Origin: Dastarcus helophoroides
Taxonomy: Eukaryota; Arthropoda; Insecta; Coleoptera; Bothrideridae
NCBI GenBank assembly: GCA_028583605.1
Contig: CM053326.1
Coordinates: 13,804,587-13,868,586, forward strand
DNA length: 64,000 nt
Reading direction: 5' to 3'
Positions 1-64,000 of the stretch are shown piece by piece. The translations under genes and the position numbers were made by a program. Every line of letters begins with the position of its first letter. The stretch's first letter is position 1. The notes below the pieces were generated by a model. That model made no database searches and was not told the origin of the DNA. It saw only the letters and a program-made list of their open reading frames with translations.

Positions 1-242
1 AACAATAGACCGATAGATCTATAACATATTTAACATGCAACATATATTTAGTTAGCTTTTACGTACTGTGGATGATTCCAAAGCACTCCTTAAAATTAAT
101 GAACACGGTACTCGTAACGAATTTTTTACAAAACTGCTCTAATCTCATGCGGCAGGGACAGACTAAAGAATATGCGGACAAGTATGACCTTATGCTATGT
201 GAATGCAGTATTTTTAGTTGCGTATTCTAGTGCATTAAATCA
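1..242. other. Unassigned left flank
   Basis: AT-rich sequence with no intact gene. A plus-strand stretch at about 110-220 reads loosely like the end of a retrotransposon gag helix region (F-F-T-K-L-L, then E-Y-A-D-K) but contains stops and frame changes. I do not assign it further. Confidence 0.25.
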
Positions 243-721
243 CTAAGGTACGACTTTGGCTGCGGTACGACTTGAGCAACCTTCCCCTACGTGCATTGTA
301 CTGGTGTCGGGTATGGTTTCAAGGAAAACAAATTTTGTGAATGCATTTGTAACTACTAATAGATATTTATTTCCATTTTCGATAGGTACGAGCGGACTAA
401 GGTGATCAATGTGTAGTGTATGATGAGGCGAACCATGTTTGGGAATTGAATGTAAGAATCCCGGTTTTTTGCCTCCAGCTGTTTTGTGATAAAGGCATGG
501 AAACAAGAATTTATGTATTTTCGAACAAAACGTTTCATGTGCGGAAACCAGTATTTTCCTCCTCGAAGACGACTCAGTGTTTTGTCAAAAGCGAAGTGTC
601 CAAGATCGTCATGATTGGCCTTGAGTATCTGCCAACGGCAATTTTTGGATACAACTAGCTTTCGCCCGTAGGAGGTTATGCGTGAGATTTTGTTACCTCG
701 AAGATCGTAATCTTTAAACAA
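243..721 (-). pseudogene. Integrase fragment of Gypsy element 1
   Basis: Two overlapping frames cover the integrase. The frame at 356-721 holds the zinc-binding H-H-C-C region (H-D-D-L-G-H-F-A, then Y-W-F-P-H-M, then a terminal cysteine). The frame at 243-506 holds the start of the catalytic core (H-I-D-H-L near L-L-V-V-T-N-A-F-T-K-F-V). The first core Asp of the usual D-A-F-T-K is replaced by Asn, and the remaining core with the other two acidic residues is absent. The protein would have inserted the cDNA copy into chromosomes; this copy cannot. Confidence 0.75.
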
Positions 722-839
722 ATCTTTATGATTAGTTGCGTCTCCGTTAAGCAGTATGTTTTTGTTCTCTTTGATTTTTGGATCCTCGTCCTGAGCAAGT
801 CTTAATCAGTCATCCTCAAAAATCAAGTTTACAACTTCG

Positions 840-1990
840 GTGGTAGAGGCAAAGTTTCTGCTTAAAGCATCGACGTGTTGCATTTGAGTAACAACACCCA
901 GCGAGCGATACGAGGTATGATGGATTGTTTTAAAAGAGCACTTTTCACAGAGTTACAATCAGTGATGATTAAGAATTCGTGACGCAATAGATAATGACGA
1001 AATCTTTTTACAGATTCAACAATTGCCAGAAGTTCAAGTTCAAATGAGTGGTATCTTTGTTCATTCTCGGTGGTTTGCTTACTGAAGGATGCGATGGGTT
1101 ATTTGTGCCAACATTGCACTAAAACCATCTCGGCTCGCGTCACAGTACAAGCGAGTTGGATTATTGGGATTAAATATTGCCAAGTTTGGTTCAGAGCAGA
1201 TTGAGTGTTTGAGTTCGTTAGCTATGACTATTTGGGTATTGGTCCAGATCCAAGGGACACCTTTTTTGAATAGGTTTGTAAGAGGTCGAGTTTTGCGAGC
1301 AAAGTCAGGTATAAATTTGCGAAAACAACTGAATAATCCAATTAATTGCCGTAAATTATGTTAATTTTTGGGCAATGAAAAATTTCGTACCGCTTCCAAT
1401 TTTGTTTGGCTCGGTGAAATAGAATTAAAAGAGATTTCAAAACCAAGAAAATCAAGTTTGGTTTGCAAAAAGGACGATTTTGACAGCTTTACGCTTAATC
1501 CATGTTGTTTTATACTGAGAAGAACGTAATTCCAAGCCTTCACAAATGGTTTTTGAAGGGATTAAGATATTATCGAAATACGGGACAATCTTATGACTGC
1601 GAAGAGGTTGAAGAATGTTGTTCATCATGTGCTGAAAAATACTTGGTGCGTTGCAAAATCCAAAAGGGACTCGTGTAAATTCATAATGTCCCTCCGGCGT
1701 TACAAATGCAGTATAGTGCATTGATGATTCTTCCAGCGGAATTTGATAATAGCCAGAAGCTAAATCCAGAGATGTGAAGAACCTACAGTCTGTGAAACCG
1801 TCCAGAATTTCTTCAACAAGAGGAAATGGAAAAGTGTTTTTTAACGGTAATGGAATTTAAAGCGCGATAGTCAACAACTAGTCGCTTTTCCCCATTATTC
1901 TTTTTGACAAGAAATGCTCTGCTAGCATAAGCAGAAGAACTGGGTTTAATTATTTTAGCTTGTAGTAACTCATTAGTGAGCGATCTCATG
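840..1990 (-). pseudogene. Reverse transcriptase and RNase H remnant of Gypsy element 1
   Basis: The minus strand encodes RT fingers at about 1850-1980 (A-F-L-V-K-K, then V-V-D-Y-R-A-L-N), palm sequence at 1452-1721 (P-F-G-F-C-N-A-P-S), and an RNase H segment at about 960-1110 (E-L-E-L-L-A-I-V-E-S). The polymerase motif normally Y-x-D-D reads Y-F-D-N, so the second catalytic Asp is lost. Several frameshifts split the frame. Known role of the family: copying the element's RNA into DNA in cytoplasmic particles. Confidence 0.75.
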
Positions 1991-2049
1991 GTTTATTTTT
2001 TCTTTATCAGACATTCGGAAAGGGGGGTGCGTTATTGGTTTTTGATTTG

Positions 2050-2520
2050 TTAGGGATATGCCCACCCCAACACAGAATGTGTTGCGGTAAGGCACTTAAG
2101 GGACTTAAAAAAGGAGTCATTTTGCTTAGTTAAGAGATTCGATAATTTTTCAGCTTCAGTGAGGGTTAGGTCCCTGTTATATTTCAAAGATGATAAAATA
2201 GCAGGTACTGAATCTACGTTAGTAAATTCAAGTTCGTCCCCTATCCGGCGATAGCTAATACGGTCATTTTCGGTGAAATTTCGTCCTATTAGCAGATCTG
2301 TATACATTCTTAGGTCGTTGATAACGTAAAGATCGAGTTCAAGTGTTACGTCCCCTATTTTTATTTTAGTTTTCACATAGTCGTAAATGTCAGTTCCCAA
2401 ATCAAGGAATCCAGACAATTTTATTGGGGTTTTAAGTTTTTGAATTATTAGTCTACATTTTGAAATTAGTCTGAGGCTTATTAATGAGCATCAACTTCCA
2501 AAGTCATTAAAACCTTGACA
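2050..2520 (-). pseudogene. Retropepsin-like protease remnant of Gypsy element 1
   Basis: The 122-residue frame at 2050-2418 has the C-terminal half of a retropepsin (D-L-L-I-G-R-N-F, comparable to the I-L-G-x-D-F flap region). Just upstream, near 2488, the catalytic D-S/T-G position reads D-F-G and is followed by a stop. The enzyme would have cut the gag-pol polyprotein; this copy is dead. Confidence 0.6.
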
Positions 2521-2599
2521 TTGAATGCCGTTTATGAATACCTGTTTATAAAATTTGTCAACTCCATTATGGCTAACGATATTAACTGATTTATTTAAA

Positions 2600-3195
2600 T
2601 TTAATTTTTGCAAGCAATTCCTCTCTATGTGTCCTGTGATGTTATAAAAATTACAGGTTTTATATCTGTATTGACATTTCTTTCTAATCTGATCTGATTT
2701 ACCGCAGGCACGGCATCCATATGTTTGCTGTCGAACGTGGTAAGATTTATTGAGTGTTGGGTTGCTTTGACTTTGTCGGGTACGAGAAACTGTTATCGGA
2801 GTAGGTGGTGCGATCGAGGGGGTGGTGTGATGAATGTTTTATTTCTTAAATCCGCAGATAAAATATTTGGATGCGAAATGTTGGCGCCCTCGACTGCAGA
2901 GCTAATTTGGGGATCACCTATTGCACCAATTATCAAAGATACCATATCGCTGTCTGAAAAATTGACCCGCAACTTTGCTATCAATGCTAAGTGGCCAAAA
3001 TGAAATTCATAAAGAGATCCGCCGTCTGTGGGTGTGTGATTGGCAACCTCTATGAACAATTTATGTGCATTTCGGGTACACTAAAACGTTTCTTTTAGTA
3101 GTTTTTTCCATTCCACCCAAGTAAATGATGACCAACCCGGTACAGAATTCGAATAATAATAATTTATTTTGTCCGATTGAATATTGTTTATCTAA
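2600..3195 (-). pseudogene. Gag C-terminus with degenerate zinc knuckles, Gypsy element 1
   Basis: The 88-residue frame at 2793-3059 resembles the gag segment before the nucleocapsid and continues upstream through a stop to about 3195. Downstream, at about 2620-2720, is a cysteine-rich basic stretch beginning Y-G-C-R-A-C-G-K, then C-N-F-Y-N-I-T-G-H-I-E-R-N-C, a CCHC knuckle whose second cysteine is lost. Such knuckles bind the genomic RNA during particle assembly. Confidence 0.6.
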
Positions 3196-3768
3196 AAAAA
3201 ACATCGCTCGAGACAATGAATCTAAAATATCTGTTATGCAAGGTAAAGGAAATTTGTCGTCTTCAATTCGTTTATTTAAAAGTCTATAGTCTATAACGAT
3301 TCGCCATTTTTTATTTCCGTCTTGATCTGCTTTTTTAGGTACTATTAATAAAGGAGATGACCATTTTGATCTTGTCTCTTCGATAATTCCTGTTCTAAGC
3401 ATTTCGTCTATTGATTATCAATTTCCTGCTTCTGAGAGTTTGGTAAACGATACGGTTTGACATAAACAGGTGTTGCTGACTTTTGCAGGTGAATGGTTTG
3501 TTTGTACACATTAGTAACGGTTAATGGATCACTGTCTAAATAAAAACCGTCTGCACATTTCGCACACACACTTTGCAAGCTATATTTTTCTGTTTTATTG
3601 AGATGGTCAGTTTTTAGCAAACTCGATAGTTTATCGACCCTATCTACTGAAGCACTATTTTTATCTGGAAATTGACACAAGTCGTAGTTTGATAATTTGT
3701 CTAATTTAGGAGAAAAGTTCTTTATACAAACTTCCTCATCTCTTGTATTAAGAATTCTCACAGGTATC
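3195..3768 (-). pseudogene. RT N-terminus and protease-RT linker of Gypsy element 2
   Basis: The frame at 3061-3402 contains the RT fingers (S-P-L-L-I-V-P-K-K, R-I-V-I-D-Y-R-L-L-N) and stops resembling RT near 3195, where element 1 gag begins. The frame at 3408-3768 is the linker upstream of RT, with H-L-Q-K-S-A-T-P-V-Y-V-K-P-Y-R directly before the polymerase. Its apparent start at 3833 lies inside the adjacent hAT terminus and is artificial. The rest of this element resumes at 8508. Confidence 0.75.
3761..3768. repeat. Left 8-bp target-site duplication of hAT-1
   Basis: CAGGTATC here matches exactly the eight bases at 8500-8507, with the inverted repeats starting immediately inside. Eight bases is the hAT hallmark. 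Confidence 0.95.
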
Positions 3769-4517
3769 CAGGGCCGTGCCTGGGTATATGGCCGCCTGCG
3801 TGCCAGTCTGTATGGCCGCCCCCAGGATAACATTAAAAAAAACTACTTTAATTTTTAATGTTTATTATTATACACAGGGCATCAAACCGGGAAAAAAATC
3901 AGTTTTTGGTTAACCGAAATCGAGAACGAAAAAAAATATTGGTTTTGTTCCCAAAACCGGTTTCTGAAAAGAAAAACCGGCTAAAAACCGGTTTTATGAG
4001 ATTTATATGTTTGGATGAAATTTAAGAAAAAAAAATGCACAAAATAAACATTTTTTTATTTAAAATTTAAACAAAAATAATAACATGAAAAAAATTATGG
4101 TATTGGTTTTATAATCACAGACAAAATTATCAAACATAAAGAACAAGGAATAACCCTTAAATCTATACTAACATATTAGGATAACAAAGCTCAGTGGCCA
4201 ATGGCAGATCTGGGCTGACTTGCAACTTGGGAGGTATACAAAATAGAATTAATTTACTTACTTTAATAATAACATGAAAAAAAGTAATTATGGTATTGGT
4301 ATTATAATCACAGACAAAATTATCAAACATAAAGAACATAGGAATACGATAATTTAAAATCCTAGGTGTCGCTCAGTGACAATTTAAAATTATTTGATTT
4401 TAAAAAATCAAATCTTACGTATTATTTATTGATATTGAAAATAGTAAAGGTTTTTGGTTAATTAACCGGTTTCATAAAATTATTTCGGTTAGGTTACCGG
4501 TTAATTAGGGAAATCTT

Positions 4518-4696
4518 TCAATCTTTCAATTATCGCGATTGAAAGTGAAATTGCTGAATCTTCACGAAGCAATTATTAAATAAAGTACATATTAAAAGTT
4601 AATCCTACGGGATTTTTTACTGACAAAATCGTCAATTGCTTCGTGAATATTTAAAGATTCAGCAATTTCACTTTCAATCGCGATAATTGAAAGATT
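4518..4696. repeat. Inverted duplication of the transposase 3' end
   Basis: About 55 bases at 4518-4573 are a near-perfect inverted copy of 4633-4694, which encodes the last residues of the transposase. RNA across this region would form a long hairpin spanning the stop codon. It is probably a local inverted duplication. Confidence 0.8.
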
Positions 4697-7134
4697 GCTC
4701 ATACGTTCTTGCGTCATGGAAGTACGTAGGTAATTTTTTATGATTTTCAATTTAGAAAAACTACGTTCTCCAGACGCAACTGATACAGGCATGGTCAATA
4801 ATAGTTTTAAGCTTGTAGATACATTTGGAAATGAATTTTGTAAATTGTGTTTGTACAAATACTTTAGGAGTTCTTCGGGTTGTTTCCTATCTTTTATAAT
4901 TATTTTCAATGAAATTAACTCTTCGTATAATTCTGCTCCGTTTATGTCGCACGATTCGCCATCCTTGAATTTATTATGAAAGTCGAAGCAACTTTTTTTT
5001 ATGTCGTCCTCTCCTATTTCAACAAATTTATATAAAAATCCGAAAGACTGTTCGAAATTGGATAATGTTTCAAATCGGGTAGTAACAGATGAAATGGCTG
5101 TATCCAATATTACATAGAAAAAATTAATTTTGAAATTTTCTTTAGCAGTTAACTGAATATCCTCATCTCCTTCATAGTCAAATTGTTTTCGCTTATGGCG
5201 TCGACGTAGATTAATTTCAACAGGAAATTCCGGTTGTATTTCAAGTGATTCACATAATTCATCAGCAATTTTCAAATACTTTTCGAAATTTTCATCATTT
5301 CTAATACTTTGGAAAAAAATTAAAATATTATTAATAGATTCAGCACATGAAGTAAGATTCCAAGAAACGGTCTGCATCATTTTACTAATAATATTTACTT
5401 TTTCTAAGATTTCGTACCATATTACTGTGGAACAAATAAATTTGTACGATTTAATTTTCATTGCCAAACATTTAGCTTCATGTTGACCTATTGGTGTTGA
5501 ACATTCTTCCGCTAGTTCTATTAGGCTGTCATAAATTTCACCTAATTCATGACGCAGTGGTCTAATCGCCTTAATCCTTGATTCCCACCGGGTTACGCTA
5601 ACTTGTTTTACTGTTAACGATTTTACATGTTTTTTTAAAATTTGCCATCGAAAAGGTGATCCGGAAAAGTAATTGTATATTGCTGACACATTACTAAAAA
5701 AATCCACAGTTGAAAAAGAAACTTTCGCTGCATCATTGACGACCAAATTTAATGTATGCGCGTTGCATGGCATAAACAAAGCTCGTGGATAATTGTCCAA
5801 AATTCGTTTCTGCAATCCAATATGTTTTCCAGCCATATTTGATCCATTATCATACCCCTGGCCTCTCATATCGTTAACATTTAATTTAAGAGAGCTTAAT
5901 TTTTCAATTAAAAAGTCGTAAAAAGCTTCTCCAGTACTTTTTTGAGCTGGAGAAAAACCAACGAAATTTTCTCTCACTTCTACTTCGTCATTTTGAATAT
6001 GCACATATCTCAAAATTATTGTAATTTGCTCGACATGTCCCATGTCCGGCGTACAATCCAAAATTACTGAAAAATATTTGGCGTCTTTTATTGCTGACAA
6101 AATATATTTTTGAATTTGCGCTGCAAGGATACTAATTATTTCATTTTGGAAGCGATTTCCCGCATAATGTGGCATATGGTTCTTTAAAGCAACTGATTGT
6201 TGAATGCGATTTATGTGATCTGCCATAACATCATCAAATTTTCCTATCATTTCAATTGCTTTTAGAAAATTTCCATTATTGTTTTCATACAATCTGCTCG
6301 AGCTACCTCTAAACGCTAAACCCTGTACTGCCAGAAATTGTACCACAGATATCATGCGTACGACAATTTGATACCATCGTTTTTTCTCTGCGTCATAATA
6401 CCGTTGCAAATTTTAACAATTGTAACTTTGTTTCTTAAATTTAATTCCAAATTTTTCCAATTGGTGCAATTTCCGATATGCAGCGATGTTTTTTCATGAC
6501 GAGATAAATTATCAGATGTGTGTTGCCAATCATTGAAGCCTTCATTAACTAATTTTATTTCTTGTTTGCCAAATAATTTACAACAGAAGCAAAATATGGA
6601 ATCCGTTTTTGGAGAATAGATTAACCACTCACGATTAAATTTTTCACCATTTGGCATTTTTCTATAGAAATAAGTTGATGAAAATGATCTTCCCAATTCA
6701 TTAATTGGATATGTAGATTGTTTATTTTGTATGGGTCCTTTTTCGATTAATATATCCAATATTTTAGTGGTAATTGTTAAAGGCCAGCAAGCTGGATCAT
6801 TTAAATCCATACACATAGCAAAATATGCTTTATCAATTTCAGCGGTATCGGTATTGTATAGATCGATATCCTTATTATCTTCTGTTTCCATTTCGTCGGT
6901 ACTACTAGTATTGTCATTAGCCTTTTCATTTTCGACAGATAATTCATTTTCATTTTTATCGCAAAACAAATCATCAATTGGATTTAATTGGCTACTACAA
7001 CTACTTTCCGGTTCTGGCGATTTTACTAAAAACTTTGTTAATGAGCCAAACATTTTTTTAGCTTCATTTTGCTTTTCCTCTCGCTTTCTTTTATATTGCG
7101 CTCCAGACAATCTTTTCGTTTTCCTTTCAGACAT
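4592..7134 (-). pseudogene. hAT transposase, TTF zinc finger + DUF4371 + hAT dimerisation domain
   Basis: Two frames, 260 aa (6352-7134) and 605 aa (4592-6409), together cover an almost complete transposase; one frameshift near 6400 separates them. The first part has an acidic, serine-rich N-terminus and a TTF-type zinc finger (residues ~115-235, with D-P-A-C-W-P, F-C-F-C-C-K-L-F-G, W-Q-H and H-E-K-T-S-L-H). The second has the RNase-H-like DUF4371 core (C-T-P-D-M-G-H-V-E-Q, then G-Q-G-Y-D-N-G-S-N-M-A-G) and the C-terminal dimerisation motif (P-V-S-V-A-S-G-E-R-S-F-S-K-L-K). It resembles ZMYM/TTF-type hAT proteins. With a single visible frameshift it is the best-preserved transposase here. Confidence 0.88.
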
Positions 7135-7171
7135 TCGTAGGCCTTTAAAAATGTAAATGAGCAGTGATATT

Positions 7172-7179
7172 AAATTTTA
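7172..7179. repeat. Left TSD of the MITE
   Basis: AAATTTTA is identical to 7959-7966 on the other side of the palindrome. Confidence 0.85.
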
Positions 7180-7958
7180 GGGTAGACTTTCAATTTTGGG
7201 CCCGGGAAATTTTGGCGGGTCTTTTTGGAGGGAAAAGGCCTTTTGATATGAAATTCTTAAATAAATATTAAAAAATATTTAATAATATTAAAAAAAATTA
7301 AAAAAAAAAATTAAATAATAATTAAAATAAATAATAAAATAGCGCAATTTAATATTAAATTACTTAAAATCTATAATTAATGTATATTTTAATGCGCATA
7401 GGATGACACGATAAGAAAATCATTTATAAGCTTTTTAAGTAAAACATATTTTTAAACATAAATATGTCAAGATTTATTTTGAAAATGAAAACGGAGAGGA
7501 AAATTCAACCACATATAACTGTTTTCTAGTTCAATGTCAGGTAAATTTCTTCCATTTAATAACAATAACATTGCTATTATAAAAAGGAATCATAAGCTTA
7601 ATTTAAAGAGTTGCTTTCGGCTACACAAGTTCAAATGCTTGATTTTCCATCGGCGGGTTGTGAGCGATTTAAACAGAGAATCTCGTATGCAAACAAACAA
7701 CTTTTAATTATTATATAAATGCATTCAAAATGAGAAAGATATTCATTTTTTAGTATAAATTAAGGAAGATTTTAAGTAATTTAATATTAAATTGCACTAT
7801 TTTATTATTTATTTTAATTATTATTTAATTTTTTTTTAATTTTTTTTAATATTATTAAATATTTTTTAATATTTATTTAAGAATTTCATATCAAAAGGCC
7901 TTTTCCCTCCAAAAAGACCCGCCAAAATTTTCCGGGCCCAAAAAGTGAAAGTCTACCC
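7180..7958. mobile_element. Palindromic MITE with ~190-bp arms and 8-bp TSD
   Basis: Left arm 7180 to about 7372 and right arm about 7768-7958 are inverted copies, roughly 97 percent alike by eye, beginning GGGTAGACTTTCA. The eight bases AAATTTTA occur on both sides (7172-7179 and 7959-7966). The 395-bp centre has no recognisable gene. An 8-bp duplication fits a hAT or P-type transposase, but the GGGTAGAC terminus is not the usual hAT start, so the superfamily is open. It lies upstream of the hAT-1 transposase. Confidence 0.88.
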
Positions 7959-7966
7959 AAATTTTA
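7959..7966. repeat. Right TSD of the MITE
   Basis: AAATTTTA directly follows the terminal GTCTACCC and matches 7172-7179. Confidence 0.85.
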
Positions 7967-8499
7967 CATTTTTTGTGTATTACCTTTTTCAGTCTTTGTC
8001 GAGTAAATAAACTTTTTATTAAATTTCACCACACGAACACACAACTAAAAGTTTTCAGGAATTAAGCAATTTATTTTTATTCGTTAAATTAAAGACTTTA
8101 ATAATATCGGATCACACACAGGACACAAATAACGATTTATCCTCGCTAGTCTGTAGACTAATACGACTAATAAGACGAATAAGACCGCTTACGCGACGCC
8201 GGTCAATTGAAAAAACTATTTCGGCTCGTCGCTCGTGCAATGTTCGAAAAAATTCGGATTCGCTGCATGACTAGGTATATAAATACTACAACGACCTAAT
8301 CAGTTTTTATACATTTCTTATTTCTGAGAAACTCTTTTTAGATAGATTAGATTAGAGAAACTGTTTTTACTTCGTATCTTAATGAAAACAAACCGATTGT
8401 ATTTTTGCCCAGTAAACAACTTGTAACGATTTGGCCGCCTCTTAATTTCGGCCGCCTGCGTGCGGTGCACGCAATGAACGCCCGTCAGGCACGGCCCTG

Positions 8500-8507
8500 C
8501 AGGTATC
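8500..8507. repeat. Right 8-bp target-site duplication of hAT-1
   Basis: CAGGTATC, identical to 3761-3768. Confidence 0.95.
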
Positions 8508-9520
8508 TGCGTACAATTAGGCTTAACTAATGCTCCCGCAACAAACACTCCTTCACATACTTCTGAGGGTAAAATCACACAATCTTCTTTTACTTCCACT
8601 TCGAAATGTCTGATTACCTCGCATCTTTCCGGAAGTACAGTGCAAACATTATGTTTAGATTCCATTGGTAAATTAATTTCAAGTTCTTTGTAATGCAACG
8701 TAAACAGAAATTTTTCGAAATCAATTTTGGCTTTATAAATTTGGAAAAAATCTGAACCTAAAATATCATGAATATTTTCTGCAAAACTATTTAACAACAA
8801 AAATTCATGACATATAGTTTCATGACCTACATTTAAAGATACATTTGCTGAGCCTTGCGAAAAAGTATGACCTGATATTCCAGTTACTTTAACTTTATTC
8901 TTGTAATTTATAACTTGATTATGTGAAAGATATTCTCGAAAAAATACACTAACAGTTGCACCTGTATCTAACAAAAAAAAATACATCCGAACCATCATAA
9001 TTCATTCGCACAACATTCAATCCAAAAACATTCAAAAGTACCTCACTTTTCTTTTCATTATTCACGTTATAATTATTATTATTCGTTACCTTATTCATAC
9101 AATACATAGGAAAATTTTCCCTGTTAAAATTCCTAACAAATATTTCATTATTATTTCGATTATAATCACCTCTTTTTGTGGAAAAGTTGTCATTATCATT
9201 GTATTCTGTAAAATAGTTAGAATCGTTGGAATCATGTATGTTTTGAGTAGCTAAAGAATTTGATGAAAATTTAGCACTACCTCTGAAGTTCTGAACATTA
9301 TGGTTACCATGAAAATTTCTATGAAAATTACAACGACTTCGCAATTTAAATACCTGATTTTGCGTTGGCATCTGAGCTTCTTCATCTTTTTAAACTTATG
9401 GTTACACAATTTTATATTTTTACGTCTCTCATGACTATCTTTACCTAAATTCCTGTGAAATACTCTTAATTCCTCTAATACATATTGAAAATGTTTTTCA
9501 TTAACCATGTCATTCTAACT
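8508..9520 (-). pseudogene. Gag nucleocapsid and protease of Gypsy element 2
   Basis: The frame at 8508-8998 is a retropepsin: D-T-G-A-T-V-S-V at its start, D-I-L-G-S-D-F-F about 80 residues later. Its true beginning is in the overlapping frame at 8949-9371, so a frameshift lies near 8970. That upstream frame is the basic, Asn/Arg-rich tail of gag without zinc knuckles, as in several insect Gypsy lineages. The gag is lost beyond about 9520. Together with 3195-3768 this is one element split by hAT-1. Confidence 0.78.
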
Positions 9521-9573
9521 TATTTTAATTACTAATTTAAATATTACTACTGTTTTTATTTCTTACACTGCCA

Positions 9574-9900
9574 CTAAGTTTCTTTAAATAGAACACTCAC
9601 AGGTTTATTTTCGTTTGGTCTCTTGTAACTTCTATCAACTTCTGGATAAGTGTATTTTCCATGCTGCTGTTCTGCTTCTTGAATTTGTTCCTGGGATGCG
9701 GTTATTTCTTGGCGTATTTTCTTTTTTAGAAATTTTTTACACCTACCCCAAATATACAGCACAATGGTAATTGCCGCCAGTACTAAAACGGCTATCACAC
9801 AAACATCCTTTACAGTGATTTCGCTTGATGTTGATGTTCCATTTATTCCAGACTGGGAAATAATTATATCTTTTTTTTTTCTTTCTAACAGTGTTGCTTG
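9574..9900 (-). pseudogene. Unrecognised single-pass membrane protein tail
   Basis: The 74-residue frame at 9574-9798 opens with a strongly hydrophobic segment of about 17 residues (I-A-V-L-V-L-A-A-I-T-I-V-L-Y-I-W) followed by a basic stop-transfer patch (K-K-F-L-K-K-K) and a Gln/Glu-rich tail. The frame stays open upstream of the hydrophobic segment to about 9900, so this looks like the C-terminal anchor of a larger protein, perhaps the one at 9917-10735 after a frameshift. I do not recognise the family; a viral envelope or virion membrane protein is a guess. Confidence 0.4.
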
Positions 9901-9916
9901 CCATATTAATTTTTTA

Positions 9917-10735
9917 CTAACAGGCGAAGGTGGTGGTAGTAGTGATGCTACTGCTAGTGGTTACAGCTGAAGAACATTTATCAGCATCTCCAATAATTTT
10001 CCAATCAGATGTTTCTCCAACACTTTCATTTAAATAATATATTTGCACTTTGTAATAGAACGGTTTTTTCCCTTGATCAGATTTGTTTAAATGTGCAAAT
10101 AAAACTTTAAGTTGTCGATCCACTTGTTTCGGATATAACTTATACCACCATAACTCTGCATCATTGGTCCACTCGACAATTTCCGACTTGATATCGGTAA
10201 CTCTCACATATACATCTCTCACATTTAGGGGTTCGTTTATGTAAAAGACGTTTTCGATGAGTGCCGCCAATAAAATATAATCAGTGGCTAAGGCGGCCAT
10301 TGAAGTATTGACAGTCGTAGCAATTTTTTTTTGAAGGCGGTGGGCCGTCTCTATGTGTGTTGTCACTCGATCGGTTGTAATGCTCAAAACAGGGTAGTTT
10401 GTCTTTTAATTAATTTATTATTTTCCTTATATGAAGTTGGTAATTTATCGAAATACAATTCCAACGGCTTGGCAAATTCGATAAGATAATTCAACGGAAA
10501 AAAGTGTACATCATTCACTTTAAAGTTATCCAAAATGGTACCTTTTAAATGACTTGATATAACATTTCCGACTTGCTGGATCGCTTGGTTCAACAGCATG
10601 ATTGAAACTGATCTTTTTTTCGCAATACCGTTCCTATTTATTCTCATTTCAACATCATTATCATCCTCAGGATTCCTTATAACCAAGTGTGAATTTAATA
10701 GACGTGCAAGTAATTGTTCTGTTCTCTTGTCTATA
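9917..10735 (-). pseudogene. Unrecognised protein joined to broken PolB
   Basis: Two frames, 10384-10735 and 9917-10387, abut and probably form one protein with a frameshift near 10385. The upstream part is helical and mixed-charge ([10 protein letters not shown] near its middle). The downstream part has W-W-Y-K-L-Y-P-K, a Tyr-rich segment and a Thr/Ser run before the membrane segment at 9574. The region starts exactly where PolB similarity stops, after motif B. It may be a foreign insertion or a Polinton accessory gene fused by deletion. No function is assigned. Confidence 0.45.
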
Positions 10736-13700
10736 TTTTCCATTGTCTTTCCGTAAACTGCATTATTGAGCAATTTAAAGAAATCCTTTTCAAATTGATT
10801 TTTTGCATGCTTACGGTAATGTGTATTCAAGTCGATAAATTATTTTAGCCAACATGATTGCTTAAACTGAAGTACGCGATGAATATTTGTTATTTTTAAC
10901 CCGTGTTCTAAACACTGTTGGAGATTTCTATAGTGAATTATGTATCTTTTCTTGCCATTTAAATTTGGAATTAACTTTGAATATTTCGATCCGGGAGCAA
11001 TTTTGTTTTCTACACAAAAAGGTAGGTCATTGTGAAGGTCGTGTAAATGTTGCGGATATTCCAGATCGACTTCAAAACCTCTTCAAGACCTCTGATGTGG
11101 GAGAAATATTTGCAACATTTATCGAATTCACATCATCCACCCATTTAAAGTCTGAACAAGGAAGAGGCTGAGCCATTGCCCAACCGTACAAATTATTTGC
11201 ATCCAGGTACACAATGTACTGTGAATCCCTTTCTTTATCGTAATTTTCCAAGTATTTGTTATTTGCCACTGAATGCCTTAGTACGCTTTGGGTTATGCCT
11301 CCCCTAATCCCACTTTTTATAAAGTGATGCATGTCATAGTCGGTCAACAATTCCAACTCAACTTCGGTATATTTAAGCATTGCCTCCCACGCAAGACCTG
11401 GAGCTGTGTAAAAGTGACAAGGGTCCAGATTATAGATGCTGTGACAGATTTTGTGAAAGTTTTCAAAAACGTCCGTTAATAGTAAAACGTCAGTTTTTAG
11501 ATATAATTCTAAATACTGCCACATCTTTTCAATCCCAAATTTTTCCCATATTATTTTGGCATGATTATAATCATCGTCCGAACATGCTTTTTTCATAAGT
11601 CTACTATAAAATTTATCCTGAGTAGGAAGCGACGTTTCCTCCAACCTATCCCAGGAATCTAAATATTCATAGGGCAAAACGCCCTTCCTTGTCAACAATT
11701 TGAATTGTTCTTCATCTGGATATAACCTTTTGACTGTTTCAAGCTGATTGGATGACAAATTGCTGGCCAACGTTTCCAGACTGGCTTGCATAAAGCGAGC
11801 CGAATCTACAAAACGTAATTCCATTGTTTGGTTATTTGGACCAACAGGAACTGTTTTCCTTAGAGAAATATAACACTCTTTATTAAGAGGAATAACTTCA
11901 ATGGCACCAGCTACCTCATCCAAAGCTTTAATAAACATGTGACAGTCATATCCAGAAAAGTTATGAAAGAATATTGGGAAAAATTTAGGAACTTTATACT
12001 CCAAATTGCATTTACTATGAGCTGGACCCCTATACTTCCCTGTGAGGTAACACGGTCGGAATTGTCCAACAATTTCTTGCAAATATGACATGCATTACTT
12101 GTTTGTTGAAAATTTCGCTCAGCTTCGGTGAATTTACTCATAGCTTTTGGTTTCATTAAATGTTCATTGTACAAATGCTTGAGGTCACTTACCAAACTAT
12201 TTACAAATTTCCTGGAAGAATGAGGGCCTTTGTAGGTTTTAAATATATCCAAAGACGAGTCGTATGCACACTTGACATAATACGAAAACGCGCATGGTAC
12301 ATGTTCTTTGGTCGTGATGGTGTATGATCCATTTGTATTTGGGGCGCAAGTATCTACCTTCTGCAACAGACATTCAAAATCTGCATAAACAACAAAAGGA
12401 ACAGTTAATTGTTTGTTGTACCTTTCAAGCTTTAAAATTGTTTTTTCTGGCGTCTGCATTTCAGTAACAACCTTGTTACACTGCAACTTGTGAGCTTGGA
12501 ACTTTTGTTGAGTAGTAAAATGTAGCAAGCACCTGTTGCAGATGTAAATTTGTCGTCCACTCTTTGTAATTTGCCGAGAAACCAGTCGCGACAAATTTTT
12601 TATCCAAACATAATGACTATTTTCGTTAGGACCTTGTAACAAAAGCAAATTGACATGCAGTTCTCTTTTTTTCTGGCTTTGGTAATACGGACCCACAACT
12701 TTGTCACCTTCCACACCGAAAACATTTATACTGATGTGGCAGTTTCGTTCCTCAAACTTTCGAATGTCATTAACATTCAAGGGAAAATCCAAATCTGAAA
12801 AATCGAGAGATATTCCGTTTGCTAATGTTATAAGGTCCGATCGAATGTCTGTTACAGAATAAGAGGCAGGTCTTTCGGAATGTTTCTGATCTGGATACAG
12901 CGCCGATATAATAGCCCACTTGAAGCAATATATGTCTTCATTACAAACGTTTACGCAAGCCTTTTTGGTTATAAAGACTTGCGGTAGACGAATATAGTGA
13001 CCTCCCTTAAATGGAATATATTCGTTTAAATTAACTTCCAGATGACAAATAGACAATAAGGTCCACCCACTGTCTCGTTCCTGAAAATCATCCATCTTGG
13101 CCACTATACTGTCCACCATTTCTTCAAAGGCTCTCTGGAGGTCTTCGTCGTCACAATAAATTTCCATCCTGGTATTAAATGACTTGACGGAAATTTCCAT
13201 GTCGTCCTCATTCATCTTTACATATTCGGTAAATAGTTCCAAATTAAATTTGAGACATTTACCTTTGGCGCGTTGGCTCCTCAATTCCTCAAATACAGGG
13301 GGTTTAGCTTCTTCGAAGAACGCCTTCACATCAACCATAAAATCACGCCTACACTCATACACCAAAGTATAAATGCGTCCTTTAAAAGCGGATTTTACGA
13401 CTTTTAAATGTGGCATCCGTCTCATGGTTTTGAGCGGCCTTTTTCTTGTGTACCTGACTCTTTTCATGGGATGTCCAATCGTGAACTTCTGTCAGGCAAA
13501 ACACACACATCCGACTTGGTCTCCATGCACCAGAAGACTCTCCAGCGGTGGCAGGGGGATGACTAATAGAACCACTCGTCGAGGGTTGGTTGATGTCTTC
13601 GGGTCGGTATGATGAAGCTTGAGGTCTTGAACCACTTGCAGATGGACTCTGTTTTGCGTCATAAATTTTCTTACCGTGAACATTTCTCAGGTGACGCTTT

Positions 13701-13753
13701 ACCCTCCAGCTAGCTTTCAAAATTTTGCCGCAGATTTCGCAAAGGAAAGCCAT
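10735..13753 (-). pseudogene. Protein-primed family-B DNA polymerase of Polinton A, with N-terminal C2H2 fingers
   Basis: Frames at 13382-13753, 11911-13467, 11072-12091 and 10735-10830 continue one another after frameshifts. The N-terminus has C2H2-like fingers (C-E-I-C-G-K with H-x4-H; then C-V-F-C with H-x5-H). An upstream domain contains F-Q-E-R-D-S-G-W. Exo I is Y-A-D-F-E-C near 12380, Exo II H-N-F-S-G-Y-D-C-H near 11950, Exo III Y-L-K-T-D-V near 11490, Pol A Y-L-D-A-N-N-L-Y-G near 11195, motif B N-N-A-V-Y-G-K near 10755. Motif C (Y-x-D-T-D-S) is missing because the gene is cut after motif B. The enzyme would replicate a linear element from a terminal protein. Confidence 0.85.
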
Positions 13754-13939
13754 TGTAATAATGCAATTAAAAACTCGCTACTTGTAGAATATCGAAACAC
13801 TAAGTCAAGCCTAAGTTGCCAGAAGTATCTGAACTGATTTGCTAGCAAAATGTTCAACATCTTTATACTCTTCAATTGACGTCACATTTTTTGATAAGAT
13901 CACGTATGCCAACACACATAATTTTGCTGTCAATTGTTT

Positions 13940-14245
13940 ACGCAACTGTCATTATTTCCAGCGACAAACAATGCGTGGATTCAATAGAGTTACGGGTCAA
14001 AAAGGTTAACTGATGACGATTTTGCAAATATTATTTGCAAATTTTTTTACATTTTTTAAAATTTTACATATTAAAATATTCTTTTCGCAATTCTTACTAT
14101 CATTATTTCCAGCGACAAACAATGCGTGAGTTCAATAGAGTCACGGGTTAAAAAGGTCACCTGATGACGATTTTGCAAATTCTATTTGCAATTTTTTTTT
14201 TATTTCTTTTAAGTCTCTGAATGTTAAAATATTATTTTCGTTACC
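13940..14245. repeat. Two tandem copies of a ~150-bp intergenic unit
   Basis: The phrase ATTATTTCCAGCGACAAACA occurs near 13950 and again near 14104, followed each time by TCAATAGAGT, a GGGT run and CTGATGACGATTTTGC. The spacing is about 150 bp. It lies upstream of PolB, between two minus-strand genes. Confidence 0.75.
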
Positions 14246-14326
14246 ATTTAAAAAAATAAGAAGTCGGTTATAAATTTTATTTCCTTTAACATTTTTTTTT
14301 ACAAATATTAATAGTACAGACAAACA

Positions 14327-14647
14327 TCACCTGTAAATTACATCATATGAAATATTATCAATATTCACTTCCTCGACTTTGAAAAATGCCTTTTCGCATC
14401 GCTCGCAAGCATTCCCATACAACACAATTAGTTTCTTTAATTCCTCCTCGTTACATATACTCGTTATGGGGAATTTTCGGGCTTGGTCGTCTTTTTCATC
14501 CTCTGTCCAACACATTGGACAAATTACGGTTTTTACGAATATGTCATCCTTCCATTCTCCCGTCAAGCTGTCAATGTGACCCAACTGATTGTTGAACAAT
14601 ACTTGTTTGTATACGGCAACTCCTTCACATTTAAATTGGTAAAACAT
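14327..14647 (-). CDS. Small cysteine-rich hypothetical protein of Polinton A
   Basis: An intact 106-residue frame with two C-x2-C pairs: C-P-M-C around residues 40-43 and C-E-R-C about 40 residues later. Spacing suggests a small zinc-binding fold. It lies between PolB and the conserved gene at 15061, in the same orientation, so it was probably part of the element. I do not recognise the family. Confidence 0.5.
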   Translation of the reverse strand: MFYQFKCEGVAVYKQVLFNNQLGHIDSLTGEWKDDIFVKTVICPMCWTEDEKDDQARKFPITSICNEEELKKLIVLYGNACERCEKAFFKVEEVNIDNISYDVIYR

Positions 14648-14954
14648 TTTTTAAACTTGCGTGAAACACTTGGCGACGTCTCTTACTTAAAAAATGGCAA
14701 TTCTAAACTGAATCTCTTACACATTTTTCTTTCTTTTATATCCATCATACAGCAGATACGCAGGGCACGTGTTTTTTTCCAGAATTTTTACTACTATTAG
14801 GCCCAAGAGCCTTATCATAATAAAATAGGATATGTACATCATGACGGATGAAATAAAAGTAACACTCAAACATCTTGAATACATATTTATTTTGATTAAC
14901 ATCCACATTTGTCAGAAATCAGTTCAATAGAAAACCAAATATATAGTTTTTGAA

Positions 14955-15100
14955 AATTGAGATGGTAATAATTGATTACAATGAAAAAAAAATATTTGTA
15001 TATATTTTTTGAAAACATTACACATTTCAGATGGTAATAATTGATTACAATAAAAAAAATTTACACATTTATTTTATATGGGAATAATTGATTACAATTG
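14955..15100. repeat. Short tandem repeat at the 3' end of the gene at 15061
   Basis: TAATTGATTACAAT recurs three times (about 14967, 15037, 15085) within similar A-rich flanks, overlapping the end of the neighbouring minus-strand gene. Confidence 0.7.
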
Positions 15101-15432
15101 TAAATAATATTTTTTAAACATTTTGCTATTAATTCACAATTTCTTAAAGCACACGTTACATTTATATGATTAGTTAAATGATAAGAACAGCATGTAGAAA
15201 GGTCACCAAACTTTGCCATTTTGGGAGACTCATTACAAATTTCGAGGTTTATAATTTGGGTTATTTTATTGTCCATTAAGTGCAGTTTCAAAAACGTACT
15301 CTTGACTTTCCCTTTTACATAAATGTACTTAACATCTCGCAGGTATTGATTGATTACTTCGTTCACGTTATTTAGGTCCACATGTCCAAATGAATACTTT
15401 AAGCCATGATGATTAAAATCTAAATATTTAAC
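15061..15432 (-). pseudogene. C-terminal half of a conserved arthropod-repeat protein ('DLQGF' family)
   Basis: Seen: H-H-G-L-K-Y-S-F-G-H upstream of residue 1 of the 106-aa frame, then Y-I-Y-V-K-G-K, I-N-L-E and a Cys/His cluster ending C-A-L-R-N-C-E. The same order occurs in the fuller copy at 43773-44344 (Y/H-G-L-R-W, V-K-G-L-E-K, C-S/A-L-K-N-V). The N-terminal half with the D-x-Q-G-F motif is missing; the gene is broken near 15432 where the virus-like insert begins. This looks like a family repeated through arthropod genomes near Polinton genes; a nuclease-like role is only a guess. Confidence 0.6.
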
Positions 15433-15446
15433 TTACCTTTGGTCTT

Positions 15447-16811
15447 CTAGACTGAGGCCATGCATGGGTCTTGCAGGTTTAAACAAAAAATGAAGATATT
15501 GTTCATATATACTGTTCCTATCCCATCTGGGAGATTCCTTCGTGCATTTCGGTTTTCGTACCATGCATCTGGCATTTCCCATGGTTGTAGTCCTGTGCCT
15601 GAGATACAACTCCAATTTCCCGTCTTCTGAGCTCTAGTCTCTCCTGGTCCGTCTTCCGTATATGTCTGGAAGCCAAAGCAGTAGGCTGCGCCCATGATGG
15701 CGATTGAACTTATCGCTGCAGAGATAGTTTGAACATTCCGTTCATTCCATCTTTCAGGATATTCCGTTTCGCTGGGTCGTGACTTCATAATTTGAGGCTC
15801 TCCTTCATGTAGCGCCAGGTTTTTGAAGCACACTTTTTCAATTTTAAAAGTAGTGAATTGTCCTATTGTGTCTTATAATGACTTTGCGTACTTCAAATTG
15901 AAGCGTGTTCCCGTAACGTACTCTTGGAATGAGCTCGTTGTGATCCCGTATCCAGCTAATCATTGTATGATTTCTGGTTTTCTAGAACCTATCGGTGTCG
16001 TGTTTCCCACAAGATATGATGTTACTTGCGAGTTTGGTGGAAGTCCTATTCTAAAGTTAGGCTTTGGCTCTGGATCCGGCGCTGCTAAGGCCATAATCAT
16101 GTCTCCGGCGATGCTCAGTGGGGGTATCTCTTCGAAGAGGTTATGATTATCAGCTGTTATAGCATTTGTGTGGTATCCACCAAATCCTTGCACTACAGTA
16201 GTAGGCAGGTTTGGAACCTGGTGTCGCGTGTCTTTCCCTATCTTGTCAGTGTAGTTTCCTACCTCGCTGAACATATGTTATTCTGGTTGTAGTACGTTTA
16301 GTTGTTCGTCCGTGGCCGCCTTGCGTATAGCTTTCTCTTTGCTGGTAAGGACAACACTGCCTTCTTTGGCTTTGACGTCAATCAGCTTGATCCATAGCAG
16401 GGATGTGGCGTAGTACGCCATCTCCTCTTTTGCGATGAGTCGGTCCAATTGTTTCTCGTCGGGCCTCAGGTTTTGATATGCCTCGACTGACACATCTATT
16501 AGCCGGTTGTAGCTGGCACTGAATTCTTGCCTCGGCGCAATTTCCGTGACAGATACGTCGATGCCAAAGATTGACTCTGATATTATTGACTCATTTCTTT
16601 GTGGCGTCGGTGCTTTTTGCGGGTTGGTCGGAGGTGGCAGTTCACCACTGCTAGGTCCTGGCTTCTTGCTTGGTCCTTTGGTCTTCGGTGCGGCTTCTCT
16701 CTTCTTTCCAACTTTGGCTGGATCAAAGTTCTCAGCTCTGCATCGATAACCGGGACATATCTTTCTGTTTTCTTCCATAGTATAGACTTTCTTTTCTACG
16801 CTTGGATTCAT
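15447..16811 (-). pseudogene. Virus-like structural protein gene (candidate endogenous viral element)
   Basis: One reading frame of about 455 codons runs through the interval with three in-frame stops (near 16278, 15960 and 15880). The N-terminus (residues ~30-75) is basic and very Pro/Lys-rich, followed by a helical region and then a Gly/Trp-rich part (e.g. W-N-E-R-N-V, G-N-W-S-C-I, P-W-E-M-P-D). Base composition is visibly richer in G+C than its neighbours. A basic, proline-rich arm followed by a compact domain is common in capsid or nucleocapsid proteins. I cannot name the virus family. It splits the gene at 15061 from the capsid genes of Polinton A. Confidence 0.5.
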
Positions 16812-16912
16812 CTTGTTTTACGTAAGTTTTCTCACACAGAGACCAGTACGTAATCTGGGGCAGCTGTTGTTGTATTAAGCTAAAGAACACACGTCTAGGT
16901 ATTTTATATTAT

Positions 16913-18240
16913 TTATCGGACGATACCAATAAGAGGTTTAAAATCAACAATAGCGTCATGTATTATAAGACAATAAACTCTTGTGTTTGGAGCAACATTT
17001 TCGCTACTCTCAAATTCTACTTTTAAATCAACAGCAGTTTGCTGAATGGCTTCTAGTTGCTTGGTACAATCAATAACAAATATAGGTCTTGTTTTAAATT
17101 CATTGTAAGATAACAACGGTTGAAGTTCATTGTTTTTGTTATAGAAATTATTTTTAAAGTAAACATATTCCTTATAGGGTTCGGCGAATTCGTTTTTGCT
17201 GAAATTCATCCTCATACCCTTGTAAGGATAAACAAGAGAATTTAAATGACATTTAATGGAAACGAGATTCATGTGATGTTGCATTATCTTTTTTTTTCAG
17301 TTTGGAAGGCTACAATTACATAACGAGGTTTTTTCAAATTTGTTGACGTTTTCACTGACCATATTTCTTTATTTGTGTTACTTAACGATGGTAGTTCACA
17401 CAATTCCCATTTTCTAAATGGTAGTAATATGGATTTGTTCTTGTTTAAATTGTTCGACATTTGCATTTTTAGTACATCATTTGGAAAAATATACTTAACC
17501 TTTAACTCTACATTATTCAATATTAATTTTATTTTGTTTGCGAATGTGTTATTGGAGACTTTAAAACAATTAACATCGGTTCGTGAATGTATAAGACGAA
17601 AAATGTGCTTTTCATTTATTACTCGTTGATAATCTTGACATATATCAAATAAAAATTTAAGTGGTATCCTCACCTAAACGACTTATTGTCAGTACTCAAC
17701 ACCTCAGGTGTTTCACCATTTCCGGTCCATCCTACAGCCTTTAATACTCGACTTTCATAATCATTACTCGATAATAATGTTTTCAATGTTGACAAAATAC
17801 CAGGTTCACGACATCTGCCCTACCATTTAGTTCATAGCTCATAGATTCAAAGAGAAAAGAGAAAAATTCTAAGTAAATTTAGATTCTGCCAGTGTATCTG
17901 CATCATCATAGATAATTGATCCATTTAGACAAAGATCCGTTTCGTAAAGAGATAATAAGCGCATCATGCTGATTTCAATTACGTCACTTTTATCAAATGA
18001 TTTGGTATGTGGGTAATAAGTAATAAGTATGCACCTCCTCCCTTATGATGCAATCTTCGAATTTCGGATTGTCAAATATTTGTCGTTTTTCTGACCTTAA
18101 AACCCAACGATTTCAAATATTGAATATTTTCCAACGTAAGATTGTAACGTCTTCGTTTTTCGTTGTTCATTCATGTACTCGTCAATGACAAATGTCTTAT
18201 TTGAAAGCTTTGTTGCTCCCTTGTATAGTTGCCGATGTTG
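16913..18240 (-). pseudogene. Major-capsid-protein-like gene of Polinton A
   Basis: Frames at 16913-17284 and 17284-17673 join end to end, and the same reading continues with stops to about 18240. Diagnostic phrases are I-P-L-K-F-L-F, K-K-P-R-Y-V-I-V-A-F-Q-T, I-F-V-I-D-C and Y-C-L-I-I-H-D, which I associate with the jelly-roll capsid-like proteins repeated in insect genomes alongside PolB. The assignment is from family memory, not from a search. Orientation agrees with PolB. At least five stops or frameshifts make it non-functional. Confidence 0.55.
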
Positions 18241-18247
18241 TTAAAAG

Positions 18248-18760
18248 TTAAACCCATTTGTTTTGCTTTTTTAATTCCAAACGTACAATGATATTTTCTC
18301 TACGAAAGTTTACTGAAAAGGATTTTTGATCTAGGATTTCCACTGTTATATTTTCTATTGATCTCTTTGTTTCCAAAATAGGTAAATATATTACATTTGT
18401 AGGTTGAATGTCAATACTAGCACCAGGGTTAGCGGCCGGCGCGAACTCATATAATGTATGTGATAACTTATTCCCGTAATAGGATCCACTTGCTATATTA
18501 CAGGTAATGCGAATCGTTATCACTTTTATAATCTCTACTGGCAAATCAGACTCGTGTTTTATATTAGCTGTGAAAATCCTAGTAATCTGCCGATGCTGTA
18601 GTCAGATGTAAAATCGATTTTCAACTTACTTTCAATTTCACATTTTATTGTGTTATTATTCGGGCTAATTGATAAAATATTTTTTATCCCCTTTTTGTTT
18701 AAATTTTTAGTAGAAAGAGACTATTGTTCTCGTATGTACCTTTCTATGTCGCTTATTTCG
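18248..18760 (-). pseudogene. Second capsid-type protein (penton/minor capsid-like) of Polinton A
   Basis: The 98-residue frame at 18248-18544 has L-Y-E-F-A-P, V-I-Y-L-P-I and a beta-rich C-terminus alternating hydrophobic and charged residues (I-I-V-R-L-E-L). This pattern is typical of the short protein found beside capsid genes in insect Polinton-like loci. The upstream part to about 18760 is frameshifted. It is immediately upstream of the capsid-like gene, as expected for a capsid pair. Confidence 0.4.
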
Positions 18761-18995
18761 TAAGCGCCTGAAGCAATTTGCACCACCATTTTTTTTTCAT
18801 CTTCTGTTAAATAGTAATGAAAAGCGTTATTTACGTTCTTCTCAATATTAGGTATACTGTTAAAGGTGTGAAAACCGATAAGATGCAAGATTGTTCATTG
18901 GGATCTAGATCGATGGGTGGTCCACCGACAATATACTAGAGCGACCTTTAATACATATAGATATACATATAGGGAGGTGAAATCAGTTGATAAAT

Positions 18996-19590
18996 AAATG
19001 TTACATACTAAACATATGCCAGTGTCATTGTTAGATAATTAAATTGGAAATACAAAACACAACCACACGAAATATACCGGGTGTTTTTTTAGTTGGGAGG
19101 TTACCTTTATATGGAGTATCACTTACTATAAGGCAAACTGATTTTGTCGATGGGGCTAATCGGAGCTAAACTACCTTTCAAAAATATTTTCGGCTTTCTC
19201 CCACTTCCGGTTATACCGGAAGTAGACATCAACATTCTTATTTTAAACAGCAACAATCCAAATAAAATATAAAATTTAGGGGTTGCCATTTAAACTAAGA
19301 AAGTTGATGTCTACTTCTGGTGTAATAGGTAGTGGCGGGAAGTTGAAAATATTTTTAGAAGATAGTTTAGCCCCGATTAGCCCCATCGACAAAATCAGTT
19401 TACCTTTATAATAAGTAGTACTTCATATAAAGGTAACCTCCCAACTAAAAAAAAAACACCCGGTATATACGAGATCAGAGAAAAATGGTACCTACTAAAC
19501 ATATGCCACTGTCATTGTCAGATGATCATAATAATAATAATAAACTAATTAAATTGCAAATAGAAAAAGCGGCACGAGATATACGTAAAA
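18996..19590. repeat. Direct duplication flanking a palindromic MITE
   Basis: About 80 bases at 18996-19076 (CTAAACATATGCCAGTGTCA near its start) recur at 19487-19590 with changes and an ATA-rich insertion. Removing the MITE leaves two head-to-tail copies of the 5' end of the plus-strand gene at 19485. Confidence 0.75.
19077..19463. mobile_element. Palindromic MITE, TATA target duplication
   Basis: The 387-bp element begins CCGGGTGTTTTTTTAGTTGG and ends with its inverted copy. The arms are about 155 bases long and roughly 85-90 percent alike by eye. TATA flanks both ends (19073-19076 and 19464-19467). A TA or TATA duplication fits a Tc1/mariner-like or related mobiliser. No coding capacity. 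Confidence 0.82.
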
Positions 19591-19658
19591 AATATTTAGC
19601 CCTAAAAGCTAACAAAACTTTGAAAGATGAAACTTTACAAAGAATATTTCGACCTATA
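19485..19658 (+). pseudogene. Polinton A plus-strand gene, 5' portion, cut by hAT-2
   Basis: The frame encodes a charged, helical protein with K-A-A-R-D-I-R-K-K-Y-L-A-L-K, a phrase I associate with small proteins in insect Polinton-like loci. It is opposite in direction to the capsid genes, so the 18.8-19.5 kb interval is a divergent intergenic region. The frame is interrupted by hAT-2; beyond the element the reading I-S-E-P resumes at 34098 with I-K-K-I-A-K-R-N-F before losing similarity. Residues after I-S-E-P in the open frame come from the transposon end. Confidence 0.55.
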
Positions 19659-19666
19659 TCAGAACC
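19658..19666. repeat. Left target duplication of hAT-2
   Basis: ATCAGAACC at 19658-19666 recurs at 34098-34106. Depending on where the terminus is drawn, the duplication is 8 or 9 bp. Confidence 0.9.
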
Positions 19667-21327
19667 TAGGGTTGCCAACATTTCATCAGTGAAATATAGT
19701 ATTTTCCAAAAAAGTTATAAAAAAATATAGTATTTTATGAACAAAGAAAAAAATAAATATATATTTGTTAAGTACTTATTTATTTTTATAAAAACTATAT
19801 TTTTTTGCACTTCTTGTACTTTGTAACAGTTTTTTGTTTAAAATAAAAGTGTCATATGCTTTGTCACATTTAATTTTTAAATTGATATAAATCAAAAGTT
19901 CATTTTTTATTAATGACATACTACTTCTATTTCTCTCTTCTCGTCATTTCGAATTCATAACCGAAAATATTCTTTCTGTGAATGCCGAAGTGGCGGGAAC
20001 AGAGAGCAGGAATGAAATTACTTTCAGTAAATTTGGTAGATTATTTTCAGTATTTTTTAGAATATATTGCCATTTTTGGGCTGTAGTTTTCTCAGTAAAA
20101 TCACTACAGTCTTTTACTTTAGCAAAGATTTCATTTAATAGTGTTATTTCAGAGTAAAAGTCGTCCATTTTTATGCTCAATTTTTCTTGTAAATTCAGAA
20201 CTTCTACTATTATCTCACAATCATTAAATGAAATCTCCTGTTTCAAATTTAATTTTTGGATTTTACATAACCAATTGCATTCACCAAAATCAAACCATTT
20301 ATTAAGATACTCTAAACATTTATCAATAAAAACCAAAAAATTATTTTGAATTTCATAACTTTCTGTGGGGGATTTTACTTCTAATGATTGCAACATTTTT
20401 TTGGTTTCATAACCAAAAAAGTATCTTTTTTACGTTGTTCTAGCGTCGATTTTAAAGTTGACATAATATTATACACATCTAAGACTGTGATGCTATTGCC
20501 TTCAAGTTGTTTAACAGCTTTATGAAAGTTATGTAAAAAATGGCTCGCGAAATGCAAAAAGATTTGAACTTTAATGCTTCCATTAATTTTATTCATCATC
20601 AAAATATTTTGAATATGTGGACACTCCTGCCCTAAACTAAAAAAATAATCACTCAAAGCCTTCCAATTCAAAATCATGTTGTCCACACAAGGTAGCAATG
20701 AAAGCCACCTAGTATCAACATGTCGTTTCAACTCATGCCATTCACCTTCAACAACAGCAACACATTTTTTAAGCTCTTCCCTACGAACTGCAGAAAAAGA
20801 GAAATGACTGTAGATTTTTAAAATTATATTTTCAACATCGATGCTTAAAAAATTCATTGCATGCTTGACTGTGTTGTGAACTATGTGTGCGTGACAATTG
20901 CCCTTCACCAGGAACTACTCGTTCAATATTTCAAACCAGACACTCTATCAAAGGAAAGGCTGTGGTGGGATAATGAACTATTTATAGCATTAAACATACC
21001 ATTTGCAGATTCATCACAATTTTCGTAAAAGTCTAATTAATAACTTGTTTTGTATCCCATTTTCAATATCAAAATATTTTACAACTAAGGGAAATAATTT
21101 TATATTTTTTCTATTACTTGCATCCGTTTGCAAACAAAAATTTAAATTAGGGGAATTTAAATCATCCAGTAAAGTTTGCAATGCATAAGGCCCCAAAACC
21201 TCATTAACCAGTGCTTCCATTTTAGTACGTCCTAATTTTATGTTCAAAGCGGTTTTAGAATCGCCATATATGATTTTGTTCAGTTTTACAGTACAGTCCA
21301 TGCTGTTATTAGGAAGATTGCGTTTTG

Positions 21328-21338
21328 CTGTATGGTAA
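21328..21338. repeat. Left 11-bp target duplication of the ribozyme array
   Basis: CTGTATGGTAA matches 24335-24345; a preceding G also matches, so the duplication is 11-12 bp. Confidence 0.88.
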
Positions 21339-21400
21339 TGACAAATGACCAATTAAATGTTCTGTAATTAAACAGTTAAACGTGTTTAAAATTGAAAATA

Positions 21401-21469
21401 TGTACAACCGCAACCATAGACTAGTTTCGGCCTTCCTTGGCCTCGTCAGCATGGTACGGTGGTTGTACA
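21401..21469 (-). ncRNA. Type-I hammerhead ribozyme, copy 1
   Basis: Same core as copy 4 (22608-22676), on the minus strand; this unit is truncated beyond the ribozyme by the left edge of the array. Confidence 0.88.
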
Positions 21470-21866
21470 CACTTCCAATTTAAAGCCGTTAGTCAGTCGT
21501 ATAAGTACCCAAGAGAGCAAACCTCCATCGGGTGACTTGTAACTGACTTTTAACTGTTTATTACGCAAACATTCTCGCTACATGCTAATTGAAGCATTAC
21601 TCTCTGCTGAGATAATAAGCCTTGTATATACGAATATATACAAGTTTATTACGATGCAATTGAAATCTAATTTCATTAGAATCCAATGAAAATTAGACTG
21701 CAATTGCAAAGTTCACGTAGGTGAGGCAAAGCTTGTATCACGGGTTGCATCGCAACATCCATAGATACAAACGTCCTCGGCGTGACTTTACTTTCATCTA
21801 GTTTTGACAAATGACCAATTAAATGTTCTGTAATTAAACAGTTAAACGTGTTTAAAATTGAAAATA

Positions 21867-21935
21867 TGTACAACCGCAACCATAGACTAGTTTCGGCCTT
21901 CCTTGGCCTCGTCAGCATGGTACGGTGGTTGTACA
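21867..21935 (-). ncRNA. Type-I hammerhead ribozyme, copy 2
   Basis: Identical by eye to copy 4, minus strand, 466 bp from copy 1. Confidence 0.9.
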
Positions 21936-22332
21936 CACTTCCAATTTAAAGCCGTTAGTCAGTCGTATAAGTACCCAAGAGAGCAAACCTCCATCGGGTG
22001 ACTTGTAACTGACTTTTAACTGTTTATTACGCAAACATTCTCGCTACATGCTAATTGAAGCATTACTCTCTGCTGAGATAATAAGCCTTGTATATACGAA
22101 TATATACAAGTTTATTACGATGCAATTGAAATCTAATTTCATTAGAATCCAATGAAAATTAGACTGCAATTGCAAAGTTCACGTAGGTGAGGCAAAGCTT
22201 GTATCACGGGTTGCATCGCAACATCCATAGATACAAACGTCCTCGGCGTGACTTTACTTTCATCTAGTTTTGACAAATGACCAATTAAATGTTCTGTAAT
22301 TAAACAGTTAAACGTGTTTAAAATTGAAAATA

Positions 22333-22401
22333 TGTACAACCGCAACCATAGACTAGTTTCGGCCTTCCTTGGCCTCGTCAGCATGGTACGGTGGTTGTAC
22401 A
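22333..22401 (-). ncRNA. Type-I hammerhead ribozyme, copy 3
   Basis: Identical by eye to copy 4, minus strand; last ribozyme before the inversion centre. Confidence 0.9.
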
Positions 22402-22607
22402 CACTTCCAATTTAAAGCCGTTAGTCAGTCGTATAAGTACCCAAGAGAGCAAACCTCCATCGGGTGACTTGTAACTGACTTTTAACTGTTTATTACGCAA
22501 ACAAATGTTTGCGTAATAAACAGTTAAAAGTCAGTTACAAGTCACCCGATGGAGGTTTGCTCTCTTGGGTACTTATACGACTGACTAACGGCTTTAAATT
22601 GGAAGTG

Positions 22608-22676
22608 TGTACAACCACCGTACCATGCTGACGAGGCCAAGGAAGGCCGAAACTAGTCTATGGTTGCGGTTGTACA
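22608..22676 (+). ncRNA. Type-I hammerhead ribozyme, copy 4 (reference description)
   Basis: Seen in order: TGTACAACC (outer stem I), ACCAT (inner stem I), core CTGACGA matching C-U-G-A-N-G-A, stem II GGCC with a six-base loop then GGCC, GAAAC, a minimal two-base loop, and GTC. The 3' side ATGGT and GGTTGTACA pair back to close stem I. Predicted self-cleavage is between 22658 and 22659. The very short stem III is typical of hammerheads in animal retrozymes and Penelope-like elements. All invariant core bases are present. Confidence 0.92.
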
Positions 22677-23073
22677 TATTTTCAATTTTAAACACGTTTA
22701 ACTGTTTAATTACAGAACATTTAATTGGTCATTTGTCAAAACTAGATGAAAGTAAAGTCACGCCGAGGACGTTTGTATCTATGGATGTTGCGATGCAACC
22801 CGTGATACAAGCTTTGCCTCACCTACGTGAACTTTGCAATTGCAGTCTAATTTTCATTGGATTCTAATGAAATTAGATTTCAATTGCATCGTAATAAACT
22901 TGTATATATTCGTATATACAAGGCTTATTATCTCAGCAGAGAGTAATGCTTCAATTAGCATGTAGCGAGAATGTTTGCGTAATAAACAGTTAAAAGTCAG
23001 TTACAAGTCACCCGATGGAGGTTTGCTCTCTTGGGTACTTATACGACTGACTAACGGCTTTAAATTGGAAGTG

Positions 23074-23142
23074 TGTACAACCACCGTACCATGCTGACGA
23101 GGCCAAGGAAGGCCGAAACTAGTCTATGGTTGCGGTTGTACA
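23074..23142 (+). ncRNA. Type-I hammerhead ribozyme, copy 5
   Basis: Exactly 466 bp from copy 4 and identical by eye. Confidence 0.9.
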
Positions 23143-23539
23143 TATTTTCAATTTTAAACACGTTTAACTGTTTAATTACAGAACATTTAATTGGTCATTT
23201 GTCAAAACTAGATGAAAGTAAAGTCACGCCGAGGACGTTTGTATCTATGGATGTTGCGATGCAACCCGTGATACAAGCTTTGCCTCACCTACGTGAACTT
23301 TGCAATTGCAGTCTAATTTTCATTGGATTCTAATGAAATTAGATTTCAATTGCATCGTAATAAACTTGTATATATTCGTATATACAAGGCTTATTATCTC
23401 AGCAGAGAGTAATGCTTCAATTAGCATGTAGCGAGAATGTTTGCGTAATAAACAGTTAAAAGTCAGTTACAAGTCACCCGATGGAGGTTTGCTCTCTTGG
23501 GTACTTATACGACTGACTAACGGCTTTAAATTGGAAGTG

Positions 23540-23608
23540 TGTACAACCACCGTACCATGCTGACGAGGCCAAGGAAGGCCGAAACTAGTCTATGGTTGCG
23601 GTTGTACA
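23540..23608 (+). ncRNA. Type-I hammerhead ribozyme, copy 6
   Basis: Exactly 466 bp from copy 5 and identical by eye. Confidence 0.9.
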
Positions 23609-24005
23609 TATTTTCAATTTTAAACACGTTTAACTGTTTAATTACAGAACATTTAATTGGTCATTTGTCAAAACTAGATGAAAGTAAAGTCACGCCGAGG
23701 ACGTTTGTATCTATGGATGTTGCGATGCAACCCGTGATACAAGCTTTGCCTCACCTACGTGAACTTTGCAATTGCAGTCTAATTTTCATTGGATTCTAAT
23801 GAAATTAGATTTCAATTGCATCGTAATAAACTTGTATATATTCGTATATACAAGGCTTATTATCTCAGCAGAGAGTAATGCTTCAATTAGCATGTAGCGA
23901 GAATGTTTGCGTAATAAACAGTTAAAAGTCAGTTACAAGTCACCCGATGGAGGTTTGCTCTCTTGGGTACTTATACGACTGACTAACGGCTTTAAATTGG
24001 AAGTG

Positions 24006-24074
24006 TGTACAACCACCGTACCATGCTGACGAGGCCAAGGAAGGCCGAAACTAGTCTATGGTTGCGGTTGTACA
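24006..24074 (+). ncRNA. Type-I hammerhead ribozyme, copy 7
   Basis: Exactly 466 bp from copy 6; the unit ends 260 bp later at the array's right edge. Confidence 0.9.
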
Positions 24075-24334
24075 TATTTTCAATTTTAAACACGTTTAAC
24101 TGTTTAATTACAGAACATTTAATTGGTCATTTGTCAAAACTAGATGAAAGTAAAGTCACGCCGAGGACGTTTGTATCTATGGATGTTGCGATGCAACCCG
24201 TGATACAAGCTTTGCCTCACCTACGTGAACTTTGCAATTGCAGTCTAATTTTCATTGGATTCTAATGAAATTAGATTTCAATTGCATCGTAATAAACTTG
24301 TATATATTCGTATATACAAGGCTTATTATCTCAG

Positions 24335-24345
24335 CTGTATGGTAA
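24335..24345. repeat. Right 11-bp target duplication of the ribozyme array
   Basis: CTGTATGGTAA, identical to 21328-21338; the transposase reading continues directly into it. Confidence 0.88.
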
Positions 24346-25052
24346 GTCAAAGCAAGTTCACTGGCTGAAATCTTGTCATCACAAGTAAGAGGAGCAGAAA
24401 TAGATGAAGAAGAGCCCAAACCAAAAAAGCTGTCTAATATAAAAGTTTTCTTGCAAAGTTCAACTTTGAGTTTGTGGTGCTTTGTTTCCCCATGTTGTTT
24501 AATCTGTAATGAATTATAAAACATCCCAAGTACCACCTTCACCTATCATGCAATGCAACGCAAAACAACTGACAATTTATTGAATAAAAACAAAGAACAG
24601 GGAGAAGATGCAAGTATTTAATATAACCTAAAAGAACTAACCTGGCCAATCCCGCTTTTCCCCACAGAAAATGTTATGTTACATGGTTTACATTTAACAT
24701 TAAAAATATTTTGGGGATCTTCTGTAATCCATTCATAGACTCTTTCCCACTCCGGTTTATATTTTTGAAGTCTTTTTGCATTTTTCGCTTTTTCGGCTTA
24801 GCGGCGCATTAGAATTTGCCCCACTTTCGTTATCGCTACCACTTTCCATAACTTACTTATTCAGTATTTAAACTTTTCAAAATAAATCACAGCATCAAAT
24901 TCAAAATAGGTAATTCCGCCAATAGTTCACAAACCAAAATATCGTATGACGACGTCAAAATTCAAAATTGAAGTTGTCAATTTGACATTGACAAGTTCGG
25001 AACGCATGCGTTCGGATACACATACACATGGACTAAGTATATACTAGCGTAC

Positions 25053-25056
25053 ATAT
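25053..25056. repeat. Left 4-bp target duplication of the errantivirus
   Basis: ATAT, matching 33897-33900 at the other end. Confidence 0.8.
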
Positions 25057-25370
25057 AATTAAATTTGTAAGTATTGAAACTTGGGTTTTAAAAAATTATT
25101 TATTGAAAACTGCAGCTACTCTACAATAGCTTGAGCTCTCAAAGTGGTGAGCTCTGTAGTTACTTAATAAAAGAACTAATAAGAACTGACGATTATATTT
25201 GGCCCTAAAAACCTTATATAGATTTTAATAACAATAAATAAAACTAATACCTAATAAATGTTTCCTAAATTGTGGGAATCGATGACATCTGTTGTTCTCA
25301 GAGAGGGAATATAGACAACCCTTGGCGTCGCCTTTATCTTTCTTAATTAGACGAACACCTGTATGTAATT
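25057..25370 (-). repeat. 3' LTR of the errantivirus
   Basis: 314 bp, minus-strand start AATTACATACAGG and end CAAATTTAATT. It differs from the other LTR at roughly 15-18 positions by eye, about 5 percent, so insertion is not recent. Confidence 0.92.
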
Positions 25371-25502
25371 CCATCTCCCTTAGGTCAAGACGTCCACGTC
25401 TTAATATGGTACTGATGCGGATTTCTCTCTCATAGGTATTCCTGATTCCTCTTCTTTCTCGGGTTTCTTCCACTTTTGCAGCATTGTAGTAATTCTATTT
25501 CT

Positions 25503-25935
25503 CTACTTATATGTTATGATACAAATAATAGTAAATAGTAATAATATTGCGGAGAATGACATGTGGGTTACATGTACGGTTGGGTGCAATTCTATATGTT
25601 TATTTAATTCTATAGCTTCTTCTTTAAGTTTAGAGAAAACTTCAATATGTTTTTGCTCTAAATTTAAATATTTACTGGCTTCGGGATTAACATTAACTGG
25701 GATGTGTACAGTTTTAACAGAAAAATTGTTAAATGTGCTTTCAAAGCTTTTTCCTTCAATATTAATTTTACAATTGTTTTCGGAATATATCATGTAGTTT
25801 CCTTTAACAGAATTATAATTTAATTTATCCTTACATTCTTCTATTAAGTCTAAGGGCCTTTTACTGGATATTAAGAGTTTATTATCTTTAAGTTGTATTA
25901 TTAATTTATAATTATTAATAGCTATTACAAAAGTA
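25503..25935 (-). pseudogene. Env C-terminal part with transmembrane anchor
   Basis: The 96-residue frame at 25503-25793 ends with a hydrophobic membrane segment (S-A-I-L-L-L-F-T-I-I) and a two-residue tail. The same reading runs upstream to the tyrosine-recombinase insertion at about 25935. It is the C-terminal part of an errantivirus envelope protein; the N-terminal part is at 27557-28440. Confidence 0.7.
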
Positions 25936-25937
25936 CA

Positions 25938-27439
25938 TTTTTTTTATTGCGAAGGTTAAAGTATACTTTATTCAACTCAAAACACCAGATTAAAGTACCA
26001 TTTTAACCGTAAGGGTAGATAAAATGGAACTTTAACAGCAAGGATAGATAAAATACTTTAATTAAGTAGGTATCTATTTTTATTTGAAATAATAATTATT
26101 ATTAGATACAACTTAATAATCTTTAGTGCTTTCATTGATAATAACTTGGATCGTACCATTCACATTTACCGAAACATGGATGTCTGGAACAGAACGGTGT
26201 TCAGAATGGTGAACAGACGGGCATACAGAAGATATAGTATTACTAACGATCCCACTCGTTGACCCAACTAGTATCTTCTTTGAAACTTCAATTTTACTTC
26301 GTACTGAATTTTCTATATAAGTTTCAGCTACTGATGATGACTTCCATCCCCCTGCGCGCTTTATTGTCACCATGTCAGCCCCTGAGTTTGCCATCATTGT
26401 GGCTGCAGATCGTCTAAAACAATGACCACTGTATTTTTCTGAATCCGGTAAATTTAGGAAATCGGCAATTTTTCTTGGGACTTTATATAAAGTGTTTATG
26501 CCTACAGGCTGGATAGTACACTTTTTTGTCTATAGTTAATAAAAAACTTATTATGAGGAACGTGTTTAGGACATAAGCCGATATATTTTCTTATGATGTC
26601 CAAAACACCCACTTCCTGGTCAGTTATACAAAAAGACCGATCTTTTTTGGTTTTAGTATCAATCAGTTGAACGATCATTACTGATGTTCTATCATCAATA
26701 TTAGACATCTCTAATTTATACAATTCATCGGACCGGCATGCCCCATATAAACCCATTACCGCAACAACCTTCATAAACAAATAATCATCATCGGGAGCTT
26801 CTTTTATAAATCGAATGATATCATCAGGTTCAAAAATGTTCGATTTCTTAGGTTTATAACCATCACATAGTTTCTTCAATAATGCAATTAGTTTACTGTA
26901 TCTGTAAACAATAATTCGTATTAGCAAAAAAATTATACACTAAATTTGACGTTACTTACTTTGAAATGTCACAATTTTCGTTGACCAAAATTGTAGACTT
27001 CAGCATCGAATAATAAGACCACAGTGTTGATGGCTTCACCTTCTTTGCTTTTTCAGAAAAATATGCCAGAAATACCGTTTCACTTAAACTATTAATCTTC
27101 TTTGCCATTTTCCACCTTTGAAAGCATGTGTACTCTTTTTCATATATTAATCGCGATTTTTGAGGCAATAATTTAGCTACTGCCTCTAACGCTTCTTTCT
27201 TCACACATACCGGAATGTTTTCCTGCTCTACCTCGTTTTCACACATTCCTGAGATCTTGAGATTCATACGGATCAAAATTGAAAAATTGATGTGAAACAA
27301 TTATTTATTTGGTATAACTATAGCAACATACCAAACGAACCAACTGCGATTTAATTTTTGACTGCTTTTCTTATTTCTGTCTGCAGAATTATTGAGTTTT
27401 TCTCTCGATTTTTCTTTAACCTTCGCAATAAAAAAAATA
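25938..27439 (-). mobile_element. Tyrosine-recombinase (Crypton-like) element with 24-bp terminal inverted repeats
   Basis: The left edge TTTTTTTTATTGCGAAGGTT continues AAAG, and the right edge at 27416-27439 is its exact inverse. TACA flanks both ends (25934-25937 and 27439-27442, one base of overlap uncertain). The interior encodes one minus-strand tyrosine recombinase. It interrupts the errantivirus env, so it is younger than the provirus. Classical Cryptons lack inverted repeats, which makes the ends notable. Confidence 0.75.
26113..27300 (-). pseudogene. Tyrosine recombinase with one 58-bp intron
   Basis: Exon 1 (26960-27300) holds the N-terminal core-binding domain (K-K-V-K-P-S-T-L-W-S-Y-Y-S-M-L-K). 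An intron at 26902-26959 has GTAAGT donor and TTTACAG acceptor. Exon 2 holds the catalytic domain: G-A-C-R-S-D-E-L (first Arg), H-C-F-R-R (His-x-x-Arg), G-G-W-K-S (Trp) and A-E-T-Y-I (nucleophile Tyr). A one-base indel in an A-run near 26520 separates frames 26502-26927 and 26113-26397; otherwise the catalytic set is intact. The family cuts and rejoins DNA through a phosphotyrosine. Confidence 0.82.
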
Positions 27440-27442
27440 CAA

Positions 27443-27560
27443 TGTTACACACGACGGTAAAATTTCATTATCGACTCGTGAAATTTAATTAATTCGCCCC
27501 TTCGTCGCTCATTAATTAAACATTTTCACTCGTCGATAAAAAATAATTTTACCGTCTTGT
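27443..27560. repeat. Small imperfect fold-back element
   Basis: TGTTACACACGACGGTAAAATT at the left pairs with its near-inverse (AATTTTACCGTCTTGTATAACA region) at the right, with inner pairs TTATCGACTCGTGAAA and TTTCACTCGTCGATAA. It directly abuts the tyrosine-recombinase element and separates it from the env coding sequence. Confidence 0.65.
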
Positions 27561-28440
27561 ATAACAAATAACTATTATCTAGGTTATAAACTAGTGCACA
27601 TTTGCTAATTTTAGGCGTGGTTTTACACAAAACTTGTTGTTCGATTCTAACACAATTTTCATCTGTCCACGATTCACCGTGGACACCGTAGAGTCTGTAG
27701 TTAGCCGGTGGTGCCAATACGTTTCCTAATGCGTTTGGGACGGGGTAGATTTTTTGGTATAAAAAGGAATTGGGATTTAATACCGGGATGTATAATATAC
27801 ATGTTATCACATTCTTAATAGAGACGACTCTTAATTTGGAAAATTCTATTATTTTGAATAAATGTGATATATCTAATTTAATCAACTGATCTGATTTGTA
27901 GATTAATCTTAAATGGTTTGCAATTTCCATTAGTTCTGACGTTGAAAGAATTTCTAAATTTACTACATCGTTAAAAGCAAGAGTTATAGTCCTTTGAATA
28001 GCCTAGAGGGTTAGAAGTAGTTTTTCTGAAAGGTATATGTTGTAATGAATAAGAGTTTGAGCATTTAACGTATTGTGCATTTTGTTAAAATATTTGAGAG
28101 AGGCATTAATATTGTCTGATAGAATTTGAATATCTTTAGAATAACGTTCTGTTACGTGATTTGCGAATGTAGTATACCTGTCCATTTGTTTTATAACTTT
28201 TTCTTGGTTTCTAAAAAGGATATTTAAATTATCGTTTATTTCATGCAATCGTTTTGATCCAAATTACCGGTAACATAACGAATTGCTGAGCCTAGAGCAT
28301 CTATTAGAGCGCGTTTAGGTCTGTAATTGAATTTTGAAAGTTCTTTTTCAATTTGAATACAATTTTCTCTTAGAATGTCAGTCAACGAGCGTGGACTATT
28401 GTTATCGTATTTCAAATGTAACACGAATATGTTTGCGAGT
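27557..28440 (-). pseudogene. Env N-terminal and middle part (baculovirus-F-like fusion protein)
   Basis: Frames at 28236-28424, 28003-28248 and 27526-27930 are continuous after frameshifts. The first has a furin-type R-P-K-R site followed by a hydrophobic A-L-I-D-A-L-G-S-A, matching the cleavage site and fusion peptide of insect errantivirus Env. The middle is a helical region, then a cysteine-containing region with C-V-R-I-E and Y-R-L-Y-G-V-H-G. A stop near 28005 and the downstream insertions inactivate it. Env is what makes errantiviruses potentially infectious. Confidence 0.72.
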
Positions 28441-28689
28441 AAATTTTTGTAACTAATTTCTAAACTAGATATGTTAAAATAGAAATAAAATTTGTGGTAG
28501 TGCGATAGAAGCTTCGCAGTTCACATGTCTTCTAGGAAAAATCCGTTTGTCTCAATTTTTTCTATTCGAAGGGCCCGGCTGGCAGTCAGGGTCATTCTGT
28601 AATGAAAAGGTCTTCCTAAGTCTCTTTATATTTCTGGTGTGTATATTGGTCGGTAAGTCGGTGCGTTCTTTAATGCCTTTAATTTTGTT

Positions 28690-29470
28690 TTAATGAATCG
28701 AAGTTACGTTTACTTTGTCATAACGTGGATCAGATTTTCTAATTTTGGGTTTCTTGAAATATACTGCGGGTTCATTTATTTCGATTGAATTTTCGGTATT
28801 TTGATTTCGTTTTTCTAAAACTCTTTCACCTCTGTCAAGTTGTTTTTGGTACAGTTGTTCGTAAAAGGGCAAAATGTCCTTTTTGCGTTTTTCATTGTAG
28901 GACTCGTAAATTGTTTTATCTAAATCTATCTCGTGGACATTTAAATCGTCGTACGGTCCGTAGAGTAGACTGAAGGGAGTATAATTTGTACTTGAATGAA
29001 TAGATTGGTTATAAATAAGAACAGCGGTAATCATGAGGTTCTGCGTAGACTCTTTTGGGTTTTCTGCTTTTGCAGTGCGAATATTTTCTAATAAAGTCGA
29101 GTGTAAACGTTCAATCGGAGAATTAGAATTAGGATTGTAATTCGTGGTAAAGTGAAGGTCGATTCTAAAGAGATTGCAATATTCTTGAAATACGTTGTTT
29201 TTGAATTCTTTTCTTTCGTCGCATACTATCTTTTTGGGATGGTTATGGTGAGCAAAGAAATGTCTTAATTTATTCAAGATGGATATTCCTGATAGGTCGG
29301 AGATAAAATAGGCTTGGGCATACTTGGAAAACAAATCTATAATAGTTAGAAATTTCGATCCGTCGAAACTAAAAGTGTCGATATGGATTATGTCGAAGGG
29401 GCGTTTTGCTAGTAAGGGTCCAGAGACCCTCTCTGGAACTTTGTACGAGTTACGTTCGTATTTGTTTTGT
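28690..29470 (-). pseudogene. Integrase core and C-terminus of the errantivirus
   Basis: The 214-residue frame at 28690-29334 contains K-I-V-C-D-E-R-K-E-F (second catalytic Asp; the usual D-x-G reads D-E-R) and N-S-P-I-E-R-L-H-S-T (catalytic Glu), then a basic tail. The region with the first Asp lies at about 29340-29420 in a different frame. Confidence 0.8.
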
Positions 29471-29478
29471 AAACATGT

Positions 29479-30336
29479 TTAGCATTCATTAATTATTTTG
29501 TTAATTCTCTTTTGCATGTCCGGCCAATAATATTTTCTTTTTAAGTGATTATATGTTTCGATTATTCCGTTATGATTGTTTTCGTGGTATTCCTTTATTA
29601 TTTCACTCTGTGCCTCAGACTTTTCTATATCTTTGCATATTGTGTTGCATTTAATTATTTTGACGGTATTGTCGCATAATTTTTGACATATTCTGAGAAA
29701 GGTTAGCTGAAGTCTTTCTTCGTGAAAGTATATGCCGTATACATTCTTTGGGTTAATTATTTCTTTTAACATTTCTTGAATATTTTCTTCTTCCTGTCCG
29801 GATCTGAGAGTAACTTTATAATGGTGTCTTTTAAAAGGTCTGGTATACTTTATATTATATTCATCGCCTACTTTTACTTCTAATCTATACGTAAATTGGT
29901 TAAGTGGCTTTTCAGATATGGGGAGACCAAACGTGGGATTTTCTGTTGCGGTGTGCTGGGTATTACCATCAGTTTCTTCGTCAAGGGTATCTAGGTTTAG
30001 CTGTGTTAAGAATTGGTCAGCTAATTCTGGATTTAAGGGGTCATTACCATCGAATTGGGGTATTATTGATAGTAAATCGAGGTCGTCTTCCTTGGTATCA
30101 ACTTCTTTGGTATTTATTATAATTCGGGAAAGCGCATCTGCTACAAGGTTCTCTTTTCCTTTTTTATATTGAACGTCGTAATCGAACTCCACTAGGCGTA
30201 ATCTCCATTTTACTAATCGCGAATTCGGCTCTTTTAGTGAGAAAAGCCAAACTAAAGGTTTATGGTCAGTTTCAATAAAGTATTTTCTACCGTAGAGGTA
30301 TGGTCGAAAATGTTTTGTGCATTCGACTATTGCCAA
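29479..30336 (-). pseudogene. RNase H C-terminus, linker and integrase zinc domain of the errantivirus
   Basis: The 285-residue frame starts in RNase H (A-I-V-E-C-T-K-H-F-R-P-Y-L-Y-G; then F-I-E-T-D-H-K-P-L; then V-A-D-A-L-S-R-I). It continues through an acidic linker to an H-H-C-C zinc domain (H-E-N-N-H-N-G, Y-Y-W-P-D-M, terminal N-E-C). A stop separates it from the integrase core. Confidence 0.82.
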
Positions 30337-31330
30337 AAGTTCTTTTTCTATCGTGGAATAGTTCTTTTCTGCAGAATTTAGGGTTCGTGAATAAAACGAG
30401 ATGGGATGATTATTCTGGAAAGTACTCCGCCTATAGCTGTATCACTGGCATCGGTTGTAAAGTAAAATGTATTTTCGAAGTCTGGATATGTTAGTATTGG
30501 AGCATTAGTTAAGAGTTTTGTATCAATTTTTGCGCCTTTTTTCAGACATTTCGTAAAAGGGTTACAACTTTAGCAAAATTTTTTATAAATCTTCTGTAGT
30601 ATCCTACTAATCCTAGAAATTCTTTGATTTGTTTTGTTGTGGATGGTATCGGATACTTTTGGACGACTTCGATTTTCGAAGGATTGGCTTTTATTCCTTG
30701 AGGTGTAATCATATGTCCTAAGAAGGCTACTTCTTTGCATAAGAATTCTGACTTATCAATTTGAACTTTGAATTGAAATTGTCTGAATTTTTCAAATATT
30801 TGTTAAAGGTGTTGTAGGTGTTCATGTAGCGATTTTGAAAAGATTACAACGTCATCCATGTAAACGAAGCAAAATTTGTACAGGTATTCACGTAGTATGT
30901 TATCCATAACGCGTTGAAAAGTGGAGGGGGCGTTTTTTAATCCGAAAGGCATTCTGACATATTCATAGTGACCATTGTTGTCGGAAAAAGCGGTTTTTTC
31001 TATGCTGCCTGGGGACATTTCGATTTGATGAAATCCTTGGGCTAAGTCGAGAGTGGAGAAATACATGCATTTGCCAAGATTATCAAGAATTTCGTCTATT
31101 CTGGGGAGAGGATATCTGTCTTCTGTTGTCTTTTCGTTTAACTTTCGATAGTCGATAACTAATCGCCATTTTTTCTTGCCGGAAGCGTCTAATTTCTTCG
31201 GTACAATCCATACAGGACTGCTGTAGGGAGAAATGAAGGTGCCGATTATCTTGTTGTCTAGAAGCTTCTGAATTTCCTTCTGAATTTCCGTTTTTAAATG
31301 GTATGGGTAACGATAATGATTTCGTCATCT
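30337..31330 (-). pseudogene. Reverse transcriptase of the errantivirus
   Basis: Frames at 31083-31328 and 30803-31066 plus shifted sequence to 30337 cover RT. Visible motifs: [24 protein letters not shown], and [10 protein letters not shown], so the Y-M-D-D active site is retained. Frameshifts between blocks make it non-functional. Confidence 0.85.
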
Positions 31331-31501
31331 TTGGTTCTGATGCTATGCTTGACGGCGTTTGTGAAAGTTAGATCTGAGTTTTCATTATAGAAAACGTCCT
31401 TGTATTTTTTTGCAAAGGGAGAGAATTTTTGTACGTTCTTCTGGGTTCAAATGTGAGGTTCTTATGATTTTTTGCATGTCTATTTTTCAGTTGCTATTCT
31501 C

Positions 31502-32150
31502 TTATTTGGGCTGATCTATGTCTACATTAAACAGTGGCTCTACATTAATTTGTTCTCTGCAATTTATTTCGATGTTGTAATCTTTGTCCAATGGTAGTAA
31601 ACAAAATCCGTCTTTTGCAGTCGCGATAGATTCAGGGATATTGATCGATTTTGTACGTAGATTTGGAATGATTACATTGCCTTTTTCTATGTTCACTGGA
31701 ATATTAATCCGATCTCTGACCCTCTGTGTAAACGGTTGTTCGAAATTTGAGGGGTTTAGCTCTATGTAAAATGGGATTCTCTTGTCGTCTATTTCAAGCA
31801 GTTTGATTTTTGTCATCAATTTTTGCTTGTAATTTCTGAAAATCTCTACTGCCTATTAGGGCATCGAATCTATCGTGCCAATGAATTACGTGGAATTTTA
31901 TGTCGTGGTCGATTCCAAAGTCTTTAAGCATCAGGAAAATAATATTTTCGTCATTAGAAATGATTTTGTTTAAAGAGCTAACAGAAAAGTGTTTCTTAAA
32001 CATATAATTTTTGAAGAATTCGTTAGCGGGTTTAGGATTGATAATGCTGTTGGATGCACCGGAGTCAATTACAATTTTTAAATTGTACTGGGGATTGATA
32101 TGAAGGGTAATTTAGGTTTGTTGTCTATTGAATTTAAATCGATTGTAACG
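31502..32150 (-). pseudogene. Protease and protease-RT linker of the errantivirus
   Basis: A retropepsin core with V-I-D-S-G-A-S-N-S-I lies near 32060-32085; D-A-L-I-G-S-R-D-F follows in the frame at 31794-32003. The linker frame at 31502-31819 is proline-poor and precedes RT. Confidence 0.7.
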
Positions 32151-32271
32151 GGTCTTCCGAGGCGGGTATGTGAAAATTTTCGTCAGGTGTATTGTCTATT
32201 TGCTCAGATTTGGGATGATAATCTTGTGTGTCTTCCATGTTAAATTGTTCCTCAGAAATAAACGTTGGTTT

Positions 32272-33204
32272 TTATTGTGGGGGCATTCTATACTGAGGAT
32301 TGAACGTGTTTCTAGTTGAAATCGACATAGGAGTTGCTTCAGGTCTACTGTTATTCCTATTGTCATGTTTTCTGCCGAAAACTTGCGAATTTGTAGGCAG
32401 TTTTCTGGGTGATATTTGTCTTGGTTGAATATTTATTGGACCTCTGGGAAATTGATTTTGTTGTTGATTCGAGGCACTATAATTTTGTAAAGTTGTATTA
32501 TGGTACGGAAGTGGGTAGAAGTTTGCTCGTGGCGGACCATGAATAGGTTTACCATTTTGGTTAGAATTGTTTTGGTTAATGGGTTTTTTCAGGGGTGATC
32601 TTGATCTGCTTCTCATGAAGTTTATAAAGGTTATTTGAGATTTTTCATTGTCGTATTTTCGACACTCATATAATGCTTGTTCTAGTGTATTAATCGGTAG
32701 GGAAAGCAAATGATTACAATAAGGTTCTAAAATACCCGATTTAAAGGTGCTTAAGGCTTGTCGCGTGTACATTTTCTCTTTGTGAATTCTAATGTCGTTA
32801 TTAGGATTTCTAATGTTAAGGTGTTCTAATAGGACTTGCAATTTATGTTTAATTTTCTCGAAATATTGTTCATAAGTTTCGTTATGCGTTTGAAAACAAG
32901 TGGCCAGGTCACTTAGTAAGAGACCTTCTGACCGTGGGTCTCCAAATCGTTGGATTAATTCATCTTTTAATTCTGACCAAGTCGTCGCGTTTGTGCGTAT
33001 TAATACGTCTCTCGCTTCACCGATTAGTTTTGATTTAACTTGTTCTAAAATTAATCGGTTAAAGATTGAGTTTTCGGTGGTTTTAAGTAAATCTATAAAT
33101 GTATCTGCTTGTTTGATAAAATAAGCCATATTTTTCGACCCTCCGGAGTATTCCGGGAGCATATCTTTTGCTAAATTAATTTCGAGTTGGCTGACAGGTG
33201 CCAT
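32272..33204 (-). CDS. Gag of the errantivirus (310 aa)
   Basis: An intact frame beginning M-A-P-V-S-Q. The N-terminal 200 residues are the helical capsid region of insect errantivirus Gag (Y-S-G-G-S-K-N, then W-S-E-L-K-D-E-L-I-Q-R-F-G-D). The C-terminal third is rich in Arg, Asn, Gln and Pro and has no CCHC knuckle, as is usual in this lineage. It is the only open full-length gene of the provirus. Confidence 0.85.
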   Translation of the reverse strand: MAPVSQLEINLAKDMLPEYSGGSKNMAYFIKQADTFIDLLKTTENSIFNRLILEQVKSKLIGEARDVLIRTNATTWSELKDELIQRFGDPRSEGLLLSDLATCFQTHNETYEQYFEKIKHKLQVLLEHLNIRNPNNDIRIHKEKMYTRQALSTFKSGILEPYCNHLLSLPINTLEQALYECRKYDNEKSQITFINFMRSRSRSPLKKPINQNNSNQNGKPIHGPPRANFYPLPYHNTTLQNYSASNQQQNQFPRGPINIQPRQISPRKLPTNSQVFGRKHDNRNNSRPEATPMSISTRNTFNPQYRMPPQ

Positions 33205-33570
33205 CCCATCGTTTTTGAAATTATATCAATGTGTTCAGTTAGATTATTTCTTGAGCTGGGTAGCGCAATGGGAGATCTATCTCTCGAGGTGGACATAAGT
33301 AGTCAAAATACCATGTATATCATGCAAAAAGCTTAAAGGAAAGACTTACAGGAGCAGCACTAGGAACATTTCACGTCTTTGGCATCTCTCGTATAGTCGG
33401 AGATGTCTCGCTCGGCGAAGTAGCAGTTGACACAGCAGGTCTTGATTTCGTCGAAGGATCTCGCAGGGTTCGTCGAATATTCAATAAGCTCTTGAAAGAG
33501 GCCGGCGGTGTTGGTTTCGCGAATAACAGTCACTTGGTTTGTCTCGCGAATAACTGCCGTTTGAATATCC

Positions 33571-33583
33571 TGTTCGCAGGGCC
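33571..33583 (-). promoter_or_regulatory. Primer-binding site of the errantivirus
   Basis: Directly after the 5' LTR, the minus strand reads GGCCCTGCGAACA, in the position of a tRNA primer site; the tRNA is not identified. Confidence 0.6.
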
Positions 33584-33896
33584 AATTAAATTTGCACGTA
33601 TTGAAACTTGGTTTTTAAAAAATTATTTATTGAAAACCGCAGGTACTGTAGAATAGCTTGAGCTCTCGAAGTGGTGAGCTCTCTAGTTACTTAACAAAAG
33701 AACTAATAAGAACTGACGATTACATTTGGCCCTAAAAACCTTATAGATTTTTGTAACAATAAATAAAACTAATAGCTAATAAATGTTTCCTAAATTGTGG
33801 GAATCGATGACATCTGTTGTTCTCAGAGAGGGTAATATAGACAACCCTTGGCGTCGCCTTTATCTTCCTTAATTAGACGAACACCTGTATGTAATT
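33584..33896 (-). repeat. 5' LTR of the errantivirus
   Basis: 313 bp, the partner of 25057-25370. It would carry the promoter; an AATAAA-type signal appears on the minus strand in both copies. Confidence 0.92.
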
Positions 33897-33900
33897 ATAT
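33897..33900. repeat. Right 4-bp target duplication of the errantivirus
   Basis: ATAT, matching 25053-25056. Confidence 0.8.
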
Positions 33901-34097
33901 ACACGCTCTCATATTAGTTAAATAAAAATTACTGTAAAAGCGCGTTCATATATTTTTTAAATGAAGGTTCTTTTTGGTTACAGTTCAGTGTTGAAAATAT
34001 AGTATTTTTGCGTACTATATATTTCTTCAACAGAATATAGTACGCGGACACGAAATATAGTACAATACTATATATTATAGTGCGGTTGGCAACCCTA

Positions 34098-34106
34098 ATC
34101 AGAACC
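34098..34106. repeat. Right target duplication of hAT-2
   Basis: ATCAGAACC, matching 19658-19666; Polinton A sequence resumes here. Confidence 0.9.
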
Positions 34107-34299
34107 GATAAAGAAAATCGCCAAACGGAATTTTTGGTTTTGCTTGAATTCATCAACGCGCAAGCATGCTCTTGCATACAAGAGTGTAGGTGTGGGGCTA
34201 AAAATTTGGCCTCTTTCTAAAACATATTGAGTACAGTTTGTTTTCTAATGCCCATTTAACTTTCTCATAAGGTCTGATTTAACAAACTTTTCAAAAGCT

Positions 34300-34740
34300 T
34301 CGTGATTGACTTTATTTAATTCAACAACAATTATCCTTGTCTACGGTAAACTAAGGCTCGCGATTCAAAATAAGGAACGACGAATTTTAAATCGTCATAA
34401 TTAGTCCCAATGGCTAAATAGCGAATTGTGGATGTCCAATTCTTCATGTGGTTATATAGAAGTTCTTAAAATCATGTTCCATTTTTGAATTATTAACATT
34501 AATAGCACTACATAACTTTTTTCATCCATCATCAGGTAATTTCTCTAATCGTTAGGATCTAATCTAAACGTAATCCTTCAAGGAGATTTACCTGAGTATC
34601 TTCAAGCCGTTTTAAAAGCCATTCTTTTACTGATCTTCGAATTTGTTTCTGTTTTATCTAATTTAGATTTTTTTTACTTAAAGCAGCGTACGCCTCTGCT
34701 AATTGAAGACAATCGTCGTCACTACTCATTGCGCACTTTC
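34300..34740 (-). pseudogene. PIF/Harbinger transposase fragment
   Basis: Reading the minus strand from an ATG near 34728 gives M-S-S-D-D-D, then R-R-S-V-K-E-W-L-L-K-R, Y-R-N-Y-L and M-D-E-K-S-Y-V-V-L-L, a pattern typical of the N-terminus of insect PIF/Harbinger nucleases. Stops and frameshifts are frequent and the catalytic part is not visible. Confidence is moderate because the segment is short. Confidence 0.5.
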
Positions 34741-35600
34741 ACACTAACTTGTTCGTAAGCTTGTGTGCAGGTCTATGGACAAAACTTTATTGTCACACAT
34801 AAACGTCGCACATGTACGACAAGCAAGTGTGACGAACATGTATGCCAGTCTGTGGGCAGCTTGAGAAAATCTTATCGAAGCGACAAGAAGTCGACATCTC
34901 CGAGTGTCGTCTGACGGAAGTGGGCCGGGCAGTGACATCTGGCCAGGCTTAACGGCGGCTGTATCAGTCTCCCCGGCCTGGGAGAAGACACTCGGTGGTA
35001 ACGCTAAAGCGACGTGGCTTCTTAGTGCTATATTTGGTCTTAAATTTATTAAACAAACAAAAAACAACAATTACCAACTCTTAACTAACCCATTAACTAC
35101 GGAGAAGAAAAAAAATATTCTAAATAGTGTCCTGAGTGTCTGAGGGAGGAACTTTTCTGTTCCCTCCGACCAAGGAATCTTCATGCGGAAGAATAACGTG
35201 GTCAGATTCATGCTCATTGAGATGTCGAAGAGTATCTGAGCGGAAACAAAAGGAGTATACTGGAATAGCGGACTAATTGGTGAGCATCCTCGTGCTGAAA
35301 ATGCTAGTACGGGCTACTGCTGCAGGGAAAAATCTCATGGGAGTGGACCTAGGGCGTCCTTGATGACTAATGACCCTTAGTCTAACGAAGAGTAGAACCT
35401 AAGCACTTGTAGACGGGGATCTGGTGTTGCAAATATACAGAACACACAAACTAAAACTAAACAGAGCGACAAAAAAAAATGAGAAAAAAACCAAAGATTA
35501 ACATACACAGGACTTTAACCTAACGTATCCTAATTTTTAGCGTCCATTGCGCCCAAAAAAAAGAACACCTAAATCAAACACGCACTCCCGTCACTCACGT
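34741..35600. other. Unassigned interval, partly GC-richer
   Basis: I see no credible gene. The 34880-35000 and 35140-35440 parts are richer in G+C than the surroundings and look like untranslated sequence of some retroelement, but no LTR pair, tail or domain supports a call. Open frames here lack recognisable motifs. Confidence 0.4.
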
Positions 35601-35639
35601 CATTGTGTCTCCGCGAGCACGTCACCATTTCCGGCGAAT

Positions 35640-36512
35640 AGTCTTACAGTGGGACCGGTCAGTCGTTTTCCTCCTCCACCCTGGTTCGGAGGTGCGGGTC
35701 GCAGGCGGTCGACATGGATCTTAAAACACCCAGTAACAGGTTTCACCTTCTGATCGAATAATGGCATGTGGACCTTGCCAGCGATTCCTTAAGGGGCGTT
35801 TAGTTTCATTGCGGACTAGGACGGAATCTCCTGGAGAATATTGGGGAAAGGGAGTTTGAGCGCTTGATCATCGTTTCTGGTGGTACGCTGATTGATTTCG
35901 GCGCGCTATTTCCCGCTTGGCAGCAGGATCCATGGTAGGTGCCGCGATCGTGTTCCAATCACCTGGCCCTTAAAGATTTCGACCCATCAATATCTCACTG
36001 GGGATCTTGCCATTGGCCGCGTTTCGACGTCGTCGGAGACTATAGAGGGTCGAGGGCAGATGAACGCCCCAGGAGGTATCATCTCACCCAGCTAGTCGCA
36101 TCTGTATCCCCTTCTTAATTTCCCGATTACGAAGTTCAGCGGAATTTGCTCGTAGATGATAAGTAGCTGAAGTCCTATGGCCAACCTTCCGCTGTTCGCA
36201 TCTTCTAGCCCAGTGACGGCTGAGAAATTGTGGACCATTGTCTGTAATGATGGTCCGAGGAGAGCCATATCGATGAAAGACTTGCTTCTCCAGGAACTTG
36301 CAAATACAACTAGCCTCGGAACCTGATACAGGAAACGCCTCCACCCATCTGGAGAAAAGATCGGTGGCAACAAAGACAAATTTGTTGCCAGCTGCGGTGA
36401 TTGGATAAGGATCACGGCTGGGAAGGTTGTCATGGTTTCTGGGCTGTCGATGCATATGGGGGCCTTCTTTTGTATTTGGCCCATATGAGGCAGCTGCGAA
36501 TGTAGTTGGCAA
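35640..36512 (-). pseudogene. Integrase of Gypsy element 3
   Basis: The 142-residue frame at 36084-36512 has the catalytic core: V-A-T-D-L-F-S-R-W-V (first Asp), I-I-T-D-N-G-P-Q-F (second Asp), N-R-E-I-K-K (Glu). The C-terminal region to about 35640 is readable with shifts (Y-S-P-G-D-S-V-L-V, W-Q-G-P-H). DDE residues are intact, but frames are broken. Confidence 0.82.
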
Positions 36513-36633
36513 CGTCCAGACCTGCAGTGGGCCACTAAAACTGGCGCAAAATGTAGTCTGTGGTTTCGTCCCGTCCTGGATGCCCCGCTAGGTTTGTGTC
36601 GTGATGTTCGTAAATGACTCTAGCCACAGCCGC

Positions 36634-37510
36634 CTACGGGACAACCAGACTCATTCCATCGCGCTTATAAAGGTGACCATCTTGCTCCAGGTGGTGCTGC
36701 CGGAAGCAGTGCTCCCCTTCGTCAGTTTCAGCCCCTAACGGGTCCTGGAGTCGAGTCAACGAAGCCTGCACCGACTCGTCCTCTTCCTGAGCTCGCTTCA
36801 CCTCTTCCGTTAGTGTGTCTGCTTCTATCTGCTCACACAGCGGTTCCGCGATAGGTTTCTTGAGATCAGAATCTGGCTGCAAAAGTTCCTCCATGTCCGT
36901 TATTTTGCCCGGGGCAAATACCGAGAAAGGATTTCGTGACAGCTCATCTGGAAGCTCGTTCATCTTGCCAGGACAGTGCTCCACGGTAAAGTTGGAGCAT
37001 CAGTGCCCAGCGAGTGATCTTGGCTCGGTCGTCCTTCATCTGGTTCAGCCACTGGAGAGCCCTGTTGTCGGTTCAAAGAATAAACTTTTGACTCTCCAGA
37101 TAAAGCCGATATTTCTTCACCGCCCAGACAATGGCCAAGCACTCCTGCTTGTTGATGTGGCATCGCAGCTCGGCCGGCGTAAACTTGGCACTGGCATAAG
37201 AAATGATTCTCCTACCTTCGTCCTCGGCTGGCTGGTAAAGGACTGCTGACATACCTATACCACTGGCATCGGTCTGGAGTACAAAAGGCAATCCTGGTTC
37301 TGGGCGATGGAGCTGACGTGGCTCTTTTACAACCTGTTTGATTGCATCGAATGCCATCCCAAATTCCCTGGACCAGCGATAGGGTTTCTTGGTGCTCAAT
37401 ATGTTGGTGAGCGGAGCAGCCAACTGCGCATAGTTGGTTATATATTCGCGCAGCCAACCACAGAGTCCTAAGAACCGTCTAATTTGGGTCCTTGTCCTGG
37501 GCGTCTCCAT
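36634..37510 (-). pseudogene. RNase H and linker of Gypsy element 3
   Basis: The frame at 37073-37510 begins in the RT connection (R-R-F-L-G-L-C-G-W) and contains RNase H motifs (L-P-F-V-L-Q-T-D-A-S-G-I-G; Q-E-C-L-A-I-V-W-A-V). The frame at 36634-36984 is the acidic linker before the integrase, starting E-H-C-P-G-K-M-N-E-L-P-D-E-L-S-R. Confidence 0.82.
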
Positions 37511-38300
37511 TGATTCGATGGACGCGAGGTGACACTCTAATGGTTTATTACTCTACGGCCCGACTTGGTGTCCTAAATATCGGATCTGGGTACTTTCTAG
37601 TTGACACTTCTCTTGGGCACATGTCAATCCATGGGCTCGCAGCCGCTCAAAAACTACCTGGAGATGGCTCAGGTGGTCCTCGTTGGTATTCGAGTAGACC
37701 ACAATGTCGTCCAGGTAGACCAGAGTAAAGTCATTTAGAAGTCCTGGCAGACTTTCCTGGGACATAAAACGCTGAAACGTCCCAGGAGCATTCTTCAGAC
37801 CAAAGGGGAGCACCCGAAACTTGTATGTGGCGCAATTTGAGGTAGTAAAGGCTGTAAACCTTCTTGACTCCGGGCTCAATGGAATCTGCCAATAACCTGC
37901 CTTGAGATCGAAAGAGGTGAAGACCGTCGCGTTTCCCAAATCCTTTAAGAGTTTGCGGGTTCAGAGGCAGCGAGGTGGCTCCATCGGCTGTCTGGGAATT
38001 GAGTTGCCGGTAGTCCACACAAAATCTCCAAGTACCGTACTTCTTAGGTATCATTACGATCGGGGAGACGTACTCAGAGTTGCTGGGCTCAATGACCTTG
38101 GCCGCCATAATTTCCTCAATCTGCTGGTACATCTTCTTCCGTCTGGTTTCAGAATAGGAGCACGGCCGCAGCTGGAAGGGACTCGGGTCTTTTAGCCTGA
38201 TGTGATGCGCTATAGATGTTGTGGTGCTATGACCTTCTGGTTCTGCAAAAATATCTTTGAACTCGTGCAGCCGTTTACGAATAGGCGCTTGTAACCTCTC
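37511..38300 (-). pseudogene. Reverse transcriptase of Gypsy element 3
   Basis: Frames 37731-38456 and 37553-37939 overlap around a frameshift. Motifs: [42 protein letters not shown], and L-V-Y-L-D-D-I-V-V-Y with the Y-L-D-D active site. Confidence 0.87.
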
Positions 38301-38720
38301 GGGAAAGCTATTTTCAATAGTAGGGGCTGATACATCTGGCTGGCGGTAATTAGGTCCCAGCAGGTATTCCGTAAATCTGCGATTCGCTCCGAAATGGAGG
38401 CAGCCTCGCTTGGCATCTAAGTAGGCGTTTTTATTCCTGAGCCACGGATACCCCAAGATAATCTCCTTATTGAGGCCCTCAACGACCAGGAAGTCAGTCG
38501 TCTCTTCATGGTCCCCAATGCGAATCTGTAGAGTCTGTTTGGCAGTGATGATGGTCGTAGCTCCATCGGCAGCGAGTTTTAAACGGGATTCGTACGGTCG
38601 ACAGCACTGAAGAATGAGTCCTGCCCGGACGAAGTTACTATTGGCACCGGTATCGATAAGTGCCAGATAACCTTTTCCTTCAATGCTAAGCTGGATCCAG
38701 GGTAGCAGTCGCGGTGACCC
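38300..38720 (-). pseudogene. Protease of Gypsy element 3
   Basis: The minus strand reads L-I-D-T-G-A-N-S-N-F-V near 38640 and I-I-L-G-Y-P-W-L about 85 residues later, the two hallmarks of a retropepsin. The domain joins the RT frame at 38456. Confidence 0.75.
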
Positions 38721-38769
38721 CGACGCCTGCTGAAGTGAGCTTATTGCTCGGTCAGGGCATTGCGGCTGT

Positions 38770-39625
38770 TTAAGGGCCCTTCGAGGCTGCCGCGAGCTTC
38801 GGACCTTCTTGCGTTTCCCTGTAACGGCTGGGACGGGCGGTTGGACTCACGCTCCCTCCAATTTTCCCTGGGGCGCTCTGGGCAATCACGGTACCAGTGC
38901 TGACCAGGACAGTACCGGCATTTTGAGACAGAAGTACGGCTGCGGGAAATGGCTTCGGATCAGTCCTCTTCTGTTTGGCCGAAGTTTGGGTCTGACGCAC
39001 CCTTTCTGTCTTATAGTTAGCTTATGGGGAGCGATCCTTGCTGCCAATCGTTGCTTTCGGCGAAGGAAATCCTCCACGGGTTCGTTGAGTTCTTAAGGGT
39101 TTCCAAATAATTCGGAAAATATCTGATGGAGTACCTCGTTAGATGCGTATTCCCTCTGAACCTTTGCATCAAACGTTCGGAAACTAACGAATAGGCGACT
39201 GTTTTTTTTTTGGCCCATTCTTCAGCCTTGCCCCTCATTTGGTGAATCGCTAGATATACTTTGTCATCTTGTATCTGGCTACGGGCAAAATGCTCTTCCA
39301 GCAATCCTACAAATTTAGTAGGGTCCTCGTGTGTATGACCCTCGAATATGGGTAACCTCGGAGCTTGATAAGGAACGCGTAACTCCCTTATCGCTCTGGC
39401 TAGATCAAGAAGCACCTGGTTGGTTTGGTGCTGCTGAGTTCTCGCCTCTGAAAGCAGAGAGTGTACCTCTTCTGACGAGGCTTCGCTGCGGCTCATATTG
39501 CTGGAATTTGCCGCTAGTGTAGGAGACGTTGGGCGCCTTTGTTGGTTATCGGATTCTCCCACTCCGCGTGGAAGGCATCTTAGGGTCTTGATAGGTCCTT
39601 CTCGTTTCAACGATCTAGGCCCCAC
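38770..39625 (-). pseudogene. Gag of Gypsy element 3 with CCHC knuckle
   Basis: The 202-residue frame at 39017-39625 gives the helical Gag (F-E-G-H-T-H-E-D-P-T-K-F; M-R-G-K-A-E-E-W-A). A frameshift leads to the nucleocapsid at about 38850-38925 with C-R-Y-C-P-G-Q-H-W-Y-R-D-C, a complete CCHC knuckle. Confidence 0.78.
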
Positions 39626-39640
39626 GTTGGGACCGCCAAC
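39622..39640 (-). promoter_or_regulatory. Primer-binding site of Gypsy element 3
   Basis: GTTGGCGGTCCCAACGTGGG on the minus strand immediately follows the LTR end, in the position and with the TGG start of a tRNA primer site. Confidence 0.6.
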
Positions 39641-40035
39641 TGATACGCTCGAGATTCTTTAGTTGGAAAATTAAAAAAATGTTTATTGTTATAGTTGCCA
39701 TTTCTATAAACATTCCGGCAGCTTGGGATGCAGCATAGTTTTTTCCTGAAGTAGGGGATGTCATTCCGATTGATACTTCACTTCCACAAGTAAATAAAAA
39801 TTTCTACTTATCAGTAATCCTCGCAGAGATCACTCACCTTACTTTCAACACTATTTAAAATTTTGCTAGAAGATAGCTGATGTTCTCGTCTTCTATTCCA
39901 TCAAAATCCAAAGACAGTTAAATTTGTTTACGTTCTTAGGCACCACCGCACACAAATTTAGGAACTATATAAATATATTTAATTGACATATATAAATGAG
40001 CGATAGTTCCGGTTACTGCCTGGGATGGTGCTACA
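39641..40035 (-). repeat. 5' LTR of Gypsy element 3
   Basis: Minus strand starts TGTAGCACCATCCCAGG and ends GCGTATCA (TG...CA), with a TTTATATAG promoter-like motif and AATAAACA near the end. No second copy is in the window, so the boundaries are inferred. Confidence 0.65.
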
Positions 40036-40590
40036 AACAGTATATTTGAATTTCGTGCCAAAGCAGAACCCCCGTGCTAATTTTAAAATAATTTTTGAAT
40101 TATGATATCAATGACATATCGGGACATTATTTTTGGGTTGGTAACCTAATATTTTGGGGTGGGCACGCCCTCCCCCCCTACATACGCCCATGACAATTAG
40201 AAACATTCGTTGATTTGTTACAGCAAAGTTGAAAAGGGAAATTACAAATTTACCAAATAACAATTAAAAACTAAATTTTTTTCAATACAACAGGCTTACG
40301 TTTTTGTAATCTTAACAAAATAATTCCTGGAAATTAAGATGATTGTATACATTAGGATTATTTAAGGATTATCTCAATAAAGTATTAGAAAGATTTAATT
40401 TATACTAAATGAAGTTTAACTTACATGAAATTATAAATCAAATCTTCTACCTATTTCAGCAAATTTGTTGATCACTTCTTTAACTGTGACATCAATTTCT
40501 CTATGAATGCTTAGCAGTTTGATGGAACGGACTGGTCCTTGGTTATCTTCAAAAATTGAAATACAGAACTTGTCCCCTGAAACCAAGAAA
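40036..40590. other. Unassigned AT-rich interval
   Basis: No gene, repeat or terminal structure recognised between the LTR of Gypsy element 3 and the 3' region of the Penelope-like element. Confidence 0.4.
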
Positions 40591-40604
40591 GATTAAAAAA
40601 CACA

Positions 40605-40665
40605 ACAAAGGTTGCTCTAAAGCGTTTCGACAGCCAAGCTGTCATCTTCAGAGAGAAACTAACAT
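40605..40665 (-). ncRNA. Hammerhead-like motif in the Penelope 3' region
   Basis: On the minus strand: GTTTCTCT, then CTGAAGA (fits C-U-G-A-N-G-A), GACAGC-TTG-GCTGTC (stem II), GAAAC, and AGAGCAAC pairing back to GTTTCTCT with one mismatch. Stem III is degenerate (GCTTT instead of a paired GTC), so activity is uncertain. Penelope-like elements are known to carry hammerheads in their terminal repeats. Confidence 0.6.
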
Positions 40666-40775
40666 CTAATCTTAAAATTAACCCTTATATACTAAGAATA
40701 TTCACTTCGTACGTGATCGGCCGCACCCGAACGCGCATGCGCATCCAGTCATACACGTCGTTGTATCACAATTCC

Positions 40776-41456
40776 TTATCTATCGACCTTAACTATTTTT
40801 AACAGAGATGAATGGCCTAAAGGTCCAGCGCAACCATTCATAAGGTTGTTTCCAGCCTTATGGATGGCTAAGCTCTCACATGCATTTAACATATAATTCT
40901 TATTAACTACTCTTAACAATTTAATATTATTATCTATCCTATGATCTAATTCAAAAGCATGTCGAGCCACACTTGACTTCTCAGTTCTTCCGTACCTCAA
41001 ATGAGCCAAATGTTCTTTGAGTCGGATTTTAAGAGATCGTCTAGTTTGTCCAACATACTTTTGAGGACAATCCCTACATGAAATTTGGTAAATACCAGAC
41101 TTATCTGTTTGCTCTACTTTATCCTTTAAACTACCTAAAAGCGAATTTAATTTTCCATTAGAAGTATAAATAACCCGAAAACCCTGATTTCGTAAAATTC
41201 CACCCAAACCCTGCGTGAGCGAGGGTTCAAATGGAAGTGAGACGAATTTAAAGTTTTTGTTTTCATCAGCTCGGAAAGTTGTAGTGTTCACCAATTCACA
41301 TTTAAATTTTTTCTTATTAATAATTTTATAAATAATATTTGGATCGAATCCATTAACTTCAGCTATATGTTTTATTGTCTTTAACTCCTTTCTGAATCTT
41401 TCCCTACTAAGAGGAAGACTCAGAAGGCGATGGGCAAGGAAGTTGAAGCTTGCCAT
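40776..41456 (-). CDS. Penelope-like RT C-terminus and GIY-YIG endonuclease (226 aa)
   Basis: An open frame whose C-terminal 100 residues form a GIY-YIG nuclease: S-G-I-Y-Q-I-S-C (GIY part), K-Y-V-G-Q-T (YIG part), R-R-S-L-K-I-R-L-K-E-H (catalytic Arg region), H-A-F-E-L-D-H-R and a Glu in N-A-C-E-S-L-A-I. The upstream 130 residues match the RT thumb/linker region and continue past the start to 41665. The enzyme nicks target DNA to prime reverse transcription. The frame is intact here but the element is truncated. Confidence 0.87.
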   Translation of the reverse strand: MASFNFLAHRLLSLPLSRERFRKELKTIKHIAEVNGFDPNIIYKIINKKKFKCELVNTTTFRADENKNFKFVSLPFEPSLTQGLGGILRNQGFRVIYTSNGKLNSLLGSLKDKVEQTDKSGIYQISCRDCPQKYVGQTRRSLKIRLKEHLAHLRYGRTEKSSVARHAFELDHRIDNNIKLLRVVNKNYMLNACESLAIHKAGNNLMNGCAGPLGHSSLLKIVKVDR

Positions 41457-41665
41457 TTTGTGCTGTATGCAATGGTTAGAATCGGAAGTTATATAGCGGA
41501 AGGTACTGGAATCTTTCCTATATACATCAAATTCTAATCTATTTTTATTCCTAATAACTAAAATGTCTAAAAATGGTAAAGCGGCTTCTTTCTCTAATTC
41601 TACAGTGAATTTAACTGTTGGAAAACGTGAATTTAAAACATCAATGCGTAAATATACAGCAGATA

Positions 41666-42760
41666 TTATTGTAATAGATGATTAAATATTATACATGTTG
41701 GTAACGCTTTTTTTTAAATTGTATTTTGTCTGATCCGAACTTCTAAGTGTAAGTACAAATGCAAGTGCAAGTGCAAGTACAAGTGCGAGTACAAGGACTA
41801 ACAATCTTAACGTTTGAAAGAACTGAGAATAAGCGTGCAAAATCTATAATAATATCAAAAATAAATAAATAAATATATAAATAAAACAAATAATAACACA
41901 GAAACAGAATGAATCTGTAAAGACCTAAAAATTGATGTGCTAAACTTCTTTGAGGGGTTTATATTTCTATTATTATTTTTATTTCTTTTGTTTTTAGTAC
42001 TAAATCGCAAAAAAAAAGAATAATGCCTCATTCTGGCATGTCATAGTCCCTTACGTTAGATTAAAATTCAGAAATTAAAAAATATTTTAATAGTGTTTCA
42101 TCCTTAATAAATATAACTGCTTTAAATTACTTACTTGCATATATCGTCTGACTCACTTTACTGCTCAGATAGGTAAAATTATTGAGCTCAGTTGCTTTCA
42201 AATACCACGATTTCAACTACTTTTCGTAGGATAGCACTTGGGTCTGGGAAAATTTCATGAACCGTGGAAAAATTCTACAATCTTGTCTGAACTCATCCTC
42301 TTTGATCTTTTGCCGACATAGGATGCCACTGATCAGGTGTTTTAGCAATAAGTTCAGTCAAAGTATCATTCTTTAGGGCAGCCTTTTTATGAACTTGATC
42401 CTAACTTGCTAATTATTATGCATTATCCAAGGTAAACTACTAAATTTAACATATTAAATGTAGTTTTATTTTAGCTCCGCTATTTATTGAAAATATCAAA
42501 AGTAACGGCAAGGTGATAAGGTCTTTGTTAGATGATTGGGGTTTGCGATTGAGCACAATTCGTGGATGAAGAAAAATCCAACTTATGCAGTCTAAATATT
42601 TGACCGTAAATAAAACATAAGAATCGATATGCTTTAAAAGCTATAATTGTTTTATTCTTATTTGCGATTGTTTTGATTTCAATGTTATGTAATCAAATAC
42701 AGAAAAAAGGCTGCTTTCAAAAAAAAAAAAATAGTCCTAATAGAAAGCTATCCAAGTGAA
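41666..42760. other. Unassigned AT-rich interval with a hexamer minisatellite
   Basis: No gene recognised. It holds the short tandem repeat at 41743-41803 and otherwise low-complexity AT-rich sequence. Confidence 0.4.
41743..41803. repeat. Degenerate hexamer repeat
   Basis: About ten copies of a six-base unit close to AAGTGC / AAGTAC in tandem. Confidence 0.85.
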
Positions 42761-42765
42761 CATGT

Positions 42766-43065
42766 CACACAAAATTATATTAACCGATTTACAAGGATTT
42801 AAAGACCGAAAAATGGATTCATTGTAAAGGAATTTGCTATATCATTTAGCGATAAAGAATATCAGCATTGAAGCATTTTGCAATTTCGAAGAACAAAAGC
42901 AAATGAACTGATTAAATCGAAATTTTCGCAGCTTAAGATGGGGTGATGGTTGAAAAGCTAAACAAATTTTCTTCGAGTCAGTCTTAAAGGCTTTACAACG
43001 GTATATGTAAAAGAATGAGAGCAGATTCAATGGTTTCAGAACATTTTAGGCAGTGCACTCGAGGT
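42766..43065 (+). pseudogene. Decayed copy of the 'DLQGF' gene
   Basis: Nucleotide and reading-frame similarity to 43846-44180 is clear: M-S-H-K-I-I-L-T-D-L-Q-G-F-K-D, then an interrupted F-S-D-K-E-Y-Q equivalent, ending near a counterpart of the I-L-G-x-x-x-x-V region. Stops and deletions occur throughout. It is a diverged duplicate about 1.1 kb upstream of the better copy. Confidence 0.65.
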
Positions 43066-43669
43066 GTAAGAGAGGTTAATTCTGCTATATTAACACATTT
43101 GTGATCTGTTATAATTGAGGCAAAATTATAAATCACATCTTTAGATGAATAAAGATAACTAGAAAAACTATTATCATAAAAAGAATTTTCTCGCAAACTT
43201 GATCTCTCGTTATTGAGAAAACCGTCTTTCGTGAAGCATTTCGTTTTATACTAAGCTTATCTTAAACTGGTTTGCAAAGGTTAGAGGCCAAACATATCTT
43301 AATTGATTAAATTTAAAGAAAAAAGTTTTATTATGCGGGCTAACGTAAAAGGCAGTTTTACAAATTTCTAAAAAAAATTTCATAAAAGTCTTAGAGGCTA
43401 ATGGTTCTGTAGTAAAATATTTGTGAACTGTTTTAATTAAGGCAACATTATAAGTAACATCTTTAGATGAATAAATAGAAAAATCTATTATCATAAAAAT
43501 AATTTCCTTGCAAATTTAATCTATCAAATGGAATAAGATTCAACCAGTCGTGGTTATTATTGCTTGAGTCAGTTTCCAGAAAAATGTTAATGTTATGCAA
43601 TATCGATCGCAAAAGTAAAATAACTTCTTTTTTTGCCTGGTTACAATGATCAATGACCTCAATTAGCAA
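42993..43669 (-). pseudogene. Nucleotidyltransferase-like gene remnant, partly duplicated
   Basis: Minus-strand frames at 43463-43669 and 43246-43494 read N-I-N-I-F-L-E-T, then F-F-L-E-I-C-K-T-A-F-Y-V. The last phrase matches L-D-V-C-K-S-A-F-Y-V in the plus-strand gene at 53102-53668. A second partial copy (Y-S-S-K-D-V-I-Y-N) lies at 42993-43196. Both are degraded. A nucleotidyltransferase-type fold is suggested by the D-x-D pattern in the other copy, and is inference. Confidence 0.45.
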
Positions 43670-43772
43670 AATTATATACTAAGCTTATCTTAAAACTGGT
43701 TTATAAAGGTTAGAGTTCAAAGATATCTTAAATTGTGCAGATTTACATAATAGATAAAATTTATCAATCGTG

Positions 43773-44344
43773 TCGTCATTTCTCAAATATATAGAAGGGC
43801 TAACTGGTGGAAAAATTAGTCTTAATAATAAAGTTAAACGAACCAACATGTCAAACAAAGTTGTTTTAATCGATTTACAAGGTTTTAAAGATCAAACCAA
43901 CGGATTTCTGGCAAAGGAACTGGCTATATCCTTCTCGGATAAAGAATACCAACAATTTCTGATTAAACCACCTTACGAGTTTGCAAATCTAAGTCTGACA
44001 GAACAAAAGCAAGTCAATTGGTTAATTCGAAATTTTCATGGGCTCAGATGGGAAGATGGTTCTACATCGCTGGAAAGTTTAAAGGAATTTCTTCGAACCA
44101 AACTTAATGATTCCGCAAAGGTAAGGTGAAAGGATTAGAGAAGACAAAATGGATGCAAAATATTTTGGGCAACACATTCAAGGTGCAGGACTTGGAAGGC
44201 TATGGATGTGAGTCATTTAATCAACTAAAGGCGATGTATCCCAATTGTTCGATCATAAAATGTTTTTCTCACACGAATAGTTACAGTTCTTGCGCTCTCA
44301 AAAATGTATTACTCTTGAGAAAATATGTTCATGACTTTTTTTAA
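43773..44344 (+). pseudogene. 'DLQGF' conserved arthropod-repeat protein, nearly complete
   Basis: The frames at 43770-44129 and 44126-44344 together give about 190 residues, split by one frameshift or stop near 44127. Motifs: V-V-L-I-D-L-Q-G-F, F-L-I-K-P-P-Y, W-L-I-R-N-F-H-G-L-R-W, V-K-G-L-E-K-x-K-W, a Leu-Glu pair, then C-A-L-K-N-V-L-L-L. The same order occurs in the copy at 15061. D near the start, E in the middle and a His/Cys-rich end would suit a nuclease-like fold, but the function is not known to me. It lies among Polinton debris. Confidence 0.6.
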
Positions 44345-44433
44345 AAATAAAACAATTTCTAGTGTTAAATACGTTTTATTTTTTTGTATTCCTACTTTAC
44401 ATTACATAGCTTATCTAAATTTTCTAACACTTG
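44345..44433. other. AT-rich spacer
   Basis: T-rich short interval after the 'DLQGF' gene; no feature beyond possible polyadenylation-like AATAAA near 44346. Confidence 0.4.
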
Positions 44434-44467
44434 TGATAAACATAAAAGGCTTAACCTAGCATTTCAT
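44434..44467. repeat. Left 34-bp direct repeat beside a fold-back element
   Basis: TGATAAACATAAAAGGCTTA followed by ACCTAGCATTTCAT is identical to 44925-44958. Confidence 0.9.
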
Positions 44468-44923
44468 ATAGGTAAGAAAGGGATCTTACGATACTTTCAA
44501 CCACCTAGTTTCAACTACCTTTTCAAAGATCACGTCTTCTTAACATCGTAAATATTCGGTAAGAGTCGTAAAAGTTCGAGAATTTGGAGAACCTATACGT
44601 ATCCAAATATTGGATTCAAAAAGAAGTAAAAGACCTAAACATAGATTTAAATTATGTTATCAAAATCAAATTAGATAGGCTTAAGACCACAGTAACTAAA
44701 AAACGAAAGATTAGTTTTTTTTTTGTAAGTTTGTTTACTTATTTAGATTATTAAAGCAATATGATAAATGTATTGGGTTTTCTTTTATGCTGGTCTACCA
44801 ATCCTCAATTATCCAAACTTTTACGACTCTTATCGAATATTTACGATGTTAAGCAGGTGTGATCTTGAAAAGGTAGTTGAAACTAGGCGGTTGAAAGTAT
44901 CGTAAGATCCCTTTCTTACCTAT
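44468..44923. mobile_element. Fold-back element flanked by 34-bp direct repeats
   Basis: The 456-bp element starts ATAGGTAAGAAAGGGATCTT and ends with its inverse. Arms of about 110 bp are roughly 93 percent alike by eye. No coding capacity. The identical 34-base repeats outside it are much longer than a DDE-transposase duplication. Confidence 0.8.
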
Positions 44924-44924
44924 A

Positions 44925-44958
44925 TGATAAACATAAAAGGCTTAACCTAGCATTTCAT
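44925..44958. repeat. Right 34-bp direct repeat beside the fold-back element
   Basis: Identical to 44434-44467. Confidence 0.9.
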
Positions 44959-44959
44959 C

Positions 44960-45290
44960 ATCGATGAGCGATTCCAAATTAATTGCTATACACTTTAGCA
45001 TTGCCTCCCAAGCGAATTCAGGAGCTGCATAAAAATAACAAGAATTCTGATCATATATTCTTTTGCAATTTTTGTGAAAATCCAAGCTAACCCAGGAGCT
45101 GCATAAAAATGGCTAGGATCCGCATCATATATCCCTTTGTATATATCCTTTTACGAAATTTTTCAAAAATGTTCGTTAACAACAAAACGTTGGTAATCAA
45201 ATACAGCCATAGGTATTCCCTCAAGTTTCTCAATTGAAATATTTTCCTACACTTTCTTTGCATGATTTAAATAATTCGAAAGATAAATGG
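44960..45290 (-). pseudogene. PolB fragment (Polinton debris)
   Basis: Reading the minus strand gives shifted pieces matching the PolB stretch between Exo III and Pol A: I-F-E-K-F, C-K-R-I-Y, Y-F-Y-A-A-P, A-M-L-K. The phrase around A-G-G-A-G-C-T-G-C-A-T-A-A-A-A-A-T (plus strand) occurs twice, near 45025 and 45095, so a short internal duplication is present. Confidence 0.65.
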
Positions 45291-45296
45291 GGGGTG

Positions 45297-47265
45297 TATT
45301 TATAACCAAAGACCTTGTACAAGTCTGTTGAGGTTAAATCGCACATACACTTCATTCACGCAACTAGTTGAACATTCCGAGAACTTAAAGTACACCAAAT
45401 ATTTACAAAGTTTGTATTTCACTTTCTCGACCGCATTAATACGAACGTCGTAAAACGGGGACCAAATGACACTACAATATTCTAAAATTGGTCTCACTAA
45501 TGCTACAAACTTAACTAATGTTTGCGGATTTCTAAAATCCTTTCCCGCCCTAAAAATACAGCCGAGCACCTTAAAAGCTTTCACAGTAACATACTCAATA
45601 TGCCTAACAAAATCCAATTTATCGTCAACAAGTACACCAAGATCCTTAATCACATTTTCCACACGCAGGAGTTGACCACCGAGAGAATAATTCATTGAGT
45701 GTCTGTTGTGCCGACGCGAAAATTGCATGACAGCACATTTCATAACATTAAGCTTGAGCTTATTTGTATCGCACCATTGTTCTTCTTGTAACTGCTGCAC
45801 ATCACGTTGATCGGAAATTGCTCTATACACCTTCAAATCATCAGCGTACAGTAGGTAGTTTGACATAAATCCCAAGACAATGTCATTGATGAAGATGTTA
45901 AAAGGAACAGGACCCAGATGCGAGCCCTGAGGTACACTAGATTCAACATGATAATCCTGTGACACATGACCATTAGCGCGGACACGCAGCCGCCTCCCCG
46001 TCAGATAGGACCGAAGCCAATCCAGAGCCTTGTTCCTGAGTCCATATCGTGCCAATTTATCAATCTAAATCCCGTGGTGAACTGTATCGAAAGCTTTACC
46101 AAAGTCCGTGTAAATGGGGTGTACTTCCTTACCCACATTGAAAGCCTCAAGCACATAACTAGTATACAACATAAGATTGGCAGAGGTTGACCTACTGCCA
46201 GTAAACCCATGCTGTCTTGTTGTGATGATACTTCTGAACGCATACGCGACTTGGTGTAAAATAAGTTTCTCCAGCAACTTCGGCAGGGCGGACTGAATGC
46301 AAATCGGCCGGTAATTGGTGACATCCGATCTCTTACCCGACTTATCAATGGGACTTATATACGAGATTTTCCATAAAGACGGAAATACTCCAGTACGAAG
46401 CGATTCACTAAATATATGAGTTACCGGTTCACACAGGCCAGTTGCACAATTCTTCAAGAACACATTGGGAAGGCCATCCAGACCAGCTCCTTTTTTCACG
46501 TCCAACCCGCAAAGACCGTCAAATACATCATCAAAACTAATGCACATTGAGGTTAGGTTAACATCAACATAACTATTCTCATTGACACCCGGCAAGCTGA
46601 GGTCCACATTTGGATGATCTCCACCATTTGTATACACGCTCTTGAAGACAAACGCGAGAAGGTCACATACACCATCACCATTAGACACCGTATCATCCCA
46701 GTGCATAGTCTCTGGAATATCCCGATTACCCCTCGCCCTATCCTTCAGAAATGACCAGAAAACGTTAGCATTCTTATTCATAGAATTCTCGACCTTGAGC
46801 AGATAGTTTTTGTAACACTCCATACTAAGTTTCTCACACTCAGATCTGAGTGAGCTAAATGCTCTGTAAGCGCGGGAGGTTCCTTGCTTCTTAAAGCGGG
46901 CATGCGCATCTTTCTTATGACGCATTTTATGAATAAGTTCCCCGGTGAACCACGGTGGATAGCGAGTGTGTCGCTTAACAAAGAGAGGCACAAAACGTTG
47001 TATGGCAGTATTAACTATTTCAAAAAAGAGATCTATTTTCTCATCAATAGATTCACACCTGTATAACTCAATCCAGTTAACTCCTAGGAAATAATTATTA
47101 AGCCCAGCATAGTTCCCCTTTCCAAAATTGATAAGCCGACGCACTTGGGGGTTTCAATTGAATACTTTGCTCCACAGATAGTAAGATGGCAGGATGATAC
47201 CTGTCCTCCTTTTAATCAGTGCAGGTGTTTATCTGTACCAGAGTCTCAATACTCGAAAAGCATAA
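45297..47265 (-). mobile_element. Jockey/CR1-type non-LTR retrotransposon, 5' truncated
   Basis: A long minus-strand reading frame covers the end of an endonuclease domain, the full RT and a C-terminal region. The 5' end is lost within Gypsy element 4's integrase near 47270. The 3' end is at or just past the stop near 45297 with no clear poly(A) tail. Confidence 0.85.
45300..47144 (-). pseudogene. LINE ORF2: reverse transcriptase
   Basis: Frames at 46065-47144 (359 aa) and 45300-46055 (251 aa) are in phase and separated by one stop near 46060. Motifs: K-K-G-A-G-L-D-G-L-P (fingers), N-Y-R-P-I-C-I-Q-S (R-P-I), R-Q-H-G-F-T-G-S-R-S-T, F-G-K-A-F-D-T-V-H-H (F-x-x-A-F-D), S-V-P-Q-G-S-H-L-G-P and L-L-Y-A-D-D-L-K-V-Y (Y-A-D-D active site). 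Upstream of 47144 the reading R-Y-H-P-A-I-L-L is a relic of the endonuclease S-D-H-x-P motif. One stop makes this a recently dead copy. Confidence 0.88.
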
Positions 47266-47269
47266 ATCT

Positions 47270-47868
47270 AAAGCTAACCTTTGAAATGGATATTCACTTG
47301 TAGTGGTAATTTCCATAGGGGCTTTAGCACTTTTATTATGCGTTTTATTGATTTGGCACGATATGCAATTTTTATTGCCTCGTTTAATTTCATTTTTCAT
47401 GTTGGGCCATTTATAATTTTCTTTTATCCTTAAATACGTTCTTCGAAAACCACAATGACCGGAGATGGAAGATTCGTGATTTTCTTTTATAATCTGAGAA
47501 ATTTCTTCCTTTTCTTTAGGGCGTATTTTCGACTTATTTATTAGGACAACATCGATATTATCTTTGATAAAAATGAAATGAATAAGTTCAATAAAAAGAT
47601 TTTCTTTAATAAGAGGATTCTCTTCTAACGGATTCTTTAAATATATTTTTGAAATCTTTTGCGGTTTCAGGACTTGTTTTAATTTTTTATATGAATGGAA
47701 AAGATCGTTGATTGTTAGTTTATCGAAGTGATTTATTTTAGACATAATTAAAAAGGTAGATTTTGAAGAATGAAGGGGTACTACGTCATATTGATTAAGA
47801 TTTCTTAATTCTTGAGGGTCTATTTCCGTATGTGATAGAAATATGATTGAAATATGGGTTTGACTCAT
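47270..47868 (-). pseudogene. Integrase N-terminal part of Gypsy element 4
   Basis: The zinc-binding domain is visible (H-E-S-S-I-S-G-H-C-G, Y-K-W-P-N-M, C-I-S-C), followed by the start of the core (F-Q-R-L-A-L-D) where similarity stops and LINE sequence begins. Confidence 0.8.
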
Positions 47869-49400
47869 CTAAATCTGTTGAAAAACTTATAGCGTTAGGA
47901 AATTTGGAAAAGAGATTTTCGTGTATGGTTTCTACTGTCAGGTGATCGAAATTTTCATAATGGAATTTAATAAATTCGCTATATTTTTCTTTTTCGGCAT
48001 TATTAACATTGATATGTAATATTGACTTTCGATCGGGATTTGGGAGATTTCGAGATAGAGCATCTACATTTGAATTGACTCTACCTGGTTTATACTGAAT
48101 TTCGTAAGTGAAGTCTTTTAATTTTAGTCTCCATCTTAGCAATCGATTACTTGGATTTTTACAATGAAATAAGTAAACCAAAGGACGATGATCAGTGAGA
48201 ATTTTGAATTTTCTGCCATACAAATATGGACGATAATATTGAGTAACCCAAATAATTGCTAAGAGTTCTTTTTCAATGACTGAATAGTTTATTTCTGCTT
48301 TATTCAGTATGCGAGAGGCATAACCAATAGGTAAATCTTTACCTATTTCACCTTGAGAAAGAATCGCACCTATTGCATAATTTGATGCATCCTGTCGTTA
48401 AAAGAAAATCTTCTTTAAGATTAGGGTATTGTAATACCGGTTTAGAAGTTAAAATTGATTTAAAATAACTGAAAGCTTGTTCCTTTTCCGCTTCCCAAAT
48501 GAAAGGTAGTATCCTTTTTCAATAATTTGGTTTAAAGGAATAGCTAATTTTGAAAAATCTTTAATAAACCGTCGATAATAACCAATTAATCCAAGAAATT
48601 GTTTTATACTTTTTGTGACTTTTTGGAGTTGGATAATTACTAATAGCATGAATTTTGTCTAGGATTAGGCTGAATACCTGAATCCGTAATTAAATGGCCT
48701 AAATACGTCATTTCCTTTTTCATAAATTCACATTTGTCTGGTTGTAGTAATAGATTATTTTGTTTGAGTCTTTCGAATACTGATACCAATTTCCTGAGCA
48801 TGTTCGTCTATAGTAGAGGCATAAATGACGATATTATCCAGGTAAACATAGCACTGTGTACCTTGTAATCCAGTGAGAGCGGCATTCATAGCTCTTTGAA
48901 ATGTGCTCGTAGCGTTTCTCAATCCAAATGGCATTCGAACGAATTCATAATGTCCTGTAGGAGTTAAAAAAGCAGTTTTTGGAGAGTCAGCAGGGTTCAT
49001 CTGAATTTGATGAAAACCGGAAGCTAGATCTAGGGTAGTGAAAGATTGACAATGGCTTAATTGATTCAAGGATTTCTTCTATATTAGGATACCGGAAAAC
49101 TATCTCCGACTGTTAAGTTATTTAATTTTCGATAATCTATTACTATTCTCCATTTCTTTTCTCCTGAAGCGTCCATTTTCTTGGAAACCGATCCAAAGAG
49201 GGCTATTGTATGGAGAGACTAAAGGTCTAATTATTTCTTGCTTTAACATCTTCTGGATTTGTTCCTCAACTACCTGTTTATAAATTTGGGGAAATCGATA
49301 TATTTTGGAACTAACTGGAGTGGAGTCGGTAACTTGAATCGAATGTTTTAAAATATTTGTTTGAGTTAATTTATCGTTAGGTAAATAGACAATTTCATTG
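47795..49400 (-). pseudogene. RT and RNase H of Gypsy element 4
   Basis: Frames at 48755-49069 (RT palm), 48449-48649 (connection, F-L-G-L-I-G-Y-Y-R-R-F) and 47795-48223 (RNase H: F-K-I-L-T-D-H-R-P-L-V-Y-L; N-V-D-A-L-S-R-N). The RT active site reads Y-L-D-N, not Y-x-D-D, as in Gypsy element 1. Motifs A-S-G-F-H-Q-I and M-P-F-G-L-R-N-A are normal. Confidence 0.85.
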
Positions 49401-49512
49401 TAATGTTCACAAATGTCTAGAAGAGATCGTTTTTCCTTCTTGGTTTAAATGACTAGTTCTTAAATTTTAGTGCAAAATTTTGATTCGATTTTTTGAGGTG
49501 TACCTTAAGTCA

Positions 49513-50182
49513 TTACCTTAGGTTACAAATAAAAATTTTGGCTTCGGTTGGTCTAAAAGGTTCTAATTTGATTTCTAAAAGAGGAATATCGATCGGATTT
49601 TCTGTTACATTTAAAATGGATGTAAAGAATTTTCCTTTATTCACGGTCACTATTGCGCGTGCTAAATATATGTCATTTCCCAATCTCATTTCAGGACAAA
49701 TTCCTTCCTTAATTTTAGTTTTATTTATGCAACGGACTTCCACAACAGTTTCAGATCTTGGTTTTAAATAATAACTTTGCTTAATTGATTTATCTCGTGA
49801 TCGGATCATTTTAACTTTTATTGAGGGATTCGTTAAATATAAGTCATTACCGAAAAAATCAAGTATCGCATGGTGTCTATCGAGGAAATCAGTTTCCTAA
49901 AATACCATCAAGCGGTATATTGAATTCATCATGTATTAAATAAAAATTAACTTTATAACAGTGATTAAAAAATTTTAATTCCAAATGAACTTCACTAGTT
50001 ACGTTAATTAATCCATTTATGCCTTTTATTTGAAAAGGATCTATTTCTTTTATAGGAAAATTTTGATTTAATTTTGAGCTTTTAATAATGGAAATATCGG
50101 CACCTGAATCGACTAAAACTTCAAATGTTGTATTTGCTATTTTACACTGGATATAAGGAGTATCCTTTGAAAAGCTATACAT
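49513..50182 (-). pseudogene. Protease and linker of Gypsy element 4
   Basis: The 97-residue frame at 49889-50182 has V-L-V-D-S-G-A-D-I-S-I-I and ends D-G-I-L-G-N, a whole retropepsin lacking only the terminal residues after a frameshift. The 98-residue frame at 49513-49809 is the linker that precedes RT. Confidence 0.8.
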
Positions 50183-50199
50183 TTTAAAATTTCTTTTAA

Positions 50200-51310
50200 A
50201 TTCTTGTTGATGGGCTCTACCAAATTACCATTCGATTCTTCAGAAGACACCGTAACAGACTCCGTGCCAGAGGGGTCATTTGAATCAAATTTAAGTGAAT
50301 CAAGAATGTCGTTATGGGGTACCATAGCACGCATGCCAGAGCGACCAGCGAGGGTTCTTGAGTCACATTATTACTAGAGTCTACAACAAAAGAAAGATCT
50401 GAATTATTACTATTTTTATAAAATTTATTTCCATCTTTGGAAAGCTTTCCCTTGCGATCGGGAGCTTCAGTGAAAATTTCACTGGAAATATTTCTTGCAT
50501 TAATTGTATGATTAACATTTATTTTATTACTATTAGGAATTAAATTATTTCCTTTTTTAGAAATCTTTGCCCGCGATCGGGAGCTTCAGTATTTTTTCTA
50601 CTGGAATAACTTTGCAACACTAAAATTATTAAAATTGATATCATTTGCCTTATTAAACATTTCATTTTTATCGTTCAAATTTTCGTTTACATCTGAATAT
50701 CTACTATTATTAAAATTAGCGCCGATTTTTAAATTTGCTCCCCAAGAACAGCGTTTAAAAAATAATTTTGCCTAGGATTTTGTCTAAATCCACCATAAGG
50801 ATTTCGATTATCAAAATTATCGCGATTTTGTCTAATTTCTTTTGCTCTCCGACGTGGGCAGTTTTCCGTCAGGTGGCCGGATTGCCTGCAATAGGTACAG
50901 TATCGTCCCTGGGCTCATGGAACGAGGATTTCCTTGGATAACCCTTACATCTCGTTGAGGAAACTGCCTCCGACAGTCGGCTGTATTGTGCGAATTTGAT
51001 TTGCAATTTTTACAATTATTATTAGATCTAGAGTAGTTTTTGGTATTACCTTTTATCTCTTAATTGGGCCTTGCAATGTCCAGTGAGCTTCGACAGGATG
51101 AACGCTAATAAGGCTTCTCGTTGCAAACTGTGACAAAACCGATGGGCATTGTCAGAATTGGCAATGAACTCATATATCTCGTTCCTGTTGCCGTCGAAAC
51201 TCCTTGGAATCAAAGAGCACAGGAAACTAATTTTGTATTCTGGTCTATCGTTTATTGATAGATCAGCAATGCTGTTACTTAAGCTATGTGCTTCCGCGAC
51301 TTGAGCCATG
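50200..51310 (-). pseudogene. Gag with two CCHC knuckles, internally deleted, Gypsy element 4
   Basis: The frame starting at an ATG at 51310 reads M-A-Q-V-A-E-A-H and continues to 51046. It then jumps to the nucleocapsid with C-K-N-C-K-S-N-S-H-N-T-A-D-C near 51000 and a second knuckle (Y-C-R-Q-S-G-H, E-N-C) near 50880. Most of the capsid domain between them is absent, so a deletion near 51045 is likely. Confidence 0.7.
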
Positions 51311-51577
51311 ATGAGTGGAAGAGAAAAAATAGTTTGGAATTTTGAGAGAGTGAAAAAATAAAAATGTACGATATAGAATATTATTTTGGGTAATCCAAAA
51401 TAAAATAACAAGAACAGCAAAATAAAAAACACAACAAAAAATAAAATATGGGAACCAAAAATGTAAGGAAAAAAAATAGGAATAAGTGGACTTACTGTTT
51501 TTGAGTTGCGGTTCTTCTTGTCCAAGGAATAAGATTCGCCTGGATTTTCTTCGTAGTTTTTCAGTGACAAAATTCCA

Positions 51578-51590
51578 CACGACTGCGCCA
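51578..51590 (-). promoter_or_regulatory. Primer-binding site of Gypsy element 4
   Basis: TGGCGCAGTCGTG on the minus strand, the tRNA-Ser-type primer site known from the 17.6/297 group of insect Gypsy elements. Confidence 0.75.
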
Positions 51591-51597
51591 GAAATTA

Positions 51598-51853
51598 TGT
51601 TGTGATCCTCGATGAAGGAATTAAACTTCTTTTATTATTGAACTTAGTTATTTTAATTGGTCCCCAAAAGTACTTATAATTTTACATGAAGTATAAAACT
51701 GGACGATTTTGAATGATCTTAATGTATAATGAAATAATGATACTTAATGATTCCCGGCGAGAGTTTTGCGTATTCTTACAACAAAACTCTTATTCGCGTT
51801 TGGAAGATACAAAGGTGTTGGAAACTTTCATCCACGACACTTGTGGCGTGACA
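51598..51853 (-). repeat. Probable 5' LTR of Gypsy element 4
   Basis: Minus strand TGTCACGCCACAA ... GGATCACAACA, about 256 bp, ending seven bases before the primer site. A polyadenylation-like AATAAAAG lies near 51630. No second copy is available to confirm the edges. Confidence 0.55.
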
Positions 51854-52500
51854 AAGTTATATAATGACATTTCGACATTTCTTTGAATCTTATCAAATTA
51901 ATTGCTCTAATTTTGTTATTCGCAAAATTTGGCAATTACGAACATAGAAAAATAAAGTAATAAAAATGTTATCAATAACATGTTTAGCACAAAAGTATTG
52001 AATCATATTAAATGATGAAAATAGAAAAAAATAGATTATACGGCTGTAATAACAGGATAGCATCCCAACAATAAGAACAAAAATAATTATCAAGGAGAAT
52101 TTGTCGAGCACGTAGTAAATTAATTGTGATAAGGCCAAAAGCAATTGAAAAACATTTCATCATCTAACAAAAAGATCTACGAAAATATTATTCAAAAAAG
52201 TTAGTAAATATATTAAATGGCGATAAGAAAAAATAATTAAAAATAGATGTATCATTGTTCCTACATATAATAATTATCCAAATAAAAATATCTCATAAAA
52301 ATTGGAAACAAGTTGTGACAAGAAAAATTTAGATGACGTCACTCAATACTTGTATCTACATTTAATAATTATCTAAATAAAATTTCTTCAATAAAAATTG
52401 CAAACAAGTTGCGACTTGCCCAAAGTCAATTTTTTTGTGTGGGAGGGGACTACAAGAACAAAATAAAAGAATCTTGCCATTTTGTTAAAAATCATTAATA
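51854..52500. other. AT-rich interval with a short tandem duplication
   Basis: No gene recognised. TAATAATTATC plus a shared downstream segment ending AAACAAGTTG occurs twice, at about 52266 and 52363, a ~98-bp tandem duplication just upstream of Polinton B. Confidence 0.5.
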
Positions 52501-52529
52501 GTTACAAATTCATCGAAGATAAAACGTTT

Positions 52530-52938
52530 AGCATGGCGAATTCGAAAAAAAAGTAATGAATTGAGAGCGATTGAGGCCTTCAATGCAATTAACAAAACTA
52601 CCGGATGGTTAAGTTTGAGTACCGTGGAGGACAATGTGGCGTTTAAAATTTGCTTTGCGAAAAAAGAAGCAACAAGGCATGGGGAAAGAGTTCGTTTAAA
52701 ATTAAATGGCAATTTTCACCTATCCCTTCCGGAACGATACAATATTTTGAGTGAAACAGAATGGAAAGAAATTGCAGCTGGAAATAACTATCTCATTAAC
52801 CGAGGAAAGGATGGAAACTCGTATAATTTGGAAACTGTAAAAACCGGGACATCCGAAGAACCATATTTCGATCCTGTGTCATACTTAAATTCACAAACAT
52901 TTTATTCAAATATGCATAATAATAATGGTCAAAATTAA
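52530..52938 (+). CDS. Polinton B small protein, possible ssDNA-binding (OB-like)
   Basis: The frame gives a ~125-residue protein with a beta-rich middle (V-R-L-K-L-N-G-N-F-H-L-S-L-P-E-R-Y) and Y-L-I-N-R-G. A strand, L-P-x-R, helix, then a final strand recalls the small DNA-binding-like proteins repeated next to PolB in insect genomes; that comparison is from memory. No in-frame ATG lies at its start: M-A-N-S-K-K-K from 52533 would join it only after a frameshift. It is upstream of PolB in the same orientation. Confidence 0.45.
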
Positions 52939-53101
52939 ATAAAAGTTTTATAAAAGATAATCTATATTTTTTTTAACCAACATTTTTGTTAAATTGATAA
53001 AATATTCATGTATACTTGGGATTATGTATAAATACCCTCAACCAAATCAAAGTGTCTCAGTTTACGGTTCGAATACTTAGCAAATTTCTAGAGCGACAAA
53101 C

Positions 53102-53668
53102 ATGGAAACATGGAAAAGTTTGATCATATATTATTTGTAAGTCAAAACGCAAAAAATAACATAGTCAAAAATTTAGATTCCATTTATTATGAAGTAGTGG
53201 AAAAAGTGTTTTTAACTCTAGAAAAACTCGTGAAATAAGGAGATGTTGTGTGATGGGCGGCTTTGTGGCATTTATGTGTGGACAACGTCTACTTACGAAG
53301 ATGTCGACATTTTCGTTAAAGGGCACAACGATATATCTATTACGGAGGCCATTTTAAATATCATATCGAGAGGGAATTTTGACAAGAAGAAACATTTTTG
53401 GGATATGTTTTTCCATTCATTGTCTCAAAATTTCAAAACGCGTTCTGGGTGCATAAATTAGAATTTTGTGTTTACTCGGAAAATGGTGACGGAGTTGATT
53501 ATTAAACCATTTATTTTGTATGTAGTTTTGTCTTTTGATTTAGACGTGTGCAAAAGTGCCTTTTATGTAAATTCCCATAAGGATCGTTTAAGTATTATTT
53601 TCAACGAGATGAAAACATTATCACACATTGGGAAAACATTAACGATACCGGAGGAAAAATGTATTTAG
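53102..53668 (+). pseudogene. Nucleotidyltransferase-fold-like gene of Polinton B
   Basis: Frames at 53243-53461 and 53468-53668, with an upstream part from about 53102, make one gene with frameshifts. C-D-G-R-L-C-G-I-Y-V-W precedes Y-E-D-V-D-I-F, a G-x...D-x-D arrangement seen in minimal nucleotidyltransferases, and about 90 residues later F-D-L-D-V-C-K-S-A-F. A homologue is at 42993-43669. The fold assignment is inference from this spacing; substrate unknown. Confidence 0.45.
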
Positions 53669-53904
53669 TACAAAAAGGCGTACAAGAGTTCGAAAATATA
53701 AGGCAACGTTTATTAGAAAAAAAATAAATCCTCAAAAATTAAGCCTACTATGTGCGTGTGAACTAGTTAAGTTACGTAACATCGAAAACGTGTTTAGCCG
53801 CCACCACTACTACTAGTTTAACAGGCGCGAAATCATATTTAAGCGCCAAGCTCATTCGTCTAAATCAACAGTCTTACTGTAGACAATCAACTCTAAGCAC
53901 TTAG

Positions 53905-54745
53905 TGTTCTTGATAATCTTGCATCGAAAACGTCTTCAACATGACAAAGCCTTCGAGTGTGAAGTTTGTGGAAAATCTTACACCAAGAATCTCTGTCTTG
54001 AACAGGCATAGGAAAAATGTCCACTCCAACCAGGACAAACTCCCTTGTCAAATTTGTGGTAAAGTTATATCCAAATACTTTTTAAAAGTTCATGAATCCG
54101 AAATGTGTAGCTAAGGCACGACAGCCAATGCCAACTTCACCGTCATCTGATGCCGTCAATTGCTGATGTTTCGAGGAAACCGCCTATGAGGAATTGTCCG
54201 GCCTGTTTAGAAGAACTTCTGCAAAAACAATGGGCTAAGCATACCGTGAGTTTTCGCCATCGCTTTAAAACAGGTACGAACCGCTTAGAGAACTTAAAGG
54301 TACTAAAAAGTCTATCGGGAAAAATGTCGGAGACTTGGGTGTACCAAACAAAATAAAGATAATGCCAATTTTTCACCAAAAATTTTCATACTAGAAGCCA
54401 AACCTTCAATTGTAAAGGAGCTGAAAAAGATCCGGATCAAGCACGTCCCTGTTAGTTTCAATTTAAAATTAATTTGTGAATACTTAAGAATGAGAAACGG
54501 CGAAGAGGAGGTACTTCCGAAAACCTTCAAAACCAAGATGGTAAACGTCTATAGTAAAGCACTGTTAAATTCCACTTTCCAAAAACTTGCACGGCAATTA
54601 CTAAAATCTTTTAATGATTTTAGAAATAGGGAAAAAACTAATTCAATGGTAGTTGAAATTAATTATTTGAATATATTTTTGCAAAGAGATAATCAGCAGC
54701 CTTCGACCAGCTCCAGTGGTACTGTGTCATTGTCCAAAATGTGAG
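53905..54745 (+). pseudogene. C2H2 fingers and a first PolB N-terminal domain, Polinton B
   Basis: Fingers: F-E-C-E-V-C-G-K near 53965, L-P-C-Q-I-C-G-K with a terminal H/C pair near 54050-54110, and N-C-P-A-C-L-E-E with two His near 54195-54260. They are followed by a PolB-type N-terminal domain (S-F-N-L-K-L-I-C-E-Y-L, K-T-F-K-T-K-M) in the frame at 54490-54744. The same domain occurs again at 54880-55096 before the main polymerase frame, so the N-terminus is present twice. Confidence 0.65.
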
Positions 54746-54879
54746 ACCCTTGCATGATGGAAATTCCGATGATCAAATGGACAGCTCATGTGAGAACTGT
54801 AGGCTCATAAGCGAAAGGCCGCCTATCCATCGTCGTCAACAAAGCGAGTCAAATTGGTAAACAGCTGTTTCGATGAGAG

Positions 54880-57800
54880 AATACTAACGTTAACGTATGA
54901 ACCGATGAATTCTTCGAAATTGGACCCCAAGCAATTTTTAGAAGAGTCAAAGTTAGCAGTAAGCGAAGCCATAACAAGTTATTTGAAAAATTCCGATTAA
55001 ATTTAATATCGAATTGTTTGCCCAAAATTTAAAAATGAGGATAGGAAGAAGAAGTATCAGTGAAATCCTTCAACGCGAAAATGGAGAGGGCCCTAAGTGA
55101 AGAAGACGTCAGCAAGAAATTTAGAAGATATGTCAAAACAGATATTGACCAAGATGGACGAGTTTCAAGAACGTGATAGCGGTTTCGCACTGGTAAAATT
55201 GATCCACTTGGAAATCAATATTAATTCATATGACCCACTAAGGGGATCGAACTACATCCCTTTGCCGAAAAAAATTGCCCAAAAACGTGCCTGTATTAAC
55301 ATCAGAAATTCAGACCAGTATTGTTTCAAATGGTCGATTATAGCAGCAATGACGTGCACGTTTAACGAGATGTTGGACAAAAATTTAGATAGACCTTCAA
55401 CATACAAGATTCCGAACGTTGCTCGCGACAAGATTGTTTTGCCAGATTCAAAATTTATTTTGAATTTTTCTGGACTTCAATTTCCGCTTAAGATCACAGA
55501 CATTGTCATCTTCGAAAAGAACAACCCGGATATCAGTGTGAATGTCTTTGGCGTCGAAGGCAAGTCCATCGTGGGTCCCTATTATTGTACCAAGAAGGAA
55601 AAGCAATACCACATAAACTTATTGCTGGTGACAAAAGAGGACAAAAGCCACTTCGTATGGATCCGAAACCTTTCAAGATTGATCTCCAGTCAATTATCAA
55701 AACATAAAAGTAAAATTTATTTATGCAACACCTGCTTATTATACTTTGCAGCGGAAAAGACCTACAAAGAGCACAGACAAGAATGTAATCGAGTGGTAAC
55801 GACCATGCCGCCTCCGAGCAAACGAATCTTAAGATTTGAAAACTACGAGAAGCAATTAGACGTCCCATTCGTTATCTACGCCGACTTTGAGTGCATCTTG
55901 GAAGGTATTAACACCTGTCTGTCGAATCCGACTGCATCGTCCACCACCGATGTTCAGCGACACGTTCCTTGTGCCTTTGCCTACTACATTAAATGTTCCT
56001 TTGATTCGACCTTGGATCGTTTGCGAAAATACAAGGGGGAGGATTGCGCTTCGAAATTTGTGAGGTCTCTCCAAGAAGACGTTCAAGAGCTGTACGACAC
56101 CGTGTTATCGCGTCCGAAACCAACTAACCCACTTACCAGTGCAGAAGAGAATCATCAGACAAACTCAAAAACTTGTCATATATGTCAGAAACCATTCGGT
56201 AAGGAGAGAGTAGCTGACCATTGCCATTTAACTGGTAACTATAGAGGTCCCGCACACAACGAGTGTAATTTGTTGTTGCGGTTGCCTAAGTTTTTCCCAG
56301 TCTTTCTACATAATTTTAGCGGTTACGATTGTCATTTATTTATCAAAGCTCTCGAAGAGATACCAGGAGATATAAATTTAATTCCTCTCAACAAAGAACT
56401 ATACGTCTCGATGTCAAAAAGAATTCCAGTATACGATTGCCGTCGAAAGATTAAAGAAACCCTTGAGATTCGTTTCTTAGACTCGGCCCGTTTCATGCAG
56501 GCGAGTCTAGATTCATTAGTAACAAATCTAAATCCCACAGACCTTCAAACTGTACGACAATATTATAAAGAAATTGAAAAATTTGAATTAGTTAAAAGAA
56601 AAGGAATTTTTCCATACGAATATCTTAACTCCTGGGATCGACTCGAAGAAACTTCGTTACCTTTGCAAGAAAAATTTCATTGTAGACTCAACAATAAATT
56701 CTGCTCTGACGAGGACTACGAGCATGCCAAGAAAGTCTGGGAAAAATTTAATTGCAAAAATCTTGGTGAATATTTAATGTTATATTTAATAACTGACGTT
56801 CTGCTTTTAACCGACGTATTTGAAAATTTTCGCAAAGTGTGTAAACGAATTTTTTCACTAGACGCTGCTCATTATTATACAGCTCCTGGCTTATCATTTT
56901 CCGCTATGCTGAAATATACTGCTATAGAACTCGAACTACTTACCGATATCGGAATGTTTACATTCTTTAAGAGAGGTATCAGGGGAGGATTAACTCAATG
57001 CTCTCATCGTCGTTCAATCGCAAATAATAAGTATATGAAAAATTTTGATAAAACAAAAAAATCTCAATACCTAATCTATTTAGATGCGGTTAATTTGTAC
57101 GGGTATGCAATGAGTCAATATTTACCGTATGGAGGATTCAAATGGGTCGAAGACGTTAATACCGTAGACCTGATGAGCATACGTGACGATTCCAAAGTTG
57201 GTTATGTGTTTGAGGTTGATTTAAATTATCCAGATGAATTACACGATAATCATAATGATCTACCGTTTTGTCCGGAAAACAAAACTACCAATTCAAAGAC
57301 TAAGCAACGTAAGTTAATCGCGGATTTGAAAAATAAAAAAAAATACATTATTCATTATAAAAATCTGCAATTATGTGTTAAGCATGGACTTCAAATTACA
57401 AAAATTCACCGCATTTTGCAGTTTGACCAATCCGATTGGCTAAAAAAATACATAGATTTAAACACGTACTATCGATCGAGGGACTAAAAGCGAATTCGAA
57501 AAGAATTTCTTTAAGCTCTTGATCAATAGTATATACGGTAAGACGCTAGCAAGATGTGGATAAAAGGAAAAGACGTTCGCATAGCGACTAAATGGGAGAG
57601 TCGTGGTCGTTCTTTGGGAGCCCGTGCGTTAATTGCCAAACCAAATTTCCACAGTCTGGCTCAGTTTTCTAAAAACATGGTAGCCGTTCAATTAAATCGT
57701 GTAAAAGTAGTTTATAACAAACCAATTTATTTGGGTTTTACAATTTTGGAATTGTCAAAATTTCATATGTATCGTTTTCATTATGAATATATGAAAATGA

Positions 57801-58371
57801 AGTATGCCGAAGGTCTACAACTGAATTATATGGATACAGACTCGTTTATTTACACTATCACGACTGAAGACTTTTATGCCGACATACGGGAAGACATTGA
57901 CGCCTACTTTGATACCTCTGCTTATGAAGAAAATAATCCTTATAATTTTCCGAGAAGGAATTGTAAAGTCGTTGGGTAAAATGAAGGATGAATGTAACGG
58001 TCATTTAATGACCGAATTTATAGGGTTAAGACCAAAAATGTACTCTTTTTCTGTCGATGGTCAGATAATTAAGAAGGCAAAAGGTATTAAAAAAACAGCT
58101 GTAGATGGATTAACTATAGACAATTATAGGGACTTGTTTGTACAAAAAAAGACTATTTTTTAGTGACATGTTTGTATTTCGGTCACATTTACATACAATT
58201 TATACCATACATATAAACAAGTTAAGTTTGAGTTCGTTTGATGATAAACGCTTCACATGTCCGGACAAGATTTCCACACTGGCTTGGGGGCACTTTCGAC
58301 TAAGGCATATCATCGACCATCAAGAAGAAGAAGAACCGACAAGAAGATCAGGATTAACAAGAACACAATAA
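54880..58371 (+). pseudogene. Protein-primed family-B DNA polymerase of Polinton B
   Basis: The 796-residue frame 55097-57487 holds the upstream domain (F-Q-E-R-D-S-G-F), Exo I (Y-A-D-F-E-C, ~55880), Exo II (H-N-F-S-G-Y-D-C-H, ~56320), Exo III (Y-L-I-T-D-V, ~56785) and Pol A (Y-L-D-A-V-N-L-Y-G, ~57090). After a frameshift come motif B (I-N-S-I-Y-G-K-T, ~57525) and, in 57554-57979, motif C (Y-M-D-T-D-S, ~57835). Two more frames (57876-58163, 58138-58371) reach the C-terminus D-D-K-R-F and T-L-A-W-G-H, typical of insect Polinton PolB. All catalytic motifs are present; about four frameshifts or stops inactivate it. An AATAAA signal follows at ~58366. Confidence 0.9.
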
Positions 58372-58604
58372 AGCATTTTTTTAAAATATATGTATTTTAT
58401 TTAAATCCCCTCAAATAGTAGGAAAGATAAAGATTAAAAAAAGTGTGCTAATAAATTTTTATTTTAACATATTTTCTACATAATTTCTTAGAAGTAAAAC
58501 TTTTTCTAGTAAACAAGTGTAAACATTATTGTTTCGGTGATTAGTGCAATAGTGCTTGGTAATTTGGTATTTGCTTTTGAGTTCTTTAACCCCAGAGTAG
58601 GCGC

Positions 58605-58886
58605 GAGTTACATCCTCGAATCCACCCAGTAACTACGCAGCAATGCTGAGCTTGAAGACGCACACCTGCATTCAACGTCAGCATCCGAAACCTATAAAAG
58701 AAGACGACTTTCCTTCCCTCGAGGATTGTGTTCTGAACATTAGAGTAGACTGTAATAATCACCGTTAGTGTTAAGTTAATAAATGTAGTAAAGACTATAA
58801 TAATACAATCCAATAAAGTCTTCAGGCGCTTGTGAAGTGTTTCCGCAAGTTTTTAAAAACCCTTTTTCTCGACCACGAACAAAAAC
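58605..58886 (+). repeat. Probable 5' LTR of Gypsy element 5
   Basis: Starts AGTTACATCC, contains CCTATAAAAG near 58692 (TATA-like) and CAATAAAGTC near 58811, and ends directly before the primer site. The left edge is inferred from the AGT start common in this group; only one copy is present. Confidence 0.55.
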
Positions 58887-58902
58887 TGGCGCAGTGGGTA
58901 GG
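58887..58902 (+). promoter_or_regulatory. Primer-binding site of Gypsy element 5
   Basis: TGGCGCAGTGGGTAGG, a TGGCGCA-type site similar to that of Gypsy element 4. Confidence 0.7.
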
Positions 58903-59460
58903 ATAGTGGAAGATTGGCGCGAAACAATCTATCCGTCCCAACGGAGAATGCATTATTCATAAACAACGTTCCAGAGGAAAAGGAGGATCCACTGACGTCT
59001 GAAGTCTCCAACCGTAAGACCTGGGGAAAGGACAAGCATTGCCGGAACCTAAAGGCTACCACACCAAGACCTGGGGAAAGGACAAACATCGCCGGAACCT
59101 ATAGGCACCTAGATTTAAGACACCTAGAATTAAGACAACAAGCAACAAATTAGCATAATATGAAAAAACAAATGTAAGTGCAAACGAAATATTAAAAATA
59201 ACCCAAAGTAACAATTAAAATAAGTAAACAAAAGAAAATAATCAACTGTAATTTTAGGCAACGCAAACAAACAACCTATTTATAAATAAACATAGAATAA
59301 GATCATTCGTCAAATCGCTACTAACCCTCTAGAATAAGGAACCATTCATTATTTTAACACATATGTATATAATCTAATCAGCAGAATAAGGAACTATTAT
59401 TCTTTGTTCAATTAATCACTACTAGTCATAAGTAACATCCAAACAACAAGAGACTATTGT

Positions 59461-60697
59461 ATGTCTAGCATCGAAGACATAATAGAATCTTTTGGAAATA
59501 TAAAAATAATAAACGCAATAATGCCAGAGGTCAATTATCAACTATTACGTTTATATATTGACGCGATACCCAATTACGATGGAAATCCCCATACGTTAGG
59601 AATTTTCATTGATAATTGCGAAAGCTTATTAAGTAATTTCAAAAACAGAAATGACTTAAATGACCCGATTAACGACTTTTTACTTAGGGCAATTATTGGT
59701 AAACTCACAGGTAGAGCGTTACTTCTAATCGGATCTAGGATCGAACTAAGAAAATGGACCGAAATAAAAAACGCATTGAGCTTGAGTTTTGGTGATCAGG
59801 GAAACATAGATTGCTTGATTCAGGACTTAATATCGTTGAAACCAAATAAGAGCGAACCACCATATAGTTTTGGAATGAGATGTCAAGACGCGCGAAGTCT
59901 CATCATTTCAAAATTAAACACCTTACCTATGGACAGAAACGAAAAACTAATCAGAATTCAAAATTATGAAGATTTAGCATTAAAAACATTCATTAGAGGT
60001 TTAACTGGTCAAGTTCAGAATAACATTAGATTAAGAAATCCCGATAGCATCGAAAAGGCTATGAGTCTGTTAATAGAAGAAGAAAATTTTCTATACTCTC
60101 AACAAAGACAACATTCTTTGAATACACAGCAGAATTTCAAACCGTCACAAAAACTCATCCCGACTAGACAAAATATATCTAATATACTAAACCACACCAC
60201 ACATACAAAACATACCCTTATACCAACCAATCAATTATCAACATCCCATGTACTCAAATGTACAATTTCAACAACCCACATTTAACCAACCTATCCAAAG
60301 ACCACAAATCCAACAAGTACCATTTAGAACCTATTATCAACCACAGTTCCAACAACCACAAAACTGGAAACCTAATAACAACTTCCCTACACAAAGACAC
60401 CCTAATTTCCAACCTGAAAATACATCAATACAACAAAGTTCAGTCAGATCGAGTAGAAATTATAAACCCGAACCGATGGATACATCATCAGGAAATACTA
60501 GAATAAATTACCGACCCCAACAAAAATTCGTATCAAAAGAATTATTTAATCAGACAGTTGAAAATGATAATAAAATATTATACGCCGAAGAACAACAAGA
60601 AGATCCATTTACGGAAAGAATAAATGAAATACCTGAATGTACTTACGGAAATGAACCAAATTATTTTTATACAAATCAGTCAGCATTGCATTTATAG
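59461..60697 (+). pseudogene. Gag of Gypsy element 5
   Basis: The 274-residue frame 59461-60285 is the helical Gag (Y-D-G-N-P-H-T-L; L-T-G-R-A-L-L-L-I; W-T-E-I-K-N-A-L; F-I-R-G-L-T-G). A frameshift near 60250 leads to the frame 60248-60697, rich in Gln, Asn and Pro with no zinc knuckle and an acidic end. The start ATG follows a ~560-bp leader. Confidence 0.82.
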
Positions 60698-60760
60698 CGA
60701 TGAACCTAATTCTAATTTCGAAAATTTTGATGTAGCAAACAATGAATTAGATGAAAATTT

Positions 60761-61643
60761 TTGCCTGATTACGAGTTCAAACCATCCGAGGTAACCCAAA
60801 CCTTAATCCAACAGCCTAGTCAAATACAATTCAGACCTAAGCAACCAGAACCCAAACCACCCGAAGTAATTAACAATAATATACTTAAATCGACTTTACC
60901 CTGTATTAGAATCCCAGAGTTAAACGCAACATTCTTAATTGACACCGGAAGCAGCAGAAGTTTAATTACCCCAGAACTAGCACATAGTGTTTATCCAAAT
61001 TTTATTATTAAAGAAAATTTTTGTATCCAAACAGCTCATGATAAATCGTATCATGACGGAAGTGACAATAATTCCATTATTTAGTGTTTTTAATCAAATT
61101 GGTTCACATAAGTTTCACGTATTCAGAGTTAGTCCAAAATATGACGGATTAATTGGATTAAATTTATTAACTCAACTAAAAGCTAAAATTGATTTTGAAA
61201 ATGAATGCATAATTACACCAAGAGCCAGAATCCTTATAATACAAAATCCCACAGAATTAAACGGAAAACTACCCGATTACGTTATAGAACTATCACCAAG
61301 AACTGTTCATAAAGCTAAATTACCTGTAACTCAAAATTGCGGAACCGCAATCCTGAACTATCACAAATTTTATCCAGGAGTAGAAATGCCAAAAGCACTT
61401 GTAGAAAGTACTGATTATTTTGCAACAACTATGATCATAAATTCCAACGAAGAACCTGTAAGCATACGAATAAACAAATTGGAAACAAACGTGGAAAGCA
61501 TAAACCCAGTAAACGCAAATTTCTTCGAAAAAATGGAAACAGATGATAATACGCTAATAACGAAAAATGAAGATAATTTATTAAAACGAAACTTAAAGAA
61601 TTTAGACTTGATCATTGTACGAAAGAAGAAAAGGATGCAATAA
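60761..61643 (+). pseudogene. Protease and linker of Gypsy element 5
   Basis: F-L-I-D-T-G-S-S-R-S-L-I lies in the frame 60761-61084, and Y-D-G-L-I-G-L-N-L-L in the frame 60987-61643. The two frames overlap, so one frameshift near 61030 breaks the retropepsin. A linker follows, then the N-terminal RT region (K-x-E-E-K-D-A-I-R-K-L) up to about 61695. Confidence 0.78.
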
Positions 61644-61701
61644 GAAAACTATGCTATAATTATAGAGATATATTTTACACTGACGAAATACCCTTGACTT
61701 T

Positions 61702-64000
61702 CGGGTTGCCAACTTTTTTTGACAAAAAAAAACGTATAAACTGGATTGGATAGGAAAAAAATAAAGTATTAGGAAGAAAAAAAAGTATTTTTCAAATTTT
61801 ATGTTTTTATTGCTTTAAAAACGTATTTTTGTGTGCTTTTAGCACATGCTAACAATTTTTTGTTATCTTTAAATGTTACAAAGCTTGTTTGACAATCAAC
61901 ATTTAAATTTACATAAATAAACAAAATGTTTTTAATTAAATTTATTGATGCTCTATTTCTCTCTTCTCGCCGCTTTAGTTTCATTACTGAAAAAAACTCT
62001 TTCAGTGAAAGCTGAAGTGGCGGGAATGGAGAGTAGGTAAGAAATCATTTTTTTTATATTTGGTAAGCTATCAGATGCATTTTTAAGTATTATATCATAT
62101 CATAATATTATAGACATCTAGTATAGTTACATCATTTCCTTCCAGACGTTTTATCGTTTTATTAAATATATTAAGCATGTGGCTTGTAAAGTGTAGATAA
62201 ATTTCCACAACTTCCCTATCCTGTTGATCACTTAGTTTTAATAATTCTTGTATAATTATTGCACAATTATCACCTAAACTTATAAAATAATTACATATTG
62301 GTGCCCAATTAAGTAAAAGGGTGTCAGTGGCTGGAAGTAGTGATAACAAACGTGTACCAATATGACGTTTGATTTCGTGAAATTCGCCATCAAGCATAGT
62401 ACCAAATTTTTTTAAATCATCTCTTCTACAAGCAGATACCGAAAAATGACTGTATATTTTTAAAACAATATTTTCTATGTCACAAATCAAATAGCCCATA
62501 GCATGTTTCACTGTATTATGTGTGCATGACAGTTGCCTTTTATTAGGTTTGATACTTCTTTTTTAATATTTGTGTACAATGAGTGATGAATGCCAAAATT
62601 AGCATTGCAATTGTCTGCACTGAGACCTGATACTTGATTGAATGACAGGTTGTGGGAATCCATAGACTTCTTCATAGTTTCTAACATGCCATCAGCAGAT
62701 TCATTAGAATTTTCGTAAAAATCTATCAGTTTATTTTGGATCCCTTCATTTATTGAAAAATATTGCACTACGAGAGGAAATAACTTAATATTTTTTTTAT
62801 TTGATGCATTTGTCTGGAGACAGAAAAATACATCATCAAGTAAATCATTTATTACACTTTCCACAGAATATGGACCTAACACTTCTGTCACTAAAGCTTC
62901 CATTTTAGTTCTTGCCAAGCGTATTTTACTAGCTATTTTGGAATCTACAAATACAATTTTGTTTAATTTATTTAGCCAACCCATGCTATGATACGATAAA
63001 TTATGCTTAACAGTGTGAAAAGTCAATGCTAATTCCGCTGCTGTAATATTCTCATCATCACTAGATCCTTGACATTTTGATTTAGTATTTGATGTAACGA
63101 AATTTTGTAATGCACCAGATGTTTTCTTCATTTCAGTTTTCATCTTATGCTTCTGAGTATTTTGATGTTGCTTAATCTATAGAAAGAAAGAAACAAAAAC
63201 TGAAACCACCACCATATTAAAAAACCATCACCATTTTCAAAATAATACTGCATCATGAATTTCCTATTCTTCAACTGAATTGCAAATATTAAAATATCTA
63301 TTAATATAATTTTATTCAAAAACAATTATGTGAATGAGAATATAAACATTTCCGAATTCTGACAATTAGTATGAAAAATATATTTTTTTTATATTATTAT
63401 AATAACAAGTAACAAGATTATTTTTAAAATAACTAATAGAATTTGAAACATTGAAACTAATTTCTGATGCTTATGCTTAAAAAATAATATATAAATTGTC
63501 AATGCAAACTAAATTTAAAATATGCATGCAACTATAACTGTTTTTAAAACTTTTCAATACAAAGTCCTACCATATACAAACTGGTGACTTTTTTTTGTCA
63601 AGATGTAAAAAAAACCTAATGAAGTAGGTTAGATAAGTAAGTTAGAAAATGTAAATAAAATAACTATACGAAAGGAGAAACAACGAAGCTTTAACAATGT
63701 TTGTACACATTAATAAATTTTTATACCTGTCCAATGCCAGCTGAACTGATTGTAAAATTCACGCCGCAGGTAATACATTTTGCATTACTTTTATTTTGAA
63801 GATCACTTGTTATCCAGTTGTATTGTTTTTCCCACCCAGGTTTATACTTTTGTAAAACTTTGGTTATTTCAGCTTTTTTAGGAGTCACTGGTGTGTCGCT
63901 ATCAAGAATGACTCGTCATTTTTAGCATTAATATTTACTTTAAAATGCATTCTTCAATTATAAAAAAAAACAACGGACCATTTTTGTACAATTTCGTCGA
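61702..64000 (-). mobile_element. hAT DNA transposon 3, extends past the right edge
   Basis: The left terminus CGGGTTGCCAAC resembles the TAGGGTTGCCAAC end of hAT-2, and the gene content is the same. The right terminus and target duplication are not in the window. It is inserted in the pol linker of Gypsy element 5. Confidence 0.8.
61950..63920 (-). pseudogene. hAT-3 transposase with intron-split BED finger
   Basis: Exon 1 (about 63728-63920) has Y-N-W-I-T-S-D and C-I-T-C-G ending A-G-I-G-Q before a GTATAA donor; exon 2 (from about 63180) begins I-K-Q-H-Q-N-T-Q-K-H, completing the BED zinc ligands. The frame 62508-63143 holds the core; C-L-Q-T-N-A-S-N has Asn where hAT-2 has the catalytic Asp, and G-L-S-A-D-N-C keeps the next Asp. 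The frame 62095-62511 continues, and 61960-62090 has S-I-P-A-T-S-A-F-T-E-R-V-F-F. At least two frameshifts. Confidence 0.82.

Follow-up and report, generated by a model that had tools for sequence, protein, structure and literature searches.

A non-LTR retrozyme of Dastarcus helophoroides with head-to-head arms and two fixed start sites, probably inserted by double target-primed reverse transcription

The window (the whole 64-kb stretch of Dastarcus helophoroides DNA which was analysed) contains a hammerhead ribozyme array that consists of two opposed blocks, placed head-to-head, meeting at 22503/22504 and lying inside a 12-bp duplication. Unit coordinates are counted from 0, which is the first base past the GTC cut site (window 22659), and the features are as follows.

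21327..21338, no strand: left copy of the 12-bp target duplication GCTGTATGGTAA, a perfect direct duplication
21339..22503, minus strand: minus arm, 1165 bp (2.5 units), with its outer end at unit position 79 (site A) and inner end at 313
21419..21449, minus strand: hammerhead core, minus copy
21885..21915, minus strand: hammerhead core, minus copy
22351..22381, minus strand: hammerhead core, minus copy
22504..24335, plus strand: plus arm, 1832 bp (3.93 units), with its inner end at unit position 311 and outer end at 278 (site B)
22608..22676, plus strand: first plus unit's type I hammerhead, with stems I and II, a minimal stem III and a cut predicted after 22658
22628..22658, plus strand: hammerhead core, plus copy 1
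22736..22742, plus strand: predicted hairpin loop UCAAAAC (unit 77-83), the proposed reverse-transcription start site A, placed on the first plus unit
22935..22938, plus strand: predicted hairpin loop AGCA (unit 276-279), the proposed reverse-transcription start site B, placed on the first plus unit
23094..23124, plus strand: hammerhead core, plus copy 2
23560..23590, plus strand: hammerhead core, plus copy 3
24026..24056, plus strand: hammerhead core, plus copy 4
24334..24345, no strand: right copy of the 12-bp target duplication GCTGTATGGTAA
40797..41645, minus strand: 5'-truncated Penelope-like element (PLE) with the end of the reverse transcriptase (RT) and GIY-YIG, a candidate helper type outside the array

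The final 2 bases of the plus arm are common to it and the right target duplication. An earlier note on this DNA described seven identical copies which repeat every 466 bp; seven cores and a unit length of 466 bp are indeed present, with 0 differences among the five full units, but the cores do not form one tandem run, since 3 of them are on the minus and 4 on the plus strand, and the 466-bp spacing is kept inside each block only, not across 22503/22504. The reading of the window as a single tandem array was therefore dropped in favour of two opposed blocks. The target duplication that was said to flank the array is present, as the perfect 12-bp sequence found on both sides.

All seven cores read exactly CTGACGA-GGCC-AAGGAA-GGCC-GAAAC-TA-GTC, and they are the sole matches in the 64 kb to a regular expression with CTGANGA, a stem II of at least 3 bp and GAAA within 40 nt. 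The stems are GGCC/GGCC for stem II, ACUAGU for stem III and, for the bipartite stem I, TGTACAACC/GGTTGTACA plus CCATG/TATGG; the invariant letters together with stems I and II are found in 7/7 cores. The 91-nt hammerhead region folds better than 200/200 shuffles, and the 466-nt unit better than 100/100. The claim of a complete hammerhead in each unit, with a predicted cut after 22658, agrees with these core letters, and from them we infer that the units are capable of self-cleavage. Stem III (GAAAC-TA-GTC) is too short for hairpin closure alone, but it is self-complementary, and because ACUAGU is a palindrome, cleavage may need two ribozymes together. In a double-hammerhead energy model, stem III brought no gain.

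The earlier note proposed a covariance-model search of the window and counted a lack of any hammerhead above threshold against its own reading. For Rfam this is formally the outcome, with no match anywhere in the window at curated thresholds; the top sub-threshold match, Hammerhead_HH9, reached 22.5 bits, where the gathering score is 52, and had an E value of 0.0072 when 1 kb was searched. We count this miss for little, as the sub-threshold alignment lies in the correct register.

The unit has a GC content of 37.8%, and its longest stop-to-stop frame around the circle is 89 aa, in line with the previous statement that the array holds no convincing protein. It is non-coding and, being without RT and GIY-YIG, it behaves like a PLE substrate and is not itself a PLE. 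In an old relative (L069) the core is kept, with stem II altered to GTCT/AGAC.

In the 539-Mb genome, the pattern of stem I plus core was found at 195 places (101 + 94), vs 3 (2 + 1) for the reversed pattern. The sample used here comprises 52 insertions, all carrying the exact ribozyme pattern: the window and 51 others, which were clustered by hand from the first 100 of the 195 pattern places, on contigs 1-5. Each insertion was parsed against the cyclic unit by dynamic programming, with both strand orders allowed; arms shorter than 40 nt were excluded from the count, extra fragments in L027 were dropped, and the second arm of L022 was merged to 97 nt. The parsing gave 37 two-armed insertions, every one of them minus then plus, and 15 single-armed ones, with arm lengths from 0.1 to 4.2 units (the longest arm has 1977 nt). 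Where the pattern itself is present on both strands, which is so in 16 insertions of the sample, the minus copies come first in 16/16. Each of three insertions which escaped the pattern has an intact core and a single change in stem I.

Counting perfect duplications from 10 bp upwards, 33/37 two-armed insertions are flanked by one (10-17 bp), with lengths of 13 bp (11 cases), 12 bp (9), 14 bp (7), 11 bp (3) and 10, 15 and 17 bp (one each). L034 and L041 have longer duplications with one mismatch, and in L035 and L050 no duplication was found. The AT content is 76.9% in the duplications vs 69.0% in the flanks; beyond this AT-richness, there is no target motif of note. Empty sites were found when 33 flank sets were compared: the joined flanks of L011 match an unoccupied copy at 97.2% over 600 nt, while for L016, L046 and L051 the identity to empty copies across the join is 76-86%, and 83-86% in the best matches. 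Empty-site matches of L012 were discounted, as these were overlapping loci of the same place.

Tandem identical units could also belong to a satellite that spread through unequal exchange rather than retrotransposition, and hammerhead satellites, as reported from newt and cave cricket, have long been known. Satellite DNA, however, forms long arrays without duplications, whereas here we see small dispersed insertions, the longest arm being 4.2 units, with duplicated targets, empty sites and, as shown below, two fixed outer ends. Due to the duplications and empty sites, we regard a satellite origin as refuted for this retrozyme family and its probability as negligible. A satellite-type distribution without target duplications was also what the earlier note had named as evidence against its retrozyme-like reading, and the genome shows dispersed insertions with duplications. 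That reading holds with respect to the type I hammerhead layout, the non-coding repeats and the dispersed insertions with 10-17 bp duplications; it missed the head-to-head inversion. A DNA transposon with inverted ends was also discarded, given the variable inner joins and arms of 0.1 to 4.2 units.

The outer ends of the arms (arms of at least 40 nt) are concentrated at two places, with 46/89 within 12 nt of unit 80 (A) and 38/89 within 12 nt of unit 278 (B), together 84/89. The first copied bases are TGA at A and at B alike. Off both sites are 5/89 outer ends, in L017, L024, L035 and L050 (two ends). L024 has a perfect 11-bp duplication, its end matching 6 unit bases at that non-standard place; L017, L035 and L050 have no convincing duplication.

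Two-armed insertions combine one A end and one B end in 34/37 cases and like ends in 0/37, the other 3/37 (L024, L035, L050) having a non-standard end. Independent draws of the ends would give unlike pairs in all 34 with a probability of about 4e-11. A later DNA search (193 matches listed, 40 of 1750 candidates scored, insertions counted by hand) provided at least 16 insertions beyond the first sample, and among the matches listed, 17/17 visible outer ends are at A or B. One insertion outside the first sample (C1:35738276) has both ends visible, at 277 and 74. For 13 other insertions with a visible B end, the position of the far end was predicted beforehand, and when 91 nt were read for each, it was at A in 13/13 (unit 76-84); a second B end was already unlikely in those 13, because the match list would probably have shown it, so the prediction was open to an end at any other short distance.

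Unlike LTRs, the arms begin at two internal sites and stop at variable places. On the evidence of these ends, it is well supported that two fixed loops would serve the two target strands, one each, as a new variant of target-primed insertion. In titles and abstract openings of the retrozyme and Penelope papers listed by the literature search, which extends to few subscription journals and no bioRxiv preprints, no division of two start sites between target strands was found.

Folded as a circle, the unit has a predicted energy of -163.4 kcal/mol and 8 hairpin loops, which total 38/466 nt. Site A coincides with the predicted loop UCAAAAC (77-83) and site B with the predicted loop AGCA (276-279). 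Among the circle-folded copies, which were restricted to those read over at least 460 positions, a loop contains position 79 in 38/40 and position 277 in 39/40, and both were so placed in 2/100 shuffles; the 40 copies are closely related, so their agreement does not amount to independent support from covariation.

The opposed arms, the duplications and empty sites, the two start sites, the rule of one of each and the common type of template (see below) can be read from the sequence as such. We consider it likely that the array is a non-LTR retrozyme, an element class which is already known, inserted by double target-primed rolling-circle reverse transcription, probably with a Penelope-like enzyme. 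In the order of events that we propose, hammerhead self-cleavage of the transcript would release the 466-nt unit, whose ends would be ligated to give an RNA circle. A PLE-type enzyme, as the most likely endonuclease-reverse transcriptase, would make cuts about 12-13 bp apart in the two strands of an AT-rich target, and the two freed 3' ends would each prime cDNA on RNA of one sequence type, with one cDNA starting in loop 77-83 (A) and the other in loop 276-279 (B). The length copied would differ between cDNAs, some covering only part of a turn and others more than four turns, before the two cDNAs of an insertion were joined head-to-head.

With regard to the template, opposed arms of one insertion agree at 116/118 comparisons over 7 common variant sites; 5000 shuffles gave a mean agreement of 0.655 and reached 0.861 at most. 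Inside one arm, successive passes agree in 177/179. When all sites are considered (3 arms with net indels were left out), opposed arms of the same insertion have 43 non-consensus letters in common and differ at 35/8972, and the corresponding values for arms from different insertions are 555 letters and 6539/536,407. This agreement of arms means that both copy RNA of one sequence type. A single RNA molecule is what we would presume behind the two arms, although two identical circles would look alike.

Arm lengths also bear on the template. Among single-armed insertions, 10/15 have 456-529 nt, which is about one 466-nt turn or slightly more. For arms of at least 330 nt, and with a range of 446-536 nt that was chosen after the data were seen, the one-turn excess is 10/14 vs 2.8 expected for single arms (P 5e-5) and 21/61 vs 9.4 expected for all arms (P 2e-4); in two-armed insertions it is not significant (11/47 vs 6.7 expected, P 0.064). 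A pause of the cDNA on meeting its own start would explain such an excess.

The double priming proposed here could also proceed with no circle, on a linear multimeric transcript of an existing array. Arms of up to 4.2 units are compatible with such a template, arrays of identical units would yield concordant passes, and insertion by an anole PLE in vitro reportedly has no need of hammerhead cleavage (Frangieh et al. 2024, PMC11167929). On the other hand, a linear multimer does not predict the cluster of single arms at one turn, and many source insertions have only about one unit per arm, so that it seems unlikely to us. A circular template is thus retained in the proposal.

The inner ends are spread around the unit, and the arm junctions mostly have 0-2 bases in common or short extra stretches. 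In 5/37 insertions the inner ends are not more than 12 nt apart (vs 2.0 expected, P 0.046); L034 and L048 have theirs at the ACTAGT palindrome, and the window (313/311) is another near-equal case. Since this is above expectation, some joins may be fold-backs or guided by the palindrome. An inner end at the ribozyme cut site was found in L033 and perhaps L054, with L034 and L048 ambiguous at the palindrome, and enrichment at the cut site is only suggestive.

If one cDNA were primed at one target end, with fold-back self-priming of the second strand following, the product would be head-to-head as well. The nearly symmetrical junction of the window and the five near-equal cases, two of them at the palindrome, are in favour of this, and head-to-head PLE copies have been interpreted in print as products of self-priming on an antisense template (Arkhipova et al. 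2013, PMC3846280). But fold-back expects equal inner positions, while 32/37 differ by more than 12 nt, and it does not predict a far end at a second fixed site, with like ends absent from all 37. Due to the unlike outer ends and unequal inner positions it was dropped as a general explanation, which we consider very improbable, and it may have a part in a minority of insertions. For the family as a whole, priming at both target ends is preferred.

As for the enzyme, at least 91 GIY-YIG matches are present in the genome. One locus (L070) contains a 417-aa frame in which RT and GIY-YIG domains are present; its best protein matches share 54% identity with it, and the insect names among its matches include longhorn beetles and Tribolium. 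The PLE copies examined end at about two places, some 30-45 nt apart, which resembles the tail described for PLEs. Four PLE copies are head-to-head; two of the four (L061, L063) have their two ends at these two places, and L064 and L072 have a short second arm that stops at another position. Around 7 PLE copies, no duplication was longer than 7 bp and none was clear. The comparison of the retrozyme with the 3' end of the PLE family gave a Smith-Waterman score of 22, and shuffled sequences scored 19.9 on average and up to 36. The link to PLEs is one of co-occurrence and analogy, and this makes a PLE a suggestive candidate for the enzyme of retrozyme insertion.

As the link is of this kind, the enzyme of double priming could instead come from a LINE-type retrotransposon or other element. 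In LINE-1 twin priming, which is known to give paired insertions of opposite orientation, two cDNAs are made from two target strands and joined head-to-head, one starting in the poly(A) tail and the other at an internal, variable place. Unlike in twin priming, both starts here are fixed predicted loops on a template that would be circular, and no poly(A) start was seen. In addition, the PLE family of this genome has two alternative 3' ends and head-to-head copies, and the anole PLE protein is reported to cut and extend both strands, with an internal stem-loop start at two sites (PMC11167929). A source other than a PLE therefore appears improbable.

Within double priming by a PLE-type enzyme, we are slightly inclined towards a more specific arrangement, in which there would be two entry loops, one taken by each broken target end, and a single RNA circle would bridge the break and be copied outward-in by rolling-circle reverse transcription, with a fixed division of labour; tailed PLEs may use a compressed version of it.

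For metazoan retrozymes, circular templates, possibly target-primed insertion and PLEs as strong helper candidates have been put forward, all as proposals (Cervera & de la Pena 2020, PMC7229834). The family described here is like the non-LTR retrozymes of that account in its type I hammerhead, its short low-GC non-coding tandem repeats, the presence of PLEs in the genome and its target duplications (more than 4 bp there, 10-17 bp in 33/37 here). The unit is 466 bp, in comparison with RNAs of about 170-400 nt and repeats of 150-450 bp (PMC7229834). Opposed arms, two start sites and one site per target strand are found in the retrozyme here, and as far as the account in PMC7229834 goes, they are not mentioned for non-LTR retrozymes. 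Insertion of metazoan retrozymes has so far been a proposal, and two named loops make the question testable; the insertions can serve as a legible record of the reaction, in which the start points of the cDNAs, their run lengths and the one RNA type for both arms are preserved.

The anole PLE PAc also has an AT-rich target and a hammerhead in its RNA (PMC11167929). The cutting and extension of both target strands by PAc, and its internal stem-loop start of cDNA at two sites, correspond to what we infer for the retrozyme. The start sites of PAc are adjacent (30-40 nt tail), and the account of them reports no difference between top and bottom strand (PMC11167929); unlike in PAc, A and B are 198 nt apart here, with one of each in every two-armed insertion whose ends are standard.

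Penelope copies of Adineta vaga have inverted head-to-head pLTRs, comparable to the arms here, with short duplications (8-10 bp) and an optional tail on one side (PMC3846280). According to that report they are long and protein-coding, and are explained by self-priming on an antisense template, whereas the retrozyme here is non-coding. Double priming offers an alternative reading for head-to-head Penelope copies that were earlier ascribed to self-priming. Another insect hammerhead repeat is pDo500 of Dolichopoda cave crickets, with a unit near 500 bp to judge from its name, which is described as satellite DNA (PMC2837043, PMC2808323), unlike the dispersed retrozyme reported here.

Two further retrozyme copies are listed here, with unit positions counted from the first base after the GTC cut site.

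L065 65-1467: decayed retrozyme array within a Penelope-like copy, with an end at unit 273
L071 6468-6601: retrozyme fragment of 135 bp, 91%, with its outer end at unit 279

The outer end of the fragment is site B (unit ~278, one of the two standard positions) once more, and the decayed array, since it was detected via a GIY-YIG search, is independent of the ribozyme pattern used to collect insertions.

A head-to-head arrangement is found in the Penelope-like copies at loci L061, L063, L064 and L072, two of which have both termini at the two end sites of these elements, while in the other two the second arm is short and its terminus lies elsewhere. At the retrozyme locus L048, a small additional inverted fragment pair at the junction (1533-1578) adjoins the ACTAGT palindrome, and its sequence looks as if two switches had occurred during copying.

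Old, diverged relatives of the unit are present at two loci, the first of which retains the hammerhead core with a changed stem II (GTCT/AGAC).

L069 1227-1333: 75% identity to the unit
L063 2579-2798: 68% identity to the unit

The window itself carries further mobile-element sequences.

40797-41645 (-): Penelope-like element, truncated on its 5' side, that retains GIY-YIG and the end of the RT
4592-6409, 11072-13467, 29479-30336, 46065-47868, 55097-57487: other mobile-element remnants

The truncated element lies 16 kb from the retrozyme array, and the target of the L051 insertion has an empty-site match at window 40551-40797. The five remnant stretches comprise hAT, pieces of reverse transcriptase and integrase, and a DNA polymerase B adjoining MYST-like zinc fingers, a Maverick-like combination.
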